64,000 nucleotides of DNA from Allostella vacuolata (GTDB taxonomy: Bacteria > Pseudomonadota > Alphaproteobacteria > ATCC43930 > Allostellaceae). The notes under the pieces are model-generated. The model was not told the origin of the DNA. It saw only the letters and a list, made by a program, of their open reading frames with translations, and did not search any database. This document shows, piece by piece, positions 1 through 64,000 of this stretch. The position numbers and the translations under genes were made by a program. Location of the stretch: assembly GCA_006739055.1 (NCBI GenBank), contig AP019702.1, forward strand, positions 5,605,388 through 5,669,387, written 5' to 3'. The first letter of the stretch is position 1. Each line of letters starts with the position of its first letter.

Positions 1-707
1 GCCACCGGCACACCGAGGCGGGACAGCTTGCCCGCCATGTTCAACAGGCACCCCATGTCGCCTGCCAGCAGGGTGCCGGCGCCGCTGCGGCGGATATCCT
101 CGGCCTTGTCCGTCACCATGCGGTCGGAGATGGCCGGGTACTTGACGCAGAAGGTCCCGCCGAAGCCGCAACAGGTTTCGGCCCCCGGCAGCTCGCGGAT
201 CGACAGGCCCTCGACCGAGCGCAGGAGCTGACGCGGCTGCTGCTTGACGCCGAGTTCGCGAAGGCCTGAGCAGGAGTCGTGGTAGGTGACCGCGCCCTCG
301 AAGCGGGCGTCCACGCGCTTCATGCCGCGCACGTCGACCAGGAACGAGATCAACTCGTGGCTGCGCTTGGCGAGATGCTGGGCGGCGAGCGCCGTCTCGG
401 GCTCGTCGGCGAACAGCTCGGGATAGTGCTCGTGCAACATGCCGCCGCAGGAGCCCGACGGCGCCACGACGTAGTCGACGTCGGCGAAGGCGGCGATCAC
501 CTGGCGAGCGACCTGCTTGGCCCGGGCCTTGTCGCCCGAATTATAGGCCGGCTGGCCGCAACAGGTCTGCTGCGGCACGACCACGGTGCAGCCGGCGTCT
601 TCGAGCAGCTTGACGGCGGCAAAGCCCACCGTCGGCCGGAAAAGGTCGACCAGGCAAGTGACGAACAGGCCAACCCGGCAGGGGGAGGCGGCAGGGGTGT
701 TTTCCAT
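1..707 (-). CDS. LutA/YkgE-type (Fe-S)-binding oxidoreductase subunit, C-terminus cut by window edge
   Basis: About 235 residues are visible and the frame runs off the left edge. Two cysteine-rich CCG motifs are present: one near residue 49 (TCCGQPAYNSG) and one near residue 196 (ETCCGFGGTFC). This double CCG layout defines the LutA/YkgE/GlcF cysteine-rich family, which binds a 4Fe-4S-type centre and acts in L-lactate or glycolate oxidation with LutB/LutC partners. Those partners are not in the window but would lie to the left. The ATG at 707 is the first methionine before the conserved segment; no strong Shine-Dalgarno sequence is seen. The gene lies downstream of mltA on the same strand with a 63-bp gap. 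The family call is firm; the substrate is not shown. Confidence 0.85.
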   Translation of the reverse strand, partial: MENTPAASPCRVGLFVTCLVDLFRPTVGFAAVKLLEDAGCTVVVPQQTCCGQPAYNSGDKARAKQVARQVIAAFADVDYVVAPSGSCGGMLHEHYPELFADEPETALAAQHLAKRSHELISFLVDVRGMKRVDARFEGAVTYHDSCSGLRELGVKQQPRQLLRSVEGLSIRELPGAETCCGFGGTFCVKYPAISDRMVTDKAEDIRRSGAGTLLAGDMGCLLNMAGKLSRLGVPV

Positions 708-770
708 CAGGAGCGGGAGAATGGGCGCGCCCGGGGCACGGGTCAACGGCCGGAAGAGGGGGCGTCCCGG

Positions 771-2009
771 TCAGGTTCCGGGCGACCGAGCCTGGGGCGG
801 CCGGATGCCCTTCGGCAGCAGCAGCCAGTACCCGCCGTGCGACTTCATCCGGCCGGCCCGCTCGGCCGCCTCGGCACCGAAGCCCCAGAACACATCCCCG
901 CGGACCGGCCCGCGGATCGCCCCGCCGGTGTCCTGGGCGACCATGAGGCGGCGGACGCGGGCACTGCTCGACAGGGGGTCCTCGGCATCGAGCCAGACAG
1001 GCACCCCATAGGGCACGAAGCCCGGATCCACCGCCAGGCTGCGGCCCGGAGTCAGGGGCACGCCCTGCGCGCCGATCGGGCCCTCCCCCTTGAGCTCGCG
1101 GAAGAAGACGTAGGACGGATTCTCGTTCATCAGCTGGCGCGCCTGGGCGGGGTGGGCGGCCAGCCACGCGCGGATACTGGGCATGCTGACCGCATCACGC
1201 GGGATCTCTCCCCGCTCGGCCAGCACCCGGCCGATCGGCACGTAGGCATGACCGTTCTGTGCCTCGTAGCCGACGCGCACGACGGTGCCGTCCGCGAGCC
1301 GGACCCGGCCGGAGCCCTGGATATGCAGGAAGAAGGCGTCCACGGCGTCATCGACCCAGAGCATCTCCAGCCCACGCGCGTTCAGCGCGCCGCCTTCGAT
1401 TTCCGCCCGGCTGGCATAGGGGCGCAGCCGCCCGGCATCCAGGCGGCCGGCGATGCGCTGACCTCGCAGAGCGGGACGGAATTGCCCGAGGTCGACCTCC
1501 ACCAGGTCCGGCGGGCGGCGCAGCAACGGAACCGTGAAACGGCCACCCCGCGTCCGGGAGCCGGACAACAGCGGCTCGTAATAGCCGGTGAACAAGCCTC
1601 GGGGGTCGTCCCGGTCGGCCGCACGCCAAGGCTGGAAGCTGGTTTCGAAGAAGCGCCGGGCGGCCGGCGCGTCCCCGGGCGGCAACTGTGCGGCGGCAGT
1701 GCAGACCGGCCGCCAGTCGGCGACCGTGCCGGCCACCCCGTCTGGACCGACCGGCCGCGCCGCGTCCTGCGTCAGGAGCCGTTCGCAGGATCGCCGCAAT
1801 GCCGGCAGTGCCTGTGCCTGATCGTCGGCGGACCAGCCGGGAAGCTCGGAAAAGCGGGCCTGGGTCAGCGTCAGGACCGGGGGCACGCCAGGTTCCGGCA
1901 CCGTCGGCGCCACGGCGGGCGGCGCCATTCCCCGATCACTGGCGCAGGCAGCCAGCAGAGCCAGACAGCCCGCGGCAACCGCCAGCGGTCGAAGCAGCCG
2001 GCTCAGCAT
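771..2009 (-). CDS. mltA: Membrane-bound lytic murein transglycosylase A
   Basis: 412 residues. The N-terminus is a lipoprotein signal with a lipobox (LLAAC, Cys22; an earlier AAGC at Cys15 is also possible). The MltA domain follows, with a GYYEP-type motif near residue 142, and the C-terminus carries the 3D (three-aspartate) double-psi barrel (VDPGFVPYGVPVW near 326 and AQDTGGAIRG near 355). The family cleaves peptidoglycan glycan strands to 1,6-anhydro-muropeptides at the outer-membrane inner face. It sits directly downstream of the Tim44-like gene (2-bp gap), so co-transcription is likely. This Tim44-mltA pairing is common next to secB in alphaproteobacteria. Length matches the family. Confidence 0.93.
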   Translation of the reverse strand: MLSRLLRPLAVAAGCLALLAACASDRGMAPPAVAPTVPEPGVPPVLTLTQARFSELPGWSADDQAQALPALRRSCERLLTQDAARPVGPDGVAGTVADWRPVCTAAAQLPPGDAPAARRFFETSFQPWRAADRDDPRGLFTGYYEPLLSGSRTRGGRFTVPLLRRPPDLVEVDLGQFRPALRGQRIAGRLDAGRLRPYASRAEIEGGALNARGLEMLWVDDAVDAFFLHIQGSGRVRLADGTVVRVGYEAQNGHAYVPIGRVLAERGEIPRDAVSMPSIRAWLAAHPAQARQLMNENPSYVFFRELKGEGPIGAQGVPLTPGRSLAVDPGFVPYGVPVWLDAEDPLSSSARVRRLMVAQDTGGAIRGPVRGDVFWGFGAEAAERAGRMKSHGGYWLLLPKGIRPPQARSPGT

Positions 2010-2011
2010 GC

Positions 2012-2701
2012 CTATTGCGGAGTTGCCGTGGTCACCAGCAGCCAGTTCGGGTCACGCGAGCGGGTATCCCGGGCAAACGTCCAGAGATCGATCAATTCGG
2101 CCGTCTGGCCCGGCTCGCCATCGACGACCTTGCCCCCGGCGTCGCGCACGACGTTGATCTGGTCGGAAACGAAGCGGACCGTGACGAACGCCGTGCGGCC
2201 TTCCAGGTGGGCTTCGTGCAGGTCCACGGCCTTGATGCCGACGATCGTCGTTTCCAGCGATTGCTTCTGGGCCTCGCGATCGCGGATCGCGTCGGCAAAC
2301 CGCGTGAAGACGGCATCGTTCAACAGGGGCCGCAGGCTCTGGGTATCGCCCTGGGCAAAGGCGCCCACGATCATCTCGAACGCACCGCGCGCGCCCTCGA
2401 CGAAGCCGTCGGGGTCGAAGCTCGGGTCCGCCGCCTGGATCTCTGCCACGCCCGCGGCAGGGCTGTTCGGGACCGTCTCGCGCGGCGCGCCGATGTCGGC
2501 ATCGATCGGCGCGTCGCCGCGCTGCGGCAGGGCGACCACCTTTCCGTCGTCGGCCTCCGCCTTGCGCTTGCTGCCGAAAATGTCCGTCGGCGGACGCTCG
2601 TTGCCAGTGCGCCGGCCGAGCACGCTGCGCAGCCGCAATACCAGGAAGGCGGCGATCATGGCGAATAGGATGATGTCGAAGAGCTGGAAGCCGCTGTTCA
2701 T
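2012..2701 (-). CDS. Tim44/TimA-like domain inner-membrane protein
   Basis: 229 residues. A single N-terminal membrane segment (residues about 4-22) is followed by a charged linker and a C-terminal Tim44-like domain of about 150 residues (FVEGARGAFEMIVGAFAQGD, then a region ending NWLLVTTATPQ). Tim44-like domains in mitochondria tether the import motor to membrane; bacterial relatives are membrane-anchored proteins of uncertain role, some associated with respiratory or cell-envelope functions. I chose the ATG at 2701 rather than the in-frame ATG at 2719 because a GAGG Shine-Dalgarno sits about 10 nt upstream of 2701 and residues from 2701 begin the hydrophobic anchor. Divergent from fxsA, 108 bp away. 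Confidence 0.85.
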   Translation of the reverse strand: MNSGFQLFDIILFAMIAAFLVLRLRSVLGRRTGNERPPTDIFGSKRKAEADDGKVVALPQRGDAPIDADIGAPRETVPNSPAAGVAEIQAADPSFDPDGFVEGARGAFEMIVGAFAQGDTQSLRPLLNDAVFTRFADAIRDREAQKQSLETTIVGIKAVDLHEAHLEGRTAFVTVRFVSDQINVVRDAGGKVVDGEPGQTAELIDLWTFARDTRSRDPNWLLVTTATPQ

Positions 2702-2809
2702 CGATCCTACCTCGGGCATCCCGGAAACCGTTCGTCCGGGCTCCGTACCCTATAGCTTGCACACGGCCCGATCCCGTGTAGATAGGACCAAGCCACCGGG
2801 TAAGCAAGC

Positions 2810-3328
2810 ATGCGTGCCGCAGTTCCGTTCCTCTTCCTTGTCGTTCCGTTGATCGAGATCGCGCTTTTCGTCGTGGTCGGGGACCTGATCGGTCTCTGGC
2901 TGACGCTGGCAGCGACCTTGTTTTCAGCGGTGCTCGGCATCGTCCTGATCCGCAGCCAGGGCCGGGCCGCGATGACGCATTTGCGCCCGGGCGCGGCAGC
3001 GACAGCCGTGCCGTTGGCCTCGGTACTGGTCGGCGCCAGCGTGGTAGCGGCCGGCATGCTGTTGCTGGTGCCCGGATTCCTGACGGATCTCCTGGGCCTG
3101 TCGCTCCTCCTGCCTCCGGTCCGGCGGCGGCTCGGTCGCCTGATCGGAGCCCGGGTCCGCCATGCCGCCACGGCCGCGGGGGCGCGCGGCAACCCGGACT
3201 TCCACGACGGCCGGTCGACGACCATCGAGGGCGAGGCGATCGTCATCGACGATCCTCCCGCGCCGGAGAATCCGCCCCGGCCGCTCCCACGCTCCTCCGA
3301 CCCGCTGCGACCGCGGGACCCTCCATGA
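2810..3328 (+). CDS. fxsA: FxsA family membrane protein
   Basis: 172 residues. The N-terminal 120 residues hold hydrophobic segments at about 5-25, 30-48 and 80-100, with the conserved IEIALFVVVGDLIG stretch and the GIVLIRSQG motif near residue 45-55 typical of FxsA. The remaining tail is a proline- and arginine-rich cytoplasmic segment. FxsA in E. coli is an inner-membrane protein whose overproduction relieves F-plasmid exclusion of phage T7; its normal role is unclear. In this genome it lies head-to-head with the Tim44-like gene and 13 bp before a phosphatase gene, inside the conserved secB neighbourhood. Confidence 0.9.
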   Translation: MRAAVPFLFLVVPLIEIALFVVVGDLIGLWLTLAATLFSAVLGIVLIRSQGRAAMTHLRPGAAATAVPLASVLVGASVVAAGMLLLVPGFLTDLLGLSLLLPPVRRRLGRLIGARVRHAATAAGARGNPDFHDGRSTTIEGEAIVIDDPPAPENPPRPLPRSSDPLRPRDPP

Positions 3329-3341
3329 GACGGAACCGACG

Positions 3342-3887
3342 ATGATCCTCGTGCGACATGGCCAATCGGAATTCAATGCCGCCTTCTCGGTCTCCCGCAT
3401 CGATCCCGGCATCCCCGACCCGCGCCTGACCGACGAGGGCAAGCGGCAGGCGGCGGAAGCCGCCGATGCGCTGGTGGCGATGCCGATCCGGCACCTGGTC
3501 GCCAGCCCTTATACGCGCGCGATCGAGACGGCGGAGATCATCTCCGGCGTGCTGGGCGTGCCGCTGACGGTGGATCCCGTTGTCGGGGAGCGGGCGGCGT
3601 TCGCCTGCGACATCGGGTCCGTCACCAGCCTGCTGCGAACCAAATGGCCGCATCTCCGCCTCGATCATCTGGACGAGCAATGGTGGCCGGTGATGGAAGA
3701 GCCGGAGCACGCGCTGCTGGTCCGTTGCGCCCGATTTCGTGAGGCCATGGCGGCACGCGACGACTGGCGGCACGTCGCCGTCGTCACCCACTGGGGCTTC
3801 ATCCGCGGGCTGACCGGGCGTCGGGTCGGGAATGGCGCGGTCGTGCCGTTCGATCCGACCGCACCGGCACCGACCGAGTTCGAATAG
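3342..3887 (+). CDS. Histidine phosphatase family protein (phosphoglycerate-mutase-like)
   Basis: 181 residues starting MILVRHGQSEFN, so the catalytic RHG motif lies at residues 5-7. The second catalytic histidine is in VVTHWGF near residue 153. ASPYTRAIETAEI near residue 58 matches the family pattern of arginine and threonine around the phosphate pocket. Members remove phosphate from small metabolites or phosphoproteins through a phospho-histidine; the substrate cannot be told from sequence. The ATG at 3342 places RHG at the usual distance from the N-terminus; the open frame extends upstream into fxsA but without family similarity. Thirteen bases separate it from fxsA. Confidence 0.85.
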   Translation: MILVRHGQSEFNAAFSVSRIDPGIPDPRLTDEGKRQAAEAADALVAMPIRHLVASPYTRAIETAEIISGVLGVPLTVDPVVGERAAFACDIGSVTSLLRTKWPHLRLDHLDEQWWPVMEEPEHALLVRCARFREAMAARDDWRHVAVVTHWGFIRGLTGRRVGNGAVVPFDPTAPAPTEFE

Positions 3888-3981
3888 CGGCGCCGGAGTT
3901 GCCCCGGCGGCTTGGCCGACCTGCGGATTCCGTGCTAGTGCGCCCTCCCGCGCCCGAACCCTACAGCCTCCCCGAGGAACC

Positions 3982-4473
3982 ATGACCGACCAGAACCCCG
4001 CGCCGGCCACCGCCCCCGTCGCCATCAACGCCCAGTACATCCGCGACTTCTCTTTCGAGAACCCCAACGCGCCCCAGATCATGGCCGAACTGCGCGAGCC
4101 GCCGCAGATCGAGGTGAAGGTGGACGTGAAGGTCCGGAGCCTGGCCGACCAGGTCTTCGAGGTGGTGCTGTCGATCTCGGCCAACGCCACGGTCAACGAC
4201 AAGAACGCATTCGTGGTCGAGCTCGAGTACGGCTCGGTGGTCACGCTCGCGGCGGAGCTGCCGCAGGAACATTACGGGGCGATTCTCCTGATCGAGATCC
4301 CGCGCATGCTGTTCCCGTTCGCCCGTCAGATCATCAGCGAATCGACCCGCGACGGCGGTTTCCCGCCGCTGCTCCTCAACCCGATCGACTTCGCCGATCT
4401 CTATCGTCGCCAGCAGGAGGCGCAGCAGCAGCAGGCCGGTCCCGGCAACGGCAACGGCAGCGCCATGGCCTGA
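3982..4473 (+). CDS. secB: Protein-export chaperone SecB
   Basis: 163 residues, the normal SecB length. Typical SecB sequence is seen throughout: INAQYIRDFSFENPNAP near residue 15, IEVKVDVKVRSL near 42, and the C-terminal GGFPPLLLNPIDFADLY near 133. SecB forms a tetramer that holds unfolded preproteins and hands them to SecA. The tail is rich in glutamine, glycine and asparagine. The start is the ATG at 3982, which follows GAGGAACC. The gene is transcribed toward dnaQ and ends 48 bp from it; a strong inverted repeat fills that gap. Confidence 0.96.
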   Translation: MTDQNPAPATAPVAINAQYIRDFSFENPNAPQIMAELREPPQIEVKVDVKVRSLADQVFEVVLSISANATVNDKNAFVVELEYGSVVTLAAELPQEHYGAILLIEIPRMLFPFARQIISESTRDGGFPPLLLNPIDFADLYRRQQEAQQQQAGPGNGNGSAMA

Positions 4474-4494
4474 GGCCGTCTTTCCGACGGCGAC

Positions 4495-4525
4495 CTGACC
4501 GGCCGGTCGCTGCCCGGCCGGTCAG
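4495..4525. terminator. Convergent-gene hairpin between secB and dnaQ
   Basis: Perfect 12-bp inverted repeat (CTGACCGGCCGG and its complement) with a 7-nt loop in the convergent gap. It overlaps the dnaQ stop codon. There is no U tract on either strand, so it may be a 3' end stabiliser or a weak bidirectional terminator rather than a classic intrinsic terminator. Confidence 0.5.
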
Positions 4526-5196
4526 CGGAGCCAGATCGCCCCCTTGATCCTGCCGACGAAGGCTGCGTGCGCTGCAGCTTCCGCGGCAGAGGGGGCGTGG
4601 GGTCGGGGCGCGCGGGGCACCCGGACCAGCGCCACCCGACGCTCGACGATGGTCGTCGTCTGGGTGGTCAGTCCGAGACCCTTCTGCCGGCCGCCCGTAA
4701 GTTCCAGATAGACATCGGCCAGCAGCTCCGCATCCAGCCGGGCGCCGTGCTTGACGCGTGCGCTGGTGTCGATCCCGAAGCGCCGGCAGAGCGCATCCAG
4801 GCTGGCGGGTGCCCCCGGAAAGCGCCGCCTGGCCATCGGCAGGGTGTCGATGGCCCGGGCAAGCGGGATGGGACCATGCCCCAGCCGGGCCAGTTCGGCG
4901 TTGACGAAGCGCAGGTCGAACTCCGCATTGTGGATGACCAGCGGATCCTCGCCGATGAACTCGAGGAAGTCGGCACAGATCTCGGCAAACAGCGGGGCCC
5001 CGACCAGATCGGCATCCGAGATGCCGTGGACGGCATAGGCTTCGGGGTCGACCAGCCGCTCCGGATTGACCCGGCTGACGTATTCCACGCCGGTGCGGAC
5101 CCCGTTCTGAAGCTCGAGACAGGCGACCTCGATCAGCCGATGGCCGTCCCGCGGGTCGAGGCCGGTGGTTTCCGTATCGAGGACGATCTCACGCAC
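4522..5196 (-). CDS. dnaQ: DNA polymerase III epsilon subunit, 3'-5' proofreading exonuclease
   Basis: 224 residues from a GTG start. DEDDh exonuclease motifs are visible: Exo I LDTETTGLD at residues 6-14, Exo II HNAEFDLRFVN near residue 100 and Exo III KHGARLDAELLADVY near 160. These are the metal-binding acidic residues plus the catalytic His. The C-terminal part is shorter and basic, where the alpha-binding segment lies. The GTG at 5196 gives the N-terminus MREIVLDTET, the standard one in alphaproteobacteria; the frame stays open further upstream but only in coaE shadow sequence. The start overlaps the 3' end of coaE by 8 bp, indicating translational coupling. Confidence 0.93.
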   Translation of the reverse strand: MREIVLDTETTGLDPRDGHRLIEVACLELQNGVRTGVEYVSRVNPERLVDPEAYAVHGISDADLVGAPLFAEICADFLEFIGEDPLVIHNAEFDLRFVNAELARLGHGPIPLARAIDTLPMARRRFPGAPASLDALCRRFGIDTSARVKHGARLDAELLADVYLELTGGRQKGLGLTTQTTTIVERRVALVRVPRAPRPHAPSAAEAAAHAAFVGRIKGAIWLR

Positions 5197-5824
5197 CGGG
5201 CCTTCTCCGCTGTTGCCGGGACCCGAGCGGCCGGGCATGGCTTCGCGCCTGCCGCAGCACTGCGGCCAGGCACCGGCGGGTGAAACCCCGGCCGAGCCCG
5301 GTCGGCACCACCCAGTCCGCGCGCCGCCGTTTCTCGACGTCCGGGGTCTGTTGCGCAAGGGTGCCGCGAAACTTTTCCTCGGTCATGCCGGGCCGGCGCA
5401 AGACCCGCTGGCGCTGCAGGAACGCTGGAGCGCTGACGACGATGACGTAGTCGCAGCGGCGTTGATGGCCTTTCTCGAACAGGAGCGGAATGTCGAGGAC
5501 GACGAGCGGCGTCCGCCGCCGCCGCTGGCGCGCCAGGAATGACCGCGACATGCGGCGGACCATGGGATGGACGATCACTTCCAGGCGACGCAGCTGGGCC
5601 GGATCGGCGAAGACGATGCGACCCAGGGCGCCGCGATCGACAACGCCGTCGCGCACGACCCCCGGAAACGCGGCGGCGATGGCGGGAACGGCATCGCCGC
5701 CGCGGGCCATGACGCGATGGACCGCCGCATCGGCGTCGTGCACCGGCAGACCCATGCGCCGCAGCATGGCGGCCGCCGTGGACTTGCCCATCCCGATGGA
5801 GCCGGTCAGGCCGATGATGATCAC
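5189..5824 (-). CDS. coaE: Dephospho-CoA kinase
   Basis: 211 residues. The P-loop GLTGSIGMGKST lies at residues 5-16, followed by the HDADAAVHRV motif near 30 and VLDIPLLFEKG near 108, all typical of CoaE. The enzyme phosphorylates the 3'-hydroxyl of dephospho-CoA with ATP, the last step of coenzyme A synthesis. The start is a GTG that overlaps the aroE stop codon in a GTGA junction. The C-terminus beyond the family core (about residue 180 on) is arginine-rich. Part of the ppsR-maf-aroE-coaE-dnaQ operon. Confidence 0.94.
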   Translation of the reverse strand: MIIIGLTGSIGMGKSTAAAMLRRMGLPVHDADAAVHRVMARGGDAVPAIAAAFPGVVRDGVVDRGALGRIVFADPAQLRRLEVIVHPMVRRMSRSFLARQRRRRTPLVVLDIPLLFEKGHQRRCDYVIVVSAPAFLQRQRVLRRPGMTEEKFRGTLAQQTPDVEKRRRADWVVPTGLGRGFTRRCLAAVLRQARSHARPLGSRQQRRRPGA

Positions 5825-6678
5825 GCGGCCGATCCCAGAACGAACTGCCGCAGTTCGGGCGTCACCTCCGGCGACCGGCCGAACCATCGCTCGAAGCCGG
5901 GGCGTGCCTGATGAAGCAGCATGCCGAGGCCGTCCACCGTCGGGTTGCCGCGGGCCGAGGCCGCCGCGAGCAGGGGGGTGACGAGCGGGACGTAGACGAT
6001 GTCGGCCACCAGCGCGGCAGGGGGAAGGACGCCCAGGTCCAGATCCAGGGCGGGCTCGCCCTGCATGCCCTGGGTGGTGCCGTTCACCAGCAGGTTGACG
6101 CCATCCAGCGAACGGGCGCGATCGGCCCAGTCCACCACGGAGATGGCGCCGAAGCCGGCAGCGCCGAGATCCGCGGCGAGCGCCTCCGCCCGTGCCCGTG
6201 TCCGGTTGACGATGCGGATCTCGGGCACGCCCGCGTCCTGGAGCGCGACGACGATGGCCCGGACGGCACCGCCTGCGCCGATGATCGCAGCCGGGCCACC
6301 GGCGGCGCGCCATTCCGGTGCAGCCTCTCGAAGGCTCTCCATGAAGCCGAAGGCGTCGGTATTGTAGCCATCGAGGCTGCCGTCGGGTGCGACGACGACC
6401 GTGTTGACGGCGCCGATGCGGCGCGCCAGCGGATCGATCCGATCCAGGGCGGGCAGGACCAGCTCCTTGTGCGGCACCGTCAAATTGCAGCCGGCAAAGC
6501 CCAGGACCGGCAGGGCCCGGACGGCATCCGCCACCCGCTCGGGCCTTACCGCCATCGGTACATAGGCACCGTCGATCCCGTAGCGGTCGAGCCAGAAGCC
6601 ATGCAGTCGCGGCGAACGCGAATGAGCCACCGGCCAGCCCATCACGCCGGCCACCCGCGCCTTGCCCGTCAGCATCAT
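5821..6678 (-). CDS. aroE: Shikimate dehydrogenase (NADP+)
   Basis: 285 residues. The substrate-binding domain shows GWPVAHSRSPRLHG at residues 14-27 (shikimate-binding serines) and NLTVPHK at 65-71 with the catalytic lysine. The NADP domain has the glycine-rich GAGGAVRAI near residue 137 and NRTRARAE near 158. It reduces 3-dehydroshikimate to shikimate in aromatic amino-acid synthesis. Its start forms an ATGA overlap with maf and its end a GTGA overlap with coaE. Length and motif spacing match AroE well. Confidence 0.95.
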   Translation of the reverse strand: MMLTGKARVAGVMGWPVAHSRSPRLHGFWLDRYGIDGAYVPMAVRPERVADAVRALPVLGFAGCNLTVPHKELVLPALDRIDPLARRIGAVNTVVVAPDGSLDGYNTDAFGFMESLREAAPEWRAAGGPAAIIGAGGAVRAIVVALQDAGVPEIRIVNRTRARAEALAADLGAAGFGAISVVDWADRARSLDGVNLLVNGTTQGMQGEPALDLDLGVLPPAALVADIVYVPLVTPLLAAASARGNPTVDGLGMLLHQARPGFERWFGRSPEVTPELRQFVLGSAA

Positions 6679-7295
6679 CGCAAAACAACTCCATGGTCGC
6701 GCAGGAAGGCCAGCAACGGCAGGAGCGGCAGGCCGAGGATCGAGAAATGGTCGCCTTCGACGCGGGCGAACAGCTGGATACCCAAGCCCTCCAGCCGATA
6801 GGCGCCGACGGACGACAGCAGCTCCGGTCCTTCCAGCGCCAGATACCGATCGAGGAAGAGATCACTGAACGGGCGCATGGTGAGTTGCGGCGCCTCCCGG
6901 TGATGCCAGAGTCGCTGACCGTCGCGTACCACGCAAACGGCGGTGGCCAGGCGGTGAGCCCGGCCCCGCAGTGCCATCAGGTGGCCGCGCGCATGGTCGG
7001 AATCAGCCGGTTTGTCGAACCATGCCGCGCCGCATTCGAGGATCTGATCGGCGCCGATGACCAGCGCTCCCGGGTGCTGTCGGGAGATCCGGTGCGCCTT
7101 GGTCTCGGCCAGGACGTCCGCGGTGATTGCCGCGTCGGCTCCTTCGGCGCGGAGACTGCGCTTGATTTCGTCCTCGTCGACGGCGGCCGGCTGCACGGAG
7201 AACGTCACGCCGGCTGCACCCAGGATCTGTGCGCGAGTCCGGCTTGCCGACGCCAGAATGAGCGACGGGGGATGGTTCGGGCCGAGGGGGGTCAT
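6675..7295 (-). CDS. maf: Maf family nucleotide pyrophosphatase
   Basis: 206 residues. The family signature SASRTR is at residues 16-21, and the conserved GADQILE with the catalytic aspartate is near residue 88. A later segment, SVGAYRLEGLGIQLF, matches the conserved Maf YxxEGxG region. Maf proteins hydrolyse non-canonical or modified nucleoside triphosphates to monophosphates. The ATG at 7295 overlaps the ppsR stop codon (ATGA), which decides the start; the frame stays open upstream inside ppsR. Which Maf subtype (YhdE-like or YceF-like) is not decided here. Confidence 0.92.
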   Translation of the reverse strand: MTPLGPNHPPSLILASASRTRAQILGAAGVTFSVQPAAVDEDEIKRSLRAEGADAAITADVLAETKAHRISRQHPGALVIGADQILECGAAWFDKPADSDHARGHLMALRGRAHRLATAVCVVRDGQRLWHHREAPQLTMRPFSDLFLDRYLALEGPELLSSVGAYRLEGLGIQLFARVEGDHFSILGLPLLPLLAFLRDHGVVLR

Positions 7296-8128
7296 TGCGG
7301 GTCGGCCGCCGATGCCACGCCGTGACGTTTGGCCAGAAGCTGCATGATGGTGGCTGCCGTCTCCTCGATCGATCGACGGGTGACGTCGATCACTGGCCAG
7401 CGGTGCTCCGCGCACATCCGGCGCACGAATGCGATCTCCTGCCGCACTGCCTCCAGGTCCACATAATCCCCACCCTCGCGATCCTGGATCATGCGGAGGC
7501 GCTGGCGACGCACCTGGACCAGCCGTTCGGGATCCTTGGTCAGGCCGACCACGAGCGGTCGTCGGACCGCGAAGAGCTCGGGCGGCGGCGGTACGCCGGG
7601 CACGATGGGCACGTTCGCCGCCTTGATTCCCCGATTGGCGAGATACATGGCGGTCGGTGTCTTGGAACTGCGGGATACGCCAGTCAGGACCACGTCGGCC
7701 GCGTCCAGGTTCCACAGGCCCTGCCCGTCATCATGGACCAGCGCATAGGTCATGGCGTCGATGCGGTGGAAATACTCCGCATCGAGCGCGTGCTGCCGCC
7801 CCGGCTGACCGCGGCTGCGTCGCCCGAGGTAGCTCGCGAATGCGCCGATGATCGGATCGAGGATCGGGATCGTCGGCACCTGCAGCCGGCGACAGGCCCC
7901 CTGCAGAAGTCCGCGCAGGGTCTCGTCCACCAGTGTGAACAGAACGACCCCGGGATTGGCCTCGATGCCGGCGATCACCCGCTCGACCTGGGTCCGGGTG
8001 CGAACCATGGACCAGGTGTGTTCGACGGGATCGACATCCTCGAACTGCGACACGCAGGCGCGGGCGAGGCCGTGCACCGTCTCGCCGGTGGCATCGGAAA
8101 CGAGGTGGAGATGAAAGGTCGTGGTCAC
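7292..8128 (-). CDS. ppsR: Pyruvate,phosphate dikinase / PEP synthase regulatory kinase-phosphorylase (DUF299)
   Basis: 278 residues from a GTG start. The N-terminus VTTTFHLHLVSDATGET is the hallmark of the DUF299/PpsR family, and the P-loop GVSRSSKTPTA is at residues 150-160, followed by YLANRGIKAANVP. Family members use ADP to inactivate and phosphate to reactivate PEP synthase or PPDK by reversible threonine phosphorylation. The GTG at 8128 is preferred over an ATG at 8215 because similarity begins exactly there. It is the first gene of the leftward operon and borders the candidate replication origin. Confidence 0.93.
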   Translation of the reverse strand: MTTTFHLHLVSDATGETVHGLARACVSQFEDVDPVEHTWSMVRTRTQVERVIAGIEANPGVVLFTLVDETLRGLLQGACRRLQVPTIPILDPIIGAFASYLGRRSRGQPGRQHALDAEYFHRIDAMTYALVHDDGQGLWNLDAADVVLTGVSRSSKTPTAMYLANRGIKAANVPIVPGVPPPPELFAVRRPLVVGLTKDPERLVQVRRQRLRMIQDREGGDYVDLEAVRQEIAFVRRMCAEHRWPVIDVTRRSIEETAATIMQLLAKRHGVASAADPQ

Positions 8129-8505
8129 GGAATCGAGCCTATCCGGTTTCGGGCGCGCTGTGGACAATCCTGCGCATTCCCAGGGCCGGGTCAGACGACC
8201 CCCGTTGCCGGCCATCTGCTCCCCGATCCGCGATGCCGGGGACAGAATTGCCGACCGGCCGCTGAAGGTCTGATAGCTGTAGGTCGATCCCCGTTGTTCA
8301 GGCTTTGCCCGGGATTCACAGGGGCGGTCGTGTCGAAGCTTCCAGAGCTGGAGGTTGGCTTATCGACAGAATCGGGCGGGCCATCCTCCAGCTGTGGGTA
8401 ACTTGATGACGGTTCGACGTCATCGGTAATCCCCGGCATCCACCGCGTCACTACTACATCTACAGTTCTAAGAGATTCGTTCTAGAAGGTAGTAGACGGC
8501 AGGCA
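8129..8505. other. Candidate chromosomal replication origin (oriC)
   Basis: A 377-bp non-coding gap between divergent ppsR and hemE. DnaA-box-like 9-mers are TGTGGACAA (8159-8167, complement TTGTCCACA), TTATCGACA (8360-8368) and TGTGGGTAA (8393-8401, complement TTACCCACA); each is one base from TTATCCACA. An inverted repeat AGCTGGAGG / CCTCCAGCT (8346-8354, 8385-8393) flanks the second box. Another, GATGACG / CGTCATC, is at 8405-8424. A relatively AT-rich end (8451-8495) is framed by CTACTAC / GTAGTAG and could be the unwinding element. Four GANTC sites (8130, 8313, 8369, 8474) fit CcrM-type methylation. oriC next to hemE is known in Caulobacter, Rickettsia and rhizobia. Confidence 0.7.
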
Positions 8506-9549
8506 ATGGGGATGAAACCGATGACCAAGAAGCTGCGGAACGTGCTGACGGGGGCGATCGAGGCCACACCGCCGGTCTGGTTCATGCGGCAGGCGGGACG
8601 ATACCTTCCGGAGTACCGCCGGCTCCGGACCGAGGCCGGCAGCTTCATGCAGCTTTGCCTCGACCCACGGAAGGCGGCCGACGTCACGCTGCAACCCGTC
8701 AGCCGCTTTGGAATGGATGGCGCGATCCTGTTCGCCGACATCCTCATCGTGCCCCACGGCCTTGGAACGGAGGTGTCCTTCCGGGAGGGCGAGGGGCCGA
8801 GCCTGCCGCCGCTCCGGCCCGGGGACGCGCTGCCGGAACTCGATCCAGAAGCATTCTCTGCCCGCACCGCGCCGATCATGGAGACGGTGCGGATCGTCGC
8901 CGCGGAGATGCCCGCCGGAACCACGCTGATCGGGTTTGCCGGAGCGCCCTGGACGGTCGCGACCTATATGGTCGAGGGCGGCTCGAGCCGGGACTTCACG
9001 CAGACGAAGCGGTGGGCCTACGCCCGGCCGGCCGAGTTCCAGTCGCTGATCGACCGGATCACCGATGCGACCATCCTCTACCTGCGAGCCCAGGCCGATG
9101 CCGGGGCCGAAGCGTTGCAGCTGTTCGATTCCTGGGCCGGTGTCCTGCCGGCGGACGCCTTCGGCCGTTGGAGCATCGAGCCCGCTGCGCGGATCGTCTC
9201 GGCATTGCGGAAGACGCATCCGGGGATACCGCTCATCGGCTTTCCCCGGGGCGCTGGGCCTTCGATCGTGGACTATGCCAGACGGACCGGTGTCGATGCC
9301 GTAAGCCTCGACACATCGATTCCGCTGGCCTGGGCCAGAGGGGCCATGCCGGACCTGTGCCTGCAAGGGAACCTCGACCCCCAATGGCTCGTGGTCGGCG
9401 GGGACGGGCTCGACGACCAGGTGGCACGCATCGGTGAGGCCATGGCCGGCGCTCCCTTCATCTTCAATCTCGGCCATGGAATCGTTCCGGAAACGCCGCC
9501 GGACCATGTCGGACGCGCGGTAGCGGCGATTCGACGGCTGGGGGTGTAA
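8506..9549 (+). CDS. hemE: Uroporphyrinogen III decarboxylase
   Basis: 347 residues. The active-site segment PPVWFMRQAGRYLPEYR is at residues 22-38, and further family motifs are GFAGAPWTVATYM near 146 and the late INLGHGI-type sequence FNLGHGIVPETPPD near 324. HemE removes the four acetate carboxyls of uroporphyrinogen III to give coproporphyrinogen III in heme synthesis. Three in-frame ATGs (8506, 8512, 8521) are close together; AGG lies about 8 nt before 8512, so the true start may be 8512. It leads the hemE-hemH-hemJ run and is the first gene to the right of the candidate oriC. Confidence 0.95.
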   Translation: MGMKPMTKKLRNVLTGAIEATPPVWFMRQAGRYLPEYRRLRTEAGSFMQLCLDPRKAADVTLQPVSRFGMDGAILFADILIVPHGLGTEVSFREGEGPSLPPLRPGDALPELDPEAFSARTAPIMETVRIVAAEMPAGTTLIGFAGAPWTVATYMVEGGSSRDFTQTKRWAYARPAEFQSLIDRITDATILYLRAQADAGAEALQLFDSWAGVLPADAFGRWSIEPAARIVSALRKTHPGIPLIGFPRGAGPSIVDYARRTGVDAVSLDTSIPLAWARGAMPDLCLQGNLDPQWLVVGGDGLDDQVARIGEAMAGAPFIFNLGHGIVPETPPDHVGRAVAAIRRLGV

Positions 9550-9554
9550 AGGTC

Positions 9555-10598
9555 ATGGCCCGGATCGCCGTCGTTCTCTTCAACCTCGGGGGCCCCGACC
9601 GGCCCGAAGCCGTCCAGCCGTTCCTGGTCAATCTCTTCAGTGATCCGGCGATCATCCGCGTGCCGGCGGTCCTGCGCTGGATCCTGGCCCGGGTGATCGC
9701 CCGGCGCCGTGCGCCGATCGCCCGGGCCAACTACGCGCAGATCGGTGGCGGGTCGCCGTTGCTGCCGAATACCGAGGCGCAGGCGGCAGCCCTCAGCGCC
9801 GCTCTGGATGACCTCGGTGTCGTGCGAACCTTCATCGCGATGCGCTATTGGCACCCGCTGTCCGACGAGACGGCGAAGGCGGTGGCGGAGTTCAAGCCCG
9901 ACCGGATCGTCCTCCTGCCGCTCTACCCGCAGTTCTCGACGACGACGACCGCGTCTTCGATCGCGGATTGGCGCAAGGCGGCTGCCCGGGCGGGCATCCA
10001 TGCGCCGTCGGTCGCCGTGTGCTGCTATCCCGCGGAGGCGGGACTGGTCGCGGCGGAATCGGAGCTGGTGCGGAACTCGCTTGCGGAAGCGAAGCGGACC
10101 GGGCCGGCCCGCGTCCTCTTCTCCGCCCATGGGCTTCCCGAGAAGATCGTGGCAGCGGGCGATCCCTACCAGTGGCAGGTGGAGCAGACATCGGCTGCCG
10201 TCGCGGCCCGGGCCGGCCTGACCGACGGCGAATGGATGGTCTGCTACCAGAGCCGCGTCGGGCCCCTGAAGTGGATCGGCCCATCGACCGAGGAGGAGAT
10301 CGCGCGAGCAGGCCAGGACGGGGTGTCGCTGGTGGTGGTCCCGATCGCCTTCGTGTCCGAGCATTCCGAAACCCTGGTAGAGCTCGATATCGAGTACCGG
10401 GAACTGGCAGCCAAGGCCGGCGTTCCGGCCTATGTCCGCACGCCCACCGTCGGCGTCCGGCCGGACTTCATCCACGGCCTGGCCGAGCTCGTGCGGGGAA
10501 CGGCGGGCAGCCCTGCCGGATGGGCGCCGCCCGGTGGCCATCGCATCTGCCCGGCGGCGCACGGCGCCTGTCCGATCGCCGCAGGAGGCATGTCGTGA
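9555..10598 (+). CDS. hemH: Ferrochelatase
   Basis: 347 residues. Ferrochelatase motifs are the N-terminal VLFNLGGPDRPE (residues 7-18), MRYWHPL near 97, the metal-binding histidine in LFSAHGLPEKI near 190, and YQSRVGPLKWIGPSTE near 231, with the conserved FVSEHSETLVELDIEY near 260. The enzyme inserts Fe2+ into protoporphyrin IX to make heme at the inner membrane. Five bases separate it from hemE, and its stop codon overlaps the hemJ GTG start, so the three genes form one transcription unit. Confidence 0.95.
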   Translation: MARIAVVLFNLGGPDRPEAVQPFLVNLFSDPAIIRVPAVLRWILARVIARRRAPIARANYAQIGGGSPLLPNTEAQAAALSAALDDLGVVRTFIAMRYWHPLSDETAKAVAEFKPDRIVLLPLYPQFSTTTTASSIADWRKAAARAGIHAPSVAVCCYPAEAGLVAAESELVRNSLAEAKRTGPARVLFSAHGLPEKIVAAGDPYQWQVEQTSAAVAARAGLTDGEWMVCYQSRVGPLKWIGPSTEEEIARAGQDGVSLVVVPIAFVSEHSETLVELDIEYRELAAKAGVPAYVRTPTVGVRPDFIHGLAELVRGTAGSPAGWAPPGGHRICPAAHGACPIAAGGMS

Positions 10599-11044
10599 GC
10601 GGGTTCCTGACGGCGGCCTATCCCTGGACCAAGGCTCTGCATATCATCGCCGTCATCGCCTGGATGGCCGGTCTGTTCTACCTGCCGCGCCTGTTCGTCT
10701 ACCACAGCGGGGTCGAGCCGGGTTCGGCACAGTCGGAGACCTTCAAGGTGATGGAACGTCGCCTGCTGCGGGCGATCATGAACCCCGCGATGATCGCAGC
10801 CTACATCTTCGGCCTGGCGGTGCTGTCCACACCGGGAATCGTCGACTGGGACGCCGGCTGGATCTACATGAAGCTGGTTCTGGTGGCGATCCTGTCCTGG
10901 CACCACCACCGGCAGGCGTCCTGGATGAAGGATTTTGCCGCGGATCGAAACCGCCAACCGGCACGGTTCTACCGGATGCAGAACGAAGTCCCGACGCTGC
11001 TGATGATCGGGATCGTTATCCTCGTCGTCGTGAGACCCTTCTGA
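10595..11044 (+). CDS. hemJ: Protoporphyrinogen IX oxidase HemJ
   Basis: 149 residues from a GTG start that overlaps the hemH stop (GTGA), preceded by AGGAGG at about 10582. The protein has four predicted membrane helices. The family signature is near the N-terminus: KALHIIAVIAWMAGLFYLPR (residues 11-30), then the VYHSG motif. A downstream LVAILSWHHHRQ and FYRMQNEVPT match HemJ/UPF0093. HemJ oxidises protoporphyrinogen IX to protoporphyrin IX, the step before HemH, in bacteria that lack HemG and HemY. The conserved histidines fit the proposed heme ligands. Placement directly after hemH strongly supports the call. Confidence 0.92.
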   Translation: MSGFLTAAYPWTKALHIIAVIAWMAGLFYLPRLFVYHSGVEPGSAQSETFKVMERRLLRAIMNPAMIAAYIFGLAVLSTPGIVDWDAGWIYMKLVLVAILSWHHHRQASWMKDFAADRNRQPARFYRMQNEVPTLLMIGIVILVVVRPF

Positions 11045-11105
11045 GGCATGGGTTTTCTGAGGCAAGGGATTGTTTTCGTTTGACTCGTTTCCCATGTCTC
11101 GGTAA

Positions 11106-11534
11106 CTAGGTCACCGACTCATAATGACGTAGCCAAATTCTGGTGGCTGCGAGCTTGACGAGGGCGAGGTAGTTTTCGGGGTGCTTCTCGAAGCGGGTGG
11201 CTACGGCGCGGAAGTGCTTGAGCTTGCTGAAGAAGCGCTCGACGAGGTTGCGGTAGCGGTAGAGGAAGGGACTGAAGGCGACAGTGGCCTTGCGGTTGCG
11301 CTTGGGCTTGACGCAGGCCCAGGCGCCTCGATCGGCCAGCGCCTGGCGCAGGGCATTGGAATCGTAGGCGCGGTCGGCCAGCAGGATCTGCCCCTCTTTC
11401 ATTCCGTCCAGCATGTCGGCCGCACTGCGGCCGTCATGCGCCTGCCCCGGCGTCAGCTTCACGGCGACGGGCCGCCCCTCGGCATCGACCAAGGCATGGA
11501 TCTTCGTCGTCAGCCCACCTCGCGAGCGCCCCAT
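11106..11534 (-). CDS. IS5-family transposase, C-terminal part (orfB)
   Basis: 142 residues. It contains the second DDE aspartate in LLADRAYDSNALR (near residue 52) and the catalytic glutamate in RNLVERFFSKLKHFRAVAT (near 95-112), with the usual R and K spaced after it. It is read in the -1 frame relative to orfA and overlaps it by 25 bp, and its true N-terminus is probably joined to orfA by ribosomal frameshifting at a run of five C (minus strand, 11540-11544). The ATG at 11534 gives MGRSRGGLTTKIHA, a common family sequence but not a likely independent start. Its TAG stop lies in the target duplication. Confidence 0.85.
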   Translation of the reverse strand: MGRSRGGLTTKIHALVDAEGRPVAVKLTPGQAHDGRSAADMLDGMKEGQILLADRAYDSNALRQALADRGAWACVKPKRNRKATVAFSPFLYRYRNLVERFFSKLKHFRAVATRFEKHPENYLALVKLAATRIWLRHYESVT

Positions 11535-11973
11535 GCATCGGGGGTCAGGAACGTCCCCGCAGGTGGCTTCCGGCCCCCCTTTTTACCGTTCGCACCGTGC
11601 TGGTGGACGCGGATCGAAGAGCTGTCGATCATCTGGAGGTCCCCGTCGTAGGCCGCCGAAACCGCCGCGAAGATGCGATCCCAGACCCCCAGCTTGCGCC
11701 ACCGGACGAAGCGGTTGTAGCAGGTCGTCGCCGGCCCGTAGCGCTCCGGGATGTCCGCCCACGGCGAACCCGTCCGCAGCCGCCAGTAGATGCCGTTCAG
11801 CACCCGGCGGTCGTCCACGCGCGGCACTCCGCGCGGCTTGTTCGGCAACAGCAGCTCAATGATCGACCACTCGAAGTCCGTGATCTCGTACCGGCGAGGC
11901 TTCATCCATACTCTCCCTCGCCAGAGGGAATCACGACAGCCCTCAAACCGCTACCCGTTTATGAGTGCGTGAC
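11110..11973 (-). mobile_element. Complete IS5-family insertion sequence (IS427-like, two overlapping ORFs)
   Basis: 864 bp bounded by imperfect 16-bp inverted repeats: left GTCACCGACTCATAAT at 11110, right (complement) GTCACGCACTCATAAA ending at 11973, differing at 3 positions. A CTAG duplication flanks it at 11106-11109 and 11974-11977, as expected of the target duplication. The transposase is split into two overlapping frames, typical of IS5-family elements that use -1 frameshifting. The element sits between hemJ and rho and breaks no recognisable gene. Confidence 0.9.
11510..11905 (-). CDS. IS5-family transposase, N-terminal part (orfA)
   Basis: 131 residues. The N-terminal DUF4096-type segment is clear (ITDFEWSIIELLLPNK, then RRVLNGIYWRLRTGSPWADI and RFVRWRKLGVWDRIF), and the first catalytic aspartate is in MIDSSSIRVHQHGA near residue 92. 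After about residue 120 the frame leaves the family sequence; a -1 shift at ACCCCCG (minus strand) restores DPRCMGRSRGG in orfB. No start or stop mutation is seen, so the element appears intact and possibly active. Confidence 0.88.
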   Translation of the reverse strand: MKPRRYEITDFEWSIIELLLPNKPRGVPRVDDRRVLNGIYWRLRTGSPWADIPERYGPATTCYNRFVRWRKLGVWDRIFAAVSAAYDGDLQMIDSSSIRVHQHGANGKKGGRKPPAGTFLTPDAWGAREVG

Positions 11974-12137
11974 CTAGCCGGCAGCGTTGCTCAACCGGCG
12001 CCTCTTCACCCCCCTACCTCCCATCGAATGAGCGGCCGGCCAACGGTCGCAGCCCGGGCGGCGATCCAGTCCGTCAGGTGCGCATATCGGGCAGGAAAAC
12101 GGGGTTCCTTTCCTTCATTCCCGTCCAGGGTTCCCGG

Positions 12138-13394
<1,257 letters not shown>

Positions 13395-13410
13395 TCCGCG
13401 ATGCCGGGGC

Positions 13411-13432
13411 GGCGCGTTCAGCCGAACGCGCC
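13411..13432. terminator. Hairpin between convergent rho and TSUP genes
   Basis: 9-bp perfect stem GGCGCGTTC / GAACGCGCC with loop AGCC, inside the 3' end of the convergent TSUP gene and 16 bp after the rho stop. No U tract, so it could be a bidirectional stem rather than a classic terminator. Confidence 0.4.
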
Positions 13433-14239
13433 CCACAGCATGCGGACCGAGACGATGGCGAGGAAGGCGGCGAAGACCCGGCGCATCGCGGCCTGCGGGA
13501 TCGCGTGGGCCAGCCGCGCGCCGATCGGCGCCATCAGCGTCTGGGTCGGTGCCAGCATCACGAAGCCGACCAGGCTGACATAGCCGAGCGACCAGGGCAG
13601 CCGCTCGGGCACCCCCCAGCCGGCGATGGCGAAGCCGATCGCCCCGGGGATGCCGACGATCAGGCCGACGGCGGACGACGTACCGATCGCCCGGCGGATC
13701 GGATAGTTGAACAGGGTGAGCAGGGGCACCGCCAGGGTTCCGCCACCAATGCCCATGATCGCCGAGAACCCGCCGATGCCGACCGCCATGGGGATGCGTC
13801 CCTTGCCCGACGGCAGATGGTCGGCAACCCGCACCTCGCCGCTGACGACCGCCATGTGGATGGCGACGATCAGGGCGACGATCCCGAAGATGCCGGTCAG
13901 CAGCGCCGGCTTGGCCCCGCCCCCCACCAGGATGCCGACTGCCGCTCCGGCCAGGATCCACGGGCCCCAGCTGCGCAGGAAGGCATCGTCGACGGCGCCC
14001 TTGGCGCGGTGGGACCGCATGGAGTTCCAGGCTGTCGGAATGAGCGTGGCGAGGGAGGTGGCGACGGCGGTGTGCATGCGGACCGAAGGATCCACGTCCA
14101 GCAGCCCGAGCGCCATGTAGAGCGTGGGGACGATGACGATGCCGCCGCCGACGCCCAGCAGCCCGGCGAGAAAGCCGGCGAACGCGCCGGCGAGAGCCGC
14201 ACAGAGTGCGAGCATCAGGATGAGAGCAGGGTCTTGCAT
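13418..14239 (-). CDS. TSUP-family sulfite/anion exporter (TauE/SafE-like)
   Basis: 273 residues with about eight hydrophobic helices. The family repeat signature is visible in each half: GFLAGLLGVGGGIVIVPTL near residue 21 and GGFSAIMGIGGGTLAVPLL near 155. TSUP proteins move sulfite, sulfoacetate, taurine or other organic anions across the inner membrane; the substrate is not indicated by neighbours. The start at 14239 (MQDPALILM) is preferred because an upstream ATG at 14308 would add 23 residues rich in glycine and proline. It converges on rho. Confidence 0.85.
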   Translation of the reverse strand: MQDPALILMLALCAALAGAFAGFLAGLLGVGGGIVIVPTLYMALGLLDVDPSVRMHTAVATSLATLIPTAWNSMRSHRAKGAVDDAFLRSWGPWILAGAAVGILVGGGAKPALLTGIFGIVALIVAIHMAVVSGEVRVADHLPSGKGRIPMAVGIGGFSAIMGIGGGTLAVPLLTLFNYPIRRAIGTSSAVGLIVGIPGAIGFAIAGWGVPERLPWSLGYVSLVGFVMLAPTQTLMAPIGARLAHAIPQAAMRRVFAAFLAIVSVRMLWGAFG

Positions 14240-14259
14240 GAGTCCGGAAGCCAGGATGG

Positions 14260-14299
14260 AAAAAGGGGACGGCGGCGATCCTCCGGGATCGCCGCCGTC
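14260..14299 (-). terminator. Rho-independent terminator after the quinone oxidoreductase gene
   Basis: 14-bp perfect stem (14268-14281 with 14286-14299) with a 4-nt loop, followed on the minus strand by CCCTTTTT. It lies 26 bp after the oxidoreductase stop and 20 bp before the TSUP start, so it separates two same-strand genes. Confidence 0.85.
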
Positions 14300-14325
14300 G
14301 CAGTGCACGGTCTATGCCGTGCCGA

Positions 14326-15300
14326 TCAGGGCATCAAGAGAGTGGAGCCGGTGGTCTTGCGACCCTCGAGATCGCGGTGGGCGGTGGCGGCGTCCTTCAG
14401 TGCGTAGCGCTGGGCGATCTCGATCTTGACGGCGCCCTTGAGGACCACCTCGAAGAGGTCGTTCGCCGTCTCCACGAGGTCGGAGCGCTTGGCGGTATAG
14501 GTCATCAGCGTCGGGCGGGTCAGGTACAGGGAGCCCTTGGCGGCAAGGATGCCCGTATCGAGGCCGGTAACCGGCCCGGACGCATTGCCGAACGTGACCA
14601 TGGTGCCGAGGGGCTGCAGGCAGTCGAGGGAGCCCATGAAAGTGTCCTTGCCGACGCTGTCATAGACGACCGGAACGCCCTTGCCGCCGGTGATCTCCTT
14701 CACCCGGTCGACGAACTTCTCCCGGGTGTAGACGATCGGGTGATCGCAGCCGTGAGCCTTTGCCAGGGCCGCCTTCTCGTCGGATCCGACCGTCCCGATC
14801 ACCGTCGCGCCCAGATGCTTGGCCCACTGACACATGATCAGGCCGACGCCGCCGGCGGCGGCGTGGACCAGGATGGTATCGCCCGCCTGCACCTTGTAGG
14901 TGCGCCGCAGGAGATAGCGGCTGGTCATGCCCTTCAGCATGATGGCGGCGGCGGTCTCTTCCGACAGCCCCTCCGGCAGGAGCACGCAGCGATCGGCGGC
15001 GGTCACCCGTTCGGTCGAGTAGGCGCCGAGCGGGCCGGAGCCGTAGCCGACGCGATCGCCGACCTTGAACTCCGTCACGTCCGGCCCGACGGCGGTCACG
15101 GTGCCCGCACCCTCGAGGCCGATCCCCGACGGCAGCGGCACGGGGTAGAGGCCGCTGCGATGATAGGTATCGATGTAGTTGAGCCCGACGGCCGCGTTGC
15201 GGACGCGGATCTGGCCGGGGCCGGGCTCGCCGACGGAAACCTCCTCCAGCTGCAGGACTTCGGGCCCGCCGGTCTTATGGAAGCGGATTGCATGTGCCAT
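14326..15300 (-). CDS. Zinc-independent quinone oxidoreductase (medium-chain dehydrogenase/reductase)
   Basis: 324 residues. The N-terminal GroES-like domain carries FHKTGGPEVLQ and RSGLYPVPLPSGIGLEGAG (near residue 50-68). The NADPH-binding Rossmann fold has VHAAAGGVGLIMCQWAKHL near 145. No structural or catalytic zinc cysteines are present. This is the QOR (NADPH:quinone reductase) subgroup, which reduces quinones by one electron or acts on enals. The start at 15300 is preferred over ATG 15306 because GGAG then sits 8 nt upstream. It is followed by a strong intrinsic terminator and lies 30 bp after a dienelactone hydrolase gene. Confidence 0.9.
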   Translation of the reverse strand: MAHAIRFHKTGGPEVLQLEEVSVGEPGPGQIRVRNAAVGLNYIDTYHRSGLYPVPLPSGIGLEGAGTVTAVGPDVTEFKVGDRVGYGSGPLGAYSTERVTAADRCVLLPEGLSEETAAAIMLKGMTSRYLLRRTYKVQAGDTILVHAAAGGVGLIMCQWAKHLGATVIGTVGSDEKAALAKAHGCDHPIVYTREKFVDRVKEITGGKGVPVVYDSVGKDTFMGSLDCLQPLGTMVTFGNASGPVTGLDTGILAAKGSLYLTRPTLMTYTAKRSDLVETANDLFEVVLKGAVKIEIAQRYALKDAATAHRDLEGRKTTGSTLLMP

Positions 15301-15330
15301 GATCATGTCTCCAGATATCCGTGAACCGGA

Positions 15331-16026
15331 TCAGCCGAGGTGCGTCTTGAAGAAGGTGCGGGTCCGCTCGTTGGCGAGGTCGGCGGCCGCCTTGTCGTAG
15401 TGCTGTCCGCCCATGCGCGCGAACGCATGGTCGACGCCGGGATAGGTATGGAGCGTCACCTGCGGATGGCCGGCCAGGGCGTCGCGAACCTTCGCCTGGG
15501 CCTCGGGCGGGACGAACTTGTCCTTCTCGGCGACATGCATCAGCAAGGGCCGGGTGATCGACTTGGCCTCGTCGACCAGCGCATCCAGGCCGACGCCATA
15601 GAAGGACACGTTGCAGTCGGCATCCGAGCGCGCTGCCATCAGGTAGGCGAGCTTGCCGCCCAGGCAGTATCCGACGCTGCCGACCTTGCCGGTGCACTCC
15701 GGGCGCGAACGGAGATGGTTGAGCGTGGAGACGAGGTCGCTGACCCCCTTGTCGACGTCGAATCCGCTGAAGAGCTGGAACGCCTTCTGCCATTCCGCCT
15801 CGGTCTTGTCGGTGATCTGGATGCCTGGCTCCTGTCGCCAGAAGATATCGGGGCAGAGCGCGACATAGCCCAGGGCGGCGATCTGGTCGGAGATCTCGCG
15901 CATCACCTGGTTGACGCCGAATATCTCCTGGATCACGACGATGCCGGGGCCCTTGTTGCCGGGCGGGAGCGACAGGTATCCCGTGAAAGAGCCGCCGCCG
16001 ATGGCATCGATGGAAATGTCGGGCAT
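15331..16026 (-). CDS. Dienelactone hydrolase family protein
   Basis: 231 residues, near the length of Pseudomonas DLH. The catalytic cysteine is C121 in GYCLGGKLAY, aspartate D169 in AEKDKF, and histidine H200 in PGVDHAF; the regulatory glutamate is E34 in IQEIFGVN. This spacing matches carboxymethylenebutenolidase (DLH), an alpha/beta hydrolase that opens dienelactones in chlorocatechol breakdown, but many genomic members have other esterase roles. A GGAGGA Shine-Dalgarno precedes the ATG at 16026. No other chloroaromatic genes are nearby, so the substrate is open. Confidence 0.88.
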   Translation of the reverse strand: MPDISIDAIGGGSFTGYLSLPPGNKGPGIVVIQEIFGVNQVMREISDQIAALGYVALCPDIFWRQEPGIQITDKTEAEWQKAFQLFSGFDVDKGVSDLVSTLNHLRSRPECTGKVGSVGYCLGGKLAYLMAARSDADCNVSFYGVGLDALVDEAKSITRPLLMHVAEKDKFVPPEAQAKVRDALAGHPQVTLHTYPGVDHAFARMGGQHYDKAAADLANERTRTFFKTHLG

Positions 16027-16142
16027 GGGAATCCTCCGCAGATGGACGGTTCTGGAAAAGGACGGCAACCGTAGCGAAGCGGCCCGGCCGTGTCATCGGG
16101 CCGCGAGGCGCGATTCCGTCCGGACGAGGCAGGAGGAGGCAG

Positions 16143-16667
16143 ATGGGCATTGGCTGGCGTGCCATGGGCGAGGGTGATCTGGCGGCCGTCGAGCGGATCG
16201 CGGACATCGTCCACCCGACCTATCCGGAGCGACCGGAGATCCCTCGGGAGCGTCTGCGGCTCTTCCCGCGTGGATGCTTCGTGGCCGGGGGCGGTGACAT
16301 CGTCGGCTATGCCGTGGCCCATCCCGGTCTTCTGGGTCGCCCGCCGGCCCTCGATACGCTGCTGGGCGGCCTGCCGCACGGGCCGGATTGCCTCTACCTG
16401 CACGACATCGCGCTTCTGCCGGCGGCGCGCGGGCTTGGCCTGGGCGGCCGGTTGACGGGCCTCCTGTATCACCTCTGCGAGGAGATGGGCATCCGGAACC
16501 TGTCCCTGGTCGCCGTCAATGGATCCGCCCCTTACTGGAGATCGCTGGGGTTCCAGCCAACGGCACCCGACGCGGAACTGGCGGCCAAGCTTGGCAGCTA
16601 TGGCACCGACGCCAGCTACCTGGTGCGGCCGCTTGCCGATGGTCCGGTGACTACAGAGCCAGCATAG
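16143..16667 (+). CDS. GNAT family N-acetyltransferase
   Basis: 174 residues. The acetyl-CoA-binding motif A is ALLPAARGLGLGGRLTGL near residues 91-108 (R/Q-x-x-G-x-G pattern as ARGLGLGG), preceded by a beta-strand YLHDIALLP. The tail SAPYWRSLGFQP is the usual GNAT ending around residue 130. It transfers acetyl from CoA to an amine, but the acceptor cannot be told. AGGAGG sits before the ATG. It is transcribed away from the dienelactone hydrolase gene and overlaps the end of ogt by 17 bp in convergent orientation. Confidence 0.87.
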   Translation: MGIGWRAMGEGDLAAVERIADIVHPTYPERPEIPRERLRLFPRGCFVAGGGDIVGYAVAHPGLLGRPPALDTLLGGLPHGPDCLYLHDIALLPAARGLGLGGRLTGLLYHLCEEMGIRNLSLVAVNGSAPYWRSLGFQPTAPDAELAAKLGSYGTDASYLVRPLADGPVTTEPA

Positions 16668-17121
16668 CCCCTTCGATTCCCAGCAGACGGCGCTTGGTCA
16701 TCTGGCCGTTGCCGCCGCTGAAGCCGCCCAGACCATGGCTTCCGGTGACGCGATGGCACGGGATGATGATCGGGATCGGGTTGCTGCCGCAAGCCTGGCC
16801 GACGGCCCGGGCGACGCCGCCGGCGACCTTTGCTAAGTCCGCATAGGTTCGGGTTTCCCCGTACGGGATCGCACACATTCCCCGCCAGACCGCCAGCTCG
16901 AAGGCGCTGCCCGCAGGCGCCAGCGGCAGGTCGAAGCGCTGCAGGCGGCGGGCGAAGTAGGCCTGAAGCTGTTCGACGGCCATATCGAGAAGAGGCGATC
17001 GATCCTGGCCGCCAGGACCACGCCAACCGGTCGTGACGATGGCCCCGCCGGCTTCCACGACGGTGAACTGGCCGACCGGCGTGTCGATCGAGCGGCAGAG
17101 GGGACGCGCTGCGGTTGTCAT
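16651..17121 (-). CDS. ogt: Methylated-DNA--protein-cysteine S-methyltransferase (Ogt/Ada C-terminal type)
   Basis: 156 residues. The methyl-acceptor cysteine C122 is in IIPCHRV (PCHR motif), with the helix-turn-helix-like DNA-binding segment GETRTYADLAKVAGG near residue 88 and GLGGFSGGNGQMTKRRLL near 130. It repairs O6-methylguanine and O4-methylthymine by suicide alkyl transfer. The ATG at 17121 overlaps the stop of the DUF255 gene in an ATGA junction, so they are co-translated. It is short and lacks an Ada AraC domain. Confidence 0.93.
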   Translation of the reverse strand: MTTAARPLCRSIDTPVGQFTVVEAGGAIVTTGWRGPGGQDRSPLLDMAVEQLQAYFARRLQRFDLPLAPAGSAFELAVWRGMCAIPYGETRTYADLAKVAGGVARAVGQACGSNPIPIIIPCHRVTGSHGLGGFSGGNGQMTKRRLLGIEGAMLAL

Positions 17122-19133
17122 CGACCCTCCAGGTCTTCCCGCAATCGGGCGGCATCGGCGAGAGGCAGGGAACAGACAGGGCCGGCACAGACGAAGGCCA
17201 CGGCTGACCGGTCGGCGGACACCTTGCCGAATGCTGGATGCCCCACCGGCAGGGGCGTGCCGGGTGCGATGATCGTCAACACGCGGTCTGGCAGGGACAC
17301 GTCGAGGACGGCCTGTCGCAGCTGGTCGGTCGCCTCGTCGTCCGTGCCGACGATGACGATCTGCAGCGGGCGCTCCAGGAAGGCCGCGGCATTCAGAAGG
17401 CTCGCCAGGGGGAAGAAATTGCGGGCAAGCGAGCCGGAGAAGGCCCCGACGACGGCTTCCGCCCGGGACCGGTACCGGTCCTCGCCGGTGATCGCATGCA
17501 GACGGACCAGAACCTCGACCATCACGGCGTTGCCGGAGGGAACGGCGTGGTCGTTGGCGTGCTTGACCGGCACCACCAGGTCGTTGGTATCGACCGCGGC
17601 GAAGAAGTAGCCGGCTTCGGCGGCATCCCAGTGATATCGGTCGGCGTCCGCCACGTGGCGCTGCGCCGCCTCGACGTACGCGGCTTCGCCGGTCGCCTCG
17701 TGCAGTGCCAGAGCGGCGCGTGCCAGGTGGGCATGGTCGTCGAGGGTTGCCGGGTGGCGGGCGGAGCCATCGCACCAGCTGTGCGTTCGCCGTCCGTCGG
17801 GCCCCAGAAGGTTCTCCGTGACGAAGCCATAGGCCTCCCGGGCAGCTGTGATCCATTCGGGCCGGGCGAAGACGAGGCCGGCATTGGCCAGGGCCGCGAT
17901 GGCCATGCCGTTCCAGTCGGCGAGCACCTTGTCGTCCCTTCCCGGTCGGACGCGGCCGCCCCGGACCGCCAGCAGGAGATCCCGGCAGCCGGCGAGGAAG
18001 GGCTCTTCCTCGGCCTTCCATTCGGGGCGGCGCCTCCGGTTGAGGATGGTGTGTTCTTCCCAGTTTCCTTCGGGCGTCACGTCGTACAGGGACTTGAAGC
18101 GGGCCGAGTCCTGCCCGAGCGCGGCGTCGACTTCGGCCTCGGTCCAGACATAGAACTTGCCCTCGACGCCCTCGCTGTCCGCATCGAGGGCGGCTGCGAA
18201 CGCGGCATTGCCGACCCGCATCTCGCGCAGAAGCCAGGCAATCGTCTCTTGCACCCGTGCGGCGTAGAGGGGATCCCGGGTTTCCTGCCAGACCACGGTC
18301 AGCAGGTCGATGAGCTGGGCATTGTCATAGAGCATCTTCTCGAAATGCGGCACCAGCCAGGCTGCGTCGACCGAGTAGCGCGAGAAGCCGCCCCCCAGAT
18401 GATCGTAGATGCCGCCCTGGCACATACGGTCCAGGGTCAGCAGGACGGCACTGCGGAAGGGCTGCTCGCGCTGTCGGCGCCAGGCCCGCCACAGCAGCTG
18501 GATGACGAAGGGTTGCGGAAACTTCGGTGCATCGCCGATCCCGCCATGGAAGGGATCGATCTCCCGCACGAGCCGGCGCGCAATCTGGTCGATGGCCGCG
18601 AGGCCGATGCCCGAACCGGGGTGGGTCTTCGACAGTTGTGCCAGCCCCTCCCGCAAGGCCGACACGTTCTTGGCCACCTTGTCCGGATCGCGGGCGAAGG
18701 TTTCGGCGACGGCGCGCAGCACCTCCGGAAAGCCGGGGCGGCCATAGCGCGCGGCCGGCGGGAAATAGGTCCCGCCCCAGAAGGGCTCGCCGTCCGGGGT
18801 GAGGAACATGGTGAGCGGCCAGCCGCCGCTTTCGCCGGTCAAGGCCAGCGCGTGCTGGTAGATCTGGTCGAGGTCCGGGCGCTCTTCGCGGTCGACCTTG
18901 ATGTTGACGAACAGCTCGTTCATCAGATCCGCGATCCGCTCGTCCTCGAAGCTCTCGTGCGCCATCACGTGGCACCAATGGCAGGCGGCATAGCCGACCG
19001 ACAGCAGGATGGGCCGACGCTCCCGGCGCGCGCGTTCCAGGGAGGTCGCGTCCCAGGGCTCCCAGTGGACGGGGTTGTCCTTGTGCTGGCGAAGATAGGG
19101 GCTGGTCTCGCCGCCTAGACGGTTCTGCGACAT
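17118..19133 (-). CDS. Thioredoxin-domain protein of the DUF255 / spermatogenesis-associated protein 20 family (YyaL-like)
   Basis: 671 residues, as expected for the family. The N-terminal thioredoxin-like domain contains the CHWCHVM motif (C51, C54) that defines DUF255, with KVDREERPDLD near 82 and WPLTMFLTPDGEPFWGGTYF near 105. The remainder is a (alpha/alpha)6-barrel of glycosidase type, with MEKMLYDNAQL-like sequence FEKMLYDNAQLIDLL. The function is unknown in bacteria; redox or cellobiose-epimerase-like roles were proposed. The ATG at 19133 fits the family start better than 19196. It is translationally coupled to ogt. Confidence 0.92.
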   Translation of the reverse strand: MSQNRLGGETSPYLRQHKDNPVHWEPWDATSLERARRERRPILLSVGYAACHWCHVMAHESFEDERIADLMNELFVNIKVDREERPDLDQIYQHALALTGESGGWPLTMFLTPDGEPFWGGTYFPPAARYGRPGFPEVLRAVAETFARDPDKVAKNVSALREGLAQLSKTHPGSGIGLAAIDQIARRLVREIDPFHGGIGDAPKFPQPFVIQLLWRAWRRQREQPFRSAVLLTLDRMCQGGIYDHLGGGFSRYSVDAAWLVPHFEKMLYDNAQLIDLLTVVWQETRDPLYAARVQETIAWLLREMRVGNAAFAAALDADSEGVEGKFYVWTEAEVDAALGQDSARFKSLYDVTPEGNWEEHTILNRRRRPEWKAEEEPFLAGCRDLLLAVRGGRVRPGRDDKVLADWNGMAIAALANAGLVFARPEWITAAREAYGFVTENLLGPDGRRTHSWCDGSARHPATLDDHAHLARAALALHEATGEAAYVEAAQRHVADADRYHWDAAEAGYFFAAVDTNDLVVPVKHANDHAVPSGNAVMVEVLVRLHAITGEDRYRSRAEAVVGAFSGSLARNFFPLASLLNAAAFLERPLQIVIVGTDDEATDQLRQAVLDVSLPDRVLTIIAPGTPLPVGHPAFGKVSADRSAVAFVCAGPVCSLPLADAARLREDLEGR

Positions 19134-19391
19134 GGGCTGGATCCTCGTCACGGGGTCTACGGCCTCTCCGCAAGCCCGGCAAGAGCTCGAGACCATCGGG
19201 GTGACGTCCGTGCGGCCCTCGTTGCACCCCCGGCACGTCCCTCGATAATGTGGGGAAGCGACTGGTGGCGCTCAACCGCGATCCAGCCGATCGTCAATTT
19301 TTGGCGCGAACGGGATCTGGGCCCTCCCGGGGTGGCAGTGGTGGACGTCGCAAGCCTGGACCCTGACCCCAAGCGAGAGAGAACCCGATCC

Positions 19392-19754
19392 ATGTCCTCC
19401 ACCATCCGGCCGGCCGACCCGGCGCCGTTCTATCGCTGCCATGTCTTCGCCTGCACCAACGAGCGGCCGGAGGGGCATCCGCGCGGATCGTGCAAGGCCA
19501 GGGGCGGCGAACGCCTGCGCAATTACATGAAGGCCCGCGCCAAGGAGCTGGGCCTGGCCGACACCCGGATCAACTCCGCCGGTTGCCTGGACCGGTGCGA
19601 GCTCGGCCCGACCATCGTGATCTATCCCGAAGGGGTCTGGTATACGGCGCACGACAGCGCCGACATCGACGAGATCCTGCAGGTGCATCTGGTCGAGGGG
19701 GGGCGTGTCGAGCGGCTGATGCTGACGACCGAACAGACGGAACCACGACCCTGA
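19392..19754 (+). CDS. Thioredoxin-like [2Fe-2S] ferredoxin family protein
   Basis: 120 residues. Five cysteines are visible (C16, C21, C34, C65, C69); C21, C34, C65 and C69 fit the CX12C-X30-CX3C ligand pattern of thioredoxin-fold 2Fe-2S ferredoxins. The sequence RCHVFACTNERP at 15-26 and AGCLDRCELGPTIVIYPEG near 63-81 is characteristic. It probably carries electrons in an unknown reaction. The ATG at 19392 follows CGAGAGAGAACC. Its last codon and TGA overlap the CTG that appears to start mnmE, so the two are linked. Confidence 0.88.
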   Translation: MSSTIRPADPAPFYRCHVFACTNERPEGHPRGSCKARGGERLRNYMKARAKELGLADTRINSAGCLDRCELGPTIVIYPEGVWYTAHDSADIDEILQVHLVEGGRVERLMLTTEQTEPRP

Positions 19755-21073
19755 TCGATCACCGATCCCGCGAGACGATATTTGCGCTTACGACAGGTGG
19801 TGGGCGCGCCGGCGTCGCCATGGTGCGGCTGTCCGGCCCGGCCGCCGCCACCATCGTAAGCGGGATTACAATGCGGCCGCTGCCTCCGCCAAGGCGCGCG
19901 GTGCGGCGGCGCTTCGGCCGGGACCCGGTCGCAGACGACGGAATCCTGATCTGGTTTCCCGGCCCGCGGAGCTTCACCGGCGAGGATGTGGCGGAGCTGC
20001 ATATCCACGGGGGACGGGCCGTCTATCTGGCCGTCGCCGGCCTCCTCACCCAAGCCGGTGCCCGCATGGCGGATCCGGGGGAGTTTACCCGCCGGGCGTT
20101 CGAGAACGGCAAGCTGGACCTGACCCAGGCGGAAGGCATTGCGGATCTGGTCGCAGCCGAGACCGAGGGCCAGCGTCGCTCGGCCCTGCGACAGATGGAT
20201 GGCGAACTCGGCCGCCTCTATGAGGGCTGGCGTCTTCGCCTCATCGACCTGATTGCGCAGGCAGAGGCCGCCATCGACTTTCCTGACGAGGATCTGCCGG
20301 CCGGGCTGCTCGATCACGTGGTCGCCGACGCAGGCGGTCTGCAAGCCGAACTGTCCGGGCATCTCGACGACGGCCGGCGCGGCGAGCGGTTGCGCGACGG
20401 GTTCCACGTGGCGATCCTGGGCGCGCCCAACGCCGGCAAGTCGAGCCTGCTGAATGCGCTGGTGGGCCGGGCCGCAGCGATCGTCCACCCCGCGGCGGGG
20501 ACGACCCGGGATGTCATCGAGGTGGCGGTCGACCTGGCTGGCTGGCCGGTGGTGTTCTCCGACACGGCCGGCCTGCGCGCGGCGCTCGACCCGGTGGAGG
20601 CGGAGGGGGTGCGCCGGGCCCGGGAACGAGCCGGGCTGGCCGATCTCAAGCTGCTGGTGGTCGACGGCGCGGCGGGTGCTCCGGCCGACGAGCTGCTGGG
20701 CCTGGCGGACGAGAAGGCGCTCCTGGTGCTGAACAAGATCGACCTCGGCGAGTGCACAGAGGCGCACGACCTCGGGCCGGCCATCCGGGTTTCGGCCAGC
20801 ACCGGCCATGGTCTGACCGCACTCGCCGATGCCATCGCGGCCAAGGCTGCGGAGGCGATGGACGGGGCGTCCCTGACCCCGACCCGCCTCAGGCATCGCG
20901 AGGCGGTCGAAAGCTGCATCCGGCATCTGGCGTCAATGGATCCGGGAACGCCACCCGAGCTGATGGTCGAGGATCTGCGGCTGGCGGCCCGCGCCCTCGG
21001 GCGGGCCGTCGGCCGCATCGACGTCGAGGACGTGCTGGACGCGGTCTTCCGCCAGTTCTGCATCGGCAAGTGA
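19751..21073 (+). CDS. mnmE: tRNA modification GTPase MnmE, apparently CTG-initiated
   Basis: 440 residues from the proposed start. The N-terminal tetrahydrofolate-binding domain starts RETIFALTTGGGRAGVAMVR. The G domain has G1 GAPNAGKS at 224-231, G3 DTAG at 271-274 and NKID near 335, and the protein ends with the catalytic CIGK. With MnmG it installs the 5-carboxymethylaminomethyl group on wobble uridine-34. No ATG, GTG or TTG lies in the stretch before the conserved N-terminus; the CTG at 19751 overlaps the TGA of the upstream gene in the same manner as the many ATGA/GTGA junctions here. Upstream extension to GTG codons would enter ferredoxin-gene shadow sequence. Confidence 0.9.
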   Translation: MIDHRSRETIFALTTGGGRAGVAMVRLSGPAAATIVSGITMRPLPPPRRAVRRRFGRDPVADDGILIWFPGPRSFTGEDVAELHIHGGRAVYLAVAGLLTQAGARMADPGEFTRRAFENGKLDLTQAEGIADLVAAETEGQRRSALRQMDGELGRLYEGWRLRLIDLIAQAEAAIDFPDEDLPAGLLDHVVADAGGLQAELSGHLDDGRRGERLRDGFHVAILGAPNAGKSSLLNALVGRAAAIVHPAAGTTRDVIEVAVDLAGWPVVFSDTAGLRAALDPVEAEGVRRARERAGLADLKLLVVDGAAGAPADELLGLADEKALLVLNKIDLGECTEAHDLGPAIRVSASTGHGLTALADAIAAKAAEAMDGASLTPTRLRHREAVESCIRHLASMDPGTPPELMVEDLRLAARALGRAVGRIDVEDVLDAVFRQFCIGK

Positions 21074-21089
21074 TGTTTCACGTGAAACA
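21074..21089. promoter_or_regulatory. parS centromere site 1
   Basis: Perfect 16-bp palindrome TGTTTCACGTGAAACA, identical to the conserved ParB-binding parS consensus. It lies right after the mnmE stop in the 86-bp gap before mnmG, about 2.6 kb upstream of parA. Confidence 0.95.
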
Positions 21090-21159
21090 CCCTCAAGCCA
21101 TTCGCGGCTGATACCCTTTTGCTTGGCGGACGGCAGCCTGATCCATAGAGTGCCGCCGC

Positions 21160-23034
21160 ATGGGACATTCCGGATCAGCATACGACGTCGTCGTCATCGG
21201 CGGCGGCCATGCCGGCTGCGAGGCCGCAGCAGCGGCAGCACGCATGGGCGCCCGCACCCTGTTGTTGACCCACCGGGTGGAATCGATCGGCGAGATGTCG
21301 TGCAACCCCGCGATCGGGGGGCTGGCCAAGGGGCATCTCGTCCGGGAGATCGATGCGCTCGACGGGGTAATGGCGCGCGCGATCGATCGCGCCGGCATCC
21401 AGTTCCGAATGCTGAACCGGAGCAAGGGCCCGGCTGTCCGCGGCCCGCGGGCCCAGGCCGACCGGCGGCTGTACCGCGAGGCGATGCAGGGCCTGCTGGC
21501 GGAGCAGCCCGATCTGGTCGTGCGGGGAGACGCTGCCGAAGGCCTGATCCTGGATGGTGACGGCCGGGCAGCGGGCGTGGTGACCGCAAGCGGGTCCGAG
21601 ATCCGGGCCGGGTCGATCGTCATCACGACCGGGACCTTCCTGCGCGGGATGATCCATATCGGCGAGCGCCAGATTCCGGCCGGGCGAGTCGGGGAGGCGC
21701 CGTCGATGGGTCTCGCGCGGACGCTGGAGCGGGCCGGGTTCGCCCTCGGCAGGCTGAAGACCGGGACGCCACCGCGGCTCGACGGCCGCACCATCGACTG
21801 GAGCGGGCTGGAAGTCCAGGCGGGCGACGATCCGCCGATCCCGTTCTCGTTCCTTACCGACCGGATCACGACCCGACAGGTGCCCTGCCACGTCACCTGG
21901 ACGACGCCGCTCGCCCATGCGGCGATCCGCGACAACCTGCACCGGGCGCCCCTCTATTCCGGCCAGATCGAGGGGGTGGGCCCCCGCTATTGCCCATCGA
22001 TCGAGGACAAGGTGGTGCGTTTTGCCGACCGGGACCGGCACCAGATCTTCCTGGAACCGGAAGGGCTCGACGACGACACGATCTATCCCAACGGGATTTC
22101 GACCTCGCTTCCGGAGGACGTGCAGGCCGCAATGATCGCCGCCATCCCGGGGCTGGAGCGGGCGCGGATCCTGCGGCCCGGCTACGCGATCGAGTACGAC
22201 TATGTGGACCCGCGGGAACTGCGTCCGACGCTGGAGACACGCCGAATTCCGGGGCTGTACCTGGCGGGTCAGATCAACGGCACCACTGGCTACGAGGAAG
22301 CGGCCGCACAGGGACTGATCGCTGGCGTGAACGCCGCCGCCGCCGTCTCCGGGCAGGCGCCGATGGTGCTCGATCGGGCCGACGCCTATATCGGTGTGCT
22401 CATCGATGACCTCGTGACGCGCGGGACGACCGAACCCTATCGCATGTTCACATCCCGCGCCGAGTATCGCCTGGTGCTGCGTGCGGACAACGCGGACCAG
22501 CGCCTGACGCCGATCGGCATGAAGGCGGGCTGCGTCGAATCGGAGCGGCAGCGCCGCTTCTCGGCGAAGATCGAGACGCTGGCCGCCGCTCGGACTCTGG
22601 CGGGCCGCCTGACCGCGACGCCGCCGCAGCTCGCCCGGGCGGGATTGGCGGTGAACCAGGACGGCGTGTCGCGGTCGGCCCTGGATCTGCTCCGCTATCC
22701 GGACATCAGCTTCGCTAAGGTTGTCGGGATCTGGCCGGAGTTGGCGGGCCTGTCGGCAGAGATTGTGGAACAGCTGGAGATCGACGCCCGCTATGCCGGA
22801 TACGTGCAGCGGCAAGAGGCGGACATTCGGTCGTTCCGCCGCGACGAAGCGTTGCGGATTCCGGCGGACCTGGACTATGGCGCACTCGGCGGCCTGTCGA
22901 CCGAAGTGCGCGAGAAGCTGGACCGGGTCCGTCCCGAGACGCTGGGCCAGGCGGGACGGGTGGCCGGCGTGACCCCGGCTGCGTTGATCGCCCTGCTGAA
23001 GCATGTGCGGCGCGAGGATCGCCGGTCGGCCTGA
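21160..23034 (+). CDS. mnmG: tRNA uridine 5-carboxymethylaminomethyl modification enzyme MnmG (GidA)
   Basis: 624 residues. The FAD-binding Rossmann signature [12 protein letters not shown] is at residues 12-23, and family motifs are [16 protein letters not shown] near 47, [11 protein letters not shown] near 200 and [17 protein letters not shown] near 368. With MnmE it forms the cmnm5U34 modification in tRNA. The ATG at 21160 follows an open gap with parS. Its TGA overlaps the rsmG ATG by one base, so the rsmG ribosome likely reinitiates. Length is typical. Confidence 0.96.
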
Positions 23035-23654
23035 TGGATGCACGGCTGACCCGAGAGGCCTTCGCCGCTGCGGCGCCCCATGTTTCACGTGAAACACTGG
23101 GGCGGCTGCAGATCTACGTCGATCAGCTGGAACGATGGAACGGCCGGATCAATCTCGTCTCCGCCACCACGATGGCCGATCCCTGGCGCCGCCATGTGTG
23201 GGACAGCGCGCAGCTCTGGCCACTGGTGCAGGAACCGGCCGGCTCCATGGCCGACCTCGGCTCCGGCGCCGGTCTGCCGGGGCTGGTCCTGGCGATCCTG
23301 GGCCGCCGGGACGTGGTTCTGATCGAAGCGGACCAGCGCAAGTGTGCCTTCCTGCGGGAAGCTGCACGGGCAACCGGAACCACCGTGACGATCCTGCAGG
23401 GCCGCATGGAGGCCTTGTCGCCCATCGGGGCAAGCATCGTGACCGCCCGGGCCTGCGCGCCCCTGGAACGCCTCCTGGGCCTCGCGGAACGGCATCTGGG
23501 GCCGGCCGGAATTGCCGTGTTCCTGAAGGGCCGCTCGGCCGATGCGGAAATCGCCGAGGCACGGCGCTCCTGGCGGTTCGACGCCGTCATGCAACCGAGC
23601 CATACTGACGCCGAAGCCTGCATCCTGCGCCTGGAGAACATTGCCCGTGCCTGA
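23034..23654 (+). CDS. rsmG: 16S rRNA (guanine(527)-N7)-methyltransferase RsmG (GidB)
   Basis: 206 residues. The SAM-binding motif I is MADLGSGAGLPGLVLAIL near residue 72-89, followed by the acidic VVLIEADQRKCAFL motif. The N-terminus contains LERWNGRINLVSATT, the family signature. RsmG methylates G527 in the 530 loop of 16S rRNA. The segment encoding HVSRETL near residue 16 contains a perfect parS palindrome, so this codon stretch is doubly constrained. It overlaps mnmG by one base and parA by 8 bp. Confidence 0.94.
   Translation: MDARLTREAFAAAAPHVSRETLGRLQIYVDQLERWNGRINLVSATTMADPWRRHVWDSAQLWPLVQEPAGSMADLGSGAGLPGLVLAILGRRDVVLIEADQRKCAFLREAARATGTTVTILQGRMEALSPIGASIVTARACAPLERLLGLAERHLGPAGIAVFLKGRSADAEIAEARRSWRFDAVMQPSHTDAEACILRLENIARA
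23081..23096. promoter_or_regulatory. parS centromere site 2 (inside rsmG)
   Basis: Second perfect TGTTTCACGTGAAACA, read in rsmG as part of codons for HVSRET. It is 2007 bp from parS site 1 and about 550 bp upstream of parA. The flanking CCCCA and TGGGG nearly extend the palindrome. Confidence 0.95.
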
Positions 23655-24447
23655 CGTGGTAGGCGCCCCCGTGCGCCGGGTCATCGCCGTTGCCAACCAG
23701 AAGGGCGGGGTCGGCAAGACCACGACCGTGATCAACCTTGCCACCGCGCTGGCGGCGGCGGGCCACAAGGTCCTGGTGATCGACTTCGATCCGCAGGGCA
23801 ACGCCTCCACCGGCCTGGGCGTGCCGCCCGCGGAGCGCGGGCGCAGCGTCTACGGGGTTCTGATGGGAGAGCTTGGCCTGGACGAGGCGACCATGCCGAC
23901 CCAGGTGCCGAACCTGCAGCTGGTGCCGGCCACCCGGGACCTGGTCGGTGCCGAAGTGGAACTGCTCGATGGCGATCGGCGGGAGGCACGCCTGCGCGAC
24001 GCCTTGTTCGACGGCGCGGCCGACGTGGAGTTCGTCCTGCTCGACTGCCCGCCATCGCTCGGCATGCTGACGGTGAATGCGCTCGTCGCGGCCGACGAGG
24101 TCCTGGTCCCGTTGCAGTGCGAGTTCCTGGCGCTCGAGGGCCTGAGCCACCTGCTGCACACGGTCGAGCGCATCCGCCGCAGCCTCAATCCCCAGCTCAC
24201 GATCCGCGGCATCGTCCTGACCATGTTCGACAAGCGCAACAACCTGTCGGAAGTGGTCGCCGAGGATGTCCGCGGCCATCTGGGCAGCACGGTGTTCGAC
24301 ACGGTGATTCCACGCAACGTGCGGATTTCCGAGGCACCCTCGCATGGCCTGCCGGTGCTGCTCTACGACTGGCGATCGACGGGTGCCCAGGCCTACATCC
24401 AGCTCGCCCGGGAGCTGCTGGGACGCTACGGAAAGGAAGCCGCATGA
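23647..24447 (+). CDS. parA: Chromosome partitioning ATPase ParA (Soj-type)
   Basis: 266 residues from a GTG. The deviant Walker A motif KGGVGKTT is at 19-26 with both signature lysines (K19, K24), Walker A' VLVIDFDPQGNAS near 49-61 and Walker B VLLDCPPSLG near 125. ParA forms ATP-dependent DNA-bound dimers and works with ParB-parS to move sister origins apart. The GTG at 23647 overlaps rsmG by 8 bp; another GTG at 23656 is possible. Its TGA overlaps the parB ATG. Confidence 0.95.
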   Translation: MPDVVGAPVRRVIAVANQKGGVGKTTTVINLATALAAAGHKVLVIDFDPQGNASTGLGVPPAERGRSVYGVLMGELGLDEATMPTQVPNLQLVPATRDLVGAEVELLDGDRREARLRDALFDGAADVEFVLLDCPPSLGMLTVNALVAADEVLVPLQCEFLALEGLSHLLHTVERIRRSLNPQLTIRGIVLTMFDKRNNLSEVVAEDVRGHLGSTVFDTVIPRNVRISEAPSHGLPVLLYDWRSTGAQAYIQLARELLGRYGKEAA

Positions 24448-25307
24448 GCCGCGAACCCGCCAAGCGCAAACCCCTCGGCCGCGGCCTGTCCGCCCTGCTG
24501 GGCGAGGCGCCCGCGCCGGCCCTCGAGCGGGCACCGGAGCATGGCGGCCTGCGCACCATACCCATCGAGGCCCTGCGGCCCGGCCGCTTCCAGCCGCGGC
24601 GCCAGTTCGACGAGGAGGCCATGCGCGCCCTTGTCGAATCGATCCGGGAGAAGGGCATCCTGCAACCGATCCTGGTGCGCCGGCACGGCGACGAGGGATG
24701 GGAGATCGTCGCCGGCGAACGGCGGTGGCGGGCGGCGCAGGCGGCCGGGATCCACGTCGTGCCGGTCCTGGTGCAGGACCTGGACGACCGCGCCGCGCTG
24801 GAGATCGCGCTGGTGGAGAACGTCCAGCGCCAGGATCTGACGGCGCTGGAAGAGGCCGAGGGCTATCAGCGCCTGATCGACGAGTTTGGTCACCGCCAGG
24901 AGGATCTGGCACAGGCCGTCGGCAAGAGCCGAAGCCACATCGCCAACACCATCCGGCTCCTGCAGTTGCCGATTGATGTGCGACGCCTGCTGCAGGACGG
25001 CGCCCTGACGGCGGGCCATGCCCGAGCCCTCCTCGGTGCGGAGCAGGCGGGCGAATTGGCGCGGCGGGTGGTCGATCTGGGCCTTAACGTCCGCCAGACG
25101 GAAAAACTGGTGGCCGCCGCCAAGGCGGCCACCGAAAAGGCACCGCCGCCGGAACTGGATGCCGACACGCGGGCGCTGGAGCGCACGCTCGAGCAACAGC
25201 TCGGCCTGCGCGTCAATATCGAGCATGGCGGGCGGGGCGGCCGCCTCGTCCTGCACTATCGAACCCTCGACCAGCTCGACGACGTGCTGAAGCGCCTGGG
25301 AAACTGA
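24444..25307 (+). CDS. parB: Chromosome partitioning protein ParB (parS-binding CTPase)
   Basis: 287 residues. The N-terminus has the ParA-interacting LGRGLSALLG at 11-20. The ParB/Srx CTP-binding fold follows, with GERRWRAA at 91-98, ENVQRQDL near 119 and a central helix-turn-helix for parS recognition (FGHRQEDLAQAVGKSRSHIA near 138-157). The C-terminal dimerisation domain ends in LGN. ATGA overlap with parA proves an operon. Two parS sites lie within 3.4 kb upstream. Confidence 0.96.
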   Translation: MSREPAKRKPLGRGLSALLGEAPAPALERAPEHGGLRTIPIEALRPGRFQPRRQFDEEAMRALVESIREKGILQPILVRRHGDEGWEIVAGERRWRAAQAAGIHVVPVLVQDLDDRAALEIALVENVQRQDLTALEEAEGYQRLIDEFGHRQEDLAQAVGKSRSHIANTIRLLQLPIDVRRLLQDGALTAGHARALLGAEQAGELARRVVDLGLNVRQTEKLVAAAKAATEKAPPPELDADTRALERTLEQQLGLRVNIEHGGRGGRLVLHYRTLDQLDDVLKRLGN

Positions 25308-25313
25308 AGCGCC

Positions 25314-26342
25314 TCAGCGCCGCGGCGCCGCCACCCGGGACAGGTCGTCGAGCGCCCGCCGGCAGACCAGCTCGGGCGGAAAGCTCGACCGCTTGCAGTC
25401 CGCCTCGGCATCGGCCAGGCGCGACAGGGCATAGGCGACCCGGCGCCGCGACCAGCGCTGGGCCTGTGCCGCAAGGTGGGGGGCTTCCTTGAAGTGCGGC
25501 TTCGGCCGCAAGGCGTCCACCGCCGCCTGGGGACTGCTGCCGGCCTCGACGGCTGCGGCGAGGCCCAGCAGGCGCAGATAATGCCGCTGCAGCGACCGCA
25601 GGACCCGGATCGGCTGCTCGCCCTCGGCGAACACCCGGTCGAGGAGCCGCTCCAACCGCTGTCGGTCGCCACCGGCGGTCGCGGTGACCACCGCATCGAG
25701 CGCGATCTCGGCACTGTCTCCGACGACCGCGATGCAGTCCTCCACCGTCACCCGGCCGCCGTCGCCGACATAGAGGGCAAGCTTCTCCGCCTCGCCGCGC
25801 AACACCCCGCGATCGCCGCCCAGGTGGGCCGCGAGCCAGTGTGCGGCGTCGCCATCGAGGTTGACGCGAAACCGGGACAGGGTCTCGCGCAGGATCCGCT
25901 CCAGCGCCGCCCCTTCATCCACGTAGCAAGGCACTGCGGCGGCAGCGGCGGCCGTCTCGAAGAGCTTGCGCAACGGACTGCCGGCGCGCAACTCGCCCGC
26001 CTCCGCCACCACCAGCGTGTCACCGGCCGCCTTGTCCTTGAGGACGCGGTCGAAGGCGGGCGCCGTGGCATCGCCCGCATCACGCACGCGCACCAGGCGG
26101 CGGCCGCCGACCAGGGACTGGGCAGCCGTCTCTTCGGCGAGGCGCGGCGGATCGGCGACGATGGCAGCCCCGGTCAGCATCGAGACGCGGAACGGGTCGT
26201 CGAGATCGGGCAGGACGCTGCGGCCCAGCAGGTCGGCCCGTTCCCGCACCAGCCCGGCGTCGGGCCCGTAAACGAGTACTGCTCGCACTCCGGCATCGGG
26301 CCGCTTGCAGAAGGCATCGAGCCGGGCGCCAGGGATCTTCAT
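25314..26342 (-). CDS. holA: DNA polymerase III delta subunit (clamp-loader)
   Basis: 342 residues. The N-terminal DNA_pol3_delta domain begins MKIPGARLDAFC and includes VLVYGPDAGLVRERAD near residue 23; a sequence AHWLAAHLGGDRGVLRGEAE near 167 is typical of the middle part, and RVLRSLQRHYLRLL lies near 250. HolA opens the beta sliding clamp as part of the clamp loader. It converges on parB with only 6 bp between stops. It is the last gene of the leftward leuS-lptE-holA set. Confidence 0.9.
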   Translation of the reverse strand: MKIPGARLDAFCKRPDAGVRAVLVYGPDAGLVRERADLLGRSVLPDLDDPFRVSMLTGAAIVADPPRLAEETAAQSLVGGRRLVRVRDAGDATAPAFDRVLKDKAAGDTLVVAEAGELRAGSPLRKLFETAAAAAAVPCYVDEGAALERILRETLSRFRVNLDGDAAHWLAAHLGGDRGVLRGEAEKLALYVGDGGRVTVEDCIAVVGDSAEIALDAVVTATAGGDRQRLERLLDRVFAEGEQPIRVLRSLQRHYLRLLGLAAAVEAGSSPQAAVDALRPKPHFKEAPHLAAQAQRWSRRRVAYALSRLADAEADCKRSSFPPELVCRRALDDLSRVAAPRR

Positions 26343-26372
26343 CGGTGCCGACCTCCCCCGGAAGAGGAGTTC

Positions 26373-26879
26373 TCAGCTCGCGGGCTGGTCCTGCCGGAAA
26401 TGCAGCGACAGCCGGGTGCGGATGTCGGCGCCGATCTGGCGCAGGGCCTGCTGGCGCGCCTCCTGCTCGGACACGACATTGGCGTAGTCGTTGATCAGGA
26501 TGTCGAAGCTCGAGAGCGTCCGGCTGCGGCCCTGGAGCACGACCTTGCCGTCGACCAGGGCGACCAGCCGGTATTCTGCCTCGAGCGTGAGGTTGGTGCG
26601 GGTGCGGATGTCGTCGCGACGCAGGCCGATGTCAGCCCGCTGCTCCGCCAGCCGGATGTCCAGGCGGTACTGGGGGTTGCCCGGCACCCCGTAGGGGTTG
26701 ATCTCGTCCCGCAGGTAGTTGCGCAGATATTGCCCGGCCCGGTCGGGAATGTTGGCGATCTGCACCGTGGACAGGGCTGCCGGCACCGAACTGCCGGCGC
26801 GCGGCGCGTTCAGCGGCTCGAACCCGCACCCGCCGAGCAGCATCAGACCGGCCAGGACGATGCGGCTAGACCACGACAT
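26373..26879 (-). CDS. lptE: LPS-assembly lipoprotein LptE
   Basis: 168 residues. A lipoprotein signal ends in the lipobox LLGGC (Cys18). The mature part contains the family pattern [20 protein letters not shown] near residue 41-60 and a middle region with [18 protein letters not shown]. LptE plugs LptD at the outer membrane to guide lipopolysaccharide insertion. It overlaps the 3' end of leuS by 14 bp and precedes holA; this leuS-lptE-holA order is conserved in proteobacteria, which supports the call although LptE sequence is weakly conserved. Confidence 0.88.
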
Positions 26880-29430
26880 TGACGATCCGATTCGGCACCA
26901 CGACCACCTTCCGCGGCGGTTTACCCTCGGCTGCGCGGAGAACGGCCGGCAGATCCAGGGCGGCCTTCTCGATCAAGCCGCGATCCGCGTCGCGGGGCAT
27001 GTCGAGAGTGCCGCGGAGCTTGCCGTTCACCTGCACCGCCAGGGTTACCATATCATCGACCAGTAGCGCAGCATCGGCCTCCGGCCAGGGCGTGTCCACC
27101 AGCAACGGATCGTGGCCCAGCTCCTTCCACAGCGCCTCGGACAGGTGCGGCGTCATGGGCGCCAGAAGTTGGGCGGCCGCTTCGCAGCCCCGACGCAGCA
27201 CCCAGCCGGCGCCTTCCGCTGCGGGATCGAGCTCGCCCAGGCCGTTCACCAGCTCGCGGATGCGGGCCACGGCCTTGTTGAAGCGAAAGCCTTCCAGGTC
27301 ATCCGTCACCGCATGGATCGTCTTGTGGACCAGCCGCAGCACGCCGTCCGCTGCGGGATCGATCCGCTCCGGGCGCGCGGTCCCAGCCGGCGGCAGGGCG
27401 ACGGAGGGCTCGGTGACCAGGCGCCAGACCCGGTTGATGAAGCGCCACACGCCCTCTGCGCCGCCGTCGGTCCATTCCAGGTCGCGTTCAGGCGGGCTGT
27501 CGGAGAGCAGGAAGAGGCGCGCGGTATCGGCACCGAAGCCTTCGACGATGGCTTCCAGGCCGACCACGTTCTTCTTCGACTTGCTCATCTTCTCCGAACG
27601 GCCGACGGAGACGGGGCGCTCGCCCTCGACCGTGACCACGGCCCCGCCATCGGCCCGCCGGATCTCCTCCGGGAAGAGCCACTTGCCTTCCGGGTCCTGG
27701 TAGGTCTCGTGGCACACCATCCCCTGGGTGAAGAGCCCGGCGAACGGCTCGGCCATGTCGGCATAGCCGCAGCGCGACAGGGCCCGCATGAAGAAGCGGG
27801 AATAGAGCAGGTGCAGCACGGCGTGCTCGACACCGCCGATGTACTGGTCGACGGGCATCCAGTAGTCGACCGCCTTGCGGTCGAAGGCATGGTCGTCGCG
27901 GGCGGAGCAGAAGCGCAGGAAGTACCAGGAGGACTCGACGAAGGTGTCGAAGGTATCGGTCTCGCGCCGCGCCGGCCGGCCGCAGGACGGGCAGGCGACA
28001 TGCTTCCAGGTCGGATGATGGTCGAGCGGGTTGCCGGGCTTGTCGAAGCTCACGTCCTCCGGCAGGCGCACCGGAAGGTCGGCCTCCGGCACCGGGACCG
28101 TGCCGCAGCTCTCGCAATGGATGATCGGGATCGGGCAGCCCCAGTAGCGCTGGCGCGAGACGCCCCAGTCGCGCAGCCGGAACTGGACCTCGCCGCTGCC
28201 GCAGCCGAGCCGCTCCAGCTCCGCGATGGCGCGCCGCTTGGCCTCCGTCACCTCGAAACCGTCGAGGAAGCGGGAATTGTAGAGCGTCCCGGGGCCCGTA
28301 TAGGCCTCCTCGCCGATGGCGAAGCTTGCGGGATCCTCTCCCGGCGGCAGGACCACGGGGATGATGGGGAGGCCGTACTTGCGGGCGAAATCGAGGTCGC
28401 GCTGGTCGCCGGACGGGCAGCCGAAGATCGCCCCCGTGCCATACTCCATGAGCACGAAGTTGGCGACGTAGACCGGCAGCTCCCAGCTGGAGTCGAAGGG
28501 GTGGATGGCCTTCAGCCCGGTGTCGCAGCCGAGCTTCTCGGCCGCCTCGATCACGGCCTCGCTGGTGCCGAGCCGGCTGCATTCCTGGATGAAGGCGGCC
28601 ACGGCCGGATCCTTGCGCGCCGCCTCCTCCGCCAGCGGATGGTTCGGCGAGACGGCGACGAAGGAGGCGCCGAACAGCGTGTCGGGCCGGGTCGAATAGA
28701 CCTCAACCCCGTCGTCCCGGCCGGCCAGCTCGAACCGGAAGCGGGCGCCCTCGGAGCGGCCGATCCAGTTCTCCTGCATCAGGCGGACGCGCTCCGGCCA
28801 GCGGTCCAGCGTCTTGATCGCGGCGAGCAGGTCGTCGGCGAACTCGGTGATCTTGAAGAACCATTGCGACAGCCGGCGCCGCTCGACCGCGGCCCCCGAC
28901 CGCCAGCCGCGGCCGTCGATGACCTGCTCGTTGGCGAGCACGGTGTTCTCGACCGGGTCCCAGTTGACCCAGGATTCCTTGCGGTAGGCGAGGCCCGCCT
29001 GCAGGAAGTCGAGGAACATCTTCTGCTCGTGCCGGTAGTATTCCGGATGGCAGGTGGCGATCTCGCGATTCCAGTCGTAGGCGATGCCCATGCGCCGCAG
29101 CTGGTCGCGCATCACCGCGATGTTCTCGTAGGTCCAGGTCGCGGGATGGACCTTGCTGGCGATCGCGGCATTCTCGGCCGGAAGGCCGAACGCGTCCCAT
29201 CCCATGGGATGCAGCACGTTGAACCCGCGGGCGCGCTTGTAGCGGGCCAGCACGTCGCCCATCGTATAGTTCCGGACGTGGCCGACATGCAGTCGGCCCG
29301 ACGGATAGGGGAACATCTCCAGGACGTAGTATTTCGGCCGGGCCGAATCTTCCGTCACGGCAAAGGCGGCACGCTCCGTCCAGGCGGCGCGCCACTTGTC
29401 TTCGTTCTCGCGGACGTTGTAGCGGGACAT
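26866..29430 (-). CDS. leuS: Leucyl-tRNA synthetase
   Basis: 854 residues. Class I synthetase motifs are HIGH-like [11 protein letters not shown] at 41-51 and KMSKSKKN near 612. The editing (CP1) domain lies between them ([19 protein letters not shown] near 340), and [15 protein letters not shown] and [12 protein letters not shown] give the zinc-type cysteines in the insert. The C-terminal anticodon-binding domain ends in RIVNVVV. The start at 29430 ([14 protein letters not shown]) is the family start; the frame is open 89 codons upstream but that stretch is not conserved. First of leuS-lptE-holA. Confidence 0.97.
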
Positions 29431-29548
29431 GCGACTTGCTGCTTTTCCTGGAGATGGACCGGTCGCCGAGGCGCCGGCGCCACAGTCGAAACCCCCGCGA
29501 GCGATACCGCCCGCAGGGGAGCTGATGAGGTCTGGCCCGGCCGGCGGC

Positions 29549-30130
29549 CTACTGGGCGGCGGTGCCGAGGCGCATCTGCCGGGCCCGCGTGAGGATCGCG
29601 TCCTCCAGCTCGATCCCGGTCTTGGGATCGACCGGCGCATCGACCCAGTTGCCCTGGCCGTCGCGGCGCTGGCGGAAGACGGTGGCGCGAACGCCATCAG
29701 CGCGCAGCGTGCGGTCGAGGATGAAGATGTTGACCTTCATCCGCTCGTCCGGGGCCTGGGGAGCCGAGTACCAGTCGGTGATGATGACACCACCGAAAGG
29801 GTCCGCCTGGGCCATGGGCATGAAGGACAGGGTGTCCAGCGACGCGCGCCACAGGAAGGTGTTGACGCCGATGCCGCCTCCACCCTCAGAGCCGGGCTCG
29901 TTGCGCCGGCTCGAGCCGAACAGCCACATCCCGCTGCCGTCGCCCCAGATCGTCTCGCGTGGCTGGTTGCTGTAGGTGATGCCGTCGGCCCCCGTCCGTC
30001 GCGTGGGATAGGCCGCTTCGGTGGTCGGGGCGGTACCGCCGCACGCCGCGACGCTTGCCACGATCAGCAAGGTGGCCGCGACACGGGCATTGCGCATCGT
30101 GATCATGGGTGTCTGGCGGGCATCGATCAT
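29549..30130 (-). CDS. DUF3576 family putative lipoprotein
   Basis: 193 residues. A hydrophobic signal ends in a lipobox SVAAC (Cys30 from this start), then a mature domain with [18 protein letters not shown] and [20 protein letters not shown], the signature of DUF3576, a family largely confined to alphaproteobacteria and of unknown function. The ATG at 30130 has GGAAGGAC about 12 nt upstream; in-frame ATGs at 30106 and 30097 are alternatives. It lies 118 bp upstream of leuS on the same strand, an arrangement seen in many alphaproteobacteria. Confidence 0.85.
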
Positions 30131-30550
30131 GTGGGCGAACTGTCCTTCCGTGGGTGCCCCCGCGCCCGCAATCCTTCGAAGTCCCGCGCGGGCGCCATTC
30201 CTGAGCCCCTCAATGGCGCATTCCTCTAGCACCGCTGGGGCCGCGTCGTCAAAACGACAGCGCGGCCGCGGGCATTCCGCTTTGGAGCGGCGTGTCGCGT
30301 CGCGATTGGCCGCGCTGGTACGGGCCCGGGATCGGTGTCCACGATGCGCTATATATTGTGGTCGACTTCCTCTCGGCTCCCGCATGCTGGAAGTCGTGGT
30401 GCAATTCTGCCACAGGTGAGGCGGGGCGGCACTGGTGATCCACCTTCGCCTTGACGGTACTCCGGCCTTTCTCTCAGATTGCGGTCGTGGAGCTGTTCCG
30501 TGGTTGGAAGCGAATTGCTCGCATACAGGTTCGAACGTGAAGGGGGACTT
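30131..30550. other. 420-bp non-coding gap with porin promoter region
   Basis: Divergent spacer between the DUF3576 gene and the porin. A TTGACG box (30451-30456) with a weak -10 (CAGATT, 30475-30480) lies about 70 bp before the porin start. A GC-rich interrupted hairpin is near 30238-30264. The string GGTTCGAA at 30528 resembles a tRNA T-loop but no tRNA fold is present. No convincing ORF. Confidence 0.5.
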
Positions 30551-31726
30551 ATGAAAAAGGTGTTGTTGGGCAGCACCGCCCTGATCGCCGCCGGCGTGCT
30601 CGCCGTGCCGGCGATGGCTCAGTCGGCTGCCCCGGGGAAGCAGCCGCAGCCGCTGCGGCTCGGCATCGGCGGTTACTTCCAGGCTTATGGCGTCTATGTC
30701 AGCCAGCCGGATGGCGTGGGCGAGTACGGCGAGAACCGTCGCGAATTCGACATCAAGCGCGAAGCGGAAATTCACTTCACCGGCTCGGTGAAGCTGGATA
30801 ACGGCCTCACGGTTGGTGCGCAGGTCGAGCTCGAAGCCGAGACCTGCGGTGACCAGATCGACGAGAGCTACCTGTACTTCGAAGGCGGCTGGGGTAAGCT
30901 GATCCTGGGTTCCGAGAACTCGGCCGGTTACCTGATGTCCGTCGGCCCGCCCTCCGTGGACGGCAACTTCGACGGTCTCGACCCGAACTACCGGATCATC
31001 AATGGTCTGGGCTCGGGTGCCCTGAACCGCGCTCCGGAAGCGTGGGTCACCGTGATGTCGGGTGACTCGGAGAAGTTCACCTACATCTCGCCGCGCTTTG
31101 CCGGCTTCCAGGTCGGTGCGTCGTACACGCCTGACAATTCGGAAGAGGCGACTGCCGGTCAGGTTCGCGCCAAGGGTGGTTCGTTCGCCGGCATGCCGAC
31201 GAACAAGCAGTCCTCGACGAGCGGCGCTGCCTGGGAAGACGTGATCAACGTCGGCATCAACTACACCAACCGGTTCGGTCCGGTGAGCTTTGCGGCCAGC
31301 GGCTCGTATGAGCGCGGTTCGCTGTCGGGCTGCACGGTCTCGGCGGCTTGCGCCGGCTACGACGATCGTGAGACCTGGGGTGCCTATGCCAAGGTCGGCT
31401 TCGCCGGTTTCGAGGTCGGCGGCGGCTACTGGCAGGACGACAACGGTCTGCGTGGCGACAACAAGTCGAAGGCCTATGGCGGCGGCTTGACCTACGGTGC
31501 CGGTCCGTTCGTGGTCGGTGCGTCGTACCTGCACTCGGAGCGCGAGCTGCCGGGCTTCAAGGACGACAAGATGCAGCGCGTCCTCGTCGGCGGCCGTTAC
31601 ACCTACGGCCCGGGCATGGATCTCCGTGCGTCGGTTCACTGGTACGGCCTCGAGTCCGACAAGGCTCGTCCGTCGGCCGATGGCGACAGCTGGGCCTTCG
31701 TGCTCGGCACGACCGTCAGCTTCTGA
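30551..31726 (+). CDS. Gram-negative outer-membrane porin
   Basis: 391 residues. A clear signal peptide ends at AMA-QS (cleavage after about residue 23). The mature protein has alternating amphipathic strands and a C-terminal phenylalanine (TVSF), the BAM-recognised signal of outer-membrane beta-barrels. Its organisation (GIGGYFQAYGVYVSQ at the first strand, VELEAETCGDQIDESYLYF near 97) matches the porin_4/gram-negative porin group of alphaproteobacteria. It has a GGGGGAC Shine-Dalgarno and a strong terminator, so it is likely highly expressed. Codons here favour G/C less than neighbours, as is common in abundant proteins. Confidence 0.92.
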   Translation: MKKVLLGSTALIAAGVLAVPAMAQSAAPGKQPQPLRLGIGGYFQAYGVYVSQPDGVGEYGENRREFDIKREAEIHFTGSVKLDNGLTVGAQVELEAETCGDQIDESYLYFEGGWGKLILGSENSAGYLMSVGPPSVDGNFDGLDPNYRIINGLGSGALNRAPEAWVTVMSGDSEKFTYISPRFAGFQVGASYTPDNSEEATAGQVRAKGGSFAGMPTNKQSSTSGAAWEDVINVGINYTNRFGPVSFAASGSYERGSLSGCTVSAACAGYDDRETWGAYAKVGFAGFEVGGGYWQDDNGLRGDNKSKAYGGGLTYGAGPFVVGASYLHSERELPGFKDDKMQRVLVGGRYTYGPGMDLRASVHWYGLESDKARPSADGDSWAFVLGTTVSF

Positions 31727-31752
31727 TCCTCTCCGCAAGAGAGTGTCGCGGG

Positions 31753-31783
31753 ACGGAGGGCCGAAAGGCCCTCCGTTTCGTTT
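31753..31783 (+). terminator. Rho-independent terminator of the porin gene
   Basis: 10-bp perfect stem ACGGAGGGCC / GGCCCTCCGT with a GAAA tetraloop, then TTCGTTT. It starts 27 bp after the porin stop. Confidence 0.93.
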
Positions 31784-31817
31784 ATGGGGCAGGCATTCCC
31801 GCATTGACCGTAGCCAC

Positions 31818-33056
31818 CTAACCCCCCTGCCGCCGGTCGAAGTCCGACAGGACGAAGTCGACGACCCGGGGCGCCAGCCTCGCCAGGTGGGCAACGCACG
31901 GAATCTGTTCCCGGAGCAGGAGCCGCTCGACGGCTTCAGGGTCGGCCGCCTGTGCCACCCGCGGCAGCCGCTCCAGCGGCAGCCTGAGCGACCCCATGCA
32001 GCCAACCTTGCCGTCGCTGCTGATTCGCAGCTTGGCCAAGCCGCAGGGCGCCGAACAGTCCGGCCCGACAAAGGGCACCGTCCAGGGTGTAAGATTATGG
32101 AAGCGCCCTTGCAGGACATGCGGCGGCGCGGACGTGTAGATCGCGACCCCAGGCGTGGCGAACAGCTTCGTCATATGGGCCGGTCCGCTGTCCGCCAGAA
32201 CCGCATAGTCGAATCCGGCGAGTCCGCGTAGCAGTCCCCCGACCGATGGATAGACATCGATGACCGGTATGGTCTCCGGCAGTGCCAGCGCCCGCCGGTA
32301 GAGGCGGCCCTGTTGCTGGTTGTCGTTGAGGCAGACGGTGACCGCGCCCCGATCCGACAGGCTCGCGGCCAGGGCCAGCGTCACGACCGGTGGCAGCGTC
32401 CGCATCGGGGTCGACGAGAGCGGCATCAGGGCGATCCGTGCCGGCCGATCGGCCGGCAGCGGGCGAGCCGCCGCCGGATAGCCCGGCGCGGGCGCGATGC
32501 CGCCGAACGCCTCCAGCAGTTCCCCCTCCATGTCGACGGGCCAGATGTCGATGTCGCGTCGGGACTCCAGATGGCCCAGGTCGACCACGACGTCGAACCG
32601 CTTCAGGTCCCGGGCGCCGACCCACAAGGTGAAGACCTCGATCGCCGGGTCCGTCCGATAGATGTCCGCGGCCGAACCGGCGCAGAAGACGCCGATCCCG
32701 CGCATCCGGAAGCGATTGCGCAGCGCGGCCAGGAACAGCAGGGTGCAGACATTCGACCCAAGGGCCTGGCTGGGCAGCAGGAACAGAGCCCGCTTGCCGC
32801 CGAAATCGAATCCTGCCCACGCTTCCCGCGGAAGGCATGGCAGGGCAGTTCCGCTGCCGTCCAGCCGGAACTGCTGGGGATGGCGCGCCAGGACGTTGCG
32901 GCTGAACTGGGCCAGGGTCGTGTAGCAGACCTCACCTGCCCGGCCGGCCTGCGCGGTGTCTGCGTCGGTTCCTGCCTGATGAAAGCGAAACGGCGTCGCC
33001 GGCCGGAAGGAGACGAGCGGTGTCCGGGTCTTTCCCGTGCGTGCCAGGTCCGTCAC
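31818..33056 (-). CDS. Glycosyltransferase family 9-like (heptosyltransferase-related) protein
   Basis: 412 residues from a GTG. The C-terminal half shows GT9-type sequence: IALMPLSSTP near 235, FDYAVLADSGPAHMTKLFAT near 315 and a glycan-acceptor region ending VGPDCSAPCGLAKL. The N-terminal part is less conserved. GT9 enzymes add heptose or similar sugars to LPS core from ADP-activated donors. The GTG at 33056 overlaps the upstream methyltransferase stop in a GTGA junction. Together the pair may modify a surface glycan; the sugar is not determinable. Confidence 0.7.
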   Translation of the reverse strand: MTDLARTGKTRTPLVSFRPATPFRFHQAGTDADTAQAGRAGEVCYTTLAQFSRNVLARHPQQFRLDGSGTALPCLPREAWAGFDFGGKRALFLLPSQALGSNVCTLLFLAALRNRFRMRGIGVFCAGSAADIYRTDPAIEVFTLWVGARDLKRFDVVVDLGHLESRRDIDIWPVDMEGELLEAFGGIAPAPGYPAAARPLPADRPARIALMPLSSTPMRTLPPVVTLALAASLSDRGAVTVCLNDNQQQGRLYRRALALPETIPVIDVYPSVGGLLRGLAGFDYAVLADSGPAHMTKLFATPGVAIYTSAPPHVLQGRFHNLTPWTVPFVGPDCSAPCGLAKLRISSDGKVGCMGSLRLPLERLPRVAQAADPEAVERLLLREQIPCVAHLARLAPRVVDFVLSDFDRRQGG

Positions 33057-33619
33057 GCGCTTGGCTTGACCGCTCGCAGTACGATGTCGGTCGCGCTGAT
33101 CACGTTCCAATAGGTACGGGCCGCGAAGGACAGTTCCTGCGGGGTAATCTCGCGCTTCTGCAGACGGGTCCGCCACGGCTCGGCGGGCTGGGCGTCGGCC
33201 GAAACGAGTTCGAAATCGACATCGATCATGAGCGCGAGGGGCGTGCTCGCGTAGCCGCGGGCCTGCCATTCGCGGTTCTTCCGTTTCGAGAACATCTCCA
33301 GCCCCTGGGCTGTGATCGGCCGCACATGCGTGGGATCGGTGATGAAGTCGTCGTGCCGAGGATGGGGCACGATGATGCGCACCAGCGCACCGTCTGCGCA
33401 GACGCGGTATAATTCCTGGATGATCGCCAGATAGAGCTGTGGCGACTGCCCGATATGCTCGAGCACGTGGCTCAGCAGGATTTCCCTCGCGCTCGACGTG
33501 TCGAACGGCCAGGGAAGCGACTCCAGATCCACCAGAATATCCGGATTGCAGTGCGGCGAGCGGTCTGCGTTGACGAATCCGTCAAGCTTGCGCATGCCGC
33601 AGCCGAGGTTGAGTTTCAT
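33053..33619 (-). CDS. SAM-dependent methyltransferase (class I)
   Basis: 188 residues. Motif I KLNLGCGMRKLDGFVNAD sits at residues 2-19 and the post-I segment ILLSHVLEHIGQSPQLY near 47 matches small class I methyltransferases that act in glycan or polyketide pathways. The start at 33619 is chosen since AGGA lies 10 nt upstream; ATG 33628 would place it only 2 nt away. It overlaps the GT9-like gene and is divergent from YggS. Its substrate may be the sugar made by its partner. Confidence 0.8.
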   Translation of the reverse strand: MKLNLGCGMRKLDGFVNADRSPHCNPDILVDLESLPWPFDTSSAREILLSHVLEHIGQSPQLYLAIIQELYRVCADGALVRIIVPHPRHDDFITDPTHVRPITAQGLEMFSKRKNREWQARGYASTPLALMIDVDFELVSADAQPAEPWRTRLQKREITPQELSFAARTYWNVISATDIVLRAVKPSA

Positions 33620-33785
33620 GGGACGCATATCCTACTGGGCGCGAACGAACAGTCGCGGATGGTGGCCAGCGCCGTCGACCGGGTCAAGATCGATGGGCAT
33701 TTACGGCATCCGACGCAGTGGCTAGACAGTTGTCGGGCCGTCTTCCCGGCCTCGATCCGTTCCACGCCTTGAGGAGACCATCGCC

Positions 33786-34499
33786 GTGGCCAACGCCGCA
33801 CTCCCGGCCGACCATGCCAATTCGATCGCGGCCCGGCTCGCATCCGTCCGCGCATCCATCGTCGCGGCCGCTCGCGCTGCCGACCGCGAGCCGGCTGCGA
33901 TCGAACTGGTTGCCGTCGGCAAGACCTATGGTGCCGACACCATGATCGAAGCCATCGAGGCCGGCCAGCGGGTGTTCGGTGAAAACCGGGTCCAGGAGGC
34001 GGCCGGAAAATGGCCGGCGCTCAAGGCGCGATGGCCGGACGTCCGATTGCACCTGATCGGTCCGCTCCAGACGAACAAGGTGAAGGATGTGATCGGGCTG
34101 GTCGACATGCTCCAGACCCTCGACCGCGAGAGCCTTGCCCTTGCTCTCGTCAAGGCGCGGGACAAGGGGGACCGCCTGCCCGACCTGCTGGTCCAGGTCA
34201 ATACGGGCCGCGAGCCGCAGAAGGCCGGCATTCCGCCGGAGGGGGTGGACGCCTTCCTGGCGCGATGCAGGGATGAATGGTCGCTGTCGATCAGCGGTCT
34301 CATGTGCATCCCGCCAGCCGAAGAACCCCCGGCCCTGCATTTTGCCCTGCTGCGGGAGATCGCCCGCCGCCACGGCCTCCGCCATCTCAGCATGGGAATG
34401 AGCGGGGACTACCCGACGGCGATCCGCTTCGGCGCCACCATGGTCCGGGTCGGGTCGGCCATCTTCGGTTCGCGCGCCCCGGCCGACCCCGCCGTCTGA
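33786..34499 (+). CDS. YggS family pyridoxal-phosphate homeostasis protein
   Basis: 237 residues from a GTG preceded by GGAGAC. The PLP lysine is in VAVGKTYG (K46), where most homologues have VSKT. Other motifs are GENRVQEAAGKW near 66, LHLIGPLQTNKVKDV near 85, and the phosphate-binding MGMSGDYPTAIRFG near 203 with RVGSAIFG after it. The family buffers cellular PLP and affects amino-acid balance. The YggS-L,D-transpeptidase-RibA clustering is not a known pathway. Fold III alanine-racemase-like barrel expected. Confidence 0.93.
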   Translation: MANAALPADHANSIAARLASVRASIVAAARAADREPAAIELVAVGKTYGADTMIEAIEAGQRVFGENRVQEAAGKWPALKARWPDVRLHLIGPLQTNKVKDVIGLVDMLQTLDRESLALALVKARDKGDRLPDLLVQVNTGREPQKAGIPPEGVDAFLARCRDEWSLSISGLMCIPPAEEPPALHFALLREIARRHGLRHLSMGMSGDYPTAIRFGATMVRVGSAIFGSRAPADPAV

Positions 34500-34506
34500 C
34501 CGACGC

Positions 34507-35019
34507 TCACCTGCTATCCACCTGCAGGATGGTCGAAAGCCCGGCCTGCTCCAGCAGCCAGAGCAGGTCGGGGCGGGAGAGCGCGACGCACCCTTCGGTC
34601 GGATCGTACCCGTCGCGGGCGACATGGACGAAGACGGCGCTGCCGGCACCCGGCTCGACCGGGTCGTCGTTGTGGCCGATCACCACGACCAGGTCGTACA
34701 GCGCATCCTCCCGCCACATCCGCTCGTGCCGGGCCGGGTGCGGGAGGCGGACCGGCCGGTTGTAGTCGGGGGCCTCCGGATCGTCGCACCAGCCGTCATC
34801 CCGGGCGATCGCCGTGGTCGGCAGGCCGGTCGCCGGGACCGAGGCCAGCCGGTCGGCGCGATAGAGCAGCCGGCGAAGGGCGAAGCGCCCGACCGGCGTC
34901 GCGCCGTCCCCCTCGCGCTTGTCCGCCCGGATTCCGCCTTTCCCGATGGCACAGCGCAGGCGCCGGCCACCGGCTTCCAGATACCCCTCGGGGTCGACAC
35001 GCCAGACAATCATGCTCAC
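34507..35019 (-). CDS. L,D-transpeptidase (YkuD) family protein
   Basis: 170 residues from a GTG that overlaps the ribA stop (GTGA); an in-frame ATG at 35013 is an alternative. The catalytic region is FVHVARDGYDPTEGCVALSR near residue 130-150, containing the conserved histidine and the catalytic cysteine in the GC motif. A DKREGDGATPVGRFAL motif near 35 is typical of this short YkuD subgroup. No signal peptide is visible, which is unusual for an enzyme that cross-links periplasmic peptidoglycan; such members may act on other substrates. It converges on YggS with a 7-bp gap. Confidence 0.82.
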   Translation of the reverse strand: MSMIVWRVDPEGYLEAGGRRLRCAIGKGGIRADKREGDGATPVGRFALRRLLYRADRLASVPATGLPTTAIARDDGWCDDPEAPDYNRPVRLPHPARHERMWREDALYDLVVVIGHNDDPVEPGAGSAVFVHVARDGYDPTEGCVALSRPDLLWLLEQAGLSTILQVDSR

Positions 35020-36164
35020 AGCAGATGGCCGCTGCGGACCGCCTTGGTGCGCAGGTAGTTCTCGTTGTGGTCGTTGCTCGGGAAGACATGGGGCACCCGC
35101 TCCACGACCTCGACCCCGAAATGGCCGAGCGCTTCCACCTTGAGCGGATTGTTGGTCATCAGCCGGACCCGGCTGAATCCGAGCTGGCCCAGAATCTCCG
35201 CGGCCGGCACATAGATCCGCTCGTCGGCGTCGAAGCCCAGCTGCAGGTTCGCGTCTACCGTGTCGAACCCGGCATCCTGCAACTGATAAGCCCGCAGCTT
35301 GTTCACGAGCCCGATCCCGCGGCCCTCCTGCGCCAGGTAGAGAAGCACCCCTGCCCCATGCTCGGCGATCTCGCGGATCGCGCCGCGCAACTGGTCGCCG
35401 CAGTCGCAGCGCAGGCTGGCCAGCAGGTCGCCGGTGAAGCACTCCGAATGGATCCGTGCCAACACCGGGGTCTCCGGGTCGGGCTCCCCGATGACGATGG
35501 CGATATGCTCGAGCCCGCCGTCCGAGGGCCGGAAGGCGATGATCCGGGTATTCTCCGCCCCCGCCAGCGGAACCCGGGCCTCCCCGACCTTGGCCAGGCG
35601 CCGGGCATTGTCGACCGGATAGTGGAGGATGGCGCCGGCCTCGACGACCAGCAGCCCTTCGAGCCTCGCCCATTCCTCCATCGCGCGATCGCTCACGAGC
35701 CCGATCGCGGCCGTGACGGCGGCCGGAAGCAGCCTTGCTATCTTGGCCAGTGCCACGGCGGCGGAATCGCCGTCGAGCGGATGGGCGGCCGTCACCGCGA
35801 TCACCGCCGGCAGGACATCGGGAGCCGCCAGGGGGTCGACGAGCTCGCGCAGCCGCTGGGCAACGGGTGTGCCGGACAGGGCGACGCGGACGACGCCGGT
35901 GCCGTCGCGGCCCAGGCCCAGCAGCGTGGCACGCCGGGCGGTCATGGCGAGGCTCGGGCTGGAGCCGGAGAGACGGATGAAGCGGGCGAGCCGCTCGTCG
36001 CTCAAGGCCTCCGCGGCGAGCGCGAGCACCGCGCGGTCGCCCTCGCGGATCACGATGGGTTCACCTCGTCGGAAGTCGGCTATGGCACGGTCCACGGCCA
36101 CGCCTCCGGTGCGGTGCATCGAAGCGGCGGCGACATCGGACAGGCGAACTCTGCTGAGGGGCAT
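35016..36164 (-). CDS. ribA: GTP cyclohydrolase II with degenerate RibB-like N-terminal domain
   Basis: 382 residues. The C-terminal half is a clear RibA: zinc cysteines in HSECFTGD and LRCDCG (near 243 and 252), then LYLAQEGRGIGLVNKLRAYQ near 278 and the MTNNPLKVEAL motif. The N-terminal half resembles DHBP synthase (RIADFRRGEPIVIREGD-like) but lacks the DDEDRENEGD active site. GTP is converted to a pyrimidine precursor of riboflavin. The N-terminal domain is probably structural, so the bacterium needs a separate RibB. It overlaps the L,D-transpeptidase start. Confidence 0.9.
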   Translation of the reverse strand: MPLSRVRLSDVAAASMHRTGGVAVDRAIADFRRGEPIVIREGDRAVLALAAEALSDERLARFIRLSGSSPSLAMTARRATLLGLGRDGTGVVRVALSGTPVAQRLRELVDPLAAPDVLPAVIAVTAAHPLDGDSAAVALAKIARLLPAAVTAAIGLVSDRAMEEWARLEGLLVVEAGAILHYPVDNARRLAKVGEARVPLAGAENTRIIAFRPSDGGLEHIAIVIGEPDPETPVLARIHSECFTGDLLASLRCDCGDQLRGAIREIAEHGAGVLLYLAQEGRGIGLVNKLRAYQLQDAGFDTVDANLQLGFDADERIYVPAAEILGQLGFSRVRLMTNNPLKVEALGHFGVEVVERVPHVFPSNDHNENYLRTKAVRSGHLL

Positions 36165-36273
36165 GGCATACCTGTAGCGGGATTGGGTTACGATCGGTCT
36201 GTGACGGTCCGAATTCTGGTTCTTGTTCCTGCGGACCGGCGGTGCCGGGTTTGACTGACGAGCAGATCGGGAG

Positions 36274-37149
36274 ATGGGGATGGCCGTGTTCCTCGAGTAC
36301 GACCAAGCCGCGCTTGACGGACAATATAACGCGCGGGCGGCCGTTCCGGATCACCCTGCCGTGATTCAACGCTGGGACGTGGCCGGCGCAGCGGCCGCCA
36401 CCCGCTTGGTGGGCGACCTCGACATCGCCTACGGCGACGGTCTCCTGGAGAATCTGGATATCTATCGGCCCGCCGCGCCGGACGATCGCCGGTCGCCGGT
36501 GCTGATCTTTCTTCACGGCGGCTACTGGCAGTGGCGCGACAAGAAGGACTTCGTCTTCGTGGCCGATGCCTGGGTCGCAGCCGGGGTGGTCACCGTCCTG
36601 GTCAACTATCCTCTGGCGCCGGGCGCCACCATGGACGAGATCGTGGATGCCTGCCGCCGGGCCGTGGCCTGGACGGCGGCGCGGATCGCCCGGCACGGCG
36701 GGGACCGCGACAATATCTGGATCGCCGGCCACTCCGCCGGCGGCCACTTGACCGCGGAAATGCTGGCGACGGATTGGCGCCGGTTCGGCTACGCGCTGCC
36801 GCCGATGGCGGGCGGCCTGGCGATCAGCGGGCTCTACGAGCTGGAGCCGATCCGCCTCAGCTACCTCAACGCCGTCCTTGGCATGGACGCCGAAATGGCC
36901 GACCGCAACAGCCCCGCCCGCCATCCGCCGGCGGACGCCCCGCCGCTGCTCTGCGTTGCAGGCGGCGATGAAACGGCCGAGTTCCATCGGCAGCAGGCAG
37001 CGCTGATCGACGCGTGGCGCGCAAGAGGCCTGCCGGTTTCTACCCTCGATGCTCCCGGCCGCAACCATTTCACCATTCTCGACGCCTTCACCGATCCGGC
37101 GGACCCGCTGTTCCAGGGCCTGCGGCGGCGCATGGCCGTCGGCGAATGA
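36274..37149 (+). CDS. Alpha/beta hydrolase, arylformamidase-like
   Basis: 291 residues. The HGGYW oxyanion motif (LIFLHGGYWQWRDKKDF near residue 77-92) and the nucleophile elbow GHSAGGHL near 153 are diagnostic; aspartate and histidine are in AGGDETAEF near 230 and NHFTILDAF near 262. HGGYW plus GHSAGG resembles kynurenine formamidase and BD-FAE feruloyl esterases. It probably hydrolyses a small ester or formamide. ATG 36274 has the shadow of upstream GGAGATG. It is divergent from ribA. Confidence 0.83.
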   Translation: MGMAVFLEYDQAALDGQYNARAAVPDHPAVIQRWDVAGAAAATRLVGDLDIAYGDGLLENLDIYRPAAPDDRRSPVLIFLHGGYWQWRDKKDFVFVADAWVAAGVVTVLVNYPLAPGATMDEIVDACRRAVAWTAARIARHGGDRDNIWIAGHSAGGHLTAEMLATDWRRFGYALPPMAGGLAISGLYELEPIRLSYLNAVLGMDAEMADRNSPARHPPADAPPLLCVAGGDETAEFHRQQAALIDAWRARGLPVSTLDAPGRNHFTILDAFTDPADPLFQGLRRRMAVGE

Positions 37150-37219
37150 CCGAATGGCGACGCGGTGGTGCCCGTCATGCTAGATTCGCGGTCCTGTGGC
37201 CGCGGAGCGACCGGAAGCG

Positions 37220-37918
37220 ATGACGACCCAGAAGACCGGCAAACGACTTCTCCTTGTCGATGACGACGACGCCCTGCGCAGTTCGCTGGCAGAGCAGCTG
37301 ACGCTCTACGAGGAATTCCAGGCCGTGGAGGCCGAGACGGCCGCCAAGGGCCTGGAACGAGCCAAGGCGGAGGCCTTCGACCTGATCCTGCTCGATGTCG
37401 GGCTGCCCGACATGGATGGCCGCGACGCCTGCCGGCTGATGCGGCGCAATGGCGTGCGGTGTCCGGTGATCATGCTGACCGGTGCCGACAGCGAGGCCGA
37501 TACGATCCTCGGCCTGGATGCGGGCGCCAACGACTATGTCACCAAGCCGTTCCGGCTGGGCGTTCTCCTGGCGCGGATCCGCGCCCAGCTGCGCCAGCAC
37601 GAGCAGAGCGAGGACGCGATCTTCCAGGTCGGCCCCTACAGCTTCCGGCCGAGCGCCAAGCTGATGACCGACGCCAGCGGCAAGAAGAAGATCCGCCTGA
37701 CCGAGAAGGAAACGGCGATCCTCAAGTACCTCTTCCGTGCCGGGGACCGATCGATCGGCCGCGACCAGCTGCTGCACGAGGTCTGGGGCTACAATGCCGG
37801 CGTCACCACGCACACGCTGGAAACCCATGTCTACCGCCTGCGCCAGAAGATCGAGCGCGATCCGCAGAAGGCGGAGATCCTGGTGACCGATCCGGGCGGC
37901 TATCGCCTGGTGCCGTAG
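37220..37918 (+). CDS. OmpR/PhoB-family response regulator
   Basis: 232 residues. The receiver domain has the acidic pocket LLVDDDDAL (D14-D16), phospho-acceptor D59 in LLDVGLPDMDG, T87 and K109 (VTKPF). The winged-helix output domain follows, with LTEKETAILKYLFRAGDRSI near 158 and THTLETHVYRLRQKIE near 190-205 for DNA recognition. No histidine kinase gene adjoins it, so its partner is elsewhere. The start at 37220 is preferred over ATG 37196. It converges on the MFS gene with a 19-bp overlap. Confidence 0.92.
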   Translation: MTTQKTGKRLLLVDDDDALRSSLAEQLTLYEEFQAVEAETAAKGLERAKAEAFDLILLDVGLPDMDGRDACRLMRRNGVRCPVIMLTGADSEADTILGLDAGANDYVTKPFRLGVLLARIRAQLRQHEQSEDAIFQVGPYSFRPSAKLMTDASGKKKIRLTEKETAILKYLFRAGDRSIGRDQLLHEVWGYNAGVTTHTLETHVYRLRQKIERDPQKAEILVTDPGGYRLVP

Positions 37919-39108
37919 CCCCCGGCCATGCGGCCGGCCCGGATCAGCGGCACGACGGCCACGATCGGCAGCAGCGACAGCAGGGCCACGAGAGGGGCGA
38001 CGCCGTTCCAGTCGCCGAACAGGGCGAAGGCCTGGGCATAGCCGACCGGTCCGGCGATCACGCCGAGGTTGCGCCCGACCATCAGCACGCCGAACGCATG
38101 AGCGCCGGCCCGCCCCGGCCCTAGGATCATGCCCGGCAGGGCGAAGAGGCAGGTGGGGGTGACCCCGGCACCCACGGCGTAGAGCACGAGACCCGCCGCG
38201 CCCAGGCCGCCGCCGCCCAGCCAGGGCATGGCCGCCCAGACGACGGCCTGGGCCGACAGCCCGGCCAGGATCAGCGATGTCGGGCGAGCCCCCGCCCGCA
38301 GGGCCCAGCCTCCCACCAGGTTGAAGGCGCCCACCACCACCACCGGCAGGGTGTAGGCGATGACGGCGCCCTCGCGGCCGAGGCCGTAGCTGTCGATCAG
38401 GAGCTGCGGCAGCCAGGTCATCGTGCCGATGTACTGGGCGGACCAGAGCATGAAGATGATGGCGACGACGACCATCGCGCGCCGTTCCGACGCGGTCGGG
38501 GGCGCCGCCGCCGCGCCGCTCGGGCGAGCGCCGAGGTCGACCGCGCCGGACCGATGCAGCGCCAGGGTCCAGCCGATCGCGGCCAGGGCGACCCCGATCG
38601 CCACCCACCAGAGCGGCTCCCATTGCCCGGATGCAAGAAACGGGATGGCGATCGCGCCGGCCGCAACCTGCCCGATCGGAATCCAGGTCGCCGTCAGCGC
38701 GGCGGCGATGGGCAGGTGCCGCGGTCCGGCATTGACCGTGGCGAAGGTCGGACCGGCGATCGCCAGCACCGCGAAACCGATCCCCTCCAGGGTCCGGGCA
38801 CCCAGCACGACAAGACCGTCCTCCGGGTGGAGCAGGGTCAGAACGGTCCCGGCCAGGGTCAGCGCGAACGCACCCAGCAGGTATGGCAGGGCACCGTGGC
38901 GCTGCATCCATCGACCGAGGTTCCATGACAGCACCAGGCCCGCCAGCGCGAAGACGGACATGAAGCCGCCGGCCAGCACCCGGTCATAGCCATAGCGGTC
39001 GATCATCAGCGGCAGCGCCGGCGGCAGCTTGAACTGCTGGAACGCGGCCACGACCGCGATCGCAAGGCCGAAAAGCACGCCGGTCCAATTGGTGGGTCTG
39101 TCGGCCAT
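37900..39108 (-). CDS. MFS transporter
   Basis: 402 residues with 12 predicted membrane helices. It has the R-G/R-hydrophobic loop 2-3 pattern LGRWMQRHGALPYLLG near 66-80, a central cytoplasmic loop at residues 190-210 and the second-half repeat starting MVVVAIIFMLW. Members pump or import small molecules with protons; no substrate hint is seen. The start at 39108 (MADRPTNWTG) is chosen over 39150 since only the former begins just before helix 1. It is divergent from a metallohydrolase gene and overlaps the response-regulator end. Confidence 0.85.
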   Translation of the reverse strand: MADRPTNWTGVLFGLAIAVVAAFQQFKLPPALPLMIDRYGYDRVLAGGFMSVFALAGLVLSWNLGRWMQRHGALPYLLGAFALTLAGTVLTLLHPEDGLVVLGARTLEGIGFAVLAIAGPTFATVNAGPRHLPIAAALTATWIPIGQVAAGAIAIPFLASGQWEPLWWVAIGVALAAIGWTLALHRSGAVDLGARPSGAAAAPPTASERRAMVVVAIIFMLWSAQYIGTMTWLPQLLIDSYGLGREGAVIAYTLPVVVVGAFNLVGGWALRAGARPTSLILAGLSAQAVVWAAMPWLGGGGLGAAGLVLYAVGAGVTPTCLFALPGMILGPGRAGAHAFGVLMVGRNLGVIAGPVGYAQAFALFGDWNGVAPLVALLSLLPIVAVVPLIRAGRMAGGYGTRR

Positions 39109-39249
39109 CTCGATCGGCGCCAGTGTCGCGGAGCCGAACGGCGGACGCAACCATCCTCCACGCGGGGGCTGCCATGCGGGCTGAGCTGCCGAATGACCGC
39201 TTCGCGCCGCAGACGGCGCCCGCTATCGCTGCTAGGCTCCGTGCCGGCG

Positions 39250-40080
39250 ATGGGCGACGGAACGATCAGCGTGACTTTCTGGGGGGTGCGCGGGTCGATC
39301 GCGTGCGCGGGCCCCGACACCGCGCGCTATGGCGGCAATACCGCCTGCGTCGAAATGCGCTGCGGCAGTCGTCGGCTCATCTTCGATGCCGGGACCGGCA
39401 TCCGTCCGCTCGGCCGGGAAATGGCTGCGGAGGCAGGCGGGCCCATCGACCTGTTCTTCAGCCACACCCATCTCGACCATGTGGTCGGACTGCCCTTTTT
39501 TGCCCCGGCGATGATCCCCGGACGGCATCTGACCCTATGGGCCGGCCATCTGCTGCCGGACCGGACCCTGGAAGGCGCGCTGCGGCACATGATGACGCCG
39601 CCCCTCTTTCCGGTGCCGGTCGACATCTTCGCGGCCGAACTCGAGTTTCGCGACTTCCGGGCCGGGGAGACGTTGCGGCCCGATCCGGCGATCACCGTCC
39701 GCACGGCCGCCCTGCCCCATCCTGACGGCGCGACGGGCTACCGGGTCGAGCATGCGGGCCGGACGGTCGCCTATGTCACCGACCTCGAGCATCGGGAGGG
39801 AGTGCGCGACGCGACCGTGGTCGAGCTTGTCCGGGATGCGGATATCCTGATCTACGACGCGACCTACACCGATGCGGAGTTTCCGGCCAGGATCGGCTGG
39901 GGCCACTCCACCTGGCAGGAGGCATTGCGCGTCGCCGATGCCGGCCGGGTCGGCCGGGTCGTCATCTTCCACCACGATCCCTCGCACGACGATGCGTTCA
40001 TGGACGAGGTCGCCGCGGCGGCGGAAGCGCGGCGGCCGGGCACCCTGGTCGCGCGCGAGGGCATGACGATCACGACCTGA
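39250..40080 (+). CDS. MBL-fold metallo-hydrolase
   Basis: 276 residues. The metal motif SHTHLDH is at 71-77 (HxHxDH), with CGSRRLIFDAGTGIRPLG near 38-55 and a later aspartate/histidine pair in AYVTDLEHR and IFHHDPSHDD near 242-251. The layout is like the phosphodiesterase/RNase Z-related ComA-type group with cyclic-phosphodiesterase or lactonase members. The ATG at 39250 gives TISVTFWGVRGSI at the N-terminus, the family start; ATG 39193 would add a basic non-conserved stretch. Confidence 0.85.
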   Translation: MGDGTISVTFWGVRGSIACAGPDTARYGGNTACVEMRCGSRRLIFDAGTGIRPLGREMAAEAGGPIDLFFSHTHLDHVVGLPFFAPAMIPGRHLTLWAGHLLPDRTLEGALRHMMTPPLFPVPVDIFAAELEFRDFRAGETLRPDPAITVRTAALPHPDGATGYRVEHAGRTVAYVTDLEHREGVRDATVVELVRDADILIYDATYTDAEFPARIGWGHSTWQEALRVADAGRVGRVVIFHHDPSHDDAFMDEVAAAAEARRPGTLVAREGMTITT

Positions 40081-40126
40081 CGCGGTCGGGACAGGAGGCT
40101 GCCCCCCTGCCCCACGCCGCAGGCAT

Positions 40127-40591
40127 TCACGCAGCGGTGTCGAGGCCGAAGGCGCGCTTCCAGTTGGCCGGCGTCATCGAAGCCCGATAGGCCCGCTGCA
40201 TCGCCGGCGTCAGGGCCTCGATCATCAGGCGATCGTCGATCCACAGCTCGATGACGTCGAACAGCCCGCCGCGGTTGCACACGCGCGCGGTCCAGCCCAT
40301 CCGCCCGGCGATCTCCAGCACCCGCGGGATGTCGTGCGGCACGCCGATGGCGAGGTGGACACCCGTCGGCTGGGCGGGGTCGGCGGCGGTCCCGGCCACT
40401 TCGGTCGGCCCGGGGACCAGCGCGATGTCCGCCGGATAGATCTCGATCTGGGTTCCGCGCTCGTCACCGGCGAAGGCGAGATAGGCTCCGGGAACCGGCG
40501 GGAATGGCAGGGCCTCCCCCTGCCACAGCTTGGCCAGGGCGGTGGCGGTACGGGCGGGATCCCGGGCGGGAATGGATGCGTGGAACAGCAT
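40127..40591 (-). CDS. VOC-family (glyoxalase/bleomycin-resistance-fold) protein
   Basis: 154 residues. Two beta-alpha-beta modules are suggested by the starts AMLFHASIPARDPART and TGVHLAIGVPHDIPRVLEIA, with acidic ends (IEIYPADI and FDVIELWID) that could bind metal. It matches uncharacterised VOC proteins; the ligand is unknown. The end KRAFGLDTAA lies 46 bp before the convergent metallo-hydrolase stop. The start at 40591 is chosen since upstream sequence is basic and unconserved. Confidence 0.7.
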   Translation of the reverse strand: MLFHASIPARDPARTATALAKLWQGEALPFPPVPGAYLAFAGDERGTQIEIYPADIALVPGPTEVAGTAADPAQPTGVHLAIGVPHDIPRVLEIAGRMGWTARVCNRGGLFDVIELWIDDRLMIEALTPAMQRAYRASMTPANWKRAFGLDTAA

Positions 40592-40658
40592 GGCGGCATC
40601 GCTCGAATCGGTGTCGATGCCGGTGCGTCGCCGCGAGCGGCGTTGCGGTTCTAAGCGC

Positions 40659-41192
40659 TCACCGGTCCGTCGGCAGGCCGTCGAGCGGCGGCGCCCCTTC
40701 GGCCGGCAGGTCGTCGACCGGGGCGCCCAGCGCACGGAAATTGGCCCGAGTCACCGGGTCGACCGGCAGGCTGCGCGCGCGCACGAGGGCGGATACGCGC
40801 TCCGCGATCCGCCCGAAATCCTCGATCGTCGAATCGATCCGCACCCGGCCCGCGGGTGCCTCCAGGCGCAGGTGCATCCACCCGCCGGACCGGTCGCGCT
40901 TGGTCGAATAATATCGCAGCCGCACCTCGGCGATGGAATCCCAGGCCAGTCGGCGCCCGTGCGGCCCACCGAGGGTGACGCCCTCATCGTCGATCGTGAT
41001 CCGGGTCCGCTGGCGCTCGAAGGTCCGCCAGGCAAAGACGGCGAACAGGATGGCGAGCGCCCCCAGCAGGACGGCGATCCAGTCCGCAACCGGTACCAGC
41101 AGCAGAGGTCCGGCGGTGGCGGCCAGCCCGGCGGCTGCCCGGGCGTAGTCGGCCCACAGGGCCTCGGCCGGATAGCGATGCTCGCTGGTCAT
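40659..41192 (-). CDS. Small membrane protein with PH-like (DUF2244-type) domain
   Basis: 177 residues. Two hydrophobic helices at residues about 25-65 (PLLLVPVADWIAVLLGALAI and its continuation) precede a soluble part starting RTRITIDDEGVTLGG, a pattern seen in bacterial PH-like/YcxB-type membrane proteins. The function is unknown. Its start overlaps the xthA stop (ATGA), so it is co-transcribed with xthA, but no functional link is apparent. Confidence 0.65.
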   Translation of the reverse strand: MTSEHRYPAEALWADYARAAAGLAATAGPLLLVPVADWIAVLLGALAILFAVFAWRTFERQRTRITIDDEGVTLGGPHGRRLAWDSIAEVRLRYYSTKRDRSGGWMHLRLEAPAGRVRIDSTIEDFGRIAERVSALVRARSLPVDPVTRANFRALGAPVDDLPAEGAPPLDGLPTDR

Positions 41193-41995
41193 GTCGTGCC
41201 GGAATCGAGAGTGACCAGGACCGGCACATGGTCCGACGGCTGGGTCCAGCCGCGGGCCTCGCGCAGGATCTCCGCCCGATGCAACTGGCCACGGAGCGGC
41301 GGCGTGACCCAGATATGGTCGAGCCTGCGCCCGCGATCGGCTTCCGCCCAATCCCGCGCCCGGTAGCTCCACCAGGAATAGAGCTTCTGGTCGGCCGGCA
41401 CGAAATGCCGGACGGCATCGACCCATTCTCCGGCGGCCTGGATGGCGCCCAGCTTCTCGACCTCGATCGGCGTGTGGCTGACCACGTCGAGAAGCTGCTT
41501 GTGCGACCATACGTCGTGTTCAAGCGGGGCGATGTTGAGGTCGCCCACCAGGATCATCGGCTTGTCGGACCGGCGTTCCTTCAGCAGCCAGTCCCGGGTT
41601 TCGTCCAGGAACGCCAGCTTGTGCGCGAACTTCGGGTTGGCGGCCGGGTCGGGCACGTCCCCGCCGGCCGGAATGTAGAAATTGTGCAGCTCGATGCCGC
41701 CCGGCAGGGTCGCGAACACGTGGCGGCAATCATCCTTGCCGCACCAGACATGGCCGCCGACGTTCTCCAGCGGCAGCTTCGACAGGATCGCCACCCCGTT
41801 GTAGCTCTTCATGCCGCGGATGATGCGGTGCCGGTAGCCGGCCTCCGCGAACGCCTTGGCCGGGAAGGCGTCGTCGATCGCCTTCGTCTCCTGCAGGCAG
41901 AGCACGTCCGGGCGCTTCTCCCGGAGGAAGCGCAGGACGAGGTCGATCCGCAGTCGGACGGAGTTGATGTTCCAGGTCGCGACCGTCAGCGCCAT
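41189..41995 (-). CDS. xthA: Exodeoxyribonuclease III
   Basis: 268 residues. EEP-fold catalytic motifs are ATWNINSVRLR (N10-type) at the N-terminus, LCLQETKAID near residue 32, LVGDLNIAPLEHDVW near 148 and a final DHVPVLV near 258 with the catalytic histidine. The enzyme cuts abasic sites and degrades 3' ends of double-stranded DNA. It is not beside lolA/ftsK here, unlike in some alphaproteobacteria; lolA lies 15 kb to the right. Start ATG 41995 fits length. Confidence 0.95.
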   Translation of the reverse strand: MALTVATWNINSVRLRIDLVLRFLREKRPDVLCLQETKAIDDAFPAKAFAEAGYRHRIIRGMKSYNGVAILSKLPLENVGGHVWCGKDDCRHVFATLPGGIELHNFYIPAGGDVPDPAANPKFAHKLAFLDETRDWLLKERRSDKPMILVGDLNIAPLEHDVWSHKQLLDVVSHTPIEVEKLGAIQAAGEWVDAVRHFVPADQKLYSWWSYRARDWAEADRGRRLDHIWVTPPLRGQLHRAEILREARGWTQPSDHVPVLVTLDSGTT

Positions 41996-42010
41996 CTCGG
42001 TGGGGCCCGC

Positions 42011-42700
42011 TCAGCCGATGGTGATCGAAAGGTCGCCGACCCCGTCGACATGGCCTTCCAGCCGGTCGCCCTTGACGACGGCCTTCACGCCCTCGGGCGT
42101 GCCGCTGAAGATCAGGTCGCCGGCGGCGAGCGTCACCAGCGTCGACAGGTAGGCGATCGTCTCCGGCACGTTCCAGATCATGTCGGCCAGGTCGCCACGC
42201 TGCCGCTCGGCGCCGTTCACCTTGAGCCAGATGGCGCCCGTGTCGGGATGGCCGATCTGGTCGGCGCGCACGAGCGCGGTGCAGGGGGCGGAGTTGTCGA
42301 AGCCCTTGCCCATGTCCCACGGGCGGCCGGCGGTCTTGGCGATGCCCTGCAGGTCGCGGCGGGTCATGTCGAGCCCGACGGCATAGCCGTAGACATGGCT
42401 CAGCGCCTCGTCGACCGGGATGTCGGCGCCGCCGCTCTTCAGCGCCACCACCATCTCGATCTCGTGGTGCATGTCCTTGGTCGCCGGCGGATAGGGCATG
42501 ACGCTGCCGCTCGGCAGCAGCGCGTCGGCCGGCTTCATGAAGAAGAACGGCTCCTCGCGATCCGGGTTGTGGCCCATCTCGCGCGCGTGCGCCGCATAGT
42601 TCCGGCCGACGCAGTAGATGCGGCGGACGGGAAACAGGTCGCTCGTGCCGACGATCGGCAGGGCAGGCTGGGTCCAGAGGGGGATCGCGTAGGAGGCCAT
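42011..42700 (-). CDS. Fumarylacetoacetate hydrolase-family protein
   Basis: 229 residues. The metal-binding acidic residues are in [10 protein letters not shown] near residue 77-86 and [12 protein letters not shown] near 104-116, and GKGFDNSAP and IFSGTPEGV near 205 are typical. This is the short FAH form found with fumarylpyruvate or acylpyruvate hydrolases. The start at 42700 has GAGGAA upstream; ATG 42826 would add 42 residues without similarity. Fifteen bases separate its stop from the upstream-oriented xthA start. Confidence 0.85.
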
Positions 42701-42797
42701 GGAATTCCTCGGGGGGATCGAAGGCGCCGGAAAATCGCGCCGGCAATCTACGGGCAAGCCGCCGGAGATACCAGAGCAGGCGAAGGGCCGGCCGGGC

Positions 42798-43709
42798 TCA
42801 GTTCCGGTTCTCCGGCGCGGTGACATCGCGGACGCCGTCGCCCAGGAGGTTGATGCCGAGCACCAGAAGGAAGAGGGCGATGCCGGGCAAGCCGATCATC
42901 CAGGTGTTGAAGAAGATCTCCTCCTTCGCCTCCGCCAGCATCAGGCCCCAGGAGGGCTGCGGCGGGCGGACCCCCAGGCCGAGGAACGACAGGGCGGCCT
43001 CCAGCAGGATCGCGTTCGCCATCTCGATGGTGGCGACCACGATCAGCGGGTTCAGCACGTTCGGCAGCACCTCTCGCAGCAGCAGGTAGGAGGTGGAGCA
43101 GCCGATCGCCTCGCCCGCGGCCACATAGTCCAGGCTCCTGGCCTGTTGCGTGGCTGCCCGCATGACCACGGCGAAGCGGTCCCACAGCAGCAGGCCCAGG
43201 ACCAGGATCAGCACGATCAGCGAGCTGCCGGCCACGGCGACCACGGCCAGCGCCACCAGCACGACGGGCAGGCTGAGGCGGGTGGTGACGAAGAAGCTGA
43301 CCACCATGTCAACCTTGCCGCCGAAGTAGCCGGCCAGCAGCCCCAGGGTCGAGCCGATGATGCCCGACACGAACATGGCCGAGAAGCCGATCAGCAGCGA
43401 GATCTGGCTGCCATAGATGAGCCGGCTCAGATAGTCGCGGCCCAGCCGGTCGGTGCCGAGCGGATAGGTCCAGCCGGCCCGCGGGTGGTCGTAGAACCAG
43501 GCATGCCAGACGGGCGGGATGCGCCGCCGGGCAAGCGCGCCCGTATAGGGGTCGTGCGGGACGATCAGGGGTGCCGCGAGCGCCATCAGCAGCATCGCGA
43601 CCAGCACCACGATGCCGAACATCAGGCCCTTGTGTGCGCGCACCCGGCGCCACATCAGGGTGCGCGGTGACGGCGCCGCCGGCTCGGCGGCGATCGGGGC
43701 GATCGTCAT
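42798..43709 (-). CDS. Dipeptide/oligopeptide ABC transporter permease (DppC-like)
   Basis: 303 residues. The N-terminal segment with helix [16 protein letters not shown] is followed by [17 protein letters not shown] near 99 and five membrane helices. The EAA-type loop [19 protein letters not shown] near 206-224 contacts the ATPase. It ends [14 protein letters not shown]. The ATG at 43709 overlaps the stop of the upstream permease (ATGA). It is the last gene of the operon; no ATPase gene follows, the next gene being the FAH-family gene 98 bp downstream. Confidence 0.9.
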
Positions 43710-44629
43710 GCCCCGGCCACCCGCAGCCGCGGATCGAGCCAGCCGTTCAGCAGGTCCGCGAGGAAGGTCAGCACGACATAGAAGAGCGCGATCATCAGCA
43801 CGATCGCCTGGATCACCGGCAGGTCCGAGCGCTGGATCGATTCCCAGGCGAGGTAGCCGACGCCGTGCATGGAGAACACGGCCTCGATGACGATGGAGCC
43901 GCCCAGCATGAAGCCGAACTGCACCGCCGCCAGCGAGACCACCGGGATCACCGCGTTGCGCAGCGCATGCTTGAACAGCACCGACGGCGGCAACAGCCCC
44001 TTGGCGCGGGCGGTACGGATATAGTCCGATCCCAGCGCCTCCAGCATGCCGGTGCGGGTCAGGCGCATCAGGGCGGGGGTGGCGTAGTAGCCGAGGGCGA
44101 CGGCGGGCAGGATCATATGCTCCCAGCTGTCCGCGCCGGAGGTCGGCAGCCATTGCAGCCAGACCCCGAAGACGACGATGAGAACGAGCGCGAACCAGAA
44201 GTTGGGCAGGGCCTGCCCCAGCACGGCGACCGCCAGCGCGAAGCGATCGAGCAGCGAGTTCTGCCGGACCGCCGCCAGCACGCCCAGGGGCAGGGCGACG
44301 CAGAGGGCGAAGGCCAGCGCCATGACCCCGAGCGTCAGTGTCACCGGCAGGCGATGCGCGACGATGCCGATCACCGGCTCCTTCATCAGGTAGGACCGGC
44401 CGAAATCGCCGCTCGCCGCCCGGCCGATCCATTCCGCGTACTGGATCGGCAATGGACGGTCGAAGCCCTCCGCCTTGCGGATGGCCTCGACATCCGCCGC
44501 GGTCGCGTTCTCCCCGGCCATGGCGCGCGCCGGGTCGGCCGCGACATGGGTGAGGCCGAACACGATCACCGACACGACCAGGACGACGAGGGCGGCGATG
44601 CCGAGCCGCCCGATCGCGAAACGCAGCAT
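43706..44629 (-). CDS. Dipeptide/oligopeptide ABC transporter permease (DppB-like)
   Basis: 307 residues. It begins MLRFAIGRLGIAALVVLVVS, the type of first helix seen in DppB/NikB, followed by a periplasmic loop with the AENATAADVEAI region and four to five further helices. The EAA loop is EALGSDYIRTARAKGLLPPS near 195. It pairs with the DppC-like permease to form the pore for peptides or similar solutes. Binding-protein genes lie directly upstream. Confidence 0.9.
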   Translation of the reverse strand: MLRFAIGRLGIAALVVLVVSVIVFGLTHVAADPARAMAGENATAADVEAIRKAEGFDRPLPIQYAEWIGRAASGDFGRSYLMKEPVIGIVAHRLPVTLTLGVMALAFALCVALPLGVLAAVRQNSLLDRFALAVAVLGQALPNFWFALVLIVVFGVWLQWLPTSGADSWEHMILPAVALGYYATPALMRLTRTGMLEALGSDYIRTARAKGLLPPSVLFKHALRNAVIPVVSLAAVQFGFMLGGSIVIEAVFSMHGVGYLAWESIQRSDLPVIQAIVLMIALFYVVLTFLADLLNGWLDPRLRVAGA

Positions 44630-44666
44630 CGGCTATGCCGGGAACGGTCGGGTCAACGCCTTGCCG

Positions 44667-46184
44667 TCATTTCCAGGAGTAGACCCAGTAGCGCGGAATC
44701 TCATCCTTGTAGGCCCGGAAGTCGAGCTCGCCCACATGCGCGTAGTTGGTGACGAAGGTGTTGAGCGGCACCCAGTAGGCCTGCTCCATGATCCGGTTCA
44801 CGGCCTTCTTGTAATTTTCCTTGCGCACCGCGGTGTCGTTGGAGTTGTCGGCGATGTCGAGCCAGGCCTTGAGCTCGGCATCGCGGGCATAGTCGTCCTC
44901 GGTCCCCTTGAAGAACGAGCTGATGATCGCCGAGACGTCGTTGATCGAGAACGACCCCCAGTCACCCTGGTAGATCGGCGTCTCACCCTTCTGGAAACGC
45001 TGGATCAGCGTCGCCACCGGCAGCATCTGCACGTCGGCATCGATACCGACCGCCTTCAGGTCCTGCTGCAGCGCCTCGGTCCAGGTGCGCGAGCGGAAGG
45101 CCATCAGCTGGGTCTTGAAGCCGTTGGGATAGCCCGCCTCGGCCAGGAGCTGCTTGGCCTTCTTCGGGTCGTAGGCGTATTTCGGCGCACCGGAATCGTC
45201 GCAGCCGAGCTGCGTCGGGAAGCAGGGCGCGTCGATCACCCGGGCCTCGCCCTGGACCAGGCTCTCGACGAAGCTCTTGCGGTCGATGGCGTGGATGATG
45301 GCCTGGCGGACCTTCTGCTTGGTCAGCGGGTTGCCGGCGCCGGTGCGGCCGGCGGCGTCTAGCGACAGGAACCCGATGCGCATCGTCTCGGCGCTGACCG
45401 TCTTCAGGTTGCGCTGGCGCTGGATGTTGGGAAGCTGGTCGGCGTCGACGTACCACAGCAGGTCGGCCCGGCCTGCCAGCAACTCGGCCAACTCGGTCGC
45501 CGCGTCGGTGATGATGCGCACCTGCACCTTGCCGATCTTGGCCTTGCCCTTGGGGCTGCCCTCGTAGTGATCGGCGAAGCGCTCGAAGCGGTACTCCTTG
45601 CCGCCTTCGATCGATGCGACCCGGTAGGGGCCGGTTCCGACCGGCCGCCGGTTCTGCTCTTCCGGCCCGGTGTAGTTGCGCGAGAAGATGAAGACCGGCA
45701 GCGACAGGAACTCCAGGGCCGGCGGGAAGGGCCGGTGCAGATGGATACGGACCTTGTGCCCGTCGACCTGCTCGGCCTTCTTGATCCAGTTCGTGTTGCG
45801 CTGGTAGAGCGCCTTGTTGGCCGGGTCGGAGACGTAGTTCAGGGTGTGGACGACATCCTCGGCGCCGAAGGCCGAGCCGTCATGGAACTTCACGCCCTGG
45901 CGCAGCGTCAGGTCGAGGGTGACGTCGTCGACCCACTTCCATTCGGTGGCGAGGCCGGGCTTGTACTCGAAGGTGTCCGGGTCGCGCTCGATCAGGTGGT
46001 CCCAGACATGGTGCGCGAAGACGACGCCGTCGCGCAGCCCGTTGAAGTAGGGGTCGACGTTGGCGATCACGTTGCGCCAGATGACCCGCAGCTCGTCCTT
46101 CGACTTCTGGGCCTCGGCCGGCATGGCCGCCGCTGCCGCGGCCACCGCCATGCCTGCGAAGAGAATGCGCCGTCCGAAACCCAT
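44667..46184 (-). CDS. Family-5 extracellular solute-binding protein (second of a tandem pair)
   Basis: 505 residues. A signal peptide with an AEA-Q type site (residues 1-25) is followed by the SBP_bac_5 fold: VKFHDGSAFGAEDVVHTLNY near 100, RRPVGTGPYRVAS near 180 and a C-terminal EIPRYWVYSWK. It binds a peptide, nickel or other ligand in the periplasm for the permeases. It is the same length and about 75% identical by eye to the upstream gene at 46340, so the two are tandem duplicates. It is 37 bp from the permease gene. Confidence 0.9.
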   Translation of the reverse strand: MGFGRRILFAGMAVAAAAAAMPAEAQKSKDELRVIWRNVIANVDPYFNGLRDGVVFAHHVWDHLIERDPDTFEYKPGLATEWKWVDDVTLDLTLRQGVKFHDGSAFGAEDVVHTLNYVSDPANKALYQRNTNWIKKAEQVDGHKVRIHLHRPFPPALEFLSLPVFIFSRNYTGPEEQNRRPVGTGPYRVASIEGGKEYRFERFADHYEGSPKGKAKIGKVQVRIITDAATELAELLAGRADLLWYVDADQLPNIQRQRNLKTVSAETMRIGFLSLDAAGRTGAGNPLTKQKVRQAIIHAIDRKSFVESLVQGEARVIDAPCFPTQLGCDDSGAPKYAYDPKKAKQLLAEAGYPNGFKTQLMAFRSRTWTEALQQDLKAVGIDADVQMLPVATLIQRFQKGETPIYQGDWGSFSINDVSAIISSFFKGTEDDYARDAELKAWLDIADNSNDTAVRKENYKKAVNRIMEQAYWVPLNTFVTNYAHVGELDFRAYKDEIPRYWVYSWK

Positions 46185-46339
46185 CACCCGTGCCCCCCAG
46201 ACAATCCGAATACGGATGCCCGAGTATGATCGCGCCGCAGCCTTCGTGACAACTCGTCTGCCACCGATCTTGCGCCAAAGTTCGCGCCTTTTCGCGGAAC
46301 CCCGCGCCCGGCCCGTCGCCGGCCGCGGGGCCGCCGCCC

Positions 46340-47857
46340 TCACTTCCAGCGATAGGCCCAGTAGCGCGGGATCTCGTCCTTGTAGGCCCGGAACTCCAGG
46401 TCCGCCGTGTAGGCATAGTTGGTGACGAAGGTGTGGAGCGGCAGCCAGTAGGCCTGTTCCATGATCCGGCCGATCGCCTTGCGATAATGCTCCTTGCGGA
46501 CCGCCTGGTCCGGCGCGTTGTCGGCGACCTCGAGCCACGCCTTCACCTCCGGATCGCGCGCATAGTCGTCCTCCGAGCCCTTGAAGAAGGTGCTGACGAC
46601 GGCCGAGGCGTCATTCACCGAGAACGATCCCCAGTCGCCCTGCGCCATCGGCGTCTCGCCCTTCTGGAACTTCTGGATGTAGGAGGCGACGGGCAGCATG
46701 TTGACCTCGGCGTCGATGCCGACCGCCTTCAGGTCCGACTGGACCGCCTCCGTCCAGTCGCGCACCCGGTAGGCGAACAGCTGGGTCTTGAAGCCGCTCG
46801 GATAACCCGCCTCGGCAAGCAGGCGCTTGGCCTTGCCCGGGTCGTAGGCGTACCTGGGGGCTGCGGAATCGTCGCAGCCGAACTGCAGCGGAAAGCAGGG
46901 AGCATGGATGACCCGTGCCTCGCCCTGCACCAGGTTCTTGACGTAGCTCTCGCGGTCGACCGCATGGGCGATCGCTTGGCGGACCTTCTGCTTCGTCAGC
47001 GGGTTGCCGGCCCCGGTCCGGCCGGCCCCGTCGAGCGCCAGATAGCCGATCCGCATCGCCTCCGCCTGCAGGATCTGCAGGTTCTTGCGGCGCTGGATGT
47101 TCGGCAGCTGGTCGGCGTCGACGTACCAGATGAGGTCGGCATTGCCCGACAGCAGCTCGGCCAGTTCCGTCGCGCGATCGGTGATGGTGCGGGCGTGGAT
47201 CCGGCCGATCGTGGCACCGCTCTTCGGGCTGCCCGCATAGTGCTCAGTGAAGCGTTCGAACTTGTAGTCCTTGCCCTGCTCCAGCGACACCACCCGATAG
47301 GGCCCGGTGCCCATCGGCCGGCGGTTCATCTCTTCCGGGCCCTTGTAGTTCCGGGAATAGACGAACATCGCCATGGACAGGTAGTCGATGGCCGGCGGGA
47401 AGGGGCGGTGCAGGTGGATGCGCACCTTGTAGCCGTCCAGGATCTCGACGGTGCGGATCCAGTTGGTGTTGCGCTGGTAGAGGGCCTTGTTGGCGGGGTC
47501 GGCGACGAAGTTGAAGGTGTGGGCGACGTCCTCGGCGCCGAAGGCGGACCCGTCGTGGAACTTCACGTCCTGGCGCAGTTGGACGTCGAGGGTCTTCTCG
47601 TCGACCCACTTCCACTCCGTCGCCAGCCCGGGCTTGTAGGTGAAGGTGTCGGGATCGCGCTCGATCAGGTGATCCCAGACATGGTGGGCGAAGACGATGC
47701 CGTCGCGCTGGCCATTGTAGTAGGAATCGACGTTCGGCACGACGTTGCGCCAGATCGGCCGCAATTCGTCCTTTGCCTTCTGGGCCGCTGCCGGCACGGC
47801 GAACGCCACGGTGGCAACAGCGACCGCCAGCCACGGCGCATGGCTACGCTTGCGCAT
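46340..47857 (-). CDS. Family-5 extracellular solute-binding protein (first of a tandem pair)
   Basis: 505 residues with a signal peptide ending VPAAA-QK near residue 26. Its binding-protein core aligns without gaps to the gene at 44667 from the Q-K-x-K-D-E-L-R start to the shared end FRAYKDEIPRYW. Differences lie in ligand-lining regions such as MNRRPMGTGPYRVVSLEQGK (near 175-194) against QNRRPVGTGPYRVASIEGGK, so specificity may differ. It is first in the operon, after a large hairpin downstream of pyrF. Confidence 0.9.
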   Translation of the reverse strand: MRKRSHAPWLAVAVATVAFAVPAAAQKAKDELRPIWRNVVPNVDSYYNGQRDGIVFAHHVWDHLIERDPDTFTYKPGLATEWKWVDEKTLDVQLRQDVKFHDGSAFGAEDVAHTFNFVADPANKALYQRNTNWIRTVEILDGYKVRIHLHRPFPPAIDYLSMAMFVYSRNYKGPEEMNRRPMGTGPYRVVSLEQGKDYKFERFTEHYAGSPKSGATIGRIHARTITDRATELAELLSGNADLIWYVDADQLPNIQRRKNLQILQAEAMRIGYLALDGAGRTGAGNPLTKQKVRQAIAHAVDRESYVKNLVQGEARVIHAPCFPLQFGCDDSAAPRYAYDPGKAKRLLAEAGYPSGFKTQLFAYRVRDWTEAVQSDLKAVGIDAEVNMLPVASYIQKFQKGETPMAQGDWGSFSVNDASAVVSTFFKGSEDDYARDPEVKAWLEVADNAPDQAVRKEHYRKAIGRIMEQAYWLPLHTFVTNYAYTADLEFRAYKDEIPRYWAYRWK

Positions 47858-47870
47858 CCAGTCCTCCTGT

Positions 47871-47914
47871 CCCGTTCGTGCCGACCGGCCTTGGCCGGTC
47901 GGTCATTGAACGGG
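47871..47914. terminator. Nested hairpin between pyrF and the ABC operon
   Basis: Perfect 10-bp stem CCGACCGGCC / GGCCGGTCGG with a TT loop (47881-47902), framed by CCCGTTC / GAACGGG (47871-47877, 47908-47914). There is no U tract. It could end pyrF transcripts or mark the ABC operon leader. Confidence 0.5.
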
Positions 47915-47964
47915 AAGTATGCGAACCGGACGCGGCCCGTGGCAACCGGAGTGCGAGGAATGCC

Positions 47965-48684
47965 CTACTGTTTTTCGACTGCGGTACGGATCTCGTCGAC
48001 GATCGCCTCGGCCGCCTGCCGCGGATCGGCCGCGGCGGTGACGGGCCGGCCGACGACGAGATAGTCCGCACCCGCCTGGATCGCACCGGCGGGGGTGGCG
48101 ACGCGCTTCTGGTCCTGCACGGAAGCCCCGGCCGGGCGGATGCCGGGGGTGACGATGAGAAGCCGGTCGCCGGCCTTCGCGCGGATCGCGGCGGCCTCCG
48201 CGCCCGAGGCCACGACCCCGTCGCCGCCCGTATCGAGCACCATCTGGACGCGATCGAGCACCAGGTCGCCCAGGTCGCGGGCATACCCCTCCCGGGCGAG
48301 GTCCGCCGGGTCGACGCTGGTCAGCACCGTCACGAACAGGAGCTTCAGCGACGAGGCCCCGCGACCCTCGATCGCGGCGCGGCAGGTTCGCGGGTCGGCA
48401 TGCAGCGTGAGGAACGTCGCGTCGAGCCGGGCGACGCTCTCGACCGCCTTGCGCACCGTCTCCGGAATGTCGAGGAACTTGGCGTCGATGAAGACCTGCT
48501 TGCCTTCGCCGGTCAGGCGCCGCACCAGGTCGATCCCGCCGGCGAAGAGAAGCTGCAGCCCGACCTTGTAGAAGGTCGCGGCCGGCCCGATGCGCCGCAC
48601 CATCTCTTCGGCTTCGGCCACGGTCGGCAGGTCGAGCGCGACGATCAGGCGGTCGCGCGGATCGATGCGGCGATGGTCTCGCAT
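47965..48684 (-). CDS. pyrF: Orotidine 5'-phosphate decarboxylase
   Basis: 239 residues. It starts MRDHRRIDPRDRLIVALDLP, with the catalytic D-K-D set in VFIDAKFLDIPETV near 64-77 and phosphate-binding GVVASGAE near 160 and ADYLVVGRPVT near 206. It makes UMP from OMP. TIM-barrel length is right. The tail AEAIVDEIRTAVEKQ is standard. It stands alone, with no other pyrimidine genes near. Confidence 0.95.
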   Translation of the reverse strand: MRDHRRIDPRDRLIVALDLPTVAEAEEMVRRIGPAATFYKVGLQLLFAGGIDLVRRLTGEGKQVFIDAKFLDIPETVRKAVESVARLDATFLTLHADPRTCRAAIEGRGASSLKLLFVTVLTSVDPADLAREGYARDLGDLVLDRVQMVLDTGGDGVVASGAEAAAIRAKAGDRLLIVTPGIRPAGASVQDQKRVATPAGAIQAGADYLVVGRPVTAAADPRQAAEAIVDEIRTAVEKQ

Positions 48685-48757
48685 GGCAGGGCTCGGCTGA
48701 TGGTGCAGGGACGGCCCGTCTTTTGGCCCGGCGCGCGCCGCCTGGCAAGGCTCCTGG

Positions 48758-49771
48758 TCAGCCCGCCAGCTCCCGCACGGGGGTAAAGGCGTCGGCCCGG
48801 AACGCCGCCGGGCGCATCCCCGCTTCGCGCAGCCGTCGGCGCAGGGCCACCACCATCGCGGGCGGGCCGGCCGCGTGGACGACCGGATCGACCATGCGGC
48901 CCGCCGCCGCGATCGCCAGGTCGACGGCGGTTGCCGCCGGGGCAGCGTCCGCCGTGGGCGCCGTGAAGCCGATCCGGCAGGAGAAGGTCGCGTGCCCGGC
49001 CCCCAGGCGCGCCAGCGTCTCCTCGCCATAAAGGTCGGCCGGGGACGCGGCGCCGAGGCAGAGCGTCACGAGCCGACCCGGATCGGCGGCAAGCGCGGCG
49101 CGCGCGACCGACAGCATCGGCGCCAGACCGGTGCCGCCTGCGATCAGCAGCAACGGCCCCCTCTCCGCGGGGCGGAAATAGGCCCGGCCGAACGGCGCTT
49201 CGACGGTCACCGCGTCTCCTGGCCGCATCGTGGCGGCGGCAGCGGCGGCGCCGCCGCTGCCGGTGTCGCGCAGGTGAAAGGTGAGTGCGGCGTCACCGGG
49301 TAGGCCGGCAAAGGAGAAATCGCGCGGCGGGCAGCCCGCCAGCGCGAGGGTCGCATACTGGCCGGCGAGATATGGCAGGCCATCGCCCGGCGGCTCAAGG
49401 GCCAGCTCCGTCGTGCGGGCGCCGAGGTCGCGCCGCGCGACGATCCGGGTGACGAACCGTCGGGGGCGCGGCGGGACCGGCTCTGTGGCCGGCAGCGCCA
49501 GGGTGACATCACCGACGGGTCGGGCACGGCAGGAGAGGACCAGGCCTCGCGCCCGTTCCGCTGCCGAAAGGGCGGCCGCGGCGTGGCGGTCATGGACCAC
49601 CTCGCCTGCCACGACGTGGACCCGGCAAGCGCCGCACAGCCCGGATCGGCAGCCATAGGGCAGTGGCACGCCGGCGGCGATTGCGGCTTGCAGCAAGGTC
49701 TGGCCAGGTCCCACTTCGACCGTGGGCCAGATTCCGCCCTCCGGATCGCCGACGATGCGCAGATGTGCCAT
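48758..49771 (-). CDS. Ferredoxin--NAD(P)H oxidoreductase of dioxygenase-reductase type
   Basis: 337 residues. An N-terminal plant-type 2Fe-2S domain has ligands C41, C46, C49 and C81 (CX4CX2CX31C). The ferredoxin-reductase part has FAD motif PYLAGQYATLAL and an NAD domain with LLLIAGGTGLAPMLSVARAA near residue 208-227. Such proteins pass electrons to ring-hydroxylating oxygenases or methane-monooxygenase-type partners. No oxygenase gene is in the window, so its partner must lie elsewhere. It starts 17 bp after a strong terminator. Confidence 0.88.
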   Translation of the reverse strand: MAHLRIVGDPEGGIWPTVEVGPGQTLLQAAIAAGVPLPYGCRSGLCGACRVHVVAGEVVHDRHAAAALSAAERARGLVLSCRARPVGDVTLALPATEPVPPRPRRFVTRIVARRDLGARTTELALEPPGDGLPYLAGQYATLALAGCPPRDFSFAGLPGDAALTFHLRDTGSGGAAAAAATMRPGDAVTVEAPFGRAYFRPAERGPLLLIAGGTGLAPMLSVARAALAADPGRLVTLCLGAASPADLYGEETLARLGAGHATFSCRIGFTAPTADAAPAATAVDLAIAAAGRMVDPVVHAAGPPAMVVALRRRLREAGMRPAAFRADAFTPVRELAG

Positions 49772-49787
49772 TCAGGCAGGCACGCGC

Positions 49788-49818
49788 AAAAACGCCCGGC
49801 CGGGGGCGGCCGGGCGTT
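49788..49818 (-). terminator. Rho-independent terminator before the reductase gene
   Basis: 11-bp perfect stem (49791-49801 / 49808-49818), 6-nt loop, and a run of five U on the minus strand. A second GC-rich hairpin lies just upstream on the same strand (49835-49844 / 49854-49863). Together they end the amidotransferase transcript. Confidence 0.88.
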
Positions 49819-50018
49819 CAGGGGGCGAGGAGGTAGAACGCGGCAGGGGGGGCGCCGCGTTCTTCGCCGTGCAGCGATCAACAGGGAGAGAGGATCGCGT
49901 GACGGCTGTATTGATGCCGGGTTTCCGCGCGACGGTCCAACGCGACTCTTGCAAATCAGTCATGCAATGCCGGAATGCCGCGCCGTACGACCGAGTCCGC
50001 AGCGGGTCACTTCCAGGG

Positions 50019-50804
50019 TCAGGCGGCGGCGCGGGTGGCCACTGGCAGGCGGCGGCCGGCACGGGCATGGATGGCGTCGCCGAACGCCTGGAAGATCCGC
50101 ACACTGTGCGGATTCTCCTGCGGCTTGTACTCCGGATGCCACTGGATCCCGAGCGTGAATCCGGGAGTGGCCGGCATGGACACGGCCTCGATGGTGCCGT
50201 CGGGGGCCCAGGCCTCGGCGCGCAACGCCGGCGCCAGCCGGTCGATCGCCTGCTGGTGCAGAGAATTGACGACCAGATCCTCGACGCCGAGCAGGCCCTG
50301 CAATGCCCCGCCGGAGGCCAGCGTGACCGCGTGAGCGGGGCCGTAGTTGCGGTCCATGTCGGGTGAACGGATCGAGCGATGGTCGAACCGGCCGGGGACC
50401 GTCTGCACCCGCTGGGTCAAGGTGCCGCCCAGGGCCACGTTCAGTTCCTGGATGCCGCGGCAGATCGCCAGCACCGGCACCCCTTCCTCGATCGCGGTGC
50501 GGATCAGGGGCAGGGTCGTCGCGTCGCGCTTGGGGTCGTGCAGGTCCGGCGTCTCGCTCTCGCCGCCCTCGTAGAGATGCGGCTCGACGTTCGACGGGCT
50601 GCCGGTGAGCAGCAGGCCATCGAGCCGGCGCACTACCTCGTGCAGGTCGATCGAGGGACCGGCTGCCGGGATCAGCAGCGGCAGCGTCCCCAGCCAGGTC
50701 ATCACGTCGACATAGCGCTCGTTCACGCAATGGAAGCTGGCGTACCGCACGAAGCGGATGCAGGACGGAATGCCGACGATGGGCGGGCTTGCAGGCAGGG
50801 TCAT
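50019..50804 (-). CDS. Class-I glutamine amidotransferase-like / gamma-glutamyl-GABA hydrolase-like (PuuD)
   Basis: 261 residues. The nucleophile is C115 in ICRGIQELNVALGG, and HPEYKPQ near residue 227 provides the His-Glu pair. LLLTGSPSNVEPHLY near 65 matches the peptidase C26 / PuuD pattern. PuuD hydrolyses gamma-glutamyl-gamma-aminobutyrate in putrescine use; no other Puu genes are near, so the substrate is inferred only loosely. The ATG at 50804 precedes an obvious family N-terminus. Confidence 0.85.
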   Translation of the reverse strand: MTLPASPPIVGIPSCIRFVRYASFHCVNERYVDVMTWLGTLPLLIPAAGPSIDLHEVVRRLDGLLLTGSPSNVEPHLYEGGESETPDLHDPKRDATTLPLIRTAIEEGVPVLAICRGIQELNVALGGTLTQRVQTVPGRFDHRSIRSPDMDRNYGPAHAVTLASGGALQGLLGVEDLVVNSLHQQAIDRLAPALRAEAWAPDGTIEAVSMPATPGFTLGIQWHPEYKPQENPHSVRIFQAFGDAIHARAGRRLPVATRAAA

Positions 50805-50948
50805 GCGCCGATCTCGATCACTGGAATGGCAGCGGGCACTGGAAAGTTCGGGTCGCCGAAAGGGTGCCGGCGGTGGCCAACTTTCGAACGGCCGACTAGT
50901 GAATGACGGTATCATTGCACGGAACGGGCCAGCCTGTGGAGGCATTCC

Positions 50949-51716
50949 ATGACCTTTTCCCGCCTGCGCCGCGGTGTTGTCCCGGCCATCTGCATCGTGT
51001 CGTGGCTCGCTGCTTCTGGGCTGGGGGCCGGGCCAGCCGTCGCGCAGACCCCGGTCGATACGGCCCTGGTGCTGGCGGTCGATTCCTCGGGCAGCATCGA
51101 CGAGGCGGAGTTCCGCTTGCAGCGGGATGGAATCGCTACCGCCCTGACCAGCCCGAGGGTCCTGTCGGCGATCGCGGGCGGGGCGGTGGGACGGATCGCC
51201 GTCGCCTATGTCGAGTGGGGCTCCCCCGCCCGGGCCGAGACCGTGGTCGGGTGGCACGTCGTCGGCGACCGGGCGGCGGCGGACGCACTGGCAGCGGCCA
51301 TCGTGGCCGCCTCTCGCTCCCGCCAGAGCTACAATGCCATCGGCGATGCGATCGACCACGCGGCCGGACTGTTCGCCGCCTGCGGCTGCGAGGCGACGCG
51401 CCGCGTGATCGACATCTCGGGCGACAATGCCGACATGCGCAGTGTCCGGCCGGCCGCGGCTGCCCGCGATGCGGCGGTCGCCGCCGGCATCACCGTCAAC
51501 GCCCTGGCGATCCTGGGGGACGACCGGCCCGGCCCCGGTGGCAGGCCATGGCTGGTCGAGTACTATGAGCGCGCAGTGATCGGCGGGGCCGGCGCCTTCG
51601 TCATGGCGGCCCGCGACCGCGCCGACTTCACCCGGGCGCTGCTCGACAAGATGGTGCTGGAGATCGCCGGGCGACCGCTGCCGGACGCATCGCTCGCCGC
51701 CGCGCGGAGGCCGTGA
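50949..51716 (+). CDS. DUF1194-type VWA-domain exported protein
   Basis: 255 residues. A signal peptide ends near AVAQT (residue 33). The MIDAS motif DSSGSID is at 45-51 with further metal residues in VIDISGDNADM near 155. The whole protein is one von Willebrand factor A domain, the DUF1194 family, of unknown function. It may bind a partner through divalent metal. Its stop overlaps the RpiR start in a GTGA junction, so they are co-translated; a functional link is possible but not shown. Confidence 0.88.
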   Translation: MTFSRLRRGVVPAICIVSWLAASGLGAGPAVAQTPVDTALVLAVDSSGSIDEAEFRLQRDGIATALTSPRVLSAIAGGAVGRIAVAYVEWGSPARAETVVGWHVVGDRAAADALAAAIVAASRSRQSYNAIGDAIDHAAGLFAACGCEATRRVIDISGDNADMRSVRPAAAARDAAVAAGITVNALAILGDDRPGPGGRPWLVEYYERAVIGGAGAFVMAARDRADFTRALLDKMVLEIAGRPLPDASLAAARRP

Positions 51717-52594
51717 TGGATGCTATCGCCGTCCGCGGCCGGCTGGAGGCGATCCTGCCCGACCTGCCGCCGCAGCTGCGCAGCGCTGCGCGCTTCGTGC
51801 TGAACGAGCCGGCATCGATCGCGCTCTACCCGCTGCGCGACCTGGCGGCCCGTGCCCGGGTCAGCCCGGCGACGCTGGTCCGGCTCGCCGGCCAGCTCGG
51901 CTTTGCCAGCTACAAGGCCTTCCGCGACGTCATGCGGGACGGGCTCCATACCGCGGCCGCCCGCTATTCGTCGGGCGCCCAGCAGCTTCAGGAACGGCCG
52001 CGCCGCGGTGGCGGCCAGGCCGCCTGGCGGGCCGCCTGCGAGATCCAGGCCGGCCATATGGCGGGGATGCTGCGCAGCATTCCCGCCGCCGCGGTCGAGG
52101 CCGCCGCGTCCTGCCTGGCCGGGGCCCGTACCGTCTATGTCCTCGGCCTGCGGGCCAACCACGCCCCGGCGCTCTACTTCCACTATGTCGTCCGCACCTT
52201 CCGTGCCCAGGCGGTGCTTCTCGATGGCGGGCACGGCACCCTGGTCGACGAGCTGGCCGGCGCCGGGGGCGACGACGCGCTGCTGGCGATCAGCTACGAG
52301 CCTTACGCCCGCGAGGCAGTGCGTCTGGTCGCCCATGCCCGCCGTGCGGGGGTCCGGGTGATCGCGCTCACCGACCAACCCTGGTCGCCGATCGCGCAGG
52401 ATGCCGACCATCTTTTCCTCCTGCCGACGGCGGGCGCCTCCTTCTACCAGAGCATGGTCCCGACCCTGACCCTGCTGGAGGCGCTGGTGTCCCTCCTCGT
52501 CGCCCGCGGCGGCCGCCCACTGGTCGAGCGGGTCGAGGCGGAATTCCGGCGACGCGAGGAGTTCGGCGTCTACTGGCGCGACGGCGACGAGTAG
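51713..52594 (+). CDS. MurR/RpiR family transcriptional regulator
   Basis: 293 residues. The N-terminal HTH_6 domain has LRDLAARARVSPATLVRLAG near residue 42-61, and the SIS sugar-isomerase-like domain has ARTVYVLGLRANHAPALYF near 140 and VIALTDQPWSPIAQDADHLF near 218. Members sense phosphosugars or small carboxylates. Start is GTG 51713 overlapping the VWA stop or ATG 51716. A long inverted repeat lies 27 bp downstream of its stop, ahead of the hotdog gene, likely its operator. Confidence 0.9.
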   Translation: MMDAIAVRGRLEAILPDLPPQLRSAARFVLNEPASIALYPLRDLAARARVSPATLVRLAGQLGFASYKAFRDVMRDGLHTAAARYSSGAQQLQERPRRGGGQAAWRAACEIQAGHMAGMLRSIPAAAVEAAASCLAGARTVYVLGLRANHAPALYFHYVVRTFRAQAVLLDGGHGTLVDELAGAGGDDALLAISYEPYAREAVRLVAHARRAGVRVIALTDQPWSPIAQDADHLFLLPTAGASFYQSMVPTLTLLEALVSLLVARGGRPLVERVEAEFRRREEFGVYWRDGDE

Positions 52595-52621
52595 CCGGTG
52601 CAGCGCGTCTTGGCCGTTGAC

Positions 52622-52663
52622 GAAACAAACGTTCCATAGGAGCCTGCGGAACATATTTGTTTC
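52622..52663. promoter_or_regulatory. Long interrupted palindrome, candidate RpiR operator
   Basis: GAAACAAACGTTCC at 52622-52635 faces GGAACATATTTGTTTC at 52648-52663; the arms share GAAACAAA and GTTCC, with a different 2-4 nt filler. TTGACG at 52617-52622 may be a -35 box overlapping it. It lies between the RpiR gene and the hotdog gene. Confidence 0.6.
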
Positions 52664-52680
52664 ACGGGTTGGGGACGGCG

Positions 52681-53121
52681 ATGGTCGAGACGGGGCTGGA
52701 GCGGTACGTGGCGGAGATCGAGGTCCGGGTCGACAGCCACTATTCCGACGGCGTGGTGTCGCTCGGGACCATCGTCGAGCTGTTCGGCATGGCCGGCACC
52801 AAGCTCGCCTACATGTTCGACGGCGATGGCGGGCTCATGCGCGCGTTCGACGACGTGGAATTCCTGGCGGCGGTCTATCACGGCGACTTCGTGCGGGTGA
52901 CGGCGCGCATGCTGGGTGTCGGCAACACGTCGCGGCGACGGTCCTACGAGGCCGTGGTGGTCGCCCGCAACTTCGGCGTGGGCAGCGAGAAGACGCACGG
53001 GGAACTGCTCGACCCGCCCATCCTGGCGGCCAGGGCGACCGGCACCGCGGTGACCAAGCTCGATCGTCAACGCCTGACGCCGGCCGCCTTTCGTGGCGGG
53101 CCCCGGACGGAGGCCGAGTGA
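52681..53121 (+). CDS. Hotdog-fold protein, 3-aminobutyryl-CoA ammonia-lyase-like
   Basis: 146 residues. The sequence runs VRVDSHYSDGVVSLGTIVEL (near 15) then DVEFLAAVYHGDFVRVTARM near 60-79 and VGNTSRRRSYEAVV near 84. This resembles single-domain hotdog enzymes such as 3-aminobutyryl-CoA and beta-alanyl-CoA ammonia-lyases; a thioesterase role is an alternative. The ATG at 52681 is chosen over a TTG at 52657. It overlaps the ligase start by one base, so the product probably acts on the CoA ester made by the ligase. Confidence 0.7.
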   Translation: MVETGLERYVAEIEVRVDSHYSDGVVSLGTIVELFGMAGTKLAYMFDGDGGLMRAFDDVEFLAAVYHGDFVRVTARMLGVGNTSRRRSYEAVVVARNFGVGSEKTHGELLDPPILAARATGTAVTKLDRQRLTPAAFRGGPRTEAE

Positions 53122-54749
53122 TGTCCCGCCAGTCGGTCCTCGCCGAACCGGTGCCGCCGGCCGACGAGCGCCGGCGGCGGATCGAGGCCGAGCCGCTGCC
53201 CGCCAATCTCGGCGCGTTGCTCGATGCCGCCGCCCGGGACGCACCCGACCGGACGGTCCTGGAATTCTTCGAGGACGGCACCCGCTGCACCTTCGCCGAA
53301 CTCCGGGCCGCGGTGAACCGCCTGGCGGACGGGCTGGCCGGGGTCGGCGTCGGGCGGGGCATGCATGTCGCGGTCATGCTGCCGAACGTCCTGGCGTTCC
53401 CGATCACCTGGCTGGCGCTCGCCCGCCTGGGCGCGGTCATGGTGCCGATGAACCCGGCCTATACCCAGCGCGAGATCGCCTACCTGGTCGAGGATGGCGA
53501 TGTCGACTGGGTGATCGTCGACCATACGCGGCTGAACGGGTTCGCCGCGCTGCCGGGCCGCCTCCAGCGGGACCGCATCGTCGTCCTGGGGGACGCGGTG
53601 CCCGGCCATGTCCGATGGGACGATCTGCAGTCGATCGGCCGGGCCGACTTCGTGCCGTCGCAGCCGGCCGGTACGGACGACCTCCTCAATATCCAGTACA
53701 CGTCCGGCACCACCGGCCTGCCGAAGGGCTGCATGCTGACGCAGCGCTACTGGCTGACGGCGGGCCTGGTGAATGCGCGCCGCGACGGCCGGGTCTACGA
53801 CCGGCTGCTCGCGTCGACCCCATTCTTCTACATGGACCCGCAATGGCTGCTCGTGATGGCGCTCTATCAGCGGGCGACCCTGTTCGTCGCCCGCCGGCAG
53901 AGCGCCAGCCGCTTCATGGCCTGGGTGCGTGAGCACGGGATCCGGTTCACGCTGCTGCCGGCGGTGGTGCTGAAGCAGCCGGTCGACCCGCGCGAACGCG
54001 AGCACCGGCTGGTGCGCGTCAATGTCTACGGCCTGCCGCGCGAGGACCATGCCCCGCTCGAGGAGCGGTTCGACTGTATCGCGCGGGAGGCCTACGGCAT
54101 GACCGAGATCGGCTCGGGCATGTTCATGCCGATCGAGGCGCAGGACATGGTGGGGTCGGGTTCGTGTGGCATCCCTTCGCCGTTCCGTGAGGCGCGCATC
54201 GTCGACCCCGACGGGCGGCCGGTCGCCCCCGGCGAGGCGGGCGAGCTGGAGATCCGCGGGCCCGGCATGCTGGCGGGCTACTACAAGAAGCCCGAGGCCA
54301 CCGCGGCCGCCTTCCGTGACGGCTGGTTCCGGACCGGGGACCTGTTCCGCCAGGACGAACGCGGCTACTTCTTCATCGTCGGGCGCCTCAAGGACATGAT
54401 CCGGCGCGCGGGAGAGAACATCGCCGCGCGCGAGATCGAGGCGGTGCTGTCCGGCCTGCCCGAGGTGGTGGAGGCGGCCGCCGTTCCGGTGCCGGACCCG
54501 ACCCGGGGCGAGGAAGTAATGGCCTACGTGGTGCTGCAGCCGGGTCTCGACCGGGGCGCCGTGCCGCCCGCCCGCATCCTCGACCACTGCGCGGCCAACC
54601 TCGCCCCGTTCAAGGTCCCGCGCTACCTCGCCTATCGCGACGCGTTCCCCAAGACGCCGTCGGACAAGATCGCCAAGCGCCTGCTGGCAGAGACCGGCAC
54701 CGACCAGCGGCTGGGAAGCTGGGACCGGGTGGAGGGGCGCTGGCGATAG
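53121..54749 (+). CDS. AMP-forming acyl-CoA ligase (CaiC/FadD superfamily)
   Basis: 542 residues. The adenylate-forming P-loop YTSGTTGLPKG is at 193-203, the A5 motif AYGMTEIG near 330, GWFRTGDLF near 400 and the C-terminal catalytic lysine in SDKIAKR near 517. Members activate a carboxylate with ATP and CoA. The N-terminal part is most like crotonobetaine/carnitine-CoA ligase and related short-chain acid ligases. TGATG overlap with the hotdog gene. The acid is unknown. Confidence 0.88.
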   Translation: MSRQSVLAEPVPPADERRRRIEAEPLPANLGALLDAAARDAPDRTVLEFFEDGTRCTFAELRAAVNRLADGLAGVGVGRGMHVAVMLPNVLAFPITWLALARLGAVMVPMNPAYTQREIAYLVEDGDVDWVIVDHTRLNGFAALPGRLQRDRIVVLGDAVPGHVRWDDLQSIGRADFVPSQPAGTDDLLNIQYTSGTTGLPKGCMLTQRYWLTAGLVNARRDGRVYDRLLASTPFFYMDPQWLLVMALYQRATLFVARRQSASRFMAWVREHGIRFTLLPAVVLKQPVDPREREHRLVRVNVYGLPREDHAPLEERFDCIAREAYGMTEIGSGMFMPIEAQDMVGSGSCGIPSPFREARIVDPDGRPVAPGEAGELEIRGPGMLAGYYKKPEATAAAFRDGWFRTGDLFRQDERGYFFIVGRLKDMIRRAGENIAAREIEAVLSGLPEVVEAAAVPVPDPTRGEEVMAYVVLQPGLDRGAVPPARILDHCAANLAPFKVPRYLAYRDAFPKTPSDKIAKRLLAETGTDQRLGSWDRVEGRWR

Positions 54750-54805
54750 TTCCCCGCATTGCCCGCGGGGGCACCATGGAGGCCATTCGCGAAGGAGCAA
54801 GACCC

Positions 54806-55849
54806 ATGCTGACCCGTATCCTGACCGCCGCTGCCATGCTGGCGGCCGCACTGCCGGCCGCAGCCCAGACCGAGCCGCCGAAGCCGGCCCGGATCGTCGT
54901 CAACGATTCCGGCGGCGCCATGCAGAGCGCCATGCGGCGCTTCTTCTATGACGAGTTCGAGAAGCGCCACGGCATCAAGGTCGTGAACACGAGCCCGGTC
55001 GATCCCGGCAAGCTCAAGGCCATGGTCGAATCCGGCAACGTCGAATGGACGGTGACGGAGATCGGCGGCGAGGATGCGATCCGGGCCGAGCGCTCGGGCC
55101 TGCTGGAGCGGCTCGACCTCAACATCATCGACCTGTCGCGCTTTCCGACGCATCTGCAGAAGCGCGACTTCGTCTTCCCGAAATCGGTCTATTCCACGGT
55201 GATGGGCTATCGGACCGACGTCTTCAAGGAAGGCGCGCGGCCGAAGAACTGGGCCGACTTCTGGGACACGAAAAAATTTCCGGGGCCGCGGACCCTGCAG
55301 AACAGCCCGGTCGACAACCTGGAGTTCGCCTTGCTGGCCGATGGCGTGGCCCCCGACAAGCTCTACCCGCTCGACGTCGACCGCGCCTTCCGCAAGCTCG
55401 ACCAGATCAAGAAGGACATCGCCGTCTGGTGGACCACGGGCGCGCAGTCGGCCCAGATCCTGATCGACAACGAGGCGGTGATGGGCTCCGCCTGGAACGG
55501 GCGCTATCACGCCCCGATCAGCCAGGGCGCGCCGATCGCCATCGAATGGACCGGCGGGGCGATCAAGGAATCCGCCTTCGGCATTCCGAAGGGCGCCAAG
55601 GCTGCCTATTGGGGCCAGAAGTTCCTGGCGCTCGCCGCCGAGGCGGCGCCGCAGGGCGCCTACGCCAACGTGATCGGCTATCCCGGCCTCAACCTCGACG
55701 CGACCCGCTTCACCGACCCGAAAATGATCCCCTTCCTGCCGACCAGCCCGGACAACCTGTCCCGCCAGTTCTGGACCGATCTTGCCTGGTGGGCCGACAA
55801 TGGCGAGGCGGTGAAGGTGCGCTGGGCCCGCTGGATGCTGCAGCAATAG
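54806..55849 (+). CDS. PotD/Fe3+-type ABC transporter substrate-binding protein
   Basis: 347 residues. A signal peptide ends ALPAAAQ-T near residue 21. The SBP_bac_8 type fold has RIVVNDSGGAMQSAMRRFF near 30 and YANVIGYPGLNLDATR near 287, and binds a small anion or polyamine in the periplasm. AAGGAG lies 8 nt before the ATG at 54806, preferred over 54776. It has no adjacent permease; the Tat-type binding protein and permease at 61 kb may be its partners. Confidence 0.86.
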   Translation: MLTRILTAAAMLAAALPAAAQTEPPKPARIVVNDSGGAMQSAMRRFFYDEFEKRHGIKVVNTSPVDPGKLKAMVESGNVEWTVTEIGGEDAIRAERSGLLERLDLNIIDLSRFPTHLQKRDFVFPKSVYSTVMGYRTDVFKEGARPKNWADFWDTKKFPGPRTLQNSPVDNLEFALLADGVAPDKLYPLDVDRAFRKLDQIKKDIAVWWTTGAQSAQILIDNEAVMGSAWNGRYHAPISQGAPIAIEWTGGAIKESAFGIPKGAKAAYWGQKFLALAAEAAPQGAYANVIGYPGLNLDATRFTDPKMIPFLPTSPDNLSRQFWTDLAWWADNGEAVKVRWARWMLQQ

Positions 55850-55887
55850 TCCCCTGTGCACGGGCTGGCCGGCCCGATGCCGGCCGG

Positions 55888-57363
55888 TCAGCGCGTGCGC
55901 AGCTTCTCCTGCAGGCGCAGGAGCTGGGTCGCCGCCGGCCGCTTCGCCACGGCCTTCTCCCACTGCGCGCGCGCGTCGTCCCGCCGGCCCTGTGCGGCAT
56001 ATACGTCGCCCAGATGCTCATGCACCCGGGCCGGCTCGACCGTGTCGAGGCCGAGGGCCCGCTCCAGGGTGGCCTGGGCCTCCGGCAGGCGGCCGCTGCG
56101 GAACAGGACATAGCCCAGCGTGTCCAGCACGTCGCCGGAGCGCGGCTGCTGGGCGGCCGCAGCCCGTGCCTGGCGCAGGGCTTCCGGCAGGTCGCGTCCG
56201 CGGACCGCAAGGAACCAGGCCAGGGCATTCTGGCCCTGCCAGAATTCCTGCCTCGCCGACGCCCGGTACAGGCGCTCGGCCGTTGCTTCGTCGACCGGCA
56301 CCCCCATGCCCTGCTCATGCAGCCAGGCGAGCGCCACCTGGGCGCGGGCATCCCCCTGGGCGGAGGACGCCTCGTACCATCGGGCGGCCTGGCCCAGGTC
56401 CTGCGGCACCCCCCGGCCCTGCTGGTAGAGCCAGGCGAGGTTGCGCTGGGCGTCGGCGGCTCCCAGGCGGGCCGCGCGCTGATACCACCGGGCGGCCTCG
56501 GCGTCGCTGGCCGGCACCCCCAGGCCCTGTTCGTGGATCCAGCCGAGCTGGCTCAGGGCGGCGATGTCGCCCTGGTCGGCGGCGCGGCGGAACCAGCGTG
56601 CCGCCTCGACCGGGTCGGGACGCACGCCGCGCCCCTCCTGAAGGATGAAGCCGTAGGCGGTCTGGGCCTCGACGTCGCCCTGGCGGGCCGCGCGACCGAT
56701 CCACTCGACGGCGGCAACCTCGTCGACGACCACGCCCCGCCCCTGCTGGTAGAGCCGGCCCAGCATCAGCTGGCCCAGCGGGTCGCCGCGCTCGGCACTC
56801 TGGCGGAACCAGCGCGCGGCCTCCGCCTCGTCGCGCCGGGTGCCGTGCCCGTCGAGGAACAGCAACCCGATCGCGGTATCGGCGGGCGGATAGCTCTGGA
56901 TCGCCGCCAGACGGTACCAGCGCATGGCGGTCGCCGGATCCTGCGGCACGCCGCGGCCATCCTCATAGAGCAGGCCCAGGCTGGTCTGGGCGGGGGCGTA
57001 GGATTCCTCCGCCGCGCGGCGATAGTGGGTGACCGCCTCGTCCCAGCGCCGGGCCTTGTCCAATGCACGCCCCAGCTGGAAGCGGGCGCGCACATGATCG
57101 GGCCGGTCGGCCAGCGCCCGCCGGCATGCGGCGATGGCAGGTTCGCTGTCGATCTGGGCAAAGGCCGGTCCGGGCCGGGGCGGCGGCGTCTCGCCGTGGT
57201 TCCGCCAGGGCTGCGGCAGCCCCGCCAGCCGGTCGCAGTTGGCGATGTCCGCAAAGGCGGGGGCCGACAGGATGGTCTCGCCCAGGACGACCATCCCGAG
57301 CAGGGCTGCCGCCATCGCCGGCGGCAGGGAGCGTCGCGCGCGTTGGCCCGCGGTCGCGGTCAC
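55888..57363 (-). CDS. Exported Sel1/TPR-repeat protein
   Basis: 491 residues from a GTG that overlaps the LolA stop (GTGA). A signal peptide (residues about 10-38) ends near SAPAFADI. From residue 90 to 400 come some nine Sel1-type repeats of the form A-x(6)-LG-x(2)-Y-x-x-GRGV-x-D-x(3)-A-x-x-W-x-x-A-A (e.g. LGLLYEDGRGVPQDPATAMR), then a TPR ending AVAKRPAATQLLRL. Such proteins scaffold complexes or sense envelope signals. Coupling to LolA suggests an envelope role, but no partner is known. Confidence 0.85.
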   Translation of the reverse strand: MTATAGQRARRSLPPAMAAALLGMVVLGETILSAPAFADIANCDRLAGLPQPWRNHGETPPPRPGPAFAQIDSEPAIAACRRALADRPDHVRARFQLGRALDKARRWDEAVTHYRRAAEESYAPAQTSLGLLYEDGRGVPQDPATAMRWYRLAAIQSYPPADTAIGLLFLDGHGTRRDEAEAARWFRQSAERGDPLGQLMLGRLYQQGRGVVVDEVAAVEWIGRAARQGDVEAQTAYGFILQEGRGVRPDPVEAARWFRRAADQGDIAALSQLGWIHEQGLGVPASDAEAARWYQRAARLGAADAQRNLAWLYQQGRGVPQDLGQAARWYEASSAQGDARAQVALAWLHEQGMGVPVDEATAERLYRASARQEFWQGQNALAWFLAVRGRDLPEALRQARAAAAQQPRSGDVLDTLGYVLFRSGRLPEAQATLERALGLDTVEPARVHEHLGDVYAAQGRRDDARAQWEKAVAKRPAATQLLRLQEKLRTR

Positions 57364-58028
57364 TGCTGCTGCTGAAGCCCTGTCGGCAGGTCTTCCGTGA
57401 AGACGAAGAGCCGCCTGTCGAGGCGGACGTCCTGGCGCGCCTCGGTCAACGCGATGTTCGTGGTGATGCCCTGGCCATCGGTCACCGACCATTGCCGCAG
57501 CTCGAGCGGCTCGGACTGCAGCGCCAGTTCGACCGATCCGGCGGCGGGGTCCTTGGTCTGGACCAGCGTCAGCCGGATCACGCCGCCCTGACGCTCGAAG
57601 CGGGTGATGGTGACGTCGCCGGAAAAGCTGATCCGCTCGCGCAGCAGGAACCAGAGCGGGGTCAGATTGACCGGGATCTGCGTCGTCTGCTTGAGGGCGG
57701 TGTCATAGGAGTAGACGACGGTGCCGTCCGACAGGATCAGCAAGGGTGTCGGTGGGTCGTACTGGAAGCGCAGCCGGCCGGGCCGCGACAGGTAGAAGGT
57801 GCCCTCGGCATAGGAGCCGTTCGAGGCGACCTGGACGAAGCGCGCCTGCATGGTGCGGATCCCGGACAGGTAGCTCTCGATGCGGGCGACATCGGCCTGC
57901 TGTTCGGGTGTCAGGCGGGCGGGGCCTTGCGCGAAGGCCGGCCATGAAAAGGTGGCGCCCGTCACCAGCGCGGCAAAGGCCATCGCCAGAATGGAGCGGC
58001 GCCCGGTCGGAAGCTGGGAATAGCGCAT
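57360..58028 (-). CDS. lolA: Outer-membrane lipoprotein carrier LolA family protein
   Basis: 222 residues. A signal peptide ends near PAFAQ (residue 34). The LolA fold segments are IESYLSGIRTMQARFVQV near 50 and GTFYLSRPGRLRFQYDPP near 77, plus LVQTKDPAAGSVELAL near 162. LolA carries lipoproteins across the periplasm; this could be the main copy since no other is visible, but it is not beside ftsK. The gene at 55888 overlaps its stop. Confidence 0.83.
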   Translation of the reverse strand: MRYSQLPTGRRSILAMAFAALVTGATFSWPAFAQGPARLTPEQQADVARIESYLSGIRTMQARFVQVASNGSYAEGTFYLSRPGRLRFQYDPPTPLLILSDGTVVYSYDTALKQTTQIPVNLTPLWFLLRERISFSGDVTITRFERQGGVIRLTLVQTKDPAAGSVELALQSEPLELRQWSVTDGQGITTNIALTEARQDVRLDRRLFVFTEDLPTGLQQQQ

Positions 58029-58137
58029 CGAACCCTCGGCGGAGCAGCATGCGAAGCCCCGGCGGATCCGGGATGCTGCAGCCGGGGGATGAAGCCAGCG
58101 GAATGCGGCGAAGGCAAGGCGTCGCCGGGGCGTTTGC

Positions 58138-58836
58138 TCAACTCCCGGTGCGCTGGCGGGTGGATTCCAGGCCGATGACGTGGGCGGGCGGCGGTTCGGG
58201 TTCGCGATAGTCGATCGCCGCCAGGAATCGGCCCCGCCCCGCCCGGCCATGCTCCTCGGCGCGTGCCCGGGCGCCGTCGCCGTCGCCGGCCAGGATCGCC
58301 TCGACGATGCGGCGATGCTCGGCGTTGGCATCGCCCATGTTGGCGGCCGGCTCGAACGACCGGCGGCGGAACAGGCGCAGCTTCTTGGTGTAGCCGAGAT
58401 ACGCGGCCTCGACCTCGCGGTTGGGGGCCATCTCGACGATCCGTCGATGCAGGCGGCTGTTCAGCTCGAAGAAGCTTTCGCGGTCGGTGGCGGCGATGGC
58501 CCGGTCCATGGCGTCGACCAGCCCGGCCAGTTCCAGCGCCTGGCCGGCGCTCGCCGATACGGCGAGTTGCCGGCAGGCATGGGCGAACAGCAGCGTCGCC
58601 ATCTCGTAGGTGGCGATCGCCTCGTCCACCGCCAGCGTGCGGACGAAGGCCCCGCGATGACGGATGACCGTCACCAGCCCGCTCCGCTCCAGCGCGCGGG
58701 CGGCCTCGCGCACCGGCCCGCGGCTGACGCCGAGCAGGCGGGCAAGCGCGATCTCGTTCAGCCGTTCGCCGGGTGCCATGAGACCGTCCAGGATCATGGC
58801 TTCGATGGCCTTCTGCACCCGCGCGCCGAGCGCCAT
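58138..58836 (-). CDS. GntR-family (FCD domain) transcriptional regulator
   Basis: 232 residues. The winged-helix N-terminus has LARLLGVSRGPVREAARALE near residues 34-53 (GntR signature). The FCD ligand domain follows with LNSRLHRRIVEMAPN near 130 and EHRRIVEAILAGDGDGARA near 177-195, the histidines of which bind metal and a carboxylate effector. The ATG at 58836 has GAGG upstream; the ATG at 58929 would put an operator-like palindrome inside the coding region, so I prefer 58836. It is divergent from the CaiB-type gene. Confidence 0.88.
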   Translation of the reverse strand: MALGARVQKAIEAMILDGLMAPGERLNEIALARLLGVSRGPVREAARALERSGLVTVIRHRGAFVRTLAVDEAIATYEMATLLFAHACRQLAVSASAGQALELAGLVDAMDRAIAATDRESFFELNSRLHRRIVEMAPNREVEAAYLGYTKKLRLFRRRSFEPAANMGDANAEHRRIVEAILAGDGDGARARAEEHGRAGRGRFLAAIDYREPEPPPAHVIGLESTRQRTGS

Positions 58837-58906
58837 CGAGCCCGCCTCGCCGGGCCCGCCGATCGCGTCCTGGTCGGTCGTGGTGGGTACCGAATACGCG
58901 CGGACA

Positions 58907-58920
58907 GATTGTTTACAATC
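58907..58920. promoter_or_regulatory. Candidate GntR operator
   Basis: GATTGTTTACAATC, arms GATTGT / ACAATC around a TT centre, fits FCD-type GntR operators (TTGT-N2-ACAA). A related site GATTGTCTACAGGC is at 58994-59007, with one conserved arm. Both lie in the divergent gap. Confidence 0.65.
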
Positions 58921-59050
58921 GCTCGGCATGGCTGATACGATGATCGGATTGGGGAGCGAAACTACAGGAAGACGGCCGAAAAAGGCCATCTCCGATTGTC
59001 TACAGGCGATCCATGGCCGGTGCGGCGACCGCCCCGGCGAGAGAGGGGCG

Positions 59051-60259
59051 ATGAACGAAGCCGGGCTCGCGACCGAAAGCCGACTCGACGCCGGACTGCC
59101 GCTGCGGCGTCTCAAGGTGCTGGATCTGACCGTGGCCCGGGCCGGACCCACCTGCGTCCGGCATCTGGCCGACTGGGGGGCGGACGTCGTCCGGATCGAA
59201 CCGCCGCGCAGCGGCGTCGGCGAGGTCGGCAATCGCGACGGCTTCGATTTCCAGAACCTGCACCGCAACAAGCGCGCGATCGAGCTCGACCTCAAGTCGG
59301 CGGCCGGCAAGGAGGTTTTCTTCAGGCTCGCCCGCGATGCCGACGTCATCGTCGAGAACATGCGCGCCCAGGTGAAATTCCGGCTCGGCGTCGACTATGA
59401 GAGCGTGCGCAAGGTCAACAGGCGCATCGTCTACGCCTCGATCTCCGGCTTCGGCCAGGACGGGCCCTACGGTCACCGGGCGGGCGTGGACCAGATCGCC
59501 CAGGGCATGGGCGGGCTGATGTCGATCACCGGCGAGCCCGGGCAGGGGCCGCTGCGGGTCGGCATCCCGATCGCGGACCTGACGGCGGGCAACCTGCTGG
59601 CGCTGGCCGTGATGATGGCGCTGTTCCAGCGGGAAGAGACCGGCGAGGGCCGCTGGGTGCACACCAGCCTGCTCGAGGCGCAGGTCTTCATGCTGGATTT
59701 CCAGGCGTCGCGCTGGCTCTTGGCCGGCGAAGTCGCCAAGGCCGCCGGCAACGACCATCCGACCTCGATCCCGACCGGGGTCTTTCCCGCGGCCGACCGG
59801 CCGATCACCATCGCGGCATCGTCGCCACGGCTCTGGGGCCGGTTCTGCGAGGCGCTCGGCAAGCCGGAGTGGAAGGAGAAGCCCGGCTGGGACACCGGCG
59901 AGGGCCGCTCCCGGGACCGGCTCGCCATCAACCAGGCGATCTCCGACGTGACCCGCCAGAAACCGAGCCTGCACTGGATCGAGGTCCTGGACGAGGCCGG
60001 CATTCCCTGTGGGCCGATCAACACCATCGACCAGACCTTCGCCGACCCGCAGGTGCAGCACCTGGGCCTGGCCCGGCCGGTCGAGCACCCGCGCCTCGGC
60101 GCCCAGCGGATCGTCGGCACCCCGATCAACATGACGGGGGTCGAGGATCGCATCCGCCGTCCCTCGCCGGACGCCGGCCAGCACACGGACGAGGTGCTGC
60201 GGTCGGTCGGATACGATGGCGAAGCGATCGCCAGGCTCCGGGCGGACGGCGTAGTCTGA
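59051..60259 (+). CDS. CaiB/BaiF-type class III CoA-transferase
   Basis: 402 residues. The N-terminus has LKVLDLTVARAGPTCVRHLA and WGADVVRIEPP (near 42-52). ISGFGQDGPYGHRAGVDQIA lies near 131-150. The catalytic aspartate is D176 in IADLTAG, followed by LFQREETGEGRWVHTSLLEA near 192. The enzyme moves CoA between carboxylic acids. The ATG at 59051 follows GAGAGGGGCG. Its neighbours are a crotonase and an ABC binding protein. The acid is not identified. Confidence 0.9.
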   Translation: MNEAGLATESRLDAGLPLRRLKVLDLTVARAGPTCVRHLADWGADVVRIEPPRSGVGEVGNRDGFDFQNLHRNKRAIELDLKSAAGKEVFFRLARDADVIVENMRAQVKFRLGVDYESVRKVNRRIVYASISGFGQDGPYGHRAGVDQIAQGMGGLMSITGEPGQGPLRVGIPIADLTAGNLLALAVMMALFQREETGEGRWVHTSLLEAQVFMLDFQASRWLLAGEVAKAAGNDHPTSIPTGVFPAADRPITIAASSPRLWGRFCEALGKPEWKEKPGWDTGEGRSRDRLAINQAISDVTRQKPSLHWIEVLDEAGIPCGPINTIDQTFADPQVQHLGLARPVEHPRLGAQRIVGTPINMTGVEDRIRRPSPDAGQHTDEVLRSVGYDGEAIARLRADGVV

Positions 60260-60321
60260 GGCGTCCCGGCGTCCCTCTCCGGCAGGCCCCGCCGGGAGCC
60301 CCAACAGGAGATACCCCGCAC

Positions 60322-61134
60322 ATGGATGGCGGCGCGCGCATCGCACTTCCGACCGAGAAGATCATCGCCGAAGCCCGCGACGGCGTCGGCTGGCTCACCT
60401 TCAACCAACCGGAACGGCGCAATGCCATCTCCGTGGAGATGTGGGACGGCATCGCGGCGGCCGGCCGCGCCTTCGCCGCCGATCCGGAGGTCCGGGTCGT
60501 CGTGATGCGCGGGGCGGGCGACAAGGCCTTCACCGCGGGCGCCGACATCAGCGAGTTCGAGAAGGTGCGGGCGGATGCGGCCGCCGAGGCCGCGTACCAC
60601 GCCCGCTCGGTGGCGGCCGGCCAGGCGCTGAAGGCGCTCGAGGTGCCGTTGATCGCCATGATCCGCGGCTTCTGCGTCGGCGGCGGGATGGGCATGGCCC
60701 TGCGCGCCGACCTGCGCATCGCATCGTCCGACAGCCGCTTCGGCATCCCGGCCGCGCGCCTCGGCGTCTCCTACTCCCAGGAGTCGCTCGACCGCCTGAC
60801 CCAGCTGACCGGCCCGTCGGTCGCCAAGCACATCATGTTCCTCGGCCGGCAATATACCGCGGACCAGGCGCTGGCGATGGGCCTGGTCAACGAGGTGGTC
60901 GCGCCCGAGGCGCTGGAGGAGACGGTGACGGCGATCGCGGCGGAGATCGCCGCCAACGCACCCCTGTCGATCCGCGCCTCGAAGGCGATGATCGAGGCGA
61001 CCGCGATCGACCCGTCGCGCCGCGACCATGCGCGGGAGGCCGAGCTCGAGCGGGCCTGCTTCGACAGCGAGGACTACAAGGAAGGACGCCGCGCCTTCAT
61101 GGAGAAGCGGCGCCCGGTGTTTCGCGGCCGCTGA
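60322..61134 (+). CDS. Crotonase-family (enoyl-CoA hydratase/isomerase-like) protein lacking both usual catalytic glutamates
   Basis: 270 residues. Crotonase-fold motifs are GADISEF (73-79), the oxyanion segment GFCVGGGMGMA (116-126) and SRFGIPAARLGVSYSQES (138-155). In mitochondrial hydratase the two catalytic glutamates sit in GGGCE and QPEILLG; here the matching positions are G124 and A144. It therefore probably does not hydrate by the standard mechanism; isomerisation, decarboxylation or thioester hydrolysis remain possible. It is 62 bp after the CaiB-type gene. Confidence 0.85.
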   Translation: MDGGARIALPTEKIIAEARDGVGWLTFNQPERRNAISVEMWDGIAAAGRAFAADPEVRVVVMRGAGDKAFTAGADISEFEKVRADAAAEAAYHARSVAAGQALKALEVPLIAMIRGFCVGGGMGMALRADLRIASSDSRFGIPAARLGVSYSQESLDRLTQLTGPSVAKHIMFLGRQYTADQALAMGLVNEVVAPEALEETVTAIAAEIAANAPLSIRASKAMIEATAIDPSRRDHAREAELERACFDSEDYKEGRRAFMEKRRPVFRGR

Positions 61135-61252
61135 GGGCGGCCGCAAGGGGACCGGACCCCTCTACCCGACCGGAGGCCAGAGACGCCGGCCGGACCCGAC
61201 AGGGTCCGCAACGGCGCCCGGCCTGAACGACGAGCCTGGAGGAGACGCCATC

Positions 61253-62314
61253 ATGACCATCATCACCCGACGTGGTCTTTTGCAGACGGGCGCCGCGCTG
61301 GGCGCCATGGGCGCGCTTGGGCGCTTTCCCGCCCTGGCGCAGGACATGACCCCGCACGAGAAGCAGCTCTACGAAGCCGCCAAGAAGGAAGGCGAAGTCA
61401 CCTGGTATTCCGGCCAGCTCAGCGCCGAGCCGGGCGAGGCGGTCGGCAAGGCGTTCGGCGAACGCTACCCCGGTCTGAAGGTCAACGTGATCCGCAGCAC
61501 CTCCCAGGTCGCCTTCCAGCGCCTGTCCCAGGACCTACGCGCCCGGACCGTCCAGTGCGACATCTTCAGCTCGACCGATTCCGGCCATTACGGCTTCCTC
61601 AAGAAGGAAGGCCTGCTGACGAAGTACCGGCCGAAGAACGCGGACGGGATGATCGAGGCGGCCCGCAAGGGCGACCCCGACGACATGTTCCAGATCTGCT
61701 ACTTCGGCCTCTACCTGATGGGCTTCAATACCCAGAAGGTATCGGAAGCGGACGCGCCCAAGAGCTGGACCGACCTGCTGGACCCCAAGTGGAAGGACCA
61801 GATCGCGGTCGGCCATCCGGGCTACAGCGGCGCCATCGGCATCTGGGCGCTGATGATGAAGAAGATGTACGGCGCCGACTACCTGAAGAAGCTGGAGCGC
61901 AACAAGCCGCAGATCGGCCGCTCCAGCATGGACCCGGTGACCTTGATGAACGGCGGCGAGCGGGCCATCGGCGTGGCCATCCCATCGGCCACCACGCTCC
62001 TCAGCATCTCCCGCGGCAATCCGCTGAAGCTGATCTATCCGACGGACGGCACGGTCGCGACCCCGGCGCCGACGGCGATCATCGCGAACGCTCCGCATCC
62101 CAATGCCGCCAAGCTGTTCATGGAGTTCGCGACGGGCCCGGAATATTCGCGGGTCATCACCAAGCTCTATAATGAATCGCTGCGCCCCGAGGTGCCGCCG
62201 CCCGTCGGCGGCCGGCCGCTCAACGAGATCAAGCTGATCATGCCGACCATGGAGGAAGCCGAGAAGGGCGTGCCGGAGATGCGCGAGGTCTGGCGCGACA
62301 TCTTCGGGGTCTGA
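61253..62314 (+). CDS. Iron/anion-type ABC substrate-binding protein with Tat-like signal
   Basis: 353 residues. The N-terminus ITRRGLLQTGAALGAMGALG has a twin-arginine start, with cleavage near ALAQD (residue 30), so it may be exported folded. The FbpA-like fold follows with EGEVTWYSGQLSAEPGEAVG near 46-65, WTDLLDPKWKDQIAVGHPG near 172 and a C-terminal EEAEKGVPEMREVWRDIF. GGAGGAG lies before the ATG. The permease is next, with a strong hairpin between them. Confidence 0.88.
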   Translation: MTIITRRGLLQTGAALGAMGALGRFPALAQDMTPHEKQLYEAAKKEGEVTWYSGQLSAEPGEAVGKAFGERYPGLKVNVIRSTSQVAFQRLSQDLRARTVQCDIFSSTDSGHYGFLKKEGLLTKYRPKNADGMIEAARKGDPDDMFQICYFGLYLMGFNTQKVSEADAPKSWTDLLDPKWKDQIAVGHPGYSGAIGIWALMMKKMYGADYLKKLERNKPQIGRSSMDPVTLMNGGERAIGVAIPSATTLLSISRGNPLKLIYPTDGTVATPAPTAIIANAPHPNAAKLFMEFATGPEYSRVITKLYNESLRPEVPPPVGGRPLNEIKLIMPTMEEAEKGVPEMREVWRDIFGV

Positions 62315-62324
62315 TCGGGAAGCC

Positions 62325-62348
62325 CCCGGCGCCCGCCCGGGCGCCGGG
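62325..62348. other. Stable hairpin between binding protein and permease
   Basis: Perfect 11-bp stem CCCGGCGCCCG / CGGGCGCCGGG with a 2-nt loop, no U tract. It fits a processing or partial-termination structure that keeps binding-protein mRNA above permease mRNA. Confidence 0.6.
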
Positions 62349-62381
62349 CAGCGGACATCCAGCCAGGCGGGTCGTTCCAGC

Positions 62382-64000
62382 ATGACCGACAGTGCGGCAA
62401 TGGGCGCGCCGGGGCGCCCGCTCTCCCTTTCCGGCCGGCTCCGCAACGTGGAGCCGGCGACCCTGGTCTGGGTGGCGCTGGCCGCCATCCTTCTCGTCCT
62501 CGTCGCCTACCCGATGGGCAAGCTCCTGGTCTCCAGCTTCGAGACGCGCGGCACCGGGGCCTTCACCATCGACAACTACCTGACCGCCTATGGTCGCGCC
62601 CGCTACCTGGAGGCGCTCGGCAACTCGCTGCTGCTGGGCGTGCTCGCGGCCGGCATCTCGATGGTGCTGGCGGTTCCGATGGCCTGGGCGGTGTCGCGCA
62701 CCGACATGCCCGGCAAGAGTATCGTCTGGATCACGGTGCTGGGCGCCTTCATCCTGCCGCCGTTCCTGGGGGCGATCGGCTGGATCCTGCTGGCCGGCCC
62801 GAACGCCGGCTTCGTCAACCAGGCCTGGCGCTGGGCGACGGGGCTGCAGACGCCGCTGGTCAACGTCTATTCCTTCCCCGGCCTGGCGCTGGTGATCGCG
62901 CTCCACTCCTTCCCGCTCATCTTCATCTTCGTGAAATCCGCACTCGACCTGGTGTCGTCGGAGATGGAGGACGCGGCCAACATCCTGGGTGCCGGCACCT
63001 GGACGGCGACGCGCAAGATCACCCTGCCCCTGGTCTGGCCGTCGATCCTGGGCGGCACCATCGTCGTGTTTCTGGAAACGATCGCGCTGTTCGGCACGCC
63101 GGCCATCATCGGCATCCCCGCGCGCATCAACGTCGTCACCACCCAGCTCTGGCAGTTCTTCGAATATCCGGTGCGGGTGGAGGTGGCCTCGGCCTACGCC
63201 ATGCCGCTCCTGCTCATCACCGTGGCGATGATCCTGGCCCAGCGCCTGCTGCTCAACCGCAAGGGTTTCGTCTCGCAGACCGGCAAGGGCGGCGAGCGGC
63301 GGCCGACCCGCCTCGGCCCCTGGCGCTGGGTCGTCTTCGGCTGGTGCGCGGCGGTCGGAATGCTGGCCGTCGCCATGCCGATGATCGTGCTGATCCAGGC
63401 GTCCTTCGCCAAGGGCTGGGGGCGCGGGTTCCGCTTGGACAACCTGACCTTCCGCAATTACGAGTACCTGCTGTTCCGGCACGAGATGGCGATCCAGTCG
63501 ATCTGGAACACGCTGATCTTCTCCAGCATCGCCGCCACCTTCGCCGTCGCCCTGGCGCTCCTCGTTGCCTACATCGCGGCGCGCCGCCTAGTGCCGTTCG
63601 CGGGCGCGCTGGGGTTCCTGGCCATGGCCCCGTTCGTCATCCCGGGCATCGTCATGGCGATCGGCTTCTATGCCGCCTATGCCTCGCCGCCGCTGGCCCT
63701 CTACGGCACCGCGGCCATCATCGTCCTGGCCTTCACGGCCCGCTTCCTGCCGATCGCCTATGCCAACTCGACCGCGGCCATCCGCGCCGTCCATCCGGAG
63801 ATGGAGGAGGCGGCCCGCATCCTCGGCAGCGGCCGGATGCGCACGGTGGCGAAGATCACCGCGCCGCTGATCCGCAAGAGCCTGCTCGGCGGCTGGCTGC
63901 TGGTCTTCATCGTCTCGGCGCGCGAGCTGTCGTCGGCGGTCTTCCTGGTCGGCCCCAAGACGCTGACCATGGCCGTGCTCATCTATGACCTGAGCGAGGC
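62382..64000 (+). CDS. Fe3+/polyamine-type ABC transporter permease, fused double-domain, 3' end cut by window
   Basis: At least 539 residues, running off the window. Two permease modules are fused: EAA loops EDAANILGAGTWTATRKITL near residue 197 and EEAARILGSGRMRTVAKITA near 468. Each module has about six helices, the FbpB-type architecture. With the binding protein upstream it would import an iron chelate or another anion. No ATPase is visible yet; it should lie just beyond the right edge. Confidence 0.88.
   Translation, partial: MTDSAAMGAPGRPLSLSGRLRNVEPATLVWVALAAILLVLVAYPMGKLLVSSFETRGTGAFTIDNYLTAYGRARYLEALGNSLLLGVLAAGISMVLAVPMAWAVSRTDMPGKSIVWITVLGAFILPPFLGAIGWILLAGPNAGFVNQAWRWATGLQTPLVNVYSFPGLALVIALHSFPLIFIFVKSALDLVSSEMEDAANILGAGTWTATRKITLPLVWPSILGGTIVVFLETIALFGTPAIIGIPARINVVTTQLWQFFEYPVRVEVASAYAMPLLLITVAMILAQRLLLNRKGFVSQTGKGGERRPTRLGPWRWVVFGWCAAVGMLAVAMPMIVLIQASFAKGWGRGFRLDNLTFRNYEYLLFRHEMAIQSIWNTLIFSSIAATFAVALALLVAYIAARRLVPFAGALGFLAMAPFVIPGIVMAIGFYAAYASPPLALYGTAAIIVLAFTARFLPIAYANSTAAIRAVHPEMEEAARILGSGRMRTVAKITAPLIRKSLLGGWLLVFIVSARELSSAVFLVGPKTLTMAVLIYDLSE

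Follow-up and report, generated by a model that had tools for sequence, protein, structure and literature searches.

Where on the chromosome of Allostella vacuolata does replication begin? The question is raised by a gap between two divergent genes, ppsR and hemE, located in the window, i.e., the whole 64,000-nucleotide stretch analyzed here, which covers positions 5,605,388-5,669,387 of a one-contig genome (G000) of 5,834,761 bases. We conclude that the gap is very probably the chromosomal replication origin, oriC. As an origin, it is of the hemE/COG1806 alphaproteobacterial type, that is, a known kind in a known place. The placement puts the origin 221 kb from dnaA, where the record starts, and matters for the definition of replichores, for gene dosage, and for growth rates computed from coverage. 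The gap and its flanks are as follows, in window coordinates.

7292-8128, minus strand: ppsR (COG1806/DUF299), the divergent flank; model NF003742, 334 bits against a cut-off of 225, scored on the ORF 7292-8215.
8129-8511, unstranded: ppsR-hemE intergenic region, very probably oriC on the basis of gene starts, box cluster, and skew turn.
8512-9549, plus strand: hemE (uroporphyrinogen decarboxylase); model TIGR01464, 375 bits against a cut-off of 303, scored on the ORF 8506-9549.

Comparison within the genus indicates that ppsR likely starts at the minus-strand GTG at 8126-8128. The hemE ORF is also open from 8506; position 8512 is the likelier start because, by eye, it is aligned with the start codon in three other genus members. 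The gap between the hemE and COG1806 genes is non-coding and extends from 8129 to 8505, probably to 8511. A first-pass annotation of this DNA had described a non-coding gap with divergent flanks, and that description holds: both genes score above their model cut-offs and lie on opposite strands. The GC content is 60% in the gap versus 71% in the 1.586 Mb (27% of the genome) scanned. In the wider neighborhood (blocks 4522-13394 and 19490-25307), dnaQ, coaE, a Maf-like gene, and ppsR lie on the left side, and hemE, hemH, rho, mnmE, gidA, gidB, parA, and parB on the right.

DnaA boxes were defined as matches to TTATCCACA, with limits of one and two mismatches. The ppsR-hemE gap has no perfect box and three boxes with one mismatch each.

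8159-8167, minus strand: DnaA box TTGTCCACA (one mismatch), identical in three of four genus members; G001 has CTGTCCACA (two mismatches).
8360-8368, plus strand: DnaA box TTATCGACA (one mismatch); TTATCGACT in G001 and G002, absent in G003.
8393-8401, minus strand: DnaA box TTACCCACA (one mismatch), from the motif scan and genus alignment.

The position at 8393 holds a one-mismatch box in all four genus members, the other three reading TTGTCCACA, TGATCCACA, and ATATCCACA. The three near-consensus boxes of the first-pass annotation are thus all single-mismatch sites, and none of 2000 dinucleotide shuffles of the gap reaches three (shuffle mean, 0.04). The clustering is local. For sites with at most two mismatches, a window-wide excess was rejected (46 observed versus 46 expected), and three of the window's four one-mismatch boxes fall inside the gap. 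Nowhere else in the 1.586 Mb scanned (27% of the genome) do three one-mismatch boxes fall within 377 bp. No further triplet within 377 bp is found among 100 of the 175 genome-wide matches, i.e., all 5 perfect ones and the one-mismatch ones up to 3.52 Mb, so that the cluster scan covers all of the genome except about 1.54 Mb. Matches with at most one mismatch are few, 175 genome-wide as opposed to 254 for a reversed control pattern; therefore, only about 0.01 chance triplets are expected genome-wide, and the Poisson probability of a triplet in a 377-bp gap, given 175 sites, is 2e-7. That is, the box cluster stands above both chance and the other regions covered. A separate site far from the origin, at 1508089-1508217 of the contig, has a perfect and a one-mismatch box within 130 bp; it is possibly a titration or control site.

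The position of the gap on the chromosome was assessed by GC skew, sampled as 60 stretches of 20 kb, with 5.446-5.835 Mb covered in full. The skew is positive in 32 of the 33 sampled stretches from position 1 to 3.13 Mb, mixed in five stretches at 3.209-3.618 Mb (three negative, two positive), and negative in all 18 from 3.695 to 5.369 Mb. The four stretches from 5.446 Mb on have skews of +0.003, -0.016, +0.016, and +0.003. These signs place the turn between 5.369 and 5.640 Mb, the region containing the gap. Raw cumulative skew bottoms out at 5,576,280, 37 kb left of the gap, on a flat floor reaching to about 5,611,000. Being too flat, raw cumulative skew was rejected as a precise locator, and a correction for gene direction was therefore applied, in which the mean gene-direction effect is removed using gene calls from a crude ORF filter. 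After correction, the minimum is at 5,609,944, 3.8 kb from the gap center. In the congener G002, the raw minimum lies 39 kb left, and the corrected minimum is at +3.8 kb from the gap. In the congener G001, the lowest point within the 400 kb examined is 161-164 kb to the left of the gap (raw 164, corrected about 161); the region concerned, 5,420,000-5,584,000, is collinear apart from short paralogous matches, and the skew curve is noisy. A skew shift at the site is thus found in two of three one-contig genomes (G000 and G002, within 4 kb), with G001 displaced. The first-pass annotation had held that a skew switch elsewhere would speak against an origin here; in the samples, the sign changes in the gap's own region, with a corrected minimum 3.8 kb off and G001 deviating.

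The raw minima, which lie left of the gap by 37 kb in G000 and by 39 kb in G002, are what one would expect if the gap were a shared ppsR/hemE promoter region with regulatory DnaA boxes and the true origin coincided with the raw skew minimum, as much as about 40 kb away on that side. Divergent genes do require promoters, and the conserved block described below extends to hemE. However, no second cluster of three boxes in 377 bp occurs in 5.446-5.835 Mb, the gene-direction correction puts the minimum less than 4 kb from the gap in both genomes, and the experimentally identified origin of Caulobacter, Cori, lies in the same gene pair, between hemE and COG1806, as reported in PMC1914354. We consider this promoter-only reading very unlikely.

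Could the origin instead lie beside dnaA, as in many bacteria, the hemE gap being an ancestral relic? The record begins at dnaA (positions 137-1507); starting a record at dnaA is a common annotation convention and no evidence for an origin. The gene lies 221 kb clockwise of the gap, well within the positive-skew arm, with one one-mismatch DnaA box within 3 kb and no parS nearby. The single dif-like site, at 3,138,395, lies where the broad maximum of the sampled skew begins. It divides the chromosome into arms of 2.48 : 3.36 Mb from the gap and of 3.14 : 2.70 Mb from dnaA, and is therefore slightly more nearly opposite dnaA. That dif is not opposite the gap, leaving uneven arms, weighs mildly against the gap as origin. 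An origin at dnaA was rejected on skew, boxes, and parS, and we give it very little probability.

The parS sites and the segregation genes lie to the right of the gap, in a mnmE-gidA-gidB-parA-parB cluster.

21074-21089, unstranded: parS, perfect 16-mer, from the genome-wide motif search.
23081-23096, unstranded: parS, perfect 16-mer, from the same search.
23542-24447, plus strand: parA (ORF); PF13614, with ParA-type NCBIfam models below their cut-offs.
24117-25307, plus strand: parB (ORF); TIGR00180, 189 bits against a cut-off of 58.

The true start of parB is probably further inside its ORF, because the ORF overlaps parA. The two parS sites are 12.6 and 14.6 kb from the gap, much as first noted (about 13 and 15 kb), and a search of the genome allowing up to two mismatches yields no others.

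The gap was then compared among relatives. A set of 110 hemE loci was assembled from the best 80 of 592 (named records) and 30 from the organism's own order, in which 41 of 43 genomes gave matches. Sphingomonadales are heavily represented and some species may occur more than once, so that the counts below are not independent. In 97 of the 110, ppsR is the divergent neighbor, separated from hemE by 232-527 bp. The 13 loci left out, with no adjacent divergent ppsR, include four with just 102-426 bases of sequence available upstream of hemE (L036, L137, L145, and L150) and nine with about 3 kb available, among them L076, where ppsR is about 2.4 kb away. The 97 gaps average 2.04 boxes versus 0.066 in shuffles; 84 have at least one, and 13 have no one-mismatch box. 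The genus members have 3 (window), 1 (G001), 2 (G003), and 2 (G002). The 13 boxless gaps and the low counts in the three congeners speak against an origin, as do the lack of a perfect box in the gap and of CtrA and IHF consensus sites. In 95 of the 97 gaps, the hemE-side third contains the least stable 50-mer. In the alignment of the four genus members, a conserved block extends from 8406 to 8515: of the columns in each 30-bp segment, 10-22 are invariant for starts at 8406-8486, 1-7 in mid-gap (starts 8166-8396), and 11-19 on the ppsR side (starts 8086-8156, partly coding and including the box at 8159).

The conserved block holds the following features.

8427-8444, plus strand: two adjoining weak box-like 9-mers, TAATCCCCG and GCATCCACC (three mismatches each), in the conserved block of the genus alignment.
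8448-8497, unstranded: candidate DNA unwinding element (DUE), the least stable 50 bp of the window in a nearest-neighbor stability scan.
8451-8462, plus strand: trinucleotide-rich, DnaA-trio-like element CTA CTA CAT CTA, reading towards hemE.

The AT-richer end that had been noted is real: 65% of the 40 bp at 8455 are AT, a level reached by 0.035% of background 40-mers, and it overlaps the window's least stable 50-mer. The gap is thus both richer in AT than the genome on average and unstable over part of its length. The least stable stretch is flanked by CTACTAC (8451-8457) and GTAGTAG (8489-8495), a perfect inverted pair of 7 bp; the GTAGTAG arm lies in the block GATTCGTTCTAGAAGGTAGTAG just before hemE, which is nearly invariant in the genus. 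This pair may represent a promoter or regulator site of hemE that overlaps the unwinding element.

The motif scan finds no DnaA site with up to two mismatches between 8401 and 8507. The 9-mers at 8427-8444 are candidate DUE-proximal DnaA sites. Against (CTA)5, the gap scores at best 11/15, a value reached by 0.3% of shuffles. Among the 97 gaps, 26 have a match of at least 11/15 on the hemE-ward strand, versus 2 on the other strand and 1.5% of shuffles; 71 of the 97 are without an 11/15 run. Three of the four genus members score 11 or 12, and G002 only 10/15 (9.6% of shuffles). Among the 26 gaps whose CTA run is clear, 13 have a plus-strand box with at most two mismatches just upstream of it (5.4% in shuffled controls), at spacers of 0 to 18 bp. 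By eye, many gaps share one arrangement next to hemE: TAATCCCC and/or ATCCACAG come first, followed by a short GC-rich segment, a CTACTACAACTACC-type run, and TTTATAAT-like DNA.

In Bacillus subtilis, DnaA starts from double-stranded boxes, loads onto the neighboring single strand of 3'-GAT-5' triplets, and opens it by stretching, as described in PMC6669920 and PMC8287927. The DnaA-trio search pattern given in PMC8287927 asks for a run of three or more consecutive 3'-NAN-5' triplets and, no more than 16 bp from it, a box with at most two mismatches. Here, 3'-GAT-5' triplets do occur on the expected strand and side, beside the weak duplex. The 9-mers, with three mismatches each, fall outside the box rule of PMC8287927, and the third triplet of CTA CTA CAT CTA breaks the rule of three successive triplets. 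With two defining rules failing, a strict basal unwinding system was rejected.

Boxes alone cannot distinguish an origin from a DnaA-titration (datA-like) site. In this gap, however, the boxes are accompanied by the window's weakest duplex, a conserved position, the skew turn, and nearby parS, and it is extremely improbable that the cluster is a titration site and no origin.

Two further features noted in the gap contribute less to its identification as oriC. The first is a set of GANTC (CcrM) sites found by motif scan.

8130-8134, unstranded: GANTC site.
8313-8317, unstranded: GANTC site.
8369-8373, unstranded: GANTC site adjoining the box at 8360.
8474-8478, unstranded: GANTC site inside the candidate unwinding element, kept in all four genus members.

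The four sites are present as the first-pass annotation had them, but the argument is weaker than it was made to be. In the scanned stretches, the background is 0.43 per 383 bp, and at least four sites occur in 0.2% of windows and in 1.5% of GC-matched windows. Shuffles of the gap itself average 2.2 sites and reach four in 17% of cases, which is not significant, and GANTC enrichment was discounted as independent evidence. GANTC is rare in the scanned stretches of the genome (1.14 per kb versus 2.66 expected from base composition), a rarity shared with other genomes that have CcrM. The second feature is an inverted repeat with 18-nt arms at 8342-8359 and 8380-8397, 89% complementary. The arms are real, as had been claimed, but by eye they are not kept in the genus alignment, and the repeat was set aside as evidence on that ground.

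How might such an origin be controlled? No CtrA site (TTAA-N7-TTAA, strict or loose) and no IHF site (WATCAN5WTR) is found in the gap or in any of the four genus members' gaps, and control of this origin by CtrA or IHF was rejected, as no sites occur across the genus. The CtrA protein model NF045991 has no match above its cut-off in G000, the best scoring 166 of 350 bits; the two best matches score better with metal-response and PmrA-type models, also below cut-offs. At an E value of 1e-60, CtrA is found in 0 of 4 genus genomes (three of them one-contig assemblies), in 34 (31 above the cut-off) of the order's 39 other genomes, several of which are incomplete, and in 43 (36 above the cut-off) of 58 genomes drawn from the class, G000 included. 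G000 does encode GcrA and a CcrM-type methylase (NF050803, 623 bits, under the cut-off of 830; its RAMA domain is above cut-off). This suggests a genus whose origin control would have to run without CtrA. Loss of CtrA need not have altered that control, because order-mates, mostly with CtrA, show no excess of CtrA sites either: in 23 order-mate gaps, CtrA and IHF sites are at shuffle level. The 70 other loci have 0.56 loose CtrA sites per gap versus 0.29 in shuffles, and 0.13 IHF sites versus 0.09. In two Rhodospirillales species, ctrA loss without negative effect on growth or viability is reported in PMC8116508. Among the papers listed by our literature searches on hemE-adjacent origins, none concerned this genus, and the search on Rhodospirillales listed none.

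A sequence of events can be proposed over the features observed here, i.e., the skew-turn region, the box cluster, the weak duplex, the conservation, and parS. By analogy with other species, DnaA would bind the box sites at 8159, 8360, and 8393, and the weak tandem sites at 8427-8444 would also be bound, probably cooperatively. Given the filament polarity known elsewhere, the DnaA filament would extend rightwards onto the strand opposite the CTA-rich run from 8451. It would then open the weak duplex at 8448-8497, just upstream of hemE, where the helicases would be loaded. ParAB, acting through the two parS about 13 and 15 kb to the right, would move new origin copies, again as in other species. 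CcrM methylation of GANTC, including the site within the unwinding element, may mark replicated origins, an effect likewise taken from other species. CtrA seemingly is no participant.

The ppsR-hemE origin is best understood next to three known systems. Like the basal unwinding system of Bacillus subtilis and others, it has a box-like pair, a short GC-rich spacer, a CTA-rich run of the right polarity, and a weak duplex. It differs in its three-mismatch proximal boxes and broken third triplet, which do not fit the pattern as published in PMC8287927. We classify it neither with this system nor with the CtrA-controlled origins because the tested features of both fail. The comparison of gaps suggests that the unwinding element is common to many alphaproteobacterial origins. 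Tentatively, we suggest that this may be a hemE-type origin, in a lineage that has lost CtrA entirely but retains CcrM and GcrA, opened by a degenerate trinucleotide element of C-N-A repeats read from weak tandem boxes, an arrangement common to many alphaproteobacterial origins and outside the published DnaA-trio pattern; this is a possibility we hold as less than probable.

The second comparison is with Rickettsia, Wolbachia, and relatives. Genomes of this group are AT-rich, whereas here the GC content is 71% in the scanned stretches and 60% in the gap. Their origins, placed in silico according to PMC1914354, likewise border on hemE, span gaps of some hundreds of bp, and have DnaA sites, and CtrA sites are likewise few or absent in some of them. 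For Wolbachia and several relatives, the same source gives a border gene other than COG1806 and reports IHF sites, in contrast to the absence of an IHF site from this gap.

The third is Cori of Caulobacter crescentus, which lies between hemE and COG1806 (CC0001). The gap in the window has the same flanking genes, DnaA boxes, and an AT-richer stretch, and G000 also encodes GcrA and a CcrM-type methylase that scores under its model cut-off. Cori is described in PMC1914354 as having five DnaA, five CtrA, and one IHF site, whereas here there are three one-mismatch boxes and no CtrA or IHF site. The precedent for an oriC beside hemE that the first-pass annotation had invoked is borne out for Caulobacter and Rickettsia by PMC1914354, and the arrangement published there agrees with what is conserved across the loci compared, namely the gene pair, the boxes, and a weak duplex on the hemE side.
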